Part shown: positions 1 to 33,560 of the stretch, piece after piece
How positions within the stretch are numbered: the first letter of the stretch is position 1
Layout: the number at the start of each line of letters is the position of its first letter
Source of the DNA: a virus
DNA: 33,560 nt
Direction: 5' to 3' (one strand)
Virus record (IMG/VR): IMGVR_UViG_3300048589_000784
Span: 1-33,560 of that record
The notes under the pieces: generated by a model
Seen by the model: the letters and a program-made list of their open reading frames with translations, nothing else
Databases searched by the model: none
What the model was told of the DNA's origin: nothing
Program-made: the position numbers and the translations under genes

Positions 1-34
1 CGAGGCGCCACGCCACAGCAGAAGTGGAGTTCCG

Positions 35-376
35 ATGAAACAGTCTCGTTCCCAGCGCTGCCGGGAGACCGTCTGGCACGGTCTCGACGACGACACCGCA
101 GCCCTGGAGGTCGACGTCGACCCGGTGGCGCTGACCCCTCACGGGGAAGCCTGGGCGGTCATCTCCGGGCGGATCACCTACACCGTCGACCCGCTGACGC
201 GACGGCGGGTGTCCCGCCAGATGTGGCGGCGCCGGGCGGCCCACATCGGCAAGCCCGAGCACTGGGCCACGGTGCACGCCGCGCACCGCTGCGGGCAGCC
301 CATCCCCGACGACTGGCGGCTACCGCCCCCACCCCCGGTTCGCCGGGTCGCCCACGACGAGGAGCCGCTGTTCTGA
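35..376 (+). CDS. Hypothetical small basic phage protein
   Basis: Encodes 113 residues; I do not recognise the family. The N-terminal half is acidic (Asp/Glu around residues 17-30). The middle is strongly basic (RRRVSRQMWRRR region), suggesting nucleic-acid contact. The C-terminus is a proline run followed by an acidic tail ending E-E-P-L-F. The ATG follows a GTGGAG-like ribosome site. Its stop TGA overlaps the next gene's ATG in a TGATG arrangement, so the two are probably translationally coupled. No membrane segment or signal peptide is visible. The PLF end faintly resembles beta-clamp-binding peptides, but this is only a resemblance. Confidence 0.75.
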   Translation: MKQSRSQRCRETVWHGLDDDTAALEVDVDPVALTPHGEAWAVISGRITYTVDPLTRRRVSRQMWRRRAAHIGKPEHWATVHAAHRCGQPIPDDWRLPPPPPVRRVAHDEEPLF

Positions 377-1167
377 TGGATACCACCACCCGCCTGCTGT
401 GCCTGCTGTGCCACCACGGTCTGCCCGAGCCGGGCACCTACGTTTGCGCGGTGTGCACCGACCGGCTGCACCGTGACCTCTCACGGCTGATCGGCGCCCG
501 CTGCTACCTGCCGCTGTTCACCGAGCCGGGCAGCGTGGCGCCCACGGCCGGTGGGGGCTCGCCGAAGAACCCGGAGGCACCGGCCCCGGTACGCCTGGAC
601 GTGGTCGCCGCGCTCGACCCGCGCAGCACCCTGACCGGGGTGTCCTCCCACGTGTACCCCATCGACGGGATGATCCACACATGGATGCGGCTGATCGTCG
701 AGGAGCGCCCCGGCACGACCGCGCCCGGCGACACCGTCGAGGTGCTGGTCTGGCAGTTGCGCCACCTCGGGTGGATCGTCGCCCAGCCCTGGGTCGACGA
801 GTACACCGCCGAGATGCGCGCGGCCCTGTACTGCGCCCGGGCGCTGATCGGTGACCGGCCCGACCGGGCGTTGGGGCGCTGCCCGGCGGTCGACCCCGAC
901 GGGGTGCGCGACGCCTGCGGCGGCCCGCTGCGCTGGATCGACACCTCCCGGCTGCTGATCCGGTGTGCCCGCTGCGGCGACACCTGGGGCAAGGACGACC
1001 TGACCGCGTTCGTGCGTGCCGTCGGGGTGTGGCTGTCGGTAGCCGACGCCGCCCACCTGGCAGGGATCACCGCCCGCACGGTCAACCGCTACGCCGAGCA
1101 GGGCAAGGTGCGCCGCCGGCGGGGGCGGGTGCTGTACTGCGACCTGCTGGCAGCCCTCGACGGCTAA
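376..1167 (+). CDS. Zinc-knuckle / helix-turn-helix DNA-binding protein
   Basis: Encodes 263 residues. The open frame extends further upstream, but the ATG at 376 overlaps the preceding stop and gives a sensible N-terminus. Two CxxC pairs near the N-terminus (CLLC and CAVC, about 14 residues apart) form a likely zinc knuckle. A second cysteine cluster (CPAV..., DACGG, CARC) near residues 170-200 looks like a zinc ribbon. The last about 50 residues read as a MerR/excisionase-type HTH (VADAAHLAGIT, then TVNRYAEQGKV). Known actinophage proteins of this plan are annotated only as DNA-binding. A role in regulation or replication of nearby early genes is inference. A possible target is the repeat region that follows at 1199-1295. 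Confidence 0.8.
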   Translation: MDTTTRLLCLLCHHGLPEPGTYVCAVCTDRLHRDLSRLIGARCYLPLFTEPGSVAPTAGGGSPKNPEAPAPVRLDVVAALDPRSTLTGVSSHVYPIDGMIHTWMRLIVEERPGTTAPGDTVEVLVWQLRHLGWIVAQPWVDEYTAEMRAALYCARALIGDRPDRALGRCPAVDPDGVRDACGGPLRWIDTSRLLIRCARCGDTWGKDDLTAFVRAVGVWLSVADAAHLAGITARTVNRYAEQGKVRRRRGRVLYCDLLAALDG

Positions 1168-1170
1168 GGT

Positions 1171-1185
1171 CGGCGCCTGGCGCCG
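1171..1185 (+). terminator. Short palindromic hairpin after the HTH gene
   Basis: CGGCGCC-T-GGCGCCG is a near-perfect 15-base palindrome beginning four bases after the stop codon at 1167, followed by TGGTTGTCTT. It could be a short hairpin terminator. The stem is very tight and the U-tract is poor, so confidence is low. Confidence 0.35.
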
Positions 1186-1198
1186 TGGTTGTCTTCAC

Positions 1199-1228
1199 CT
1201 GTCTCCCGGCTGTCTCCAACCTGTCTCC
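1199..1228 (+). repeat. Three direct CTGTCTCC repeats at 11-bp spacing
   Basis: The octamer CTGTCTCC occurs at 1199, 1210 and 1221, exactly 11 bases apart, so each copy lies on the same face of the helix. The repeats sit in the noncoding stretch between the HTH gene and the 57-residue ORF. The shorter motif CTGTC recurs at 1291 and 1374, and in inverted form (GACAG) at 1284. The layout suggests a multi-site protein-binding region such as an operator, or a terminase or replication-initiator site. The binding protein cannot be named from the sequence. Confidence 0.5.
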
Positions 1229-1281
1229 CCATCCCGAGAGCACAACAAGAGCGACACGCCACACCGCCGGTGCTTGCATCC

Positions 1282-1295
1282 TTGACAGGTCTGTC
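1282..1295 (+). promoter_or_regulatory. TTGACA -35 box overlapped by a GACAG/CTGTC inverted repeat
   Basis: A consensus -35 hexamer TTGACA (1282-1287) overlaps an inverted repeat GACAG-GT-CTGTC (1284-1295). The match 17 bases downstream (TGCGTA, 1305-1310) is a poor -10 box, and TAGCGT at 1309 fits better but at a longer spacing. It would serve the genes beginning at 1410. The palindrome overlapping the -35 is what a repressor site would look like, and its half-site matches the direct repeats at 1199-1228. Confidence 0.4.
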
Positions 1296-1336
1296 CCACC
1301 ATGGTGCGTAGCGTGACCTGTGCACGCCCACCTACT

Positions 1337-1376
1337 CAGAACCCCGCTGATTCTCCCCCGTGTCGGCGGGGTTCTG
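1337..1376 (+). terminator. 11-bp perfect stem hairpin in the leader of the next gene
   Basis: CAGAACCCCGC (1337-1347) pairs perfectly with GCGGGGTTCTG (1366-1376) across an 18-base loop. It lies between the putative promoter at 1282 and the ATG at 1410. It has no U-tract, so it may be an attenuator, an RNA-stability element or a protein-binding site rather than a simple terminator. Confidence 0.45.
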
Positions 1377-1409
1377 TCATGCCCGGGGGCTTATCGAAGG
1401 AGCATCCCT

Positions 1410-1583
1410 ATGGCTCTCAGCGTCGGCGTCTCCTACGGGGAGACGTGCGTGGAGGTGCAGTTCGACACCGACCATCACTCCCCCGAAGTGTTGACCGACT
1501 TGTGTATGCGGGCTGCCCAGACGCTGCTGGGTACACTGCACGCGCTCGACGAGATGGCCGAGCAGCAGCACGAGGAGACCTGA
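1410..1583 (+). CDS. Small hypothetical phage protein (57 aa)
   Basis: Encodes 57 residues starting MALSVGVSYGE and ending in an acidic/glutamine tail. The start is set by the ATG at 1410, preceded by GAAGGAG (1396-1402) at good spacing. The longer upstream frame would run through the hairpin at 1337-1376 and is rejected. The first 20 residues alternate hydrophobic and polar as in a beta hairpin, and the rest should be helical. No family is recognised. It is followed six bases later by the HNH gene, so the two are probably co-transcribed. Confidence 0.65.
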   Translation: MALSVGVSYGETCVEVQFDTDHHSPEVLTDLCMRAAQTLLGTLHALDEMAEQQHEET

Positions 1584-1589
1584 GCCCTC

Positions 1590-1868
1590 ATGGCTTGGCG
1601 AGTTGTGCCCCTGCCGCGACGCTGGGCACGGCTGCGCGCTGCGGTACTCAAGCGCGACCAGTACACGTGCAGGCTGCGCTACCCCGGCTGTCGGATCAGG
1701 GCCACCGAGGTCGATCACATCGTGCCTGCCGCCCTGGGAGGCAGCGACGACCTGAGCAACCTCGCGGCAGTGTGCACGCCGTGTCACCGGCACAAGACCG
1801 CACGGGAGGCCAACCTGTCGCGCACCCGGCAGGCGCGCACCGCCGAGCGGCATCCGGGCCTGCGTTGA
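1590..1868 (+). CDS. HNH endonuclease (small phage type)
   Basis: Encodes 92 residues. A basic N-terminus (LPRRWARLRAAVLKRD) is followed by a zinc-bound HNH fold: YPGC, then EVDHIVPAALGG carrying the DH catalytic pair, DDLSNLAAVCTPCH, and a terminal KT motif. This is the compact form found beside terminase and cos in many HK97-like and actinobacterial phages, where it helps the terminase cut concatemers. Here the terminase genes begin about 7 kb downstream, separated by accessory genes, so the usual adjacency has been broken. The stop overlaps a TTG that could start the next small gene. Confidence 0.9.
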   Translation: MAWRVVPLPRRWARLRAAVLKRDQYTCRLRYPGCRIRATEVDHIVPAALGGSDDLSNLAAVCTPCHRHKTAREANLSRTRQARTAERHPGLR

Positions 1869-2032
1869 GGTACTACGCCGACGGGTCGAAAGTGATGGTG
1901 CGCGACCCCGGCCTGGGCGACTGGTGCGTGGCCGATCTGGGTGGCCCCGCCTTGGCCCAGCGGGTGGTGAACACCCTCAACGACATCGAGCGGCTGTCCC
2001 ACGTCCGAGACCGCATCAGGGGTGGGGGGTGA
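1865..2032 (+). CDS. Small hypothetical phage protein (about 55 aa, TTG start)
   Basis: This frame reads L-R-Y-Y-A-D-G-S and continues through a PGLGDWCVADLGGP stretch to a helical end with a glycine tail. The best start is the TTG at 1865, which overlaps the HNH stop (TTGA). A later ATG or GTG near 1892-1895 is possible. The coding-like composition in this frame, and resemblance to short ADLGGP-type proteins common in actinophages, support it. No clear ribosome site precedes the TTG, so coupling to HNH translation is likely. Function unknown. Confidence 0.5.
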   Translation: MRYYADGSKVMVRDPGLGDWCVADLGGPALAQRVVNTLNDIERLSHVRDRIRGGG

Positions 2033-2105
2033 CCCCCGTCGCGCGGGGCCAGCGCGTGCGGGTAGGCATAGCGTCGGACGATCCGTACGCAAGTGGGATT
2101 TCGGC

Positions 2106-2576
2106 TCACACCTTGATGAGTCGATCCCGTAGTCGCTCAACCGCCTTATCAAATCCCTCTTCGCTGTGGCGAGCCTGACGGAAGTCGCCTACAAATCGTC
2201 CAAGAAGCCGCTTGGTCAGGTACGGCTGTTCGAGAACCCATCCGTTCTCGTCGAACAGATAATCGTCAAGCATGACTGGAATGAGATAGGTGGCCCCCCC
2301 GTCGCGTGATTCCCTCGCGAGCGTCTCCTTTATCTCATTGATCACTCCTGGCCTGTTCAGCGATCCTCGAGAACACAGAAGCAACACGCGGTCGTGCTCT
2401 TGCAGTTTGCTGTACACCTCTTCGTCGATCCGGGCGCCCAAAGGGGCGGTTTCTTTGAAGAAGTAAGTCTCAACGTCCGGCGTCAGGGCCTCATAAAGAC
2501 GACTAGCGAACTCCTCATCGGGCCCGCCGTAACTGATGAATAGTCGGTCGTACCTGGCCTGAGTCCAAACGGGCAT
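2106..2576 (-). CDS. Stand-alone TIR-domain protein
   Basis: Encodes 156 residues. The start is set by an ideal AAGGAGG upstream of the ATG at 2576; the frame extends 20 residues further but without a ribosome site. The protein is essentially one TIR domain: strand A RLFISYGG, the EEFASRLYEAL helix, the KETAPLG loop, IDEEVYSKL, then DRVLLLCSRGSLNRPG and INEI. Glu81 sits where bacterial TIR NADases carry the catalytic glutamate. TIR proteins in bacterial defence cleave NAD or make signal nucleotides on infection. No sensor or partner domain is fused here. It lies downstream of the DUF262-HNH gene on the same strand but 325 bases away, so membership of the same system is inferred. Base composition is clearly lower in GC than the phage genes. 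Confidence 0.85.
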   Translation of the reverse strand: MPVWTQARYDRLFISYGGPDEEFASRLYEALTPDVETYFFKETAPLGARIDEEVYSKLQEHDRVLLLCSRGSLNRPGVINEIKETLARESRDGGATYLIPVMLDDYLFDENGWVLEQPYLTKRLLGRFVGDFRQARHSEEGFDKAVERLRDRLIKV

Positions 2577-2901
2577 AGTCTCCCCCTCCTTGCCTTGATG
2601 TCCATAGCTCGCAACGTTAGAACAATCTGTGGACAACTCCAGGCAGACGCTAACGGTGACACGCCGGGCTTTGGCATGGGATCATCCGACCCCTCATCGG
2701 TCTACGGCCCCGACCGAACCCGATGTCATCCCAACAACCGTTCCGCCTCGGCGGCTCTCAGGCAAATACCCACCCCTCGACCATCCAGTTGGAGCAGGCC
2801 CGTTCGGCGGCTGCTGCGACATCGCGTTCCGGCAGGGGTGGAGCGTCGGACATCCCGTACAGCGTTCAAGAGTTTTCGGCCATAAACGAGGTGGCGGGGC
2901 T
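2577..2901 (-). other. 325-bp noncoding gap inside the defence island
   Basis: No convincing gene is visible on either strand. It contains the TIR gene's ribosome site next to 2576 and, at 2628-2636, the sequence TGTGGACAA. The reverse complement of that sequence, TTGTCCACA, matches the actinobacterial DnaA-box consensus. Short ORFs here have no ribosome sites or recognisable products. The gap probably carries the TIR promoter, but I cannot place -35 and -10 boxes with confidence. Confidence 0.4.
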
Positions 2902-3984
2902 CTAGATGCCGCCCTTGCGGCGGTTGTCCTCCAGGCACAACATCTGACAGTTGTCGGCCAACGTCTTCCCACCCTCGTGCCAGGGCGTGATGTGGTCGGC
3001 CTCCATCTCGTCCAACTCGAAGTGCTCGTCACACATCGGGCAGATGCCCTCCTGGCGCTCGTAGGCTTCCCGCTTCTGATTGGGACTGAACGCACGGATG
3101 CTGAGGTGCTTCTCCTTGCCGTCGAGCACGTACGAGTAGATGCCCCGCTTCTTAGTCACGTCCTCATCGGCCATGAGTGCAGCGATTCGCGTTTCCAGGG
3201 CTGCGGAGTCTTGCGGGCTGTCCTTGAAGTGGTTGTAGAGGTCACCCCAGGCGACTCCTTCCATCTCGCTGCGATGAACAGGAAACGTCGCTTTGACCCA
3301 GTTGATGACGGCCTGGAAGTAAAGCCACAACTCGATCGCGTTGGGATCATGCTGATGAACCGCCATGTAGCCTTCGACATCGCCCTTGTTGATCCACTTG
3401 ATCGCGGTTTCGAGGTAATCCTGCCGGATGGGCTTTCCAGTCATATAACTGTGCGCGATCTGATATGCAGGGCAGCCAGTCTTGCTGAAGTAACGCTTAG
3501 AGTCGGTCACCCACGGACCGGAGTAGACAGCATTCCGAAGTTCCTGATCAGTTAGTTTCTCGCCAGCGATGTTGATGGTCTTGAACCATTCCAACTTCTC
3601 GCTATCCGTTCCGCTGCACCGGTAGACCATGAGCGGGTAGTCGAGGATCACTTGTCGCTCGTCTGTCTGGAGGTTGTGAAAGTAGCGCCCATTGAAAGCG
3701 AAGTCCCCCTCAACGTATTGGCAGATCGAAATGGTCCGCTGCTGACCGTCAATGACCTCGAAGTCCCCGTCGGCACGAACCGCCCAATACATGACGTTGA
3801 GCGGAAAGCCTTTCGTAATCGTTTCGATGACGGCTTCTCGTTGCTTCTCCCCGTAGATGAACTCACGCTGGTAGGGCGGTCGAATGTCGAGTCGGCCGCC
3901 ATAGCCATTGACACCACCTTCGTCGAGGTCCTCGTAGCCTTCCACTAGGTCCTTAACCGTGAGGTCTTGAAGTTCAATGTTCAT
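2902..3984 (-). CDS. DUF262-HNH endonuclease (GmrSD/SspE-like N-terminus)
   Basis: Encodes 360 residues. The N-terminal DUF262 domain shows PPYQR (36-40) and the hallmark DGQQR (79-83), the ParB-fold nucleotide-using motif of GmrS, SspE and BrxU. A helical middle region follows. The C-terminus is an HNH nuclease, with CPMC near 315, ADHITPWHEGG, and a final NxxRKGG. The ATG overlaps the stop of the upstream methyltransferase (ATGA), so the pair is translationally coupled and probably acts as one restriction system. DUF262 relatives restrict modified DNA or sense modification state; here the partner is an adenine methyltransferase. GC content is much lower than in the surrounding phage genes, pointing to horizontal acquisition. 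It appears intact. Confidence 0.88.
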   Translation of the reverse strand: MNIELQDLTVKDLVEGYEDLDEGGVNGYGGRLDIRPPYQREFIYGEKQREAVIETITKGFPLNVMYWAVRADGDFEVIDGQQRTISICQYVEGDFAFNGRYFHNLQTDERQVILDYPLMVYRCSGTDSEKLEWFKTINIAGEKLTDQELRNAVYSGPWVTDSKRYFSKTGCPAYQIAHSYMTGKPIRQDYLETAIKWINKGDVEGYMAVHQHDPNAIELWLYFQAVINWVKATFPVHRSEMEGVAWGDLYNHFKDSPQDSAALETRIAALMADEDVTKKRGIYSYVLDGKEKHLSIRAFSPNQKREAYERQEGICPMCDEHFELDEMEADHITPWHEGGKTLADNCQMLCLEDNRRKGGI

Positions 3985-5009
3985 AGCCGCTTGTTCCTAA
4001 TCACGATTCGGTCGTACATACGTCGGTATGTGCCATCCCCGTTGGGGAGGTAGAAGCGAGGCCCTCCCTGCTGGTAGGTGCCCTTTGCGGCAATGGTCGA
4101 CATGCGAACACCCAGATCACGACTGTTGCCAAGAATCTCGAACTGCTCTGGGTTGTAGCGATCCAAGAAGGTAATCGGAACTCCCATTGCGCCTGGGAAG
4201 TCCATAGGGATGTCGCTGAATCGCGACACCTCGATGCCGTCGAAGTTTGCGTAGGTCGGGTAATCGGTGGGGTTGTAGGACCGATACAGGATGAGGTCCT
4301 CGTGACGTTTGGAGATATCCAAGTTGGTGAACCAGCAGGCGTTACCTTGACTGCGCCACTTCTGGCCGCTCTCGTCCACCCAGAAGCGGGTCTCTCGGGG
4401 CTCGTAGTGATCTGGGACTTTGAACTTCATGTCACCGCTGTTGTAACCAAGCCATAACCTGTTGGCTTGAATCAGCGGAAAGACTTCCTTGTAACTGACG
4501 ACATTCTGATTGCCTAGGATGAGGAACTGCTTTTCGAAATCCATCAGCTGCGCCACGTACTCGCGGTAGAGGGAGAATGGCGGATTGGTTACAACGATGT
4601 CCGCTTGCTCTAATAGCGCTACGCTCTCCGCGCTTCGGAAGTCGCCGTCCCCTTGCAGTGGGGTAATGCCTATCTCCTCGGCATCGGGGACGTAGTTCCC
4701 GTTCTTGTCGCCGGTGTACTCAAGCCAGATCGCCTGCTCGGCTTCACCCTGGCTGAACAGGTCCATGTCCTGGCTCTTGTAGCAGGTGGCGACGAGGCGT
4801 TTGAGCCCCAACTTTTCGAAGTTGTACGAGAAGTAGTGGAAGAAGTTGCTTACGCGCGGATCGTCGCAGTTGCAGTAGACAACCTTGTCCTTGAAGTGGG
4901 CTCTATAGTGCTTCAACTCATCCTGGATGTCGGTGAGCTGTGTGTACCACTCGTCTTCTCGGGCACGCTTAGCCAATTGGAAACTCGTGTTCAGCGGTTT
5001 TGTCGCCAT
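3981..5009 (-). CDS. EcoRI-family adenine-specific DNA methyltransferase
   Basis: Encodes 342 residues. Motif IV is NPPF at 142-145 within a DIVVTNPPFSLYREYV context, the signature of N6-adenine methyltransferases. The N-terminal VYCNCDDPRVSNFF segment and the overall layout match the EcoRI methylase family rather than the Dam or Type I groups. The ATG at 5009 is preceded by GGGGAGG about three bases away, which is tight spacing but the only good candidate. It is the first gene of the minus-strand unit and overlaps the DUF262-HNH start. The expected role is to methylate adenine in a short target, protecting or marking DNA for the paired nuclease. The target sequence cannot be deduced from this reading. 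Confidence 0.88.
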   Translation of the reverse strand: MATKPLNTSFQLAKRAREDEWYTQLTDIQDELKHYRAHFKDKVVYCNCDDPRVSNFFHYFSYNFEKLGLKRLVATCYKSQDMDLFSQGEAEQAIWLEYTGDKNGNYVPDAEEIGITPLQGDGDFRSAESVALLEQADIVVTNPPFSLYREYVAQLMDFEKQFLILGNQNVVSYKEVFPLIQANRLWLGYNSGDMKFKVPDHYEPRETRFWVDESGQKWRSQGNACWFTNLDISKRHEDLILYRSYNPTDYPTYANFDGIEVSRFSDIPMDFPGAMGVPITFLDRYNPEQFEILGNSRDLGVRMSTIAAKGTYQQGGPRFYLPNGDGTYRRMYDRIVIRNKRL

Positions 5010-5262
5010 CGCCCTCCCCGTCTAAGTCAGAACTTGGTCGTCCCTGCGAATGATGCGCAAGGCCCAGGGTACCGGTGGGGCCAGACAAGATGCCGAAGGA
5101 AGCGGTCCAAATTATCGACCTTCGGGGCGAGAGTGCCCGATGGCTGTCCACACAGACCCCGGCCCAGATGCAAACCCACTCGCGCCCGAGCGTGAACACC
5201 CGCGAGAGCAGCCCGAAACCCGGTCTTCCGGGCGATCACGCGCGCACACGCCCCTGAAACCC
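5010..5262. other. Junction between defence island and phage operon
   Basis: This stretch holds the methyltransferase ribosome site (minus strand, next to 5009) and the start of the plus-strand operon region. Two overlapping short plus-strand frames exist: 5090-5257, starting MPKEAVQIIDLRGESARW, and one from 5140. Neither has a good ribosome site or a recognisable product, and at most one can be real. CTGTCCACA at 5144-5152 fits a relaxed DnaA-box consensus. I see no clear att-type direct repeat marking the island edge. Confidence 0.35.
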
Positions 5263-5273
5263 GGGAGGTTCCC

Positions 5274-5342
5274 ATTTCCCTGCTATACGTCATCCTGATC
5301 GCCCTTGTCGTGGTGGTCCTTGGGCTCCTTACCCGCCTATGA
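5274..5342 (+). CDS. Possible 22-residue membrane peptide with ATT start
   Basis: The frame ending at 5342 encodes an almost purely hydrophobic segment (SLLYVILIALVVVVLGLL followed by T-R-L). It would span a membrane once with a basic cytoplasmic end. Its TGA overlaps the ATG of the ParB gene (ATGA), as at other junctions in this operon. No ATG, GTG or TTG occurs in frame back to the preceding stop at 5193. The only well-placed start is ATT at 5274, five bases after GGGAGG (5263-5268). CTG at 5280 is an alternative. Rare-start translation is inference; it could also be a decayed remnant. Confidence 0.35.
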   Translation: MSLLYVILIALVVVVLGLLTRL

Positions 5343-5884
5343 TCGCTCCCGACCTAGCGTCCCTGGCGGCGCCCATCGACGACCTGAAGCCGCTGCCCGG
5401 CAACCCGCGCCGGGGCAACGTCGACGCGGTCGCGCGCTCCCTGGCCCGGTTCGGCCAGCGCAAGCCCGTCGTGGCCCGTCCCGACGGCACGATCATCGCG
5501 GGCAACCACACCTGGGCGGCCGCTCGCAAACTGGGTTGGGCCGAGATCGCCGTGGTGCGTGTCGCCGACGACGACACCGAGGCGTTCGCCTTCGCTCTGG
5601 CCGACAACCGCACCGCCGAGTTGGGCGGCTACGACCAAGAGTCGCTGGCCGCCATGCTCGCCGAGGTCGCCGACACCGACGCGCTGCTCGCCACCGGGTA
5701 CACCGCCGAGGACGTCGCCGCGCTGCTGGCCACCACCGACGGCGACCCGCCCCCGGAGCCCGACCCGGAGCCCTACGTCACCCGCTGGGAGATCGTCGTG
5801 GAGTGCCGCGACGAGGAGCACCAGGAGGCCGTGTTCAACCGCCTGTCCGAGGAGGGACTGCCGTGCCGCGTGTTGACCTTGTGA
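5339..5884 (+). CDS. ParB/Spo0J-like domain protein
   Basis: Encodes 181 residues. The ParB N-terminal fold is clear: LKPLPGNPRRGN (box I), VARSLARFGQRKPVVA, the IIAGNHTWAAARKLGW box II equivalent, and ALADNRTAELGGYD. The rest is acidic with a short alpha/beta C-terminal segment. There is no HTH or dimerisation tail like that of chromosomal ParB. Phage versions are annotated as ParB-like nucleases and often sit beside DNA-modification enzymes. The start overlaps the upstream peptide's stop, and its end overlaps the ABC-GNAT gene by 22 bases. In this setting it may recognise or load onto DNA for the neighbouring enzymes, which is an inference. Confidence 0.88.
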   Translation: MIAPDLASLAAPIDDLKPLPGNPRRGNVDAVARSLARFGQRKPVVARPDGTIIAGNHTWAAARKLGWAEIAVVRVADDDTEAFAFALADNRTAELGGYDQESLAAMLAEVADTDALLATGYTAEDVAALLATTDGDPPPEPDPEPYVTRWEIVVECRDEEHQEAVFNRLSEEGLPCRVLTL

Positions 5885-6966
5885 TGTCCTCGCCGTCGGC
5901 GACGTCGTTCCGCGCGGCGAAGGTGCGCGGCATGTTCGACCTGCCCAGCGACGAGCACCTGGCCGTGCACATCGCCGCCGACCTGCCGCTGGACGAACGC
6001 GAGTGGCACCTCGGGCTGGTCACCGGCCCGTCCGGGTCGGGCAAGTCGACCATCGCCCGCGCGCTGTGGCCCGACGTCGTGGAGTGGCCCCACTGGGGTG
6101 ACGGCCCCATCGTCGACGAGTTCCCCGACCGGATGTCCCCGCAGGACATCGTCGAGGTGCTGACCGCGGTGGGGCTGTCCAGCCCGCCTGCGTGGCTGCG
6201 GCCCTACCGCAACCTGAGCACCGGCCAGCAGTTCCGCGCGTCGCTGGCGCGCATCCTGGCCGCCGAGGACGACCCGGCGGTGGTGGACGAGTTCACCTCC
6301 ACGGTCGACCGGACGGTGGCCAAGTCGGTGTCCGTCGCGGTCGCCAAGCAGGTGCGCCGCACCGGCCGTCGGCTGGTGTGCGTGACCTGTCACGAGGACG
6401 TCGCCGCGTGGTTGCAGCCGGACTGGGTGTACGCAACGGACACCCAGCGCTTCACTTGGGGGTGGAAACAACCCCGCCCGCCGATTCACGTACGAATCCG
6501 TGAGGCAGGTAAGGAAACCTGGCCTGTCTTTGCCGGGAATCACTATCTGAGCGCCGACCTGTCCACCTCGTGCCGGGCGTTCACCGGCTGGGTGCGCTTC
6601 GGCGACGACTCCGACGAGCGGCTGGCCGCCTTCTTCTCCATCCTGCCGGTGATGGGCCACGTCGGCTGGCGCCGTGGGCACCGCACCGTGGTGTTGCCCG
6701 ACTTCCAGGGCATGGGGATCGGCAACCGGGTCATCGAGACGGTTGCCGAGCAGTTGTACCGCCAGGAGGGTTTGCGGTTCCGCGCGGTCACCTCCGCGCC
6801 GGGGATCGTCGCCCACCGGCGGCGCCACCCCCATATGTGGCGGCTGGCCATGGCCCCGCAGCAGAAGCGCCCGACCGGGCGCAAGGGGGTCATCAAGAAG
6901 GTCTCGGCCGGGCGGCTGACCACCTCGTGGGTCTACATCCCCGAAGCGCTGAGGGCACCCGCGTGA
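5863..6966 (+). CDS. ABC-type ATPase fused to GNAT acetyltransferase-like domain (COG2401 type)
   Basis: Encodes 367 residues from the GTG at 5863, chosen because GGAGGG (5851-5856) precedes it; ATG 5884 is the alternative. The N-terminal ABC ATPase has Walker A GPSGSGKST (55-63), signature NLSTGQQ (about 117-123), Walker B VVDEF and a switch histidine in VTCHED. From about residue 210 a GNAT fold follows, with NHYLS and the acetyl-CoA loop VVLPDFQGMGIGNRV (about 276-290). This is the layout of COG2401. The GNAT part resembles the Mu Mom-like branch implicated in adenine hypermodification, though Mom function is not proven here. GC drops around 6455-6550, the junction between the two domains. 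The gene overlaps both neighbours. Confidence 0.85.
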   Translation: MPRVDLVMSSPSATSFRAAKVRGMFDLPSDEHLAVHIAADLPLDEREWHLGLVTGPSGSGKSTIARALWPDVVEWPHWGDGPIVDEFPDRMSPQDIVEVLTAVGLSSPPAWLRPYRNLSTGQQFRASLARILAAEDDPAVVDEFTSTVDRTVAKSVSVAVAKQVRRTGRRLVCVTCHEDVAAWLQPDWVYATDTQRFTWGWKQPRPPIHVRIREAGKETWPVFAGNHYLSADLSTSCRAFTGWVRFGDDSDERLAAFFSILPVMGHVGWRRGHRTVVLPDFQGMGIGNRVIETVAEQLYRQEGLRFRAVTSAPGIVAHRRRHPHMWRLAMAPQQKRPTGRKGVIKKVSAGRLTTSWVYIPEALRAPA

Positions 6967-7349
6967 GCAGCAAGATCGACCCGAGCTGCCTGGCCCGGGC
7001 GTACGACGGCCCCCAGGTGTTCGACTACGGCGCGCACCGCGCCGACCAGTTGGTGCTGGCCACCGGCGCCGGGCTCATGCTCGCCGCGATGGACGTGCTC
7101 AACGCCCGCTGGTGTGTCGACATCGGCGGCCAGCGCGGGCTCACCAGACACCGCGACTGGCTGGCCGCCAGCGCGCAGGCCGTCGAGCGGGTCTGGCTCA
7201 TCGGCTGGTTCACGGTCACCGACCCGGGGTCGGTGTTCGACGTCGTGCGCGAGTGCGTGCCCGCGTTCAAGGTGACCTCCTACACCCATCCCGAGTTTGA
7301 CCACGGCACCCGCTACGCCACCTTCCCCGGAGCCCCCACATGCACGTGA
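6963..7349 (+). CDS. Unknown protein in the ParB/ABC-GNAT operon
   Basis: Encodes 128 residues. The GTG at 6963 overlaps the previous stop (GTGA), and its own end overlaps the dehydrogenase ATG by 10 bases, so it belongs to a tightly coupled operon. I do not recognise the family. Visible features are a hydrophobic LVLATGAGLMLAAMDVL helix near residues 30-46, WCVDIGG, and a beta-like VWLIGWFTV strand. Histidines and acidic residues cluster near the end (YTHPEFDHGTRY). The mix of a central strand with conserved-looking His/Asp is compatible with a small enzyme or binding domain. Its constant position between two enzymes suggests a step in the same pathway. Confidence 0.7.
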   Translation: MSSKIDPSCLARAYDGPQVFDYGAHRADQLVLATGAGLMLAAMDVLNARWCVDIGGQRGLTRHRDWLAASAQAVERVWLIGWFTVTDPGSVFDVVRECVPAFKVTSYTHPEFDHGTRYATFPGAPTCT

Positions 7350-8239
7350 TCGCCACCCTGGAGCACGCCGGGTTCCTCACCGAGCGGGTCATCCCCCACG
7401 TGGCGGTCACCTCCGACGGCTACCCCGTCGAGGGCACCCGTGACGCGTCCGGGCCGGTCGCCGTCTGGTGGTCGTTCAGCATGACCGCCGCAGGCCGCCG
7501 GCGGGTGTTCGACCGCTACCGCGACCGCATCGTGTGGGTGCACTCCGACGCCGCCGGGGTCGACCACCTGGCACCCCTGCCGCCGCGCGCGGCGGTCACC
7601 TCGGCGCACGCCGCGCAGACGCGCGGGGTCGCCGAGTGGGTGCTGGCCGCCATGCTGTGGGACACCAAGGACATGGCCGCCTACCAGCGGCGCTCGGACA
7701 GCGGACTGTGGCAGCCCGGCGGCACCGCGACCGGCCTGTCCGGTCGCAGGGCCGCCTTCTTCGGCACCGGCGCCATCACCCAGCGGGTGCTGCCCGCGCT
7801 GCTCGCGCTCGACGTTGACGCCGTCGGCACCAACGAGACCGGCACCCAGGTGCACGGGATGACCACGCTGCCCTTCCGTGAATGGGTGGGCTGGCTGCGC
7901 ACCTGCCGCTGGCTGGTGATCGCCGCGCCGCTCACCGACGACACCGAGCACGCCATCGACCTGGGGGTGCTGTCCAACCTCGACGGGGCGTGCCTCATCA
8001 ACGTGGGCCGGGGGCGGATCGTCGCACCGGGCGCCATCGAGGAGGCGCTGCGCCAAGGCTGGCTGCACTCGGCCGTGCTCGACGTGCACGACCCGGAGCC
8101 GCTGCCCGCCACGTCGCCGCTGTGGACCGACGACCGGGTGCTGGTACTCCCACACGACACCTGGCGAACCGATGGACTGCGGCACTCCCGCCAGCAGGCT
8201 TTCCTGGCCGAGTACCGCAGACGCATCGCCGACAGTTAG
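7340..8239 (+). CDS. D-2-hydroxyacid dehydrogenase family protein
   Basis: Encodes 299 residues, near the family's usual 310-330. The first third is a divergent substrate domain (VHSDAAGVDHLAPLP). The NAD(P)-binding Rossmann loop is FGTGAIT at 141-147, in which the third glycine of GxGxxG is Thr. The residue usually Asp at the end of the second strand is Asn, hinting at NADP use. The catalytic triad appears intact: Arg224 in NVGRG, Glu253 in DVHDPEP, His272 in LPHDTW. Such enzymes interconvert 2-oxo and D-2-hydroxy acids. A phage copy is unusual. It is the last gene of the ParB/ABC-GNAT operon, so it may supply or recycle a small acid used there, which is an inference. Confidence 0.9.
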   Translation: MHVIATLEHAGFLTERVIPHVAVTSDGYPVEGTRDASGPVAVWWSFSMTAAGRRRVFDRYRDRIVWVHSDAAGVDHLAPLPPRAAVTSAHAAQTRGVAEWVLAAMLWDTKDMAAYQRRSDSGLWQPGGTATGLSGRRAAFFGTGAITQRVLPALLALDVDAVGTNETGTQVHGMTTLPFREWVGWLRTCRWLVIAAPLTDDTEHAIDLGVLSNLDGACLINVGRGRIVAPGAIEEALRQGWLHSAVLDVHDPEPLPATSPLWTDDRVLVLPHDTWRTDGLRHSRQQAFLAEYRRRIADS

Positions 8240-8243
8240 TCGC

Positions 8244-8810
8244 TCATCGCTCTCCGTATAGGAGTCTGCTGATCCGCTGAAGTTTGGCGAGCACCTCGGG
8301 GTCGCCCAGGTAGGCGGCCGCGCTCACGTATTCAATCACCGGCTCGATGCTTGGCTTGGGCGGGTGAGTCTCAAGCCGTTCAGTGGCCGCCCAAGGCCGG
8401 TGGAAGTCCCACAATCCTTGCTTGCCCTGACAGGGGAAAGGCCGGGGTAAGCGCATCGGGCGGTCGAGCACCCAGTGCCAGTGGCCCGGCATTGCCCACG
8501 GCGATGAACTGTCCTGCACGACGTCGATCAGGGTGACCCATCCGAGGATCGCACCATGCGAGTCGGGAATTCCGCCATGCGTGGCAGCGGCCTGGCGTGC
8601 GTTCGGCGATGAGTCGACCCGTTGCCCGGCATGAATCCACAGTCGCCCCCGGTGCTTTGTCGCCCAAGTGCGGTTCTCGACGTCCTTGTGCCCGGCAACG
8701 ATGAGCCCCGCCCAGGGTTGTCGGATGGTCAATGCCTTGCCCGGCTGGGGGCTGATCCCAACCGGGCCGTCACGCCGCGTCACGCTCACAACATAACGGA
8801 GGCCCGACAA
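8244..8810 (-). CDS. ASCH-domain (PUA-like) protein
   Basis: Encodes up to 188 residues. The ASCH core is clear: LTIRQPWAGLIVAG and DVENRTW (residues 28-48), GRLWIHAGQ, then AILGWVTLIDVV. The C-terminal part has Trp-rich segments (WHWVLDRP, GLWDFHRPW). ASCH proteins belong to the PUA-like fold; members bind modified nucleic acids or, like YqfB, hydrolyse N4-acetylcytidine. The start is uncertain: the outermost TTG at 8810 abuts the divergent gene at 8811, GTG codons lie 21 and 27 bases inside, and none has a clear ribosome site. It converges on the dehydrogenase with a four-base gap. GC is somewhat lower than its neighbours. Confidence 0.8.
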   Translation of the reverse strand: MSGLRYVVSVTRRDGPVGISPQPGKALTIRQPWAGLIVAGHKDVENRTWATKHRGRLWIHAGQRVDSSPNARQAAATHGGIPDSHGAILGWVTLIDVVQDSSSPWAMPGHWHWVLDRPMRLPRPFPCQGKQGLWDFHRPWAATERLETHPPKPSIEPVIEYVSAAAYLGDPEVLAKLQRISRLLYGER

Positions 8811-9086
8811 GTGCCGGAAGCCCCAGATTTGCCCACCCCGCCCCGCCCACTGGGCTCACAGGGCCAGCGCGTGTGGGCTCGCTACGCGGCCGCCGTCGAC
8901 CACGACGAGGTCGCCCTGGCCGCCGAGTTGGCCGATGAGCACTACCACCTGAGGGCGCGTGTGCTGCGCGAGGGCGACCCCTCCGACCGGCGCGCGCTGC
9001 GCGACGTCGAGGCGCGGCTGTCCGAGGCGCTGCGGCGGCTGGACACCCGCGCGTCGTGGAACGCCTACCAGACCGAGAGGGGTTGA
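8811..9086 (+). CDS. Small helical protein, terminase-small-subunit-like
   Basis: Encodes 91 residues from GTG 8811, supported by GGAGG eight bases upstream. The frame continues far upstream, but that part overlaps the ASCH gene. After a proline-rich start, the LGSQGQRVWARYAAAVDHDE segment and the helices that follow resemble P27-type terminase small subunits. Those helices form a coiled-coil-like bundle rich in Arg, Ala and Leu. It directly precedes a second, clearer terminase small subunit, so it may be a packaging accessory or a diverged duplicate. It could also be unrelated. No catalytic motif is visible. Confidence 0.7.
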   Translation: MPEAPDLPTPPRPLGSQGQRVWARYAAAVDHDEVALAAELADEHYHLRARVLREGDPSDRRALRDVEARLSEALRRLDTRASWNAYQTERG

Positions 9087-9089
9087 CCC

Positions 9090-9506
9090 ATGCCTCGTGG
9101 ACAGGTGCCCAAGCACTCCAGCCAGCGCCGCCGCCGCAACGTCGACGGCCGCCCCGAGACCGTCGAGGTGACCGGCCCGCCGGTGACCGCCCCCAAGTTG
9201 CGCCCGGGCATTCACCCGCTGGCGGCGCGCTGGTACGAGTCGCTGACCGAATCCGACCAGTCGCGGTTCTACCAGCCCTCGGACTGGATGACCGCCCAGG
9301 TGATCGCCGAGGCCATCGGGGACTTCGCCGAGCAGCCCCGCGCGTCGATGCTCAGCGCCATCCTGCAAGGCGCCACCGTGCTGCTGGCCACCGAGGGAGA
9401 CCGGCGGCGGCTGCGCCTGGAACTGACCCGCAAGAGCACGTCCGACCCCGACGAGGAGGCCGCTGTTGTCGCCCTCGCCGAATACCAGAGCCGTCTCGGT
9501 TCATAA
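9090..9506 (+). CDS. Terminase small subunit
   Basis: Encodes 138 residues. It opens with a basic, disordered DNA-binding segment (PKHSSQRRRRN). The actinophage small-terminase core follows: HPLAARWYESLTESDQSRFY, PSDWMTAQVIAEAI, and a helical end. The usual role is to recognise the packaging site and deliver DNA to the large subunit. The ATG follows the previous stop by three bases, and the gene overlaps the large terminase by 41 bases, as expected for a coupled pair. Confidence 0.85.
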   Translation: MPRGQVPKHSSQRRRRNVDGRPETVEVTGPPVTAPKLRPGIHPLAARWYESLTESDQSRFYQPSDWMTAQVIAEAIGDFAEQPRASMLSAILQGATVLLATEGDRRRLRLELTRKSTSDPDEEAAVVALAEYQSRLGS

Positions 9507-11115
9507 CCGGCTGGTCACCCTGCCCGACTCGCTGCCCACGCTGACGCTGGGCTGGGAGGCGGTGCGCTGGGCGACCAAGTACCTGCGCCACCCCAACGGC
9601 CCCCGGGCCGGGCAGCGCTGGCAGTTCGTGGACTCCCAGGTGCGGTTCCTGCTGCACTGGTACGCCGTCGACGAGACCGGCGTGTGGCTGTACCGCCACG
9701 GCGCCCGGCGGCTGGCCAAGGGTTCCGGCAAGTCACCGTTCGCGGCCCTGCTGTCGCTGGTCGAGTTGTGCGCCCCGGTGCGGCTGGCCGACTTCGACTC
9801 CACGGCCCCGGGCGGGTGCATCGGCAGGCCCGTGGACATGCCGCTGGTGCAGATCGCGGCCACCGCCGAGTCGCAGACCGCCAACACCATGCGCATGGTG
9901 CGCGCGTTCGCCAGCAAGGGCTCCCGGGTGGTCGTCGAGCACGGCCTCGACGTCGGCAAGACCGTGTTCTACAAGCCCGGCGGCGGTCAGCTGCAAACGA
10001 TCACCTCCAGTGCGACGGCCGCCGAAGGCGCGGAGGTCACCTTCGTGGTGGCCGACGAGACCGAGCACTGGACGCCGGGCAACGGCGGGCTGGAACTGTC
10101 GCAGACCCTCGACCGGAACCTGCGCAAGTCGGGGTCTCGGATGATGGAGACCTCGAATGCCTGGGAGCCCGGGGTGGGCAGCGTCGCCGAGGCCACCTGG
10201 GACGGGTTCGTCGCCCAGGAGGAGGGCCGCACCAAGGGCGCCACGCGCATCCTGTACGACGCCCGAGTGGCCCCGCCGGGCACCGACCTGGCCGACGAGG
10301 CGAGCCTGACCGCCGCGCTGGAGCACGTGTACGGCGATTGTTTCTGGGTCAACCTGGCCGACATCCGCGAGGCCATCTGGGACGTGCGCACCCCGGTGGA
10401 CATCTCCCGGCGGTTCTACCTCAACCAGCCGACGGCGGCGCTCGACGCCTGGGTGACCCCGCAGCAGTGGGCGGCCTGCGCCCGGGTCGGTGAGACCGTC
10501 GAGCCCGGCGAGGACATCGTGGCGTTCTTCGACGGCTCCAAGAGCCGCGACGCCACCGCGCTGATCGGCTGCCGGGTCTCCGACGGGTTCGTGTTCACCA
10601 TCGGCGTCTGGGAGCCCGGCACCGACGAGGTGGTCGACGCCCTCCAGGTCGACGGCGCCGTGGCGTGGATGTTCGAGACGTACAACGTCGTCGGGTTCTA
10701 CGCCGACGTCCGCGAATGGGAGTCCTTCACTAAGGTCAGTTGGCCCGAGCAGTACACCGACGGGCTGGCGGTGTGGGCCGAGAGCAGGGGCACCAAAGAC
10801 CCGCAGCCCATCGCCTGGGACATGCGCAACCACGTACTGGAGTTCACCAAGGCCGCCGAGTTGGCGGCCGCCGAGATCGCCGACGGGGCACTGCCCCACG
10901 ACGGCGACTCCCGGGTCGCCCGCCACGTGGGCAACGCCCGCCGGCGGGTCAACCGCTGGGGGGTGTCCATCGGCAAGGAGACCCGCGACTCCCCCCACAA
11001 GATCGACGCCGCGGTGTGCGTGATCGGCGCCCGGATGGTGCGCCGCTACGTGCTCGCCCAGGACTACAAGGCGAAGCCGAAGCGGCCGCGTACCGGCCGG
11101 GTGGCCGCGTTCTAA
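9466..11115 (+). CDS. Terminase large subunit
   Basis: Encodes 549 residues. The TTG at 9466 is supported by GAGGAGG ending six bases before it. The ATPase domain shows a Walker-A-like RRLAKGSGKSPFAA (about residues 82-95) and Walker B VTFVVADETEHW. The C-terminal nuclease carries DGSKSRDATALIG and a late acidic DAAVCVIGA motif. It cuts and pumps phage DNA into the prohead through the portal encoded next. Length and motif order are typical and the gene looks intact. The start lies inside the small-terminase gene, so their synthesis is coupled. Confidence 0.95.
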   Translation: MSPSPNTRAVSVHNRLVTLPDSLPTLTLGWEAVRWATKYLRHPNGPRAGQRWQFVDSQVRFLLHWYAVDETGVWLYRHGARRLAKGSGKSPFAALLSLVELCAPVRLADFDSTAPGGCIGRPVDMPLVQIAATAESQTANTMRMVRAFASKGSRVVVEHGLDVGKTVFYKPGGGQLQTITSSATAAEGAEVTFVVADETEHWTPGNGGLELSQTLDRNLRKSGSRMMETSNAWEPGVGSVAEATWDGFVAQEEGRTKGATRILYDARVAPPGTDLADEASLTAALEHVYGDCFWVNLADIREAIWDVRTPVDISRRFYLNQPTAALDAWVTPQQWAACARVGETVEPGEDIVAFFDGSKSRDATALIGCRVSDGFVFTIGVWEPGTDEVVDALQVDGAVAWMFETYNVVGFYADVREWESFTKVSWPEQYTDGLAVWAESRGTKDPQPIAWDMRNHVLEFTKAAELAAAEIADGALPHDGDSRVARHVGNARRRVNRWGVSIGKETRDSPHKIDAAVCVIGARMVRRYVLAQDYKAKPKRPRTGRVAAF

Positions 11116-11134
11116 CTCAACCTCAGGAGGCCGG

Positions 11135-12514
11135 GTGCAGGCATTAGACCTCGCGCGCCAATTGCTCACACTGCGCGACGACGAACTTCCGCGCCTGGAG
11201 AAGGTGAAGCGCTACCTGGCCGGTGAGCACGACTCGGTGTACGTCCCCGCCAGGGCGCGGGCCGAGTTCCAGTGGATCGTGCGCCGCTCGACGGTGAACG
11301 TCCTGCCGCTGATGGTGGACACCCCGGCGCAGGCCATGTACGTCGACGGCTACCGGCACTCCGAGGCCACCGACAACGCCCCCGCCTGGGAGGGCTGGCA
11401 GGCCAACCGGATGGACGCCCGGCAGACCGGGCTGCACCGCGCCATGCTCGCCTACGGCGCCGCCTACAACCTGATCCTGCCCGGCGAGCCCACCCCGGTG
11501 TGGTATCCGCTGTCGCCGCTGCGCTGCACGGCCGTCTACGACGACCCGGTGCAGGACGAGTGGCCCGAGTACGCGCTGATCGTGCGCGACCGGCGCACCC
11601 ACCGCGAGGTGAGCCTGATCGACTCCACGAGCATCTGGCGCTTCCGCGCCGAGCACACCGACGGTGAGGGCTGGTGGGGTGCCTCCCTGGAGTTCGTGCG
11701 TGAGGAGCGCCACGACCTCGGGGTGTGCCCGGTGGTGCGCTACGTGAACCGCACCGACCTCGACGGCCGGATCGTCGGCGAGGTCGAGCCGCTCATCACC
11801 TTGCAAGACCAGATCAACCTGACCACGTTCGGGCTGCTCATGGCCCAGCAGTATGCGGCGTTCCGGCAGCGCTGGGTGACCGGCATGGCGATCCCGCAGG
11901 ACGCCAACGGCAACGACATCGAGCCGTTCAACGCCGCCGTCAACCGGCTGTGGGTCGGCGAGGACGAGGACACCAAGTTCGGCGAGTTCGGGCAGACCGA
12001 CCTCAACGGCTACCTGTCCAGCCGGGACTCCTCGCTGCGCCACGTGGCCACCGTCGGGCAGTTGGCCCCGCACCACCTGATGGGGCCGATGTCCAACATC
12101 TCAGCCGAGGCGCTGGCGGCCGCCGAGATTCAGCAGACCCGCAAGACGACCGAGCGCAAGGAGTTGGCCGGGGAGGCCCACGAGCAGTCCTTCCGGCTGC
12201 ACGCGCTGGCCAGCGGCGACCTCGACGGCTGGCAGGACACCGGCGCGCAGGTCACCTGGCGCGACGTCAACAACGTGAACCTGGCGGCCGTGGCCGACGC
12301 CTGGGGCAAGATCGCCACCCAGTTGCAGGTGCCCGTGGAGATGCTGTGGGAGAAGATTCCCGGCTGGACGCAAACCGACGTGGAACGCGCCCGGGCCATG
12401 TCGGCGTCCGGGGACTCGCTGAGCCAACTCACCCAGGTGCTCAACACCCAGGCCGCCGCCCTGACGGCCGCGCCCGAGACCCCGCCGGGGACACCCGATG
12501 GCAGCGACCGCTGA
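11135..12514 (+). CDS. Portal protein (SPP1 gp6 type)
   Basis: Encodes 459 residues from GTG 11135, four bases after AGGAGG (11125-11130). Typical portal features are visible: an N-terminal helical segment with YLAGEHD, the VNVLPLMVDTPAQAMYVDGY core, then YGAAYNLIL and WYPLSPLRC. The helical LITLQDQINLTTFGLLMAQQYAA stem region follows, with the GWTQTDVERA C-terminal crown. Twelve copies form the vertex ring that holds the terminase during packaging and later the connector. It sits between the terminase and MuF genes in canonical order. Confidence 0.95.
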   Translation: MQALDLARQLLTLRDDELPRLEKVKRYLAGEHDSVYVPARARAEFQWIVRRSTVNVLPLMVDTPAQAMYVDGYRHSEATDNAPAWEGWQANRMDARQTGLHRAMLAYGAAYNLILPGEPTPVWYPLSPLRCTAVYDDPVQDEWPEYALIVRDRRTHREVSLIDSTSIWRFRAEHTDGEGWWGASLEFVREERHDLGVCPVVRYVNRTDLDGRIVGEVEPLITLQDQINLTTFGLLMAQQYAAFRQRWVTGMAIPQDANGNDIEPFNAAVNRLWVGEDEDTKFGEFGQTDLNGYLSSRDSSLRHVATVGQLAPHHLMGPMSNISAEALAAAEIQQTRKTTERKELAGEAHEQSFRLHALASGDLDGWQDTGAQVTWRDVNNVNLAAVADAWGKIATQLQVPVEMLWEKIPGWTQTDVERARAMSASGDSLSQLTQVLNTQAAALTAAPETPPGTPDGSDR

Positions 12515-12595
12515 CGGCCGGGCGGTCACCCTGGCCAAGCAGCGCCAGCAGATCGGGCTGACCCGCGCGGTGCAGGCCCAGACGCTGCGGCTGTG
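12498..12595 (+). pseudogene. N-terminal piece of the MuF-like gene in a different frame
   Basis: From the ATG at 12498, inside the last codons of the portal gene, this frame gives a typical MuF N-terminal helix (VTLAKQRQQIGLTRAV, then QTLRLW). Beyond about 12595 the same frame turns into improbable Ser/Thr/Pro/Trp-rich sequence. At that point the frame of the 12593-13273 gene becomes protein-like, with LDVDRLDQ and then DWLAAQAQ. A single extra base near TGGAG (12594-12598) would join the two. This could be a sequencing or assembly error, a real frameshift mutation, or -1 ribosomal frameshifting. I see no classical slippery heptamer. Confidence 0.5.
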
Positions 12596-13273
12596 GAGCC
12601 TGCGCTCGACGTCGACCGGCTCGACCAGACCGCGATGGACTGGCTGGCCGCCCAGGCCCAGATCACCCTGGCCGGTCGCCGGGCGGCGGCCCTCAACGGG
12701 GGACGGGCCTACGACCGCTACCGGCGCGCCGAGGTGGGTGCCCCGCTGCGGCGGCCCGACTCGATGGTCGCCGTCGGTGACGTCGCGGTGGCCCCCCGGT
12801 TCCTGATCGCGCAGCCCGAGGACATCGAACAGATCGTGACCAGCCTGCGGGTGACCGGCCCGGTGCGGGTCAAGCAGTCCCGCCAGGCCGGGCGCTCCCC
12901 GGATCGGGCCATGGCCGACGGGCTGGCCGCCGTGCAGGCGGCCGTGCAGCGCCACGTCCTCAACGGCGGGCGGCTGGCCGAGTTGACCCTGATGCAGGCC
13001 GACCCGCAGGTGAGCCGCTACGCCCGGGTGGTCAGCAGCGCCGCGTGCGCCTTCTGCGGGATGCTCGCCAGTCGCGGCGCGGTGTACCTCGACGAGGGCG
13101 CCGCCGACTTCGACGCCCACGACGCCTGCGGCTGCGCGGTGGAGCCCGTCATGCGCGACGGGCCGGTCACCGGCGCGAGCGCCCAGTGGCAGCAGCGCTG
13201 GGCCGCCTACCGCGAGACCGGGCAGCCGCTGACCCCGCAGGGGTTCGCTGCCTGGCTGCGCGCCACCCCCTGA
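12593..13273 (+). CDS. MuF-like minor head protein (VG15 type)
   Basis: Encodes 226 residues from GTG 12593 in this frame; the complete protein probably begins at 12498 in another frame. The C-terminal hallmark is present: SSAACAFCGMLASRG, then YLDEGAADFDAHDACGC with its paired cysteines. These features are typical of actinophage minor capsid/head-morphogenesis proteins that sit at the portal. The N-terminal helices match the family only when the upstream frame is included. Without it the gene lacks a ribosome site and the usual first helix. It lies between portal and scaffold as expected. Confidence 0.85.
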   Translation: MEPALDVDRLDQTAMDWLAAQAQITLAGRRAAALNGGRAYDRYRRAEVGAPLRRPDSMVAVGDVAVAPRFLIAQPEDIEQIVTSLRVTGPVRVKQSRQAGRSPDRAMADGLAAVQAAVQRHVLNGGRLAELTLMQADPQVSRYARVVSSAACAFCGMLASRGAVYLDEGAADFDAHDACGCAVEPVMRDGPVTGASAQWQQRWAAYRETGQPLTPQGFAAWLRATP

Positions 13274-13276
13274 TCC

Positions 13277-13295
13277 TCGCGCCGCAACGGCGCGA
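13277..13295 (+). terminator. Hairpin between minor head and scaffold genes
   Basis: TCGCGCCG (13277-13284) pairs perfectly with CGGCGCGA (13288-13295) across a three-base loop, three bases after the MuF stop. There is no U-tract, so it may modulate rather than end transcription. Confidence 0.4.
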
Positions 13296-13330
13296 CCTGC
13301 CACCACACACCCGAAACGGGAAGGACAGCA

Positions 13331-13831
13331 ATGGACGACGCCGACACCCCCACCCCGGACACCGAAACGGCATCCGAGGTTCCCCCCACCGGCAGCACCG
13401 ACGCCGGGGACACCACCGACTGGAAGGCCCGCTCCCGCGAATGGGAGCGCAGGGCCAAGGCCAACGCCGACGCGGCCCGCCGCTTGCAGGCCATGGAGGA
13501 CGAGAAGAAGACCGAGACCGAGCGCCTGAGTGAGCGCGTGCAGGCAGCCGAAACGGCCGCCGCGCAGGCCCGCGTCGAGGCGCTGCGCTACCGGATCGGT
13601 CTGGCCGCCGGTATCCCCGCCGAGTTCATCCCCCGCCTTCAGGGGGCCACCGAGGAGGAGTTGCAGGCCGACGCCGAGGCGCTGGCCAAGGCGCTCCCGC
13701 AGGCCCCGAAGGGGCAGCCGCTGACGACCAAGCCGTTGGCGTCGCTGTCGCTGGGCGCCACCCCGGAGGACGAGCAGAAGCCGGTGGACGGCAACGAGGC
13801 GATCCGTCGCCTGCTGTCCCGCAAGTCATAA
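13331..13831 (+). CDS. Capsid scaffolding protein
   Basis: Encodes 166 residues. The acidic Pro/Thr-rich N-terminus (DADTPTPDTETASEV) is followed by a long charged helix (WERRAKANADAARRLQAMEDEKK and beyond) predicted to coil. A short IGLAAGIPAEFIPRL hydrophobic motif and a basic RRLLSRKS tail complete it. Composition, length and position immediately before the major capsid gene fit the internal scaffold of phage proheads, which leaves or is degraded before packaging. GGAAGG precedes the ATG. No protease gene was recognised nearby. Confidence 0.9.
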   Translation: MDDADTPTPDTETASEVPPTGSTDAGDTTDWKARSREWERRAKANADAARRLQAMEDEKKTETERLSERVQAAETAAAQARVEALRYRIGLAAGIPAEFIPRLQGATEEELQADAEALAKALPQAPKGQPLTTKPLASLSLGATPEDEQKPVDGNEAIRRLLSRKS

Positions 13832-13862
13832 CGCATTCAACTATCCGAAAGGAGCCACGACC

Positions 13863-14804
13863 GTGGCATACGACAACATCATCGCGCGCGGCGCCGACGG
13901 CGACCCGCTCGTGCCTGAGCCCATGGTTCAGGAGGTCATCAAGGAGGCCGTGCAGGGCTCGGCGATCCTCCAGCAGGCCCGCCGGGTCACCATGTCGAGT
14001 AAGACCCAGCGCCAGCCGGTGCTGTCGGTGCTGCCGCAGGCGTACTGGGTGACCGGGGACACCGGCCTGAAGCAGACCACCAAGGCCGAGTGGGACAACA
14101 TCGACCTCGTCGCCGAGGAGATCGCGGTCATCGTCCCGGTGCCCGAGGCGTACATCGCCGACAGCGGCATCCCCATCTGGAACGAGGTGCGTCCGCTCAT
14201 CGGGCAGGCCATCGGCGCCAAGTTGGATCAGGCGTGCCTGTTCGGCACCGACGCCCCCAGCACGTTCGGCACCTCGGTGTTCGAGTCGGCCGAGGCCGCC
14301 GGGAACGTGGTCACCGCCGGAACCGGCGACGACCTCGCCGTCGACGTCGCCAGCCTCGGAGAGTTGCTGGCCGTCGAGGGCTACTCCCTGACCGGGTTCA
14401 TGTCCCGGCCCGGGTTCCAGTGGCGGCTCGTGGGGCTGCGCACCAGCGACGGCACCCCGATCTACTCGCCCAACCTTCAGGGCGCGCCGGGTCAGGGACT
14501 GTTCGGCCGCCCGCTCAACGAGGTCGGCAACGGCGCCTGGTCGGCCACTGACGCCGACCTGATCGGCGGCGACTTCTCCAAGGCCATCGTCGGTGTGCGC
14601 CAGGACATCACCTTCCGGGTGTTCACCGAGGGTGTCATCTCCGACGACAGCGGCAACGTGGTGCTCAACCTCATGCAGCAGGACTCGGTCGCGCTGCGCG
14701 TGGTGGCCCGCTTCGGGTTCGCAGTCGCCAACCCGGTCAACACTCTCGGTGGCGGGGCGGCGGGCACCAGCCCGTTCGGCATCCTGGCACCGGCATCGGT
14801 GTAA
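13863..14804 (+). CDS. Major capsid protein (HK97 fold)
   Basis: Encodes 313 residues from GTG 13863, preceded by AAAGGAG. The sequence follows the HK97-type pattern of actinophage capsids: an N-terminal arm (PEPMVQEVIKEAV), the E-loop region around LSVLPQAYWVTGDTGLKQTTK, and EIAVIVPVPEAYIADS. Next come IGQAIGAKLDQACLFG and a beta-rich P-domain ending VNTLGGGAAGTSPFG. It forms the icosahedral shell. It follows the scaffold and is followed by a perfect 13-bp hairpin, in keeping with the highest expression of the operon. No fused protease domain is present. Confidence 0.93.
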   Translation: MAYDNIIARGADGDPLVPEPMVQEVIKEAVQGSAILQQARRVTMSSKTQRQPVLSVLPQAYWVTGDTGLKQTTKAEWDNIDLVAEEIAVIVPVPEAYIADSGIPIWNEVRPLIGQAIGAKLDQACLFGTDAPSTFGTSVFESAEAAGNVVTAGTGDDLAVDVASLGELLAVEGYSLTGFMSRPGFQWRLVGLRTSDGTPIYSPNLQGAPGQGLFGRPLNEVGNGAWSATDADLIGGDFSKAIVGVRQDITFRVFTEGVISDDSGNVVLNLMQQDSVALRVVARFGFAVANPVNTLGGGAAGTSPFGILAPASV

Positions 14805-14823
14805 CCCGTCCCTTACCCGACAA

Positions 14824-14859
14824 GCCGGGGGCCGTCACCCCCTCCCGACGGCCCCCGGC
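14824..14859 (+). terminator. 13-bp perfect hairpin after the major capsid gene
   Basis: GCCGGGGGCCGTC (14824-14836) pairs without mismatch with GACGGCCCCCGGC (14847-14859) over a 10-base loop, about 20 bases after the capsid stop. There is no poly-U run. It is well placed to stabilise capsid mRNA or to attenuate read-through into the tail region. Confidence 0.65.
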
Positions 14860-14887
14860 CGGGTGAGAACCCACAGGAGCTTCCTCA

Positions 14888-15082
14888 ATGACTCATCTCG
14901 TGTTCACCGGCCCGATCACCGGCGCGGTGACCCTGCCCGACGGCTCCCAGGTGGATGTGTCCCCACCCGTGGTGACAGTCCCCGATCAGGACACCGCCGA
15001 GGCGGTGGCCCACGCCGTGGCCGTCCGTTACCGCGACGAGGGACACCCCACCGACCCCAACTTCACCTATCAGGAGGACTGA
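14888..15082 (+). CDS. Small hypothetical head protein (64 aa)
   Basis: Encodes 64 residues with ACAGGAG ahead of the ATG. The sequence is beta-rich (HLVFTGPITGAVTLPDG), followed by a helix in which Ala and Val recur (TAEAVAHAVAVRY). It ends four bases before the next ATG, so it is part of the same transcript. Position between capsid and Gp80-like genes would suit a head accessory or decoration component, but no family is recognised. No membrane segment is present. Confidence 0.7.
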   Translation: MTHLVFTGPITGAVTLPDGSQVDVSPPVVTVPDQDTAEAVAHAVAVRYRDEGHPTDPNFTYQED

Positions 15083-15085
15083 CCC

Positions 15086-15442
15086 ATGGCTCTGGCATCA
15101 GCAGCAGCAGCCAACGCCGCCCTGGACGGGATCGCCGCCGTGGCCGGGTTCGCCTCGCTGCACACCGCGAGCCCGGGCACCGACGGCTCCAACGAGAACG
15201 CCAACAGTGGCGGCTACGCCCGGCAGGCCGTGGCGTGGAACGCCGCCTCCGGCGGCAGCATGACCAACTCGGGGGCGCTGTCGTTCACCACCGGCGGCAC
15301 CGTCGAGGTGACCCACGTCGGCACGTGGAGTTCCGGCACGTACGGCGCGGGCACCTACTACATCGGCCTGGCGCTCACCAGCGGGCTGACCGCCGCCTCG
15401 ATCACGTTCGCCGCAGGCAGCCTGACCCTGACCGCGTCCTGA
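15086..15442 (+). CDS. Gp80-like virion protein
   Basis: Encodes 118 residues. The FASLHTASPGTDGSNE segment, followed by GGYARQAVAWNAASGG and a long beta-strand tail, matches the small Gp80-like family of actinobacteriophages. These are short beta-sandwich virion proteins often encoded with fibres or near the head genes. The C-terminal half is Gly/Thr/Ser rich. It ends just upstream of the large repeat protein, which shares the same compositional bias. A decoration or fibre-base role is inferred. Confidence 0.75.
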   Translation: MALASAAAANAALDGIAAVAGFASLHTASPGTDGSNENANSGGYARQAVAWNAASGGSMTNSGALSFTTGGTVEVTHVGTWSSGTYGAGTYYIGLALTSGLTAASITFAAGSLTLTAS

Positions 15443-15468
15443 CCCTTCCCCCACTGAGGCGGTGACCC

Positions 15469-17757
15469 GTGGCGTCCCTCACGTTCCTGCCCACGGGCAT
15501 CACCGCCGGTGCGGACACGAACAGCCCCTACGCGGGTCGCACCTACACCCTGCCGTCGGGCACCACCTCCGGTGACCTGCTCGTCGGCTTCTACGGCGGC
15601 AAGCCGTACGACACGGTGCCCTCCATCCCGAGCGGGTACACCGCGCAGTCCGGCGGGGCCAACGGCACCACCGCCAACGGCAACGGCTCCGGGTCGGTGT
15701 ACGCGGTGGCGTTCACCAAGACCCACTCGGGTTCGGAGTCCGACCCCTCCTCGACGATGGCGGCGGGCTACTCCCCGGCCATCACGGCCATGCTGGCGAT
15801 CCAGCCCGACTCGGCGGTCACCTGGGCGGTGACCTCCACCAAGGGGTCGGACTCGGCCGCGACGGGCACCAACTTCAGCGCGACCGGCGAGTCCACACTC
15901 GACTACACCACCGGCGACGTCGTGGTGGTGCAGATCGTGCACAACGACGACAGCAGCGGCGACAGCGGCTTCCGGCTGTCCATCCCCGGCTGTGTGGTGT
16001 CCACCCCGATCCAGCGGCTGACCGGCACGCTGACCACGAGCACCGGCAACGACGGCCGGATGTACGTGCTCACCGCCGGGATCATCAGCGGCACCGCCAC
16101 CGGCGCCCCGACCGTGACCGCCACGACCGGCTCGGGGGACTCCGACGGGCAGGCGGTGTTCCTGCGCGCCAGCGGCGCCTCCTACGCCCCGGCCGCCAAG
16201 GCCGAGACGTTCACCGACGACTTCGCCGACGGCATCGGCTCGCACTGGAACAACAACGGCGGGTCACCCACCGTCGTCGACGGGGCCATGTCCCAGACGG
16301 TCAGCACCTCGTGGACGGCCTCGTGGACACCCAACGACGGGTGGAGCCCCCCGATGGCCGCCCCGCTCGACCTCACCGACTCGCACGTGTTCGCGCAGGT
16401 CGGCCTCCCGGCGGTCGGGTCGGCCGGGGGCCAGTGGCGGTTCAACCTGCTGAACAACATCCCGCTGGACTCCGTGGCGATCTTCATGGACTCCTCGGAC
16501 AAGATTCAGGGCTACGTCAAGAAGTCCAACTCCACGGTGTTCACCGGCACCGCCGGGCCGACGTACAACCCGACGACGCACGCCTGGCTGCGCATCCGTG
16601 AGGCGAGCGGCACGGTCTACTTCGACCACTCGGCCGACGGGGTCACGTGGACGAACTTCGACTCCACCACGCACACCGTCGACCTGACCAACGTGTTCAT
16701 CGAGTTCGGCGCCCAGATGCCCTCGGGCACCGACACCATGACCGTCGACAACGTCAACGTGGCCGGTTCCAGCGGGACGCCGGGCACCGCCAGCGGCTCG
16801 CTGAGCCTGGGCGCCAGCGCGACAGCGGCGGCGGCGGGATCGGCCGGTGGGTCGCTGAGCCTGGGCGGCAGCGCGGCAGCGGCAGCAGCGGGCACCGCCA
16901 CCGCCAGCGGCTCACTGACCCTCAGTGGCAGCGCGACCGGGGCGGCCGTCGGCACCGCCAGCGGCTCACTGGCCCTGGCAGGCGACGCGGTCGCTTCGAC
17001 CGACGCGGCGGGCTCGCTCACTCTGGGCGGCAGCGCGACCGGGACGGTGAGCATCACCGCCGGTGGTGCACTCACGCTGGGCGGCACCGCCCTCGGTGCT
17101 GCTGCTGAGACGGCTACCGGCGCCCTCACGCTGGACGGAGCCGCCGTCGCGGCCGGGGCGGGCACCGCGACCGGCGACGTCACGCTCAGCGGCACCGCGA
17201 CGGGCCAGGCCGCCACCACCGGCGCTGGCAGTCTGGCCCTGAGCGGCATCGCCGACGGCGGCGCGTCCGGGGCGGCCAGCGGCACACTGACCCTCGACGG
17301 GCTGGTCGCCGCCGGTCTGCTCGGGCAGGCCACCGGCGAGGTCACCCTCGGTGGGCAGGCCACCGGGCTGGCCGCCGGGCAGGCCGCCGGCGGGCTGTCG
17401 CTGACCGGGTACGCCCTGGCGGGCGCCGACGTGGCCGCCTCCGGTCTGCTGTCGCTGTCCGGGCTGGCGGCCGCCGACGGTTCGGCCACCGCCGCCGGGC
17501 ATCTCGCACTGGCCGGGACGGCCGTCCCCGACGGCTACGTCGTCGGCTGGCTGGAACTGGTCGGCACCGCCACCGGGGCCGCGCAGACCCTGAGCCCGGG
17601 CGACATGACCGGCGCCACGTCGGTCGCCTCGATGACCGGCGCCAGTACGGCCTCGGGCATCACCGGCGCCAGCAGTGGCGTCGCCGGGATCACCGGCGCC
17701 CAGACCGCCGGTGACATTCAAGGGCAGTCCGCGGCCGCGACCATGAGCAGGAGTTGA
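15469..17757 (+). CDS. Large Gly/Ala/Ser/Thr-rich repeat virion protein (762 aa)
   Basis: Encodes 762 residues from GTG 15469. Residues 1-240 form a beta-rich domain (AGRTYTLPSGTTSGDLLVGF, then VWAV-like strands). Residues about 245-440 resemble a concanavalin/LamG-type sandwich (FTDDFADGIGSHW, YFDHSADGVTWTNFDS). From residue 443 about fifteen 18-residue repeats of form G-x-L-x-L-x-G-x-A follow. Four 9-10-residue repeats on the MTGA/ITGA theme close the protein. Such a fold could be a rigid beta-solenoid stalk or a head fibre. Its place between capsid and connector genes is unusual for a tail fibre. The Ser/Thr/Gly richness makes it a possible substrate of the three glycosyltransferases downstream. 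Confidence 0.8.
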   Translation: MASLTFLPTGITAGADTNSPYAGRTYTLPSGTTSGDLLVGFYGGKPYDTVPSIPSGYTAQSGGANGTTANGNGSGSVYAVAFTKTHSGSESDPSSTMAAGYSPAITAMLAIQPDSAVTWAVTSTKGSDSAATGTNFSATGESTLDYTTGDVVVVQIVHNDDSSGDSGFRLSIPGCVVSTPIQRLTGTLTTSTGNDGRMYVLTAGIISGTATGAPTVTATTGSGDSDGQAVFLRASGASYAPAAKAETFTDDFADGIGSHWNNNGGSPTVVDGAMSQTVSTSWTASWTPNDGWSPPMAAPLDLTDSHVFAQVGLPAVGSAGGQWRFNLLNNIPLDSVAIFMDSSDKIQGYVKKSNSTVFTGTAGPTYNPTTHAWLRIREASGTVYFDHSADGVTWTNFDSTTHTVDLTNVFIEFGAQMPSGTDTMTVDNVNVAGSSGTPGTASGSLSLGASATAAAAGSAGGSLSLGGSAAAAAAGTATASGSLTLSGSATGAAVGTASGSLALAGDAVASTDAAGSLTLGGSATGTVSITAGGALTLGGTALGAAAETATGALTLDGAAVAAGAGTATGDVTLSGTATGQAATTGAGSLALSGIADGGASGAASGTLTLDGLVAAGLLGQATGEVTLGGQATGLAAGQAAGGLSLTGYALAGADVAASGLLSLSGLAAADGSATAAGHLALAGTAVPDGYVVGWLELVGTATGAAQTLSPGDMTGATSVASMTGASTASGITGASSGVAGITGAQTAGDIQGQSAAATMSRS
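16795..17590 (+). repeat. About 15 tandem 54-bp repeats within the 762-aa protein gene
   Basis: Degenerate coding repeats of 54 bases encode 18-residue units with the pattern G-x-L-x-L-x-G-x-A, then a Gly/Ala/Thr spacer. Copies vary between 16 and 20 residues. Recurrent DNA words such as CTGGGCGGCAGCGCG and ACCGGC show shared ancestry. The unit changes gradually along the array, suggesting duplication followed by drift. Confidence 0.8.
17605..17733 (+). repeat. Short MTGA/ITGA coding repeats
   Basis: Four 9-10-residue repeats end in (M/I)-T-G-A, encoded around repeated ACCGGCGCC words, at the C-terminus of the 762-residue protein. They differ in period from the 54-bp array just upstream, so the protein carries two distinct repeat types. 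Confidence 0.6.
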
Positions 17758-17759
17758 GA

Positions 17760-18620
17760 ATGGCAACCTACGACCTCGGCGACGTCGTCACGCTGAGCGC
17801 GTCCGTGCATGACGTCGACGGTGACCTGGCCGACGCCACCGACGTGACCCTCGACGTGACCCTGCCCGACGGCACGCTCACCCAGCCGACGGTGAGCCAC
17901 CCCTCGGTGGGGCAGTACACCGCCACGTACACCCCGCCCAGCCCTGGGCGCTACATGGTGCGCTGGGTGGCCACCGGGGACAACGCCTCGGCGTTCACCG
18001 ACTCCTTCAGCGTGCGAGACCCCGACGCCGTGCGGACGTACCTGGCCACCGTCGACGACGTCGTGGCGCTGGGCGCCAGCCCCGCGCAGGTGACCGGCGA
18101 GATGCTGGCCCAGGCGTCGGCCCGGTTCCGCTCGGAGGCCCAGCACCCCATCGACCGGCGCACCTACACCCAGGTGCTGCGCGCCGTCGGCGGGTGGCTG
18201 CGGCTGCCCCGCACCCCGGTGGCCGCCGTCGACGAGGTGCGCGCGGTCAACGCCGACGGCACCCTCGGCGACCTGCTCACCGGCTGGGTGTTCGACGGCC
18301 TCGACATGCTCACCGTGTCGCGGCTGACCCCCGACGTGTGGCTCAACGGCCCCGCAGCGGTCTGGTCGGACACCGTGCAGGTCACCTACACCGCCGGGTA
18401 CGACCCGATCCCCGAGGACGTGCGCTGGGCCGTGGCCGCCATGGTCAAGCGCGCCGCCGAGGCGGGCTCGTCGGGGGTGACCGCTGAGGCCATCGGCGAC
18501 TTCAGCCGCTCCTTCGGCGGGTACACCGCATCGGGGGCGTACTCGATGACCGCCGACGAGCGGGCCACCGCCGCCCGCTACCGCACCACCGCCCGGTCAC
18601 TGTCGGTCGGTCGGGGCTAG
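17760..18620 (+). CDS. Head-tail connector with N-terminal Ig-like domain (gp6-like)
   Basis: Encodes 286 residues from ATG 17760, six bases after AGGAG; TTG 17754 is a weaker start. Residues 1-85 form an Ig-like beta domain (DLGDVVTLSASVHDVDGD, SHPSVGQYTATY, GRYMVRW). Residues about 95-286 match the helical adaptor that docks beneath the portal, with DDVVALGASPAQVTGEML, FRSEAQHPIDRRTYTQ and AVAAMVKRAAEA. The Ig-like addition is not part of the standard adaptor and may project outward. It is the first gene of the connector set, but glycosyltransferase genes separate it from the rest. Confidence 0.85.
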   Translation: MATYDLGDVVTLSASVHDVDGDLADATDVTLDVTLPDGTLTQPTVSHPSVGQYTATYTPPSPGRYMVRWVATGDNASAFTDSFSVRDPDAVRTYLATVDDVVALGASPAQVTGEMLAQASARFRSEAQHPIDRRTYTQVLRAVGGWLRLPRTPVAAVDEVRAVNADGTLGDLLTGWVFDGLDMLTVSRLTPDVWLNGPAAVWSDTVQVTYTAGYDPIPEDVRWAVAAMVKRAAEAGSSGVTAEAIGDFSRSFGGYTASGAYSMTADERATAARYRTTARSLSVGRG

Positions 18621-18676
18621 ACCCCCCGCAGAACCGGCTGTACCGGGCGCTGACGGGCGAACACATAGGGCCACGT

Positions 18677-19339
18677 ATGAACACACACACCGACCTCGTC
18701 GTCCTCGTGCCGATGCTTGGCCGCGCGCAGACGATGGCGCCGCTGCGCGACTCGCTGCACGACACGGCGCCGGGCGCCGACCTGCTGTGGATCGTCACCG
18801 ACGGCGACACCGAGGTGCTGGCAGGCGTCGGCAGCGACGACCTCGTGCTGGTGGTGCCCCAGCGCAAGCGCGGCGACTACGCACACAAGATCAACCGAGC
18901 TAGTTCCGCAACCGATCACCGGCTGCTGTTCCTGGGCGGGTGCGACATCCGGTTCCACCCGGGCTGGATCGACGCCTGCCGGGCGCGGCTGGCCGACGGT
19001 GCCCTGGTGGTGGGCACCAACGACCTCGGCAACCCGGCCACCGCCACCGGGCAGTTGAGCACCCACACCCTGGTGGATCGGCGCTACCTCGACCTGGGCA
19101 CCGCCGACGAGCCCGGGGTGCTGCTGCACGAGGGCTACTGGCACGAGTACGTGGACACCGAGTTCGTGGCCACCGCCAAGGCGCGCGGGGTGTACGCCCA
19201 CGCCCCGGACGCCGTCGTCGAGCACCTGCACCCGCGCTGGGGCAAGGCGCCCACCGACCCGCTCTACGCCCAGGCCCGCAAGCGCATGACCCTGGGCCGG
19301 GCGATCTACCGCAGGAGGCGACGGCTGTGGACGACGTGA
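18677..19339 (+). CDS. Glycosyltransferase-like protein 1
   Basis: Encodes 220 residues. The Rossmann-like start (LVVLVPMLGRAQ) leads to an acidic metal site context (LLFLGGCDIRFHPGW). A later YWHEYVDTEFVATAKARG segment is typical of GT-A transferases, followed by a basic tail (RRRRRLW). It overlaps the second transferase by 13 bases. The acceptor and sugar are not deducible. It sits in the connector operon, so virion proteins are plausible targets, which is an inference from position. A 56-base gap precedes it without a strong ribosome site. Confidence 0.8.
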   Translation: MNTHTDLVVLVPMLGRAQTMAPLRDSLHDTAPGADLLWIVTDGDTEVLAGVGSDDLVLVVPQRKRGDYAHKINRASSATDHRLLFLGGCDIRFHPGWIDACRARLADGALVVGTNDLGNPATATGQLSTHTLVDRRYLDLGTADEPGVLLHEGYWHEYVDTEFVATAKARGVYAHAPDAVVEHLHPRWGKAPTDPLYAQARKRMTLGRAIYRRRRRLWTT

Positions 19340-19896
19340 CCGTGGTGGTGGGCACCTACGGTGACCGCCGGGCGTGGGAGTCGCTGGCCTACCGCCGGGC
19401 GATCCCCAGCGCCCGGATGCAGGGCGTCCCGGTGATCCACATGCACGGGGACACACTGGCCCAGGCCCGCAACGACGGCATCCGGGCAGCCAGCACCGAA
19501 TGGGTGCTGGTGCTCGACGCCGACGACGAGTTGGCCCCCGGCGCGGTCGACGCCCTGCTGGGCGGCAGCGCCGACCTGCGCGCGCCCCGGCTGATCGAGG
19601 TGCACCCCTCCGGGCGGCAGTCCGAGCGGGTGCTGGCCGAGCGCGACATCGAACGGCTCAACCCCCTGCCGGTGACCACCCTGGCCCGTCGGGCGGCCGT
19701 GCTCGACGTCGGCGGGTTCCAGCCCTGGCCCGCCTGGGAGGACTGGGCGCTGTGGCTGACCCTGGTACGCCGGGGCGCCACCTACGAACACATCCGCGAG
19801 GCGGTGCTGTACGCCCACATACGCCCCGGGTCGCTCAACCGCTCGGTGCGCAACGGCCGGGTGCTGTACCGCCAGATTCGGGAGGCTTCATGGTGA
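19327..19896 (+). CDS. Family 2-type glycosyltransferase 2
   Basis: Encodes 189 residues from GTG 19327, set by AGGAGG eight bases upstream (19313-19318). It is compact but has the GT2 signatures: VTVVVGTYGD at the start, LAQARNDGIRAAS, the metal-binding LDADDELAPG, and a WEDWALWLTLVRRG acceptor-side motif with the acidic ED pair. The C-terminus overlaps the third transferase (ATGGTGA). A short two-domain GT-A enzyme is expected to use a nucleotide-sugar. It looks intact. Confidence 0.88.
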   Translation: MDDVTVVVGTYGDRRAWESLAYRRAIPSARMQGVPVIHMHGDTLAQARNDGIRAASTEWVLVLDADDELAPGAVDALLGGSADLRAPRLIEVHPSGRQSERVLAERDIERLNPLPVTTLARRAAVLDVGGFQPWPAWEDWALWLTLVRRGATYEHIREAVLYAHIRPGSLNRSVRNGRVLYRQIREASW

Positions 19897-20567
19897 ACGT
19901 CGAGGTGGTCATCCCCATCGGCAAGAACGACAGCGCCGGGCGCATCCGGGTGCGGGACTGGATCGTCGAGCGCTACCGGCGCGAGCACCCCGACTACCGG
20001 GTCACCCTCGCGGGATGCCCGACGCGGGACTGGTCGAAGGGCCGCGCCGCCAACCCGCTGCTGCTGGGGTCGACGGCCGACGTGGTGATCCTGGCCGACG
20101 CCGACTCCTACGTGCACCCCCGGATGCTGGCTGCAGCCGCCCTCGCGGTGGCCGACAACCCCGCCGGGTGGGGCTTCCCCCACACCCTGGTGCGGCGCAT
20201 CACCGGCCGGGACACCGCCCGCATCCTCGACGGCGAACAGGTGCCCCGGCCCGGTTTCGAGCGCACCGCCAGCGTGCTGCCCGGCGGCGGCATCGTCGCG
20301 GCCACCCCGCAGGCGTGGCGTCACGTCGGCGGGGTCGACCCCCGGTTCGTCGGCTGGGGCGGTGAGGACTTCGCGCTGGGCTGCGCCCTGCACATGCTGC
20401 GCGGCGCCCCGTCGATGCCCCAGGAGGCCAGCATCCTGTGGCACCTGTGGCACCCCAGCGGCAAGCGGCGCACCAGCGCGGACACCCAAGACCTGCTGCG
20501 CCGCTACCGGATCGCCCGGCGCGGCGACCGTGAACAGATGGCCGCCCTGGTCGGGGAGTGGCGATGA
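19890..20567 (+). CDS. Glycosyltransferase 3 with WGGED motif
   Basis: Encodes 225 residues from ATG 19890, five bases after GGGAGG. VVIPIGKND begins the GT-A fold. ILADADSYVHP carries the DxD metal site. FVGWGGEDFALG matches the WGGED motif of galactosyl/GalNAc-transferases of the GT7/GT27 type. GGIVAATPQAWRHVGG precedes it as in that group. A soluble cytoplasmic enzyme is expected, with no membrane segment. Its stop overlaps the next connector gene (ATGA), so it is fully embedded in the structural operon. Virion glycosylation by actinophages is known; the substrate here is not shown. Confidence 0.88.
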   Translation: MVNVEVVIPIGKNDSAGRIRVRDWIVERYRREHPDYRVTLAGCPTRDWSKGRAANPLLLGSTADVVILADADSYVHPRMLAAAALAVADNPAGWGFPHTLVRRITGRDTARILDGEQVPRPGFERTASVLPGGGIVAATPQAWRHVGGVDPRFVGWGGEDFALGCALHMLRGAPSMPQEASILWHLWHPSGKRRTSADTQDLLRRYRIARRGDREQMAALVGEWR

Positions 20568-20896
20568 GCGGACTGCCGGAACACCTGCTGCGCCCGTTGT
20601 CGGCGCAGCGCTCCACCGAGACGGTCAACCCCGACGGCACCGTCGACACCACCTGGGACAGCGTCGCCTTCACCGGCCGGATCACCCGGGGCCGGGCCAG
20701 CGAGGACACCGACCGGGGCCGCCAGGCCGGGGTCACCGAGATCACCCTGATGACCAACTACGACGGGCTGGACACCACCGACCGGATCGTGGACGCCGAG
20801 CAGACCCCGTGGCTGGTGGACGGCCCGCCGCTGCCGATCTGGGACGCCGACGGCGTGCACCACTACGAGGTTCCCCTACGGAGGGCCGAAGGATGA
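20564..20896 (+). CDS. Head-closure / stopper connector protein
   Basis: Encodes 110 residues. GGGGAG precedes the ATG, which overlaps the stop of glycosyltransferase 3. The sequence is a beta-rich small domain (ETVNPDGTVDTTWDSVAFTGRIT, EITLMTNYDGLDTTDRIVD, PLPIWDADGVHHYEV) consistent with head-closure proteins that plug the portal before tail joining. Its stop overlaps the next ATG. Assignment rests on size, fold pattern and order rather than a diagnostic motif. Confidence 0.65.
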   Translation: MSGLPEHLLRPLSAQRSTETVNPDGTVDTTWDSVAFTGRITRGRASEDTDRGRQAGVTEITLMTNYDGLDTTDRIVDAEQTPWLVDGPPLPIWDADGVHHYEVPLRRAEG

Positions 20897-21159
20897 TCGT
20901 CAAGACGAACAAGGCCGCGCTGCGCGCCATCCTGCGCATCAACGCCGAGCCCACCCTGAAGGCCATCGCCGACCGGGTCGCCAACTCTACCGAGAACCTG
21001 ACCGGGCCGGTCGACGGCCGCCACCCGACGGTGACCCGCTACGACGAGCGCGGCCCCGCGCGTGCCCGCTCCGTGGTCGTGGTGCACCACCCGAGCGCCG
21101 ACGGGCGGGCCGCCGCCCAGCGGGCCGCCGAGGCGTCCCTGCGGATCGCGGGCACCTGA
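20893..21159 (+). CDS. Neck / HK97 gp10-like connector protein
   Basis: Encodes 88 residues. It is helical at the start (AALRAILRINAEPTLKAIADRVANS), then beta (TVTRYDERGPARARSVVVVHH), ending in an Ala-rich helix. The ATG overlaps the previous stop. The layout of a helix, a hairpin and a terminal helix fits the small neck proteins that follow the stopper in siphovirus gene order. It is shorter than the usual 120-150 residues. Confidence 0.65.
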   Translation: MIVKTNKAALRAILRINAEPTLKAIADRVANSTENLTGPVDGRHPTVTRYDERGPARARSVVVVHHPSADGRAAAQRAAEASLRIAGT

Positions 21160-21160
21160 C

Positions 21161-21547
21161 ATGGACGCCGTGTGGCCCGACGCCACCTCGGTAGTCACCG
21201 GCTACCTGATCGGCGCCCAGACCGTGCCGGTGCGCTGGACCGTCCCGGCGACCCGGCCCGCCGAGTTCATCGTGGTACGCCGGGCCGGGTCGGGCACCCC
21301 CATGACGTGGGCCGACCGGGCCGCCATGGACGTGGAGTGCTGGTCGGGTGACCCCGACGGCAACCCCAAGCCCGCCCACGAGTTGGCGGCCACCATCCGG
21401 CGGCTGCTGTGCAACATGCCCGCCGGGGACAACCCGGTGGGCGACGTCACCATCACGGGCATCTCCTACCTGCCCGACCCAGTCTCCCGATGCCCGCGCG
21501 TGGTGATCGGGGCTCAGGTGCTGCTCAGGCCGAGCAACGCACCGTAA
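21161..21547 (+). CDS. Tail terminator protein
   Basis: Encodes 128 residues from ATG 21161, one base after the preceding stop; the longer upstream frame overlaps the previous gene. The fold pattern is alpha/beta: MTWADRAAMDVECWSGD, HELAATIRRLLCNM, VGDVTITGISYLPDP. It matches tail-terminator proteins, which cap tail polymerisation and contact the head. The position just before the major tail gene agrees. Confidence 0.75.
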   Translation: MDAVWPDATSVVTGYLIGAQTVPVRWTVPATRPAEFIVVRRAGSGTPMTWADRAAMDVECWSGDPDGNPKPAHELAATIRRLLCNMPAGDNPVGDVTITGISYLPDPVSRCPRVVIGAQVLLRPSNAP

Positions 21548-21580
21548 CACCCAACCCAACACCATCAGGAGGAACCTGCC

Positions 21581-22135
21581 ATGGCAGCAGAGGACATCTT
21601 TGCGGGCTCCGGTCAGGCGCTGTCCGGCCCGTACGGCACGACACTGCCCACCGACATCGACGACATGACCACCCTCGACCCGGCCCTGCTCGACCTGGGG
21701 CTCATCTCCGAGGACGGCCTGGAGCACGCCTTCAGCGTGGACAAGACCGTGATCCGCGACTGGTCGGGGCAGCCGGTGCGCGCCATCGGCACCTCGACCG
21801 AGATCACCTTCAAGTTGACCTACCTGGAGACCAACGCCGAGGTGATCGGCCACTACTACGGGGCCGACCCCGTCGTGGCCGGAACCGGCTCCCGGGTCGA
21901 CTTCGGGCAGCCGTCCGACCGCACCTACGCCATGGTGATCCCGGTGGAAGATCCCGGCACCGGCCGGGTGAAGGTCTACGTGCTGCCCCGCGTCGAGGTC
22001 GTCGAGCGTGACGACCAGACGGTCAAGCCTGACGAGACCGGCTACGGGATCACCTATCAGGCGCTGCTGGAGCCCACCCTCGGCTCGTGCGGCTACATCC
22101 TGTTCGACGAGGACTTGACCGGCACGCTGACCTGA
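21581..22135 (+). CDS. Major tail tube protein
   Basis: Encodes 184 residues, preceded by AGGAGG. It has the beta-sandwich pattern of siphovirus tail tube subunits: a long N-terminal loop (AGSGQALSGPYGTT), EITFKLTYLETNAEVIGHYYG, RTYAMVIPVED, then KVYVLPRVEVVERDD and ITYQALLEPT. It stacks as hexamers around the tape measure. It is followed by a 15-bp perfect hairpin, the second after an abundant structural protein. The gene appears intact. Confidence 0.9.
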   Translation: MAAEDIFAGSGQALSGPYGTTLPTDIDDMTTLDPALLDLGLISEDGLEHAFSVDKTVIRDWSGQPVRAIGTSTEITFKLTYLETNAEVIGHYYGADPVVAGTGSRVDFGQPSDRTYAMVIPVEDPGTGRVKVYVLPRVEVVERDDQTVKPDETGYGITYQALLEPTLGSCGYILFDEDLTGTLT

Positions 22136-22138
22136 TCC

Positions 22139-22186
22139 AGACCGGGCCGGGTGTCTCATCGTGGTGGCGTCCACCCGGCCCGGTCT
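22139..22186 (+). terminator. 15-bp perfect hairpin after the major tail gene
   Basis: AGACCGGGCCGGGTG (22139-22153) pairs perfectly with CACCCGGCCCGGTCT (22172-22186) over an 18-base loop, four bases after the tail tube stop. CCTTCCTGG follows, with no poly-U. It probably protects the tail tube mRNA or reduces downstream transcription. Confidence 0.65.
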
Positions 22187-22236
22187 CCTTCCTGGCGCCA
22201 CCACACAACCCCACCACGCACAAGGAAGCCACCACC

Positions 22237-22521
22237 ATGCCCGACAGCAAGAAGATGGACGCCCTCAAGGCCGACGCCGTGTTCAAGACCGCGAAGGTCA
22301 CCTTCCGCGACCAGTCCTTCACCATCGCCTCGCCCGACGAATGGCTCATGGACTTCGCCCACTACGCCGACCGGGACAAGATCACCCTGGCGTTGGAGGC
22401 CGCCCTGGGCGCCGAGCAGTACGTCACGTTCCTGGGGCTGCGGCCCAAGCCGACGCTGACCGAGGCCGCGCAACTCATGGAACAGATCGTGTCGGCCTTC
22501 GGGCTGTCCCAGGGGGAATAG
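22237..22521 (+). CDS. Tail assembly chaperone, short form
   Basis: Encodes 94 residues from ATG 22237 with AAGGAAG upstream; the longer frame would cross the hairpin. It has the pattern of phage gpG-type chaperones: FKTAKVTFRDQSFTIASPDEWLMDFAHYAD, then an acidic helical end (LTEAAQLMEQIVSAFGLSQ). It keeps the tape measure soluble during tail assembly. Just before its stop a run of five G allows a -1 frameshift into the downstream frame, giving the long form. Confidence 0.85.
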   Translation: MPDSKKMDALKADAVFKTAKVTFRDQSFTIASPDEWLMDFAHYADRDKITLALEAALGAEQYVTFLGLRPKPTLTEAAQLMEQIVSAFGLSQGE

Positions 22522-22949
22522 CCAGCCTCTACCGCCTGCTGTGCGAGCACTGCGAGGTGGTGGAGGCCGACCTCCAGCGGTACTACGGGATCGACCTGCG
22601 CGACCTGTGGCGCGGCGGGCTGAGCCTGCGCCGGGTGCGCGTACTGCTCGACCACCTCCCCAGTGAGTCCCACTGGGCCACGATGCTGCGCGCCCACGCC
22701 CCGGCCAAGCCGATGTCCAAGCCCGACATGAGCGCGGTGCCCTGGTCGACCACCCACGAGTTACTGGCCACCCTGGTGGATTCGACCCGCGAGGTGGCGT
22801 GGACGCTCACGGCGGTCAACGCCAAGAAGAAGCCGAAACCGCCGGCACCGTTCCCCCGCCCGGGCGTCAAGCCCCGGCGCCGCCCGATCAGCCCGGAGAA
22901 CCGGGCCAGGATTCAAGGCTGGATCGACAGCCCTCACCGCAGGAGGTGA
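22237..22949 (+). CDS. Tail assembly chaperone, -1 frameshifted long form
   Basis: Joining 22237-22515 to 22515-22949 gives about 237 residues. The -1 frame continues without a break as GIASLYRLLCEHCEVVEADL. Next are YYGIDLRDLWRGGLSLRRV and a Lys/Pro-rich linker, ending in a basic SPHRRR. The extension has no start codon or ribosome site of its own, and the Trp-containing LRDLWRGG motif is typical of gpT-like extensions. Production of both forms from one start is the conserved siphovirus arrangement; the slip site is inferred, not demonstrated. It ends seven bases before the tape measure start. Confidence 0.8.
22512..22518 (+). other. Likely -1 ribosomal frameshift site (GGGGGAA)
   Basis: Zero-frame codons read CAG-GGG-GAA-TAG. 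Slipping back one base at the G run gives GGA-ATA-GCC and opens the 144-codon extension. The P-site GGG re-pairs perfectly; the A-site pairing is weaker. The stop codon immediately after the slip would stall ribosomes there and favour shifting. Confidence 0.7.
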
Positions 22950-22955
22950 ACCGAC

Positions 22956-25919
22956 TTGGCCGTAGAGATCGCCACCGGGTATGTGTCCATCGTCCCGAGT
23001 ATGCGCGGCTTCAGCCAGCAGTTGTCCACCCAGGTGAGCAAGTCCGCCGGGGCCGCCGGGAACGAGTCGGGCAAGCGGTTCTCCTCAGGGATGATGGCCC
23101 ACGTCAAGGGCATCGCCACCGCGCTGGCCAGCGCCTTCGTGGTCACCAAGGGAGTGCAGTTCTTCAAGGACAGCATCCGCGAGGCGTCCGACCTCAGCGA
23201 GAGCATCAACGCGGTCTCCGTCACGTTCGGCAAGGCCGCCAAGGGTGTGCTCACGCTGTCCGAGAACGCTGCCCAGGCGATGGGGCTCAGCCGTACCGAG
23301 TTCAACGCCCTGGCCGTGCGGTTCTCCAACTTCGCCACCACCATCGCGGGCCGGGGCGGCGACGTCGTGGGCACCCTTCAGGAGTTGACCGGGCGGGCCG
23401 CCGACTTCGCATCGGTGATGAACCTCGACGTCAACGAGGCCGCCGAGTTGTTCCAGTCCGGGCTGGCCGGGGAGACCGAGCCGCTGCGCCGCTACGGCCT
23501 CGACCTGTCGGCCGCTCGGGTGCAGGCGTATGCGCTGGCCAACGGGATCACCGACAACGCCGCCGCGATGACCGAGTCCCAGAAGGTGCAGGCCCGCTAC
23601 CGGCTGCTCATGGAGCAGACCGCCAAGACGGCCGGGGACTTCGCCAACACCTCCGACGGGCTGGCCAACCGCCAGCGGATCGCCAACGCCCAGTGGAAGA
23701 ACGCCCAGGCCACCATCGGCACCGCCCTGCTGCCGGTGATGGAGGCCGTCACCGGGTTCATCCAAACCCAGGTCGTCCCGGCCTTCCAGCGCTTCGGCGA
23801 GTGGTTCCAGCGCGACGGGATGCCCGCGCTGAGCCGGTTCGGGGCCACCCTGCGCGACGACGTCCTTCCGGTGCTGTCCGGGCTGGTCGGGTTCCTGATC
23901 CGCAACCGGGACATCCTGATCCCACTGGCCACGATCATCGCCGGGATCGTGGCCGCCTACAAGGTGTACGCCATGGTGACCGGGCTGGTCACCATCGCCC
24001 AGATCGCCCTGAACGTGGCGATGACCGCCAACCCCATCGGGCTGATCGTGGTGGCCATCGGCGCGCTGATCGCGGCCATCGTCGTGCTGTGGAACAAGAA
24101 CGAGACGTTCCGCAAGGTGGTGATCGCCGCCTGGGAGGCCATCAAGGCTGCCGCCGAGTTCGTGTGGAACGGCATCCGCGCGGTCATCGAGACGGTCTGG
24201 AACGCCATCAAGCGCGCGGTCGACGTCGTGTGGCCCTACGTCGAGAAGATCATCAAGGGTGTCTGGACGGCGATCAAGTGGTACGTCACCACCTACATCG
24301 ACGTCGTCCAGAAGGTCATCACGGTGGCGTGGAAGGTCATCGAGAAGGCCACCCACCTCGCGTGGGAGGCCATCAAGACCTTCATCATCAACCCGATCCG
24401 GGCGGCCAACGACGTGGTACGCGCGGTCATCGCAGCGGTGCGCGACTGGCTGTCCAGCACGTGGGCGACCATCCGCGACCGGGCCTCGGCCGCCTGGCAG
24501 AACATCAAGGACGCGGTCACCACCCCGGTCGACGCCGCCCGCACCACGGTGCGCACCATCGTGGGCAACGTCCGCGACTGGCTGTCCGACGCCTGGACGG
24601 CGATCCGTGAGCGGGCCGCCAGCGCGTGGACGGCGGTCAAGGGCGCGATCCTCGACCCGCTGCGCTCGCTGTGGGACACCTTCAAGGACATCCTCGGCAT
24701 CGGCAAGGACGGCGGCATCAGGGAGGGCGAGGGCGCGCTGGGCCGACTGGTCAGCGCGTTCGGCGCCGTGGTGAAGGCCGTCAAGGCGGTGTTCGGCGGC
24801 ATCAAGGACGCCGTGGTCGGCCCCATCGCCGACGCCTTCCGGTGGGTCAACGACAACGTCATCACCCGGCTCAACGACAGCATCCTGAGCAAGTTCGGCG
24901 ACCTGCGCATCCCCTACCTGCCGGTGCCCAAGGGGTACGCCACCGGCGGCTGGGTCGACGGCCCGGGCACCGGCACGTCCGACTCGATCCTGGCCCGGCT
25001 GTCCAAGGGCGAGTTCGTGGTCAACGCCCGCGCGGCGGCGGCCAACGCGACCACCCTGGAACGGCTCAACGAGGGCGAGCAGCCCATCACCGGGGCCAAC
25101 ATCCAGTCCCTGGTCAGCGCCTGGAAGGCGCCCGCCGGGTGGATCGGCAAACTCATGTCCAAGGGCGCCGGGGCGGCCGTGCGGGCGCTGACCGGCCCGG
25201 CCATGGGCTGGCTGTCCGAGCGCTTCAGCGGCACCATCGGCGGCAACCTGGCCCTGGGCGGGCTTCAGACCCTGTTCGAGTCGCTGAGCAAGTGGGGCGA
25301 CAAGCAGCAGGTGGCGCCCACCCCCCTGATGGAAGCCCTGTTCCGCTGGATGAAGGGCATCGAGGGCGACCACGGGTACTACAACCGATGCCTGGCCACG
25401 GTGCACCGGGCACTCGACGCGCTGGCAGGCCGGTTCGGCTACACCACCGGCGCGCTCATCTCGACCTCCCCCGACCCCAACTACATCATCGACCGGCTGG
25501 GGCGCTCGGCGTTCAACACCACCAAGCCGCCGCGCGGGGCGCTGGCGTTCTGGTACTTCCCCGGCGCCAACGGCCACATCGCGGTGGCCACCGGCCTGGA
25601 CAGTTTCTCCATCAACAACTGGGGTGGGGACACCATCGAGACGGTCGCCAACATCGGCTCCAGCGGGTACGTCGGCTGGCTGCCGCCCACCCGGTTCATC
25701 AGCGGCGGCGAGTACGACAGCGGCGGCTACCTGGCCCCGGGCTGGTCGCTGGCGTTCAACGGCACCGGGCGCCCCGAGCCGGTGCTCACCGCCGAGCAGT
25801 GGGACTCCATGGGGCAGGCCGGGGTGACCAACCACTGGAACGTGTACGCCCACGAGCAGCCCTCCGAGGACGCCATGATGGCGGCCTGGCGGCGCTGGGA
25901 AGCCATGGCAGGTCTGTAG
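22956..25919 (+). CDS. Tape measure protein with embedded cysteine peptidase
   Basis: Encodes 987 residues from TTG 22956 after AGGAGG (22941-22946). An N-terminal helical region (SIVPSMRGFSQQL) precedes hydrophobic segments around residues 300-375 (ILIPLATIIAGIVAAYKV, GLIVVAIGALIAAIVVLW). A long region with Trp spaced about every 11 residues (WEAIKAAAEFVWNGI) follows. Residues about 805-915 form a CHAP/NlpC-like peptidase: Cys812 in NRCLATVHRAL, PPRGALAFWYF, and His874 in GHIAVATG. Length sets tail length (roughly 140-150 nm by the usual rule of 0.15 nm per residue). The peptidase would open the cell wall at infection. Confidence 0.92.
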   Translation: MAVEIATGYVSIVPSMRGFSQQLSTQVSKSAGAAGNESGKRFSSGMMAHVKGIATALASAFVVTKGVQFFKDSIREASDLSESINAVSVTFGKAAKGVLTLSENAAQAMGLSRTEFNALAVRFSNFATTIAGRGGDVVGTLQELTGRAADFASVMNLDVNEAAELFQSGLAGETEPLRRYGLDLSAARVQAYALANGITDNAAAMTESQKVQARYRLLMEQTAKTAGDFANTSDGLANRQRIANAQWKNAQATIGTALLPVMEAVTGFIQTQVVPAFQRFGEWFQRDGMPALSRFGATLRDDVLPVLSGLVGFLIRNRDILIPLATIIAGIVAAYKVYAMVTGLVTIAQIALNVAMTANPIGLIVVAIGALIAAIVVLWNKNETFRKVVIAAWEAIKAAAEFVWNGIRAVIETVWNAIKRAVDVVWPYVEKIIKGVWTAIKWYVTTYIDVVQKVITVAWKVIEKATHLAWEAIKTFIINPIRAANDVVRAVIAAVRDWLSSTWATIRDRASAAWQNIKDAVTTPVDAARTTVRTIVGNVRDWLSDAWTAIRERAASAWTAVKGAILDPLRSLWDTFKDILGIGKDGGIREGEGALGRLVSAFGAVVKAVKAVFGGIKDAVVGPIADAFRWVNDNVITRLNDSILSKFGDLRIPYLPVPKGYATGGWVDGPGTGTSDSILARLSKGEFVVNARAAAANATTLERLNEGEQPITGANIQSLVSAWKAPAGWIGKLMSKGAGAAVRALTGPAMGWLSERFSGTIGGNLALGGLQTLFESLSKWGDKQQVAPTPLMEALFRWMKGIEGDHGYYNRCLATVHRALDALAGRFGYTTGALISTSPDPNYIIDRLGRSAFNTTKPPRGALAFWYFPGANGHIAVATGLDSFSINNWGGDTIETVANIGSSGYVGWLPPTRFISGGEYDSGGYLAPGWSLAFNGTGRPEPVLTAEQWDSMGQAGVTNHWNVYAHEQPSEDAMMAAWRRWEAMAGL

Positions 25920-26864
25920 ATGCCTTACCTCGTTTCCATCACCACCCCGCCGCCGACCGGCGACCCGTCGACTCCCCCGGAGTTCCCGTCGGCGCCGCGC
26001 CCGGTGGGCACCTACCCGGCGCTGACCCTGACCCGGGGGACGTCGAGCCTGGCGCTGACCCTCGCCCTGGGCTGGGTGATCCTGCCCGGCGTGGACGGGC
26101 TCGACGACCCGCCCCGGTCGCTGATCGAGGTGGAGCCCGCCCTGTGGGACGGCTCCCTGCACATGGCCGCCCGCTACCGTGCCCGGGAGGTGTTCCTGCC
26201 GCTGCACTACGCGACCACCAGCACCGAGGCGCTGCGCTGGATGCTGCGCAGCCTGGCGGCGCTGCTGGACATCAAGCGCGGGCCGGTCACCCTGGAGGTG
26301 GCCCACCTCGACGGCACCCGCCGGTGGATCGACGGCAGGCTGTCCGCGCCGTTCGGCACCGCCCTGGAACAGGCCGAGGGCGGGCTGTGGCGCAAGGTGG
26401 GCCTCACGCTGCACTGCCCCGACCCGTTCTGGCTCGGCGAGCAGCGCACCAAGACGTACGTCACCCCCGACGGCGAGGGGCTGCTGTCCTCGCAGTTCCT
26501 GCCGCTGCACCTGTCGGAGTCCCAGATCGTCGGCGCGGAGACCATCACCAACGACGGCGACGCCGAGGCGTACCCGGTGTGGACACTCACCGGCCCGGTG
26601 GACTCCGCGACCATCGAGGTGGCCGACACCACCTTCAGCGTCCCCGACGGGCTGCTCGACACCGAGACCCTGGTGGTGGACACCCGCCGGGGGCAGCAGT
26701 CGGTCGCCGTCAACGGCACCACGGCCTGGGGGCGGCTGTCCCCGGGCGCCCGACTGGGCGCGCTGCCCTCCGGTGAGTCGGAGCTGACCATCACATTGGT
26801 GGGGGCCACCTCGGACACCACGCTGAGCCTGGACTGGCGCGAACGGTGGCTGACCGCATGGTGA
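25920..26864 (+). CDS. Distal tail (Dit-like) protein
   Basis: Encodes 314 residues, starting immediately after the tape measure stop. It has the siphovirus Dit layout: an N-terminal beta barrel (LTLTRGTSSLALTLALG, REVFLPLHYATTS, EALRWMLRSL). A mid-section LEVAHLDGTRRWIDGRL and DPFWLGEQRTKTY lead to a galectin-like C-terminal half (DAEAYPVWTLTGPVDSATI, then SVPDG). It forms the hub ring at the tail tip onto which gp37-like protein and fibres assemble. It overlaps the next gene by seven bases (ATGGTGA). Confidence 0.88.
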   Translation: MPYLVSITTPPPTGDPSTPPEFPSAPRPVGTYPALTLTRGTSSLALTLALGWVILPGVDGLDDPPRSLIEVEPALWDGSLHMAARYRAREVFLPLHYATTSTEALRWMLRSLAALLDIKRGPVTLEVAHLDGTRRWIDGRLSAPFGTALEQAEGGLWRKVGLTLHCPDPFWLGEQRTKTYVTPDGEGLLSSQFLPLHLSESQIVGAETITNDGDAEAYPVWTLTGPVDSATIEVADTTFSVPDGLLDTETLVVDTRRGQQSVAVNGTTAWGRLSPGARLGALPSGESELTITLVGATSDTTLSLDWRERWLTAW

Positions 26865-28039
26865 CCCAGACCGGATGGCGGGTCGAGGTGCGTGACCCCG
26901 CCCTGGCCGTGGTCGGGGTGTGCGACACGTTCACCGCCCTGCGGATGACCTTGCGGCACCGCAAGGCGGGCGCCTGGACGCTGGCCCTGCCAGCGGCCCA
27001 CCCGCAGGCAGCGCTGTTCGTCGAGGGCGGCGGCATCATCGTGTGGGCGCCCTGGTCGGACACCGAGCCGATCCTGTCCGGGCCGCTGACCCGGCTGTCG
27101 GCGACCGCGCCGTCGGCCGACGAGGCGGCCCTGCTGACCGTCGACGGGGTCGACGACACCGCGCTGCTGGCCGACCGGCTGGTGATGCCCGACCCGAGCA
27201 GCCCGCTGTCCGATCAGGACGCCGTCGCCTACTACACCTACAGCGGCGCCGCCGAGGGGGCGATCCGCACGGTGGTGCACGTCAACGCCGGGCAGGGCGC
27301 GCTGCTGGCCCGCCGGATGTGCGACGCCGACCCCGACGACCGGCTGTCCACCCCCGGGGTGCTGCTGGGCACCACCCGGGCGGTGCACGCCCGGTTCGAC
27401 AACCTGCTCACCCTGGTCGACCAACTGGCGACCATCGACAACCTGCGGGTGCGTCTGGTGCAGCCGCCCGGGGTAGCCGAGCGTCACCTTCAGGTGGCGC
27501 TGCCCAACGACGTCTCCGAGGCGGTGCGACTGTCCCAGCCTGCGGGCACCCTCACGTCGGCCACGGCGGTGCTGTCGGCGCCGGGCGCCACCCGGGTGCT
27601 CGTGGCAGGCGGCGGCGAGGAGACCACCCGGGTGCTCGTCGAGCGCGCCGACACCGGCCTGGAGTCCGACTGGGCGCGCCGGGTCGAGGCGTTCCGTGAC
27701 GCCCGCGACACCGACGTCACCACGGAACTGGAGCAGCGCGGCGACGAGACGCTGGCCGAGGCGGGCGCCACCGCCGGGATCGCCATGGAGCCGGTCGACA
27801 CCCCGACCCAGCGCTACGGGGTCGACTACCAACTCGGCGACGTGGTCACCGTCGAGGTCGGCGAGGCGTCCTACACCGACGTGGTGACCGCCGTGACCGT
27901 CGCGGTGGACGCCGCCGGCGGAACCGTGACGACGCCCAGCGTGGGCGACCCGGACGCGGCCAACCTCACCACCCCGGCGATCTACCAGCGGGTGCGTGAC
28001 CTGACCCGACGACTGGAAGCACTGGAAAGGCGGCAGTAA
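26858..28039 (+). CDS. ReqiPepy6 gp37-like tail protein
   Basis: Encodes 393 residues from ATG 26858; GTG 26846 in the same frame is possible and neither has a strong ribosome site. The WRVEVRDPALAVVGV start, LRMTLRHRKAGAWTLALP, and GPLTRLSATAPS segments match the gp37-like/Tal baseplate family of actinobacteriophages. Later DTPTQRYGVDYQLGDVVTVEVG and VYQ-like VRDLTRRLEALERRQ agree. It probably forms the tail-tip hub below Dit. The C-terminal coiled helix is suited to oligomerisation. It overlaps the collar-domain gene at TAATG. Confidence 0.88.
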   Translation: MVTQTGWRVEVRDPALAVVGVCDTFTALRMTLRHRKAGAWTLALPAAHPQAALFVEGGGIIVWAPWSDTEPILSGPLTRLSATAPSADEAALLTVDGVDDTALLADRLVMPDPSSPLSDQDAVAYYTYSGAAEGAIRTVVHVNAGQGALLARRMCDADPDDRLSTPGVLLGTTRAVHARFDNLLTLVDQLATIDNLRVRLVQPPGVAERHLQVALPNDVSEAVRLSQPAGTLTSATAVLSAPGATRVLVAGGGEETTRVLVERADTGLESDWARRVEAFRDARDTDVTTELEQRGDETLAEAGATAGIAMEPVDTPTQRYGVDYQLGDVVTVEVGEASYTDVVTAVTVAVDAAGGTVTTPSVGDPDAANLTTPAIYQRVRDLTRRLEALERRQ

Positions 28040-28938
28040 TGGCCCAGACCTCGTGGCCGTTCCACAACGGCACGACCGGCACCCCGGTGCTGGAGGATGA
28101 ATGGTCGATCATGGCTCGCACGTGGGCGGGCTCGGGTGTGATCGGCACCCCCGGCGACGCCTCCTTGCAGGTGTACGCCGACTCCTCGGGACGGCAGGTG
28201 TTCGTGCGCTCGGGCCGGGCCGGGGTGCGCGGGCACTTCTACGACAATGACGCCGACGTGGCGCTGGCCATCGGGGCCAACACCAGCGGCAACCCGCGCA
28301 TCGACCGGGTGGTGCTGCGCCTTGACCCGTCGGCCGACTCGGCGGTGCTGGCCGTGCGGCAGGGCACCGCTGCGGCCGTGCCCAGCGCGCCGACGCTGAC
28401 CACCACCGACACCGGCACCTACGAGGTGACCCTGGCGCAGGTGTACGTCGCCAACGGCGCCGCCGTCATCGCGGCGGGCAATGTCACCGACGAGCGGGTC
28501 TACCTGCTGCCCGCGCCGATGCTGGCCGTGTCCGCGCGGCGCCCACTGAGCCCGGCGGTGGGGCAGGCGATCCTTGAGACCGACACCGGCGCCTGGCGCA
28601 TGTGGAACGGCTCGGCCTGGGTCGACGTCGCCGACCCGACGTCGCGGGCGGGCATCGTGCCCATCGGCAGCGTCGTGGCCTACGGCGGGACGAGCGCCCC
28701 GACCGGGTGGCACCTGTGCGACGGCAGCGCCCACGGCTCGGCCGCGCTGGCCACCGTGCTCGGCTCGGCCAACACCCCCGACCTGCGCAGCCGGTTCATC
28801 CTCGGCACCAACCCGGGCACGCACGAGAAGGGCACCATCGGCCCGGGCGGGTCTGCCCAGACCTGGGACGGCGGGATGATCCCGCCGGTCGAGGTGCAGG
28901 CGTTCTACGTGCTCACCTACATCATCCGAAAGGCGTAA
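28039..28938 (+). CDS. Minor tail/fibre protein with phage collar domain
   Basis: Encodes 299 residues. N-terminal beta segments (DASLQVYADSSGRQVFV) and RIDRVVLRLDPS are typical of baseplate-attached fibres. The last about 85 residues form a tail-collar domain: GSVVAYGGTSAPTGWHLCDG, TPDLRSRFILG, and a final FYVLTYIIRKA. Collar domains sit at fibre tips and contact the receptor or initiate trimerisation. It lies between the hub and the tailspike, consistent with a receptor-binding assembly. Confidence 0.88.
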   Translation: MAQTSWPFHNGTTGTPVLEDEWSIMARTWAGSGVIGTPGDASLQVYADSSGRQVFVRSGRAGVRGHFYDNDADVALAIGANTSGNPRIDRVVLRLDPSADSAVLAVRQGTAAAVPSAPTLTTTDTGTYEVTLAQVYVANGAAVIAAGNVTDERVYLLPAPMLAVSARRPLSPAVGQAILETDTGAWRMWNGSAWVDVADPTSRAGIVPIGSVVAYGGTSAPTGWHLCDGSAHGSAALATVLGSANTPDLRSRFILGTNPGTHEKGTIGPGGSAQTWDGGMIPPVEVQAFYVLTYIIRKA

Positions 28939-28945
28939 CCCACCC

Positions 28946-30748
28946 ATGCGTTACCTGTACGGCGCCACGGCCGCCGACTGGACGTCGACCCGCACCGGAG
29001 AGTTCGTCCCCAACATCACGCTGTCGTGCTGGGACGCCCAGACCGGCGGCAACCAGATCACCGACCTCATCAACTACCAGGGCAGCCCCAGCACGCTGGT
29101 GCTGTCCGACGACGACGGCCTGGTGCGCTTCTACGGCCCGGACAACGAGCAGCGCGTCCTGTGGCTGGACACCGGCGAGACCGCCCGGGTCGCGGTACGC
29201 CCGGTCGACCTGCGGGTGCTCAAGGACAACGCCGTGGTCACCGCCGACATCACCAACGCGGCCGTCACCGAGGCGAAGATCGCCGACGGTGCGGTGGCCA
29301 CCGCGAAACTGGCCGACAGCGCGGTGAGCACCGCCAAGGTCGCCAACGCGGCGGTGACCAACGCGAAACTGGGTGACGCGGCGGTCAACTCGGTGAAGTT
29401 GGCCGACGGCGCGGTCGGCACCCCGAAGATCGCCGACGGGGCGGTGTCGCTGGCCAAACTCGGCCCCGACGTGGTGCTCGGCGGCGGGGGCGGCGGCGCG
29501 GGCATCGCGGTCGACGTCAAGTTGTACGGCGCCGTCGGCGACGGCAGCACCAACGACACCGACGCCATCGAGGCCGCGATCAGCGCCGCCGGGGCCGGTG
29601 GCGTGGTGTACTTCCCGCGCGGCACCTACAAGGTGACCAACACACTGTGGCCGCTCAACGGCCAGCGCTGGACGGGCGAGCACATCCCCAAGTATTGGCA
29701 CGCCGACACCCCCAACAGCAGTTGCACCATCCAGGCGGCCACCCCGTTCACCGGCCGGGCGCTCGTCGAGCGTGGCAGCGGCGTCTACGGGGTGATGCTG
29801 GAGCGGCTGTGCCTGCACGGGTGGGACGAGACCAGCGGCACGATCATCGACGGGGTGCACCTCGGCGACGGCACCGGCGAACGCGCGTGGAGCATCGACT
29901 GGTGCACCATTCGGCGGTTCTCCGGGTGCGGGCTGACCGGGCGGATGCACGTGGCCGACATGCGGGACTGCCACATCGTGCGCAACGGCTACGGGGTGCG
30001 CTCGGTGAGCAGCAACTCGATCACCGACATGCGCATCAACGCCTGCCAGTTCTACTACAACCTCAACGGCGGCATCTGCCTGGACTCGACCTCGCGCAAC
30101 GGGATGCTCAGCATCAACAGCACCCGAGTGGAACGCACCGGCTCCACCCCGGGCGTCCCAGCGGTGAACCGCAACACCAACGCCCCGGGCGTCCGCATCA
30201 CCAACTCGGTGAACATCGACCTCGTGCAGGTGTCCACCGATGCCAACTCCGGGCCGGGCCTGCTGGTGCAGGGCAACCGGGGTGGGGGCACCTACGTGAC
30301 GTCGCTGGCCGTGCTCGGCTGCAACTTCGCCCGCGACGGCGGCGGCGACCAGTCGGCGGGTGTGCAGGTGCCCGGCGTGAAGGTGGTGCAGGCCGACCAC
30401 ATGATGTTCGTGGGCAACCACATCACGTGGGGGCAGGCCGACGACGGTGGCGGCGGGGTCATCACCCCCTACTACATGCTGTGGCTGGAGGACGTCTACC
30501 ACTCGGTGTTCACCGCCAACTGGACGGTGGCCAACACCGCCGCCAACTCGCTGCACCTCGTGGGCTCCAACTGGCGCACTAAGGTCGACTCGGTCTACCT
30601 CGGGTTCGACTGCCTGCGCCCGGCCGCCGACAGTGAGCGCACCACCGCGAACCTGCCGGTCGGCGCCTCCTACTTCTCCACCACGAGCAACCGCCCGAAG
30701 TTCTGGACGGGCTCGGCGTGGGTCAACGCCGACGGGTCGGCCGGGTGA
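28946..30748 (+). CDS. Tailspike-like protein with right-handed beta-helix
   Basis: Encodes 600 residues. The first about 90 residues are an adaptor domain (YLYGATAADWTSTRTGEFV). Eight or so 10-11-residue AVxTAK-type repeats follow (residues about 94-175), then a Gly-rich hinge. From DVKLYGAVGDGSTNDTDAIEAAI a pectate-lyase-superfamily beta-helix runs to about residue 560. A short cap (SNRPKFWTGSAWVN) ends it. The beta-helix often depolymerises or deacetylates surface glycan; no catalytic residues can be assigned from sequence alone. It overlaps the next gene at GTGA. A weak GAAAGG precedes the ATG. Confidence 0.88.
   Translation: MRYLYGATAADWTSTRTGEFVPNITLSCWDAQTGGNQITDLINYQGSPSTLVLSDDDGLVRFYGPDNEQRVLWLDTGETARVAVRPVDLRVLKDNAVVTADITNAAVTEAKIADGAVATAKLADSAVSTAKVANAAVTNAKLGDAAVNSVKLADGAVGTPKIADGAVSLAKLGPDVVLGGGGGGAGIAVDVKLYGAVGDGSTNDTDAIEAAISAAGAGGVVYFPRGTYKVTNTLWPLNGQRWTGEHIPKYWHADTPNSSCTIQAATPFTGRALVERGSGVYGVMLERLCLHGWDETSGTIIDGVHLGDGTGERAWSIDWCTIRRFSGCGLTGRMHVADMRDCHIVRNGYGVRSVSSNSITDMRINACQFYYNLNGGICLDSTSRNGMLSINSTRVERTGSTPGVPAVNRNTNAPGVRITNSVNIDLVQVSTDANSGPGLLVQGNRGGGTYVTSLAVLGCNFARDGGGDQSAGVQVPGVKVVQADHMMFVGNHITWGQADDGGGGVITPYYMLWLEDVYHSVFTANWTVANTAANSLHLVGSNWRTKVDSVYLGFDCLRPAADSERTTANLPVGASYFSTTSNRPKFWTGSAWVNADGSAG
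29225..29469 (+). repeat. Coding repeats in the tailspike adaptor (AVxTAK type)
   Basis: About eight 30-33-base repeats encode units such as DGAVATAKLA, DSAVSTAKVA and NAAVTNAKLG. They form a linker or triple-helical neck between the adaptor and beta-helix domains. Copies differ by conservative substitutions. Confidence 0.8.
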
Positions 30749-31140
30749 ACGCGCTGCGGCCCACGGCGTGGCGCGCGTTCGGCCGTCCGGTTCGCCCCGG
30801 CGCGTTCGTGCTCACGCTGGTCACCGCCATCCTGGGGGCCAGCCTGCTGGCAGGGGTCACCACGCTCAGCCGCCTGCTCGACGGCCCCAGCGGCCTGGTG
30901 ATCGCGGCCGCGGCCTGGTTCACCGTCGGGCTGCTCACCGGCGGGTGGTGGGCCAGCAACCGGCGGGCGCTGCACGCCGGGCTGCTGTTCGCCGCCTGGA
31001 CGTGGGCCTGCCTGGGCACCATCGTGATCGCCGACACCGACTGGTGGTCGCTGCTCGGCTGGATGTCGGTGTGCTGGGCGCTGCTGGCCGCCCTGCTGTG
31101 GCTTCAGGATCGGCGGCGCACCCATGCCGTGGCCGAGTAA
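30745..31140 (+). CDS. Four-helix membrane protein (possible holin or antiholin)
   Basis: Encodes 131 residues from GTG 30745, overlapping the tailspike stop. Four hydrophobic segments are visible: FVLTLVTAILGASLLAGV, LVIAAAAWFTVGLLTGG, LFAAWTWACLGTIVI, and WMSVCWALLAALLWL. Both ends are basic or polar. Trp is unusually frequent. It starts the lysis/membrane gene group. A role in permeabilising the membrane is plausible from position, but the family is not recognised. Confidence 0.7.
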   Translation: MNALRPTAWRAFGRPVRPGAFVLTLVTAILGASLLAGVTTLSRLLDGPSGLVIAAAAWFTVGLLTGGWWASNRRALHAGLLFAAWTWACLGTIVIADTDWWSLLGWMSVCWALLAALLWLQDRRRTHAVAE

Positions 31141-31282
31141 TGACCTCACCGACGGCGGGCTGGTCGGCCTGCTGTTCGTACTGGGTGTGCGACTCATCGA
31201 CTGGGTGCTGCCCAGGGGCCGCCACTGGCGGCGCGCAGACCACTACTCCACCCCCGACGACCCTCCCGAGGAGGACACATGA
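31124..31282 (+). CDS. 52-residue single-pass membrane protein
   Basis: The frame gives MPWPSNDLTDGGL followed by a short hydrophobic segment (VGLLFVLGVRLIDWVL), then a polar charged tail ending DDPPEEDT. ATG 31124 lies inside the previous gene (17-base overlap). The TGA overlaps the next ATG (ATGA). Conserved-looking overlap at both ends and a sensible sequence support a real gene; no strong ribosome site is seen, so translation is probably coupled. It could be a holin partner, spanin-like fragment or regulator. Confidence 0.55.
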   Translation: MPWPSNDLTDGGLVGLLFVLGVRLIDWVLPRGRHWRRADHYSTPDDPPEEDT

Positions 31283-31539
31283 CCATCACCCGTGAACCGC
31301 TGGCCGTGCGCGGTGCCGTGGTGGCCGCCATCGTCGCGGCCGTGCACCTGGCGGTCGCCTTCGGCTGGTCGCTGACCGGCCCGCAGGAGGCCGCCCTGCT
31401 GGCGTTCGTCGACGTCGCGTCCATCGCGGCCGTCGTGGTCTGGACGCGCGGCAGGGTCACCCCGGTGGCCGACCCCCGGCTGGAGGGGCTGGGCGAGTTC
31501 GCCCCGCCCTCCGAGCCGCAGGAACCGGAGAGGTGGTAG
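31279..31539 (+). CDS. Putative holin
   Basis: Encodes 86 residues, with CGAGGAGG a few bases before the ATG. Two hydrophobic segments (VVAAIVAAVHLAVAFGW and ALLAFVDVASIAAVVVW) are joined by a short polar loop containing SLTGPQEA. A charged Pro/Glu-rich C-terminus follows. This two-helix form with the TGPQEAALL turn is common in actinobacteriophage holins, which form the membrane lesion that releases endolysin. It directly precedes the endolysin gene. Confidence 0.8.
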   Translation: MTITREPLAVRGAVVAAIVAAVHLAVAFGWSLTGPQEAALLAFVDVASIAAVVVWTRGRVTPVADPRLEGLGEFAPPSEPQEPERW

Positions 31540-31543
31540 CGCC

Positions 31544-32080
31544 ATGCCGGTGACCGCAGGCAGCATCTGGGCCAACCGCAAGCGCAGGTGGCGCCGCCAC
31601 GCCCACGCCCCGCTGAAGGGGCCGTTCCGCATCACCGCCGGGGCGTACTACTCGACGGGCAGGCCGCACTGGGCCATGGACATCGCCCCGATCCTGTGGC
31701 GCTACGCGCGGCTGTACGCGGTGCGCGACGCGGTGGTGCTCGACTGCCACGACGGGGAGTCCGACCACCCGCCCGAGCGCTACTCGGGGATGCCCAGCAA
31801 CTGGATCATCCTGGGCTGGCGCACCAAGAAGGGCAAGCAGCGCAGCGCGTTCTACCAGCACCTGCGCAAGGGCTCGGTACGGGTGCGCAAAGGCCAGCGG
31901 GTCAAGGCCGGGCAGTGGATCGCCCGGATGGGCACCAGCGGCAACACCTCCGGACTGCACCTGCACTTCAGCCTGCACCGGGGCTGGATCACCGGCCTGA
32001 GCCGGTACTCCCAGATGACCGACACGGGGCGCCCCTGGCCCCCCAGCCGGTGCTGGCTGAAGCCCAAGAGCCGGCGGTAG
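31544..32080 (+). CDS. M23-family peptidase endolysin
   Basis: Encodes 178 residues. A basic N-terminus leads into the LytM/M23 fold: RPHWAMDIAP supplies the HxxxD zinc ligands. SAFYQHLRKGSVRVRKGQRVKAGQWIARMGTSGNTSG continues the fold, and LHLHFSLH gives the HxH motif. Such enzymes cut peptide crosslinks of peptidoglycan. No separate cell-wall-binding domain is visible, though the basic C-terminus (LKPKSRR) might contribute. It is the last gene of the late operon and is followed by a terminator about 95 bases on. No lipase-type second lysin was found in the window. Confidence 0.9.
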   Translation: MPVTAGSIWANRKRRWRRHAHAPLKGPFRITAGAYYSTGRPHWAMDIAPILWRYARLYAVRDAVVLDCHDGESDHPPERYSGMPSNWIILGWRTKKGKQRSAFYQHLRKGSVRVRKGQRVKAGQWIARMGTSGNTSGLHLHFSLHRGWITGLSRYSQMTDTGRPWPPSRCWLKPKSRR

Positions 32081-32175
32081 CCGGGTGCGGCTGGTTCCAC
32101 GTGCAAACACACGCGCCAGCGTGGATCGCCCGGCACGCCCGGTTCTAGCGCACTTACCCGACGGGCTTCCACGAC

Positions 32176-32214
32176 ACGGCCCCCGCTGCCTCGATTGAAG
32201 GCGGCGGGGGCCGT
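32176..32214 (+). terminator. Strong hairpin terminator between convergent operons
   Basis: ACGGCCCCCGCTGCC (32176-32190) pairs with GGCGGCGGGGGCCGT (32200-32214) over a nine-base loop with a single G-U pair, followed by TTGTCGTGT. It sits between the endolysin and the minus-strand XRE gene, so it can stop transcription in both directions. Confidence 0.8.
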
Positions 32215-32223
32215 TTGTCGTGT

Positions 32224-32583
32224 CTAGGCGCTGGTGCACTCCCGGCGGTGCGCGTCGAGCACGTCGGCCACGAAGGCGGCCTCGGTGGCGCTGTCGCACA
32301 CCACGTGGAACTCGACCGGGCCGCCGGTCGGCGGGCTCAGATACCCGGCGGCGGCCATCGCCTGGGCCGGGTCGACCTTGAGCACGTCGGCCACGGACAG
32401 CACGGCGGTCACCGACGGGTGGTTGGCCCCGGTGCACCAGCGCTGCACGGTGCCCCGGTTGGCGCCGATGGCCTCGGCCAGCGCGCCCTGGGTGACGCCC
32501 CGGGCGCTGAGGTGCTCGCGCAGCCAGGCACCCCAGTGGGCTTGCCAGTGGGTGTAGTAGTCGGGGGCGGTCAGGGTGGTCAT
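32224..32583 (-). CDS. XRE-family HTH regulator
   Basis: Encodes 119 residues. Residues about 20-70 form an XRE helix-turn-helix: LREHLSARGVTQGALAEAIGANRGTVQRWCTG followed by NHPSVTAVLSVADVLKVDP. A short C-terminal domain (PVEFHVVCDSATEAAFVADVL) is unassigned and may dimerise or bind a ligand. It is the last gene of a minus-strand set read against the late operon, a typical place for a regulator. Whether it is an immunity repressor is unproven. Confidence 0.85.
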   Translation of the reverse strand: MTTLTAPDYYTHWQAHWGAWLREHLSARGVTQGALAEAIGANRGTVQRWCTGANHPSVTAVLSVADVLKVDPAQAMAAAGYLSPPTGGPVEFHVVCDSATEAAFVADVLDAHRRECTSA

Positions 32584-32584
32584 C

Positions 32585-33097
32585 TCAGGCTCCCTTCACG
32601 GCGTCGAGGTCGTCCCACGACAGGTGCAGCACCTCAAGGGCGACGCCGATCCCGCACAGGGCCTTGGCGTGCTCGTCGCGGCTGATCCGGCCGTCGAGGG
32701 CGGCGTCGTTCACGGCGAACACGGCGGCGGCCAGCCCCAGGGTGGCAGGCTCGGGCGAGCGCACGATCATCTCCGGTTCCGGGTGGATCGGGTAGATCGC
32801 GGAGTACCACGAGGTGCACTGCTCGGCGTAGACCCCTTCGGCGGCCAGGGCGTCGCGCAGGTCGTCCATGGCGCGGTAGGCGCAGTAGTCCCAGTTGCAG
32901 TACGGGGCCAGCGGCCCCCCGTCGTGGACGAGCACGAACAGCGCGTCCGATCCGTAGTCCTCGCCGCGCTCGGCCCACTCGGCGCCGGTGTAGACCCCGG
33001 CGCCCTGGCCGGTGTCGGTGAGGTCGGCGATGCTGGTGTCGGTCACCCGCGACAGCAGATCGAGCAGGTGCTCACGGGTGATGGTCTGGGTGGTCAT
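32585..33097 (-). CDS. Hypothetical minus-strand protein (170 aa)
   Basis: Encodes 170 residues from ATG 33097, set by AAAGGAG upstream; the longer frame is Pro/Ser/Arg noise. The first helix (TREHLLDLLSRVTDTSIADL) is followed by acidic segments and several Cys, Trp and Tyr residues (YCNWDYCAYRAMDDL, CTSWYSAIYPIHPEPE). The C-terminal half is helical with DALDGRISRDEHAKALCG, whose acidic spacing loosely recalls an EF-hand-like loop but is not diagnostic. Function unknown. One base separates it from the XRE gene. Confidence 0.75.
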   Translation of the reverse strand: MTTQTITREHLLDLLSRVTDTSIADLTDTGQGAGVYTGAEWAERGEDYGSDALFVLVHDGGPLAPYCNWDYCAYRAMDDLRDALAAEGVYAEQCTSWYSAIYPIHPEPEMIVRSPEPATLGLAAAVFAVNDAALDGRISRDEHAKALCGIGVALEVLHLSWDDLDAVKGA

Positions 33098-33098
33098 G

Positions 33099-33317
33099 TC
33101 AGGCTCCTTTCGGGGTGAGGATGCGGCCCAGGCGCTCGGACAGGTCGCGGCAGTTGCGCTGCTGCGACTTCGCCTCCAGGGCGGTGGTGGTGTCGTGGCG
33201 GGAGCGGTCGGTGTACGGCTCCAGGGCGATGCTGTGGGCGGCGAGCCCGGCGCGCAGCAGCCGCACATCGGCGTCGGTCAGTGTGACGATGTACGTCGGC
33301 TGGGTGATCTTGGTCAT
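33099..33317 (-). CDS. Hypothetical minus-strand protein (72 aa)
   Basis: Encodes 72 residues from ATG 33317 with GAGGAA upstream. It starts TKITQPTYIVTLTDADVRLL, a beta strand followed by helices, and ends RDLSERLGRIL with a basic tail. It shares the short M-T-(T/K) N-terminal style of its neighbours and lies in the same minus-strand transcript. No family is recognised. Confidence 0.7.
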   Translation of the reverse strand: MTKITQPTYIVTLTDADVRLLRAGLAAHSIALEPYTDRSRHDTTTALEAKSQQRNCRDLSERLGRILTPKGA

Positions 33318-33337
33318 GGTCGTGGTTCCTCTCGGGG

Positions 33338-33550
33338 CTAGATGAGGCTGTCGTCCCACGCGGCGGTGGGGCCGTAGGTGGTGGTCTCGGTGGCGGCGAT
33401 GTAGACCTCGCCGTTGACGAGGGTGACGTTGGCGATGTCGGCCTCCAGCGGGTAGGTCGGCTGGAACGCGACAGTCACGGGGGCGTCCTCGGGGGTGCCG
33501 GTGGCGACCAACTCTTGGAGGGTCTCGATGAGGTCTTGGATCGTGGTCAT
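33338..33550 (-). CDS. Hypothetical minus-strand protein (70 aa)
   Basis: Encodes 70 residues from ATG 33550, with a GAGA-type site just inside the window edge. TIQDLIETLQELVATGTPEDAPVTVAF begins with an amphipathic helix and turns to beta strands (ANVTLVNGEVYIAATETTT). The acidic C-terminus ends WDDSLI. It is the most upstream visible gene of the minus-strand unit, whose promoter lies outside the window. Function unknown. Confidence 0.7.
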   Translation of the reverse strand: MTTIQDLIETLQELVATGTPEDAPVTVAFQPTYPLEADIANVTLVNGEVYIAATETTTYGPTAAWDDSLI

Positions 33551-33560
33551 GGTTCTCGGT

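Follow-up and report, generated by a model that had tools for sequence, protein, structure and literature searches.

A shortened glycosyltransferase cassette among the head-tail genes of an uncultured phage, most likely for the glycosylation of its own virion proteins

The stretch of DNA analysed here (the window) is a linear virus record of 33,560 bases with a GC content of about 71%, in which the genes follow the order typical of siphophages (Table 1). Three glycosyltransferase (GT) genes, GT1, GT2 and GT3, overlap one another on the same strand and lie between the genes for a head-tail adaptor and for the head closure protein Hc1, so that they do split the connector genes, as an earlier reading of the sequence alone had proposed. 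Small genes separate the major capsid protein (MCP) gene from that of a 762-aa repeat protein upstream of the adaptor. On the other side, a Ne1-like gene and then a tail terminator gene lie between Hc1 and the major tail protein (MTP), which is followed by a chaperone gene, the tape measure gene (from 22956) and the remaining tail genes. The adaptor itself begins with an Ig-like domain of about 90 aa (weak Big_1/Filamin matches over residues ~10-80), which would be displayed at the neck. An AGGAGG is found 8 nt 5' of the GT2 start and a GGGAGG 5' of the GT3 start, and the GT3 stop and the Hc1 start share an ATGA. Going by this overlap, GT3 and Hc1 are probably translationally coupled, and such coupling to a structural gene makes it likely that the GT genes would be expressed late.

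Table 1. Positions of the GT genes and of the head and tail genes around them in the window.
Feature	Position	Strand	Match
TerL	starts 9466		
Portal	starts 11135		
MuF/protease	starts 12593		
Scaffold	starts 13331		
Major capsid protein (MCP), C-terminus ...LAPASV, candidate acceptor	13863..14804	+	PF05065 E=2.5e-27, phrog_10
Gp80-like fibre/decoration protein, 118 aa, ends ...LTLTAS	15086..15442	+	PF23140 E=3e-12
762-aa S/T/G/A-rich repeat protein, LamG-like domain at residues ~239-435	15469..17757	+	
Head-tail adaptor, upstream boundary of the GT genes	17754..18620	+	phrog_442 E=7e-26
GT1, GT-A glycosyltransferase, 220 aa, anchor gene of the cassette	18677..19339	+	
GT2, family-2 glycosyltransferase, 189 aa, DADD + EDW motifs	19327 (GTG)..19896	+	
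GT3, GT7-C-like glycosyltransferase, 225 aa, DAD + WGGED motifs	19890 (ATG)..20567	+	
Head closure Hc1, downstream neighbour of GT3	20564..20896	+	phrog_501 E=5e-6
Major tail protein (MTP), C-terminus ...LTGTLT, candidate acceptor	21581..22135	+	phrog_117 E=2.6e-29

GT2 and GT3 are recognized above the Pfam cut-offs, GT2 by PF00535 (35.8 bits, cut-off 23.3) and GT3 by PF02709, Glyco_transf_7C (26.7 bits, cut-off 23), with a further match of GT3 to phrog_1721. GT1 is weak by sequence, its PF00535 hit (E=0.043) being below the Pfam cut-off and its match to the glycosyltransferase family phrog_14945 having E=3e-9. The AlphaFold2 model of GT1 (pLDDT 95.3) has a GT-A fold, and its Foldseek matches include WrtF, SpsA, GalNAc-T2 and TarP (E 3e-9 to 1e-6). 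A single Rossmann-like GT-A domain is thus predicted in each protein, by the model for GT1 and by Pfam for GT2 and GT3, which upholds the earlier claim of three distinct GT-A enzymes, one of them (GT3) with a WGGED motif. The modelled fold of GT1 does not give away its acceptor, since the matching enzymes act on proteins, wall polymers and polysaccharides alike. The conserved motifs of GT1 are VVGTNDLGN, HEGYxHxxVDDE and EHLHPxWGK, and its acidic residues are an invariant D90 (GCD replacing ADD) plus D160/E162. If positions shared by 90% or more of 38 cassette phages count as conserved, those unchanged in the window number 48 of 50 for GT1, 24 of 25 for GT2 and 26 of 27 for GT3. The acidic active-site motifs are all retained, and the three enzymes are each predicted to have a metal-binding DxD-type motif and a catalytic acidic motif.

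To place these genes among their relatives, loci were gathered by searching IMG/VR with GT1, GT2, GT3 and a further cassette member, GTx5, with bacterial genomes added. The GT1 search matched more than 115 IMG/VR contigs at identities of up to 61%, and the 133 GT1-bearing loci fall into 100 groups at 90% identity, which we treat as non-redundant. The complete series GT1-GT2-GTx2-GTx5-GT3 is present in 31 of these 100, the canonical gene order is kept in 47/49 loci having at least three cassette members, and each of the 24 listed loci showing both flanks (a few of them duplicate fetches) has GT1 between the MCP and the tail genes. The recurrence of this arrangement in dozens of unrelated contigs is far beyond chance. 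GTx5 is a family-2 GT (PF13704); GTx2 gave no match in the Pfam search, and we regard it as a putative GT from the score of its HMM with gp110 of mycobacteriophage Che8 (20 bits) and from a LEDDF motif. Methyltransferases and NAD-dependent epimerases are added in some loci.

The cassette members are not distributed independently of one another. Loci fetched by GT2 alone carry GT1 in all cases where GT2 is full length, and GT1 is also found alone in some loci; this nested occurrence fits a role of GT1 as the first enzyme, although many of the contigs are truncated. Distances between the GTs are correlated with each other (Spearman 0.23-0.60), as are those of TerL and portal (0.63), whereas GT distances are mostly uncorrelated with those of TerL, portal or MTP (-0.23 to 0.31; all raw coefficients). 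Since they hardly follow TerL and portal, the GTs would pass from phage to phage as a module, to some extent without the head genes, and yet return to one slot. A DNA-level search of phage records with the GT region returned zero matches, and the adaptor as a query returned only two distant partial matches. The earlier description of the GTs as inserted into the connector genes is right as to where they lie, but it undersells a reduced form of an ordered cassette in a conserved slot.

The window holds GT1-GT2-GT3 in the canonical order within the MCP-tail slot, and neither GTx2 nor GTx5 has a match in it, so that it falls short of the five-enzyme set. This three-gene form is common to the window and two other loci (L031 and L040). 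A tree of GT2 places L031 and the window together with the five-gene locus L007 (99/94), and L052 joins them next (99/98); in that of GT1, L031 pairs with the window (100/95) and the two are joined by L007, L052 and L179 (93/85). The simpler reading is that GTx2 and GTx5 were probably lost from the window. L031 carries the same three genes intact at 47-66% protein identity, and the window genes, as judged from their sequence, are genuine and intact and make up a shortened version of a conserved phage cassette for glycosylation.

What such cassettes do is best known from mycobacteriophages. Virion proteins are reported to be glycosylated in Che8, Corndog and Myrna; in Che8 and Corndog, capsid and tail tube are glycosylated by enzymes of this kind, and Che8 gp110 and Corndog gp38 are named as essential for capsid glycosylation (PMC12363180). 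In mycobacteriophages, glycans were reported C-terminally on both the capsid and the tail tube (PMC12619734). Corndog also has a methyltransferase and GTs within its head genes, which the authors proposed to modify the capsid (PMC4351075).

Pairwise BLASTP is too weak to be used alone at these distances (window GT2 against Che8 gp108, E=2e-5; window GT3 against Firecracker gp35, E=0.18), and family HMMs were used instead. Each of the three Che8 proteins falls in one cassette family, gp108 with GT2 (27.3 bits), gp109 with GT3 (65.8 bits) and gp110 with GTx2 (20.0 bits), with off-target HMM scores of at most 9; Firecracker gp35 scores 84.4 bits with the GT3 HMM and gp36 14.5 bits with the GTx2 HMM. 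By these family HMMs, and only weakly by pairwise BLASTP, GT2 and GT3 of the window are homologous to tandem GTs of the Che8/Corndog type. The suggestion of virion glycosylation of the mycobacteriophage kind is thereby strengthened, GT2 and GT3 being distant relatives of Che8 gp108 and gp109, and GT3 also of the cluster O protein gp35.

The likeness to Che8 (cluster F1) extends to three GT genes in tandem, overlapping by 4 nt, two of which match the GT2 and GT3 families. However, the Che8 genes lie at the right end of the genome rather than in the connector slot, gp108 has an extra C-terminal methyltransferase-like part, gp108-110 include no match to GT1, and the essential, GTx2-like gp110 has no counterpart in the window. 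The Che8 MCP ends in ..NKTGS and its MTP in ..SDGS, unlike the window proteins, which do not end in Ser. Corndog and Firecracker (cluster O) have an O-methyltransferase, two GTs and an N-acetylglucosaminyltransferase in the head operon, and thus also a GT cluster among structural genes, with Firecracker gp35 in the GT3 family and with ends of -VGS (MCP) and -GDS (MTP) in Firecracker. Their cluster differs from that of the window in lying between portal and protease rather than between adaptor and Hc1, in its O-methyltransferase, in having no match to GT1 or GT2 and, in Firecracker, in the GTx2-like gp36. Because an enzyme of the GTx2/gp110 type (the gp110/gp38 type of Che8 and Corndog) has no match in the window, we do not class the window as a Che8-type member; it would work like one and shares two enzyme families with it. 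Its MCP and MTP also depart from the Ser ends that we find associated with that type.

Among other relatives, cluster J mycobacteriophages (Baka, L265; MiaZeal, L278) carry a GT cassette in nearly the same slot, between MCP and head-tail adaptor; this methyltransferase-GT-galactosyltransferase-GT group includes a GT3-type enzyme but has other companion genes, in genomes of ~110 kb, and the MTP ends in Ser while the MCP does not. A prophage of the cultured Parafrankia soli NRRL B-16219 (L113/L161) has the full collinear cassette in its connector region along with a large LamG-repeat protein, but differs from the window in having GTx2 and GTx5, in the position of the cassette between Hc1 and the next connector gene, and in an MCP ending in -TAGS. 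Among 50,697 phage records, only Caudovirales GX15bay (MK557849) has GT2-GTx2-GTx5 in order, though in a GT run 5' of the terminase among other sugar genes, outside the MCP-tail slot, and with no GT1 of the cassette subfamily above 23 bits.

The C-termini of the capsid and tail-tube proteins provide a further link to virion glycosylation. In phages with both GT1 and GT2, the last residue is Ser in 15/17 non-redundant MCPs and 11/12 non-redundant MTPs, and both proteins are Ser-ended in seven of the eight phages showing both, as against 14/50 MCPs, 4/32 MTPs and 3/32 for both in GT-less relatives. The difference gives Fisher p-values of 2.5e-5 for the MCP and 1.9e-6 for the MTP, which are optimistic and indicative only, as the loci share ancestry and many of them are fragments. 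Among GT-less MCPs, Ser ends number 4/32 in one family and 10/18 in another, and comparison with the latter family alone gives p=0.06. The signal is confined to the last position, with Ser frequencies of 88% (MCP) and 92% (MTP) at -1 and 0-21% at -2 to -8; pooled together, all other gene families at the same loci end in Ser in 23/347 cases. These counts are restricted to GT1+GT2 phages and were redone after a pooled set of all GT1-bearing phages proved to include a non-Ser group with a long GT1, and three controls (L237, L316 and L346, with Ser-ended MCPs in 3/3) were removed because a PF00535 gene is present in each. Among cultured phages carrying GTs, both proteins are Ser-ended in Che8, Firecracker, Brujita, Avani, Cornie, prophiGD102-1 and Gattaca. 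Neither is in TM4, Bxb1 and phiC31, nor is the MCP of Giles, and no phrog_1721-type GT was found in these four control phages.

The association has its exceptions, and the window is one of them, with an MCP ending in -ASV (Ser one residue from the end) and an MTP ending in -TLT (Thr at the end); a small candidate virion protein with an -AS end does occur in the window, namely the Gp80-like protein (-TAS). Cluster J capsids also break the rule, and so does a group of phages with a second cassette type in the same slot (L101, 6239-8734; L082; and L117, in the Amycolatopsis pretoriensis DSM 44654 genome), which combines a long, two-part GT1 with a methyltransferase and a 2OG-Fe(II) oxygenase (PF13640) resembling prolyl hydroxylases; the capsid proteins of this group end in N, Q, T or G rather than Ser, which suggests a different acceptor chemistry. 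In Gordonia phage GMA2 (L268, 3296-6367), the consecutive orf16, orf17 and orf18 of the structural region all end in -TGS and adjoin a methyltransferase-GT pair. In Mycobacterium phage Bobi (L272) only a short remnant of a gp109-type GT is found, yet both its MCP and its MTP have kept a -DGS end, so that it would offer a natural instance in which to look at GT loss.

The most likely function of the cassette is late, phage-encoded O-glycosylation of virion proteins. The three GTs would be a shortened virion-glycosylation cassette, read late from within the head-tail operon. In it GT1, the candidate initiating enzyme, would begin an O-linked glycan on virion proteins of the phage itself, with GT2 and GT3 lengthening the chain to some three sugars; we assign these roles because of the conserved gene order and the nested occurrence. 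The multi-sugar glycan foreseen from three GTs in a row is thus likely, and fuller relatives would add two more enzymes, some also a methyltransferase. Across the cassette family the likeliest acceptor would be the C-terminal Ser of MCP and MTP, as in mycobacteriophages, and in the window phage the near-terminal Ser/Thr of the same two proteins or, alternatively, another virion protein such as the Gp80-like one.

That the target is a virion protein at all seems very probable to us; that the C-termini of capsid and/or tail tube are the main target in the window phage has about even chances. Against virion glycosylation at these C-termini stand the altered ends in the window and in its nearest relative, L031 (MCP -GSA), the lack in the window of GTx2, the counterpart of Che8 gp110 and Corndog gp38 (named as essential in mycobacteriophages; PMC12363180), the frequent Ser ends of one GT-less MCP family, and the failure of the Ser rule in the oxygenase-bearing phages and cluster J capsids. 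A wider proposal, for a widespread group of mostly uncultured phages, we would give the same weight for as against: a five-enzyme cassette in the head-tail operon would attach an oligosaccharide to MCP and MTP at their C-terminal Ser, with -[G/A]S as a short acceptor signal common to unrelated proteins, gene order as assembly order, and the window as a shortened form whose acceptor end has shifted.

The sequence-only reading had taken the Ser/Thr/Gly-rich 762-aa protein as the obvious acceptor. Modification of this LamG-repeat protein, a head fibre or neck whisker, into a mucin-like appendage is unlikely in our estimate. Its gene lies two genes upstream of the GTs, its composition is suitable, and a repeat protein of 991 aa that shares the LamG-like domain is encoded among the connector genes of the P. 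soli prophage, which has the full cassette; since the window MCP and MTP are not Ser-ended, the 762-aa protein may be an acceptor in the window phage. As a conserved acceptor, however, we reject it as a general rule, for it is not a recurrent cassette partner: five-enzyme loci with a complete MCP-to-MTP interval encode no large Ser/Thr-rich protein there, except L058 (the GT1-only locus L009 being another exception), and the LamG-like domain was found only in the window, the P. soli prophage and Streptomyces phage Hiyaa gp13, Hiyaa having no GT match to phrog_1721. In the prophage (L113, 14193-17168) and in Hiyaa (L006), otherwise different actinophages, the LamG-like domain is followed by long low-complexity repeats of completely different sequence, again in the connector region.

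Less probable still is a decay of the cassette, in which the three genes would be what is left of five and would have little activity or none. The absence of GTx2 and GTx5, the position of the window and L031 among five-gene loci in both GT trees, and the loss of the terminal Ser of MCP and MTP in the same phage would all agree with decay. The three ORFs are intact, however, with nearly all conserved residues and all acidic motif residues kept, and the set is equally intact in L031 despite the divergence of its proteins.

Broadly similar phage GTs are known from serotype conversion, and the wall-teichoic-acid enzymes TarP, TarS and RmlT are among those that GT1 resembles in fold. A reading in which the GTs alter a glycan of the host surface, either wall teichoic acid or arabinogalactan, so as to exclude superinfection or change the receptor, is in our view quite improbable: the genes lie within a late structural operon, overlapping Hc1, and not in a lysogeny region, a flippase or membrane GT partner was not seen, and the association with C-terminal Ser in MCP and MTP would be left unexplained. 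Glycosylation of hydroxymethylated phage DNA is the least credible reading, for although a TET-associated GT-A of phage phiRSL1 is among the weaker structural matches, the window proteins searched (from a linear, probably partial contig) yielded no TET, JBP or hydroxymethylase, the slot is a late structural one, and virion proteins are the substrates of the nearest functional relatives, the GTs of Che8 and Corndog (PMC12363180).

Glycosylation of virion proteins by the phage's own enzymes is documented in a few mycobacteriophages, namely Che8, Corndog and Myrna (PMC12363180), and the cassette points to an extension of this strategy to many uncultured phages. It provides an ordered enzyme set, a cultured host with the full cassette (P. 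soli NRRL B-16219) and the prediction that capsid and tail-tube proteins carry a sugar at their final serine; a GT cassette together with Ser-ended MCP and MTP could serve to predict glycosylated virions from a genome.

Elsewhere in the window, a tailspike-like protein (28946-30748, plus strand) with a pectate-lyase/rhamnogalacturonase-type region (PF12708) is likely a host-glycan depolymerase. A D-2-hydroxyacid dehydrogenase (7340-8239, plus strand; PF02826, E=8.5e-32) is an unusual metabolic gene 5' of the terminase, and the 553-aa protein encoded at 5305-6966 (plus strand; phrog_11143, E=2e-89) combines an ABC-type ATPase region with a GNAT acetyltransferase region. A lower-GC island (55-60% versus 71%) at 2902-5009 on the minus strand carries overlapping genes for an EcoRI-type adenine methylase (PF13651, E=1e-136) and a GmrSD_N-HNH protein, which together look like a phage-carried restriction-modification or defence pair.
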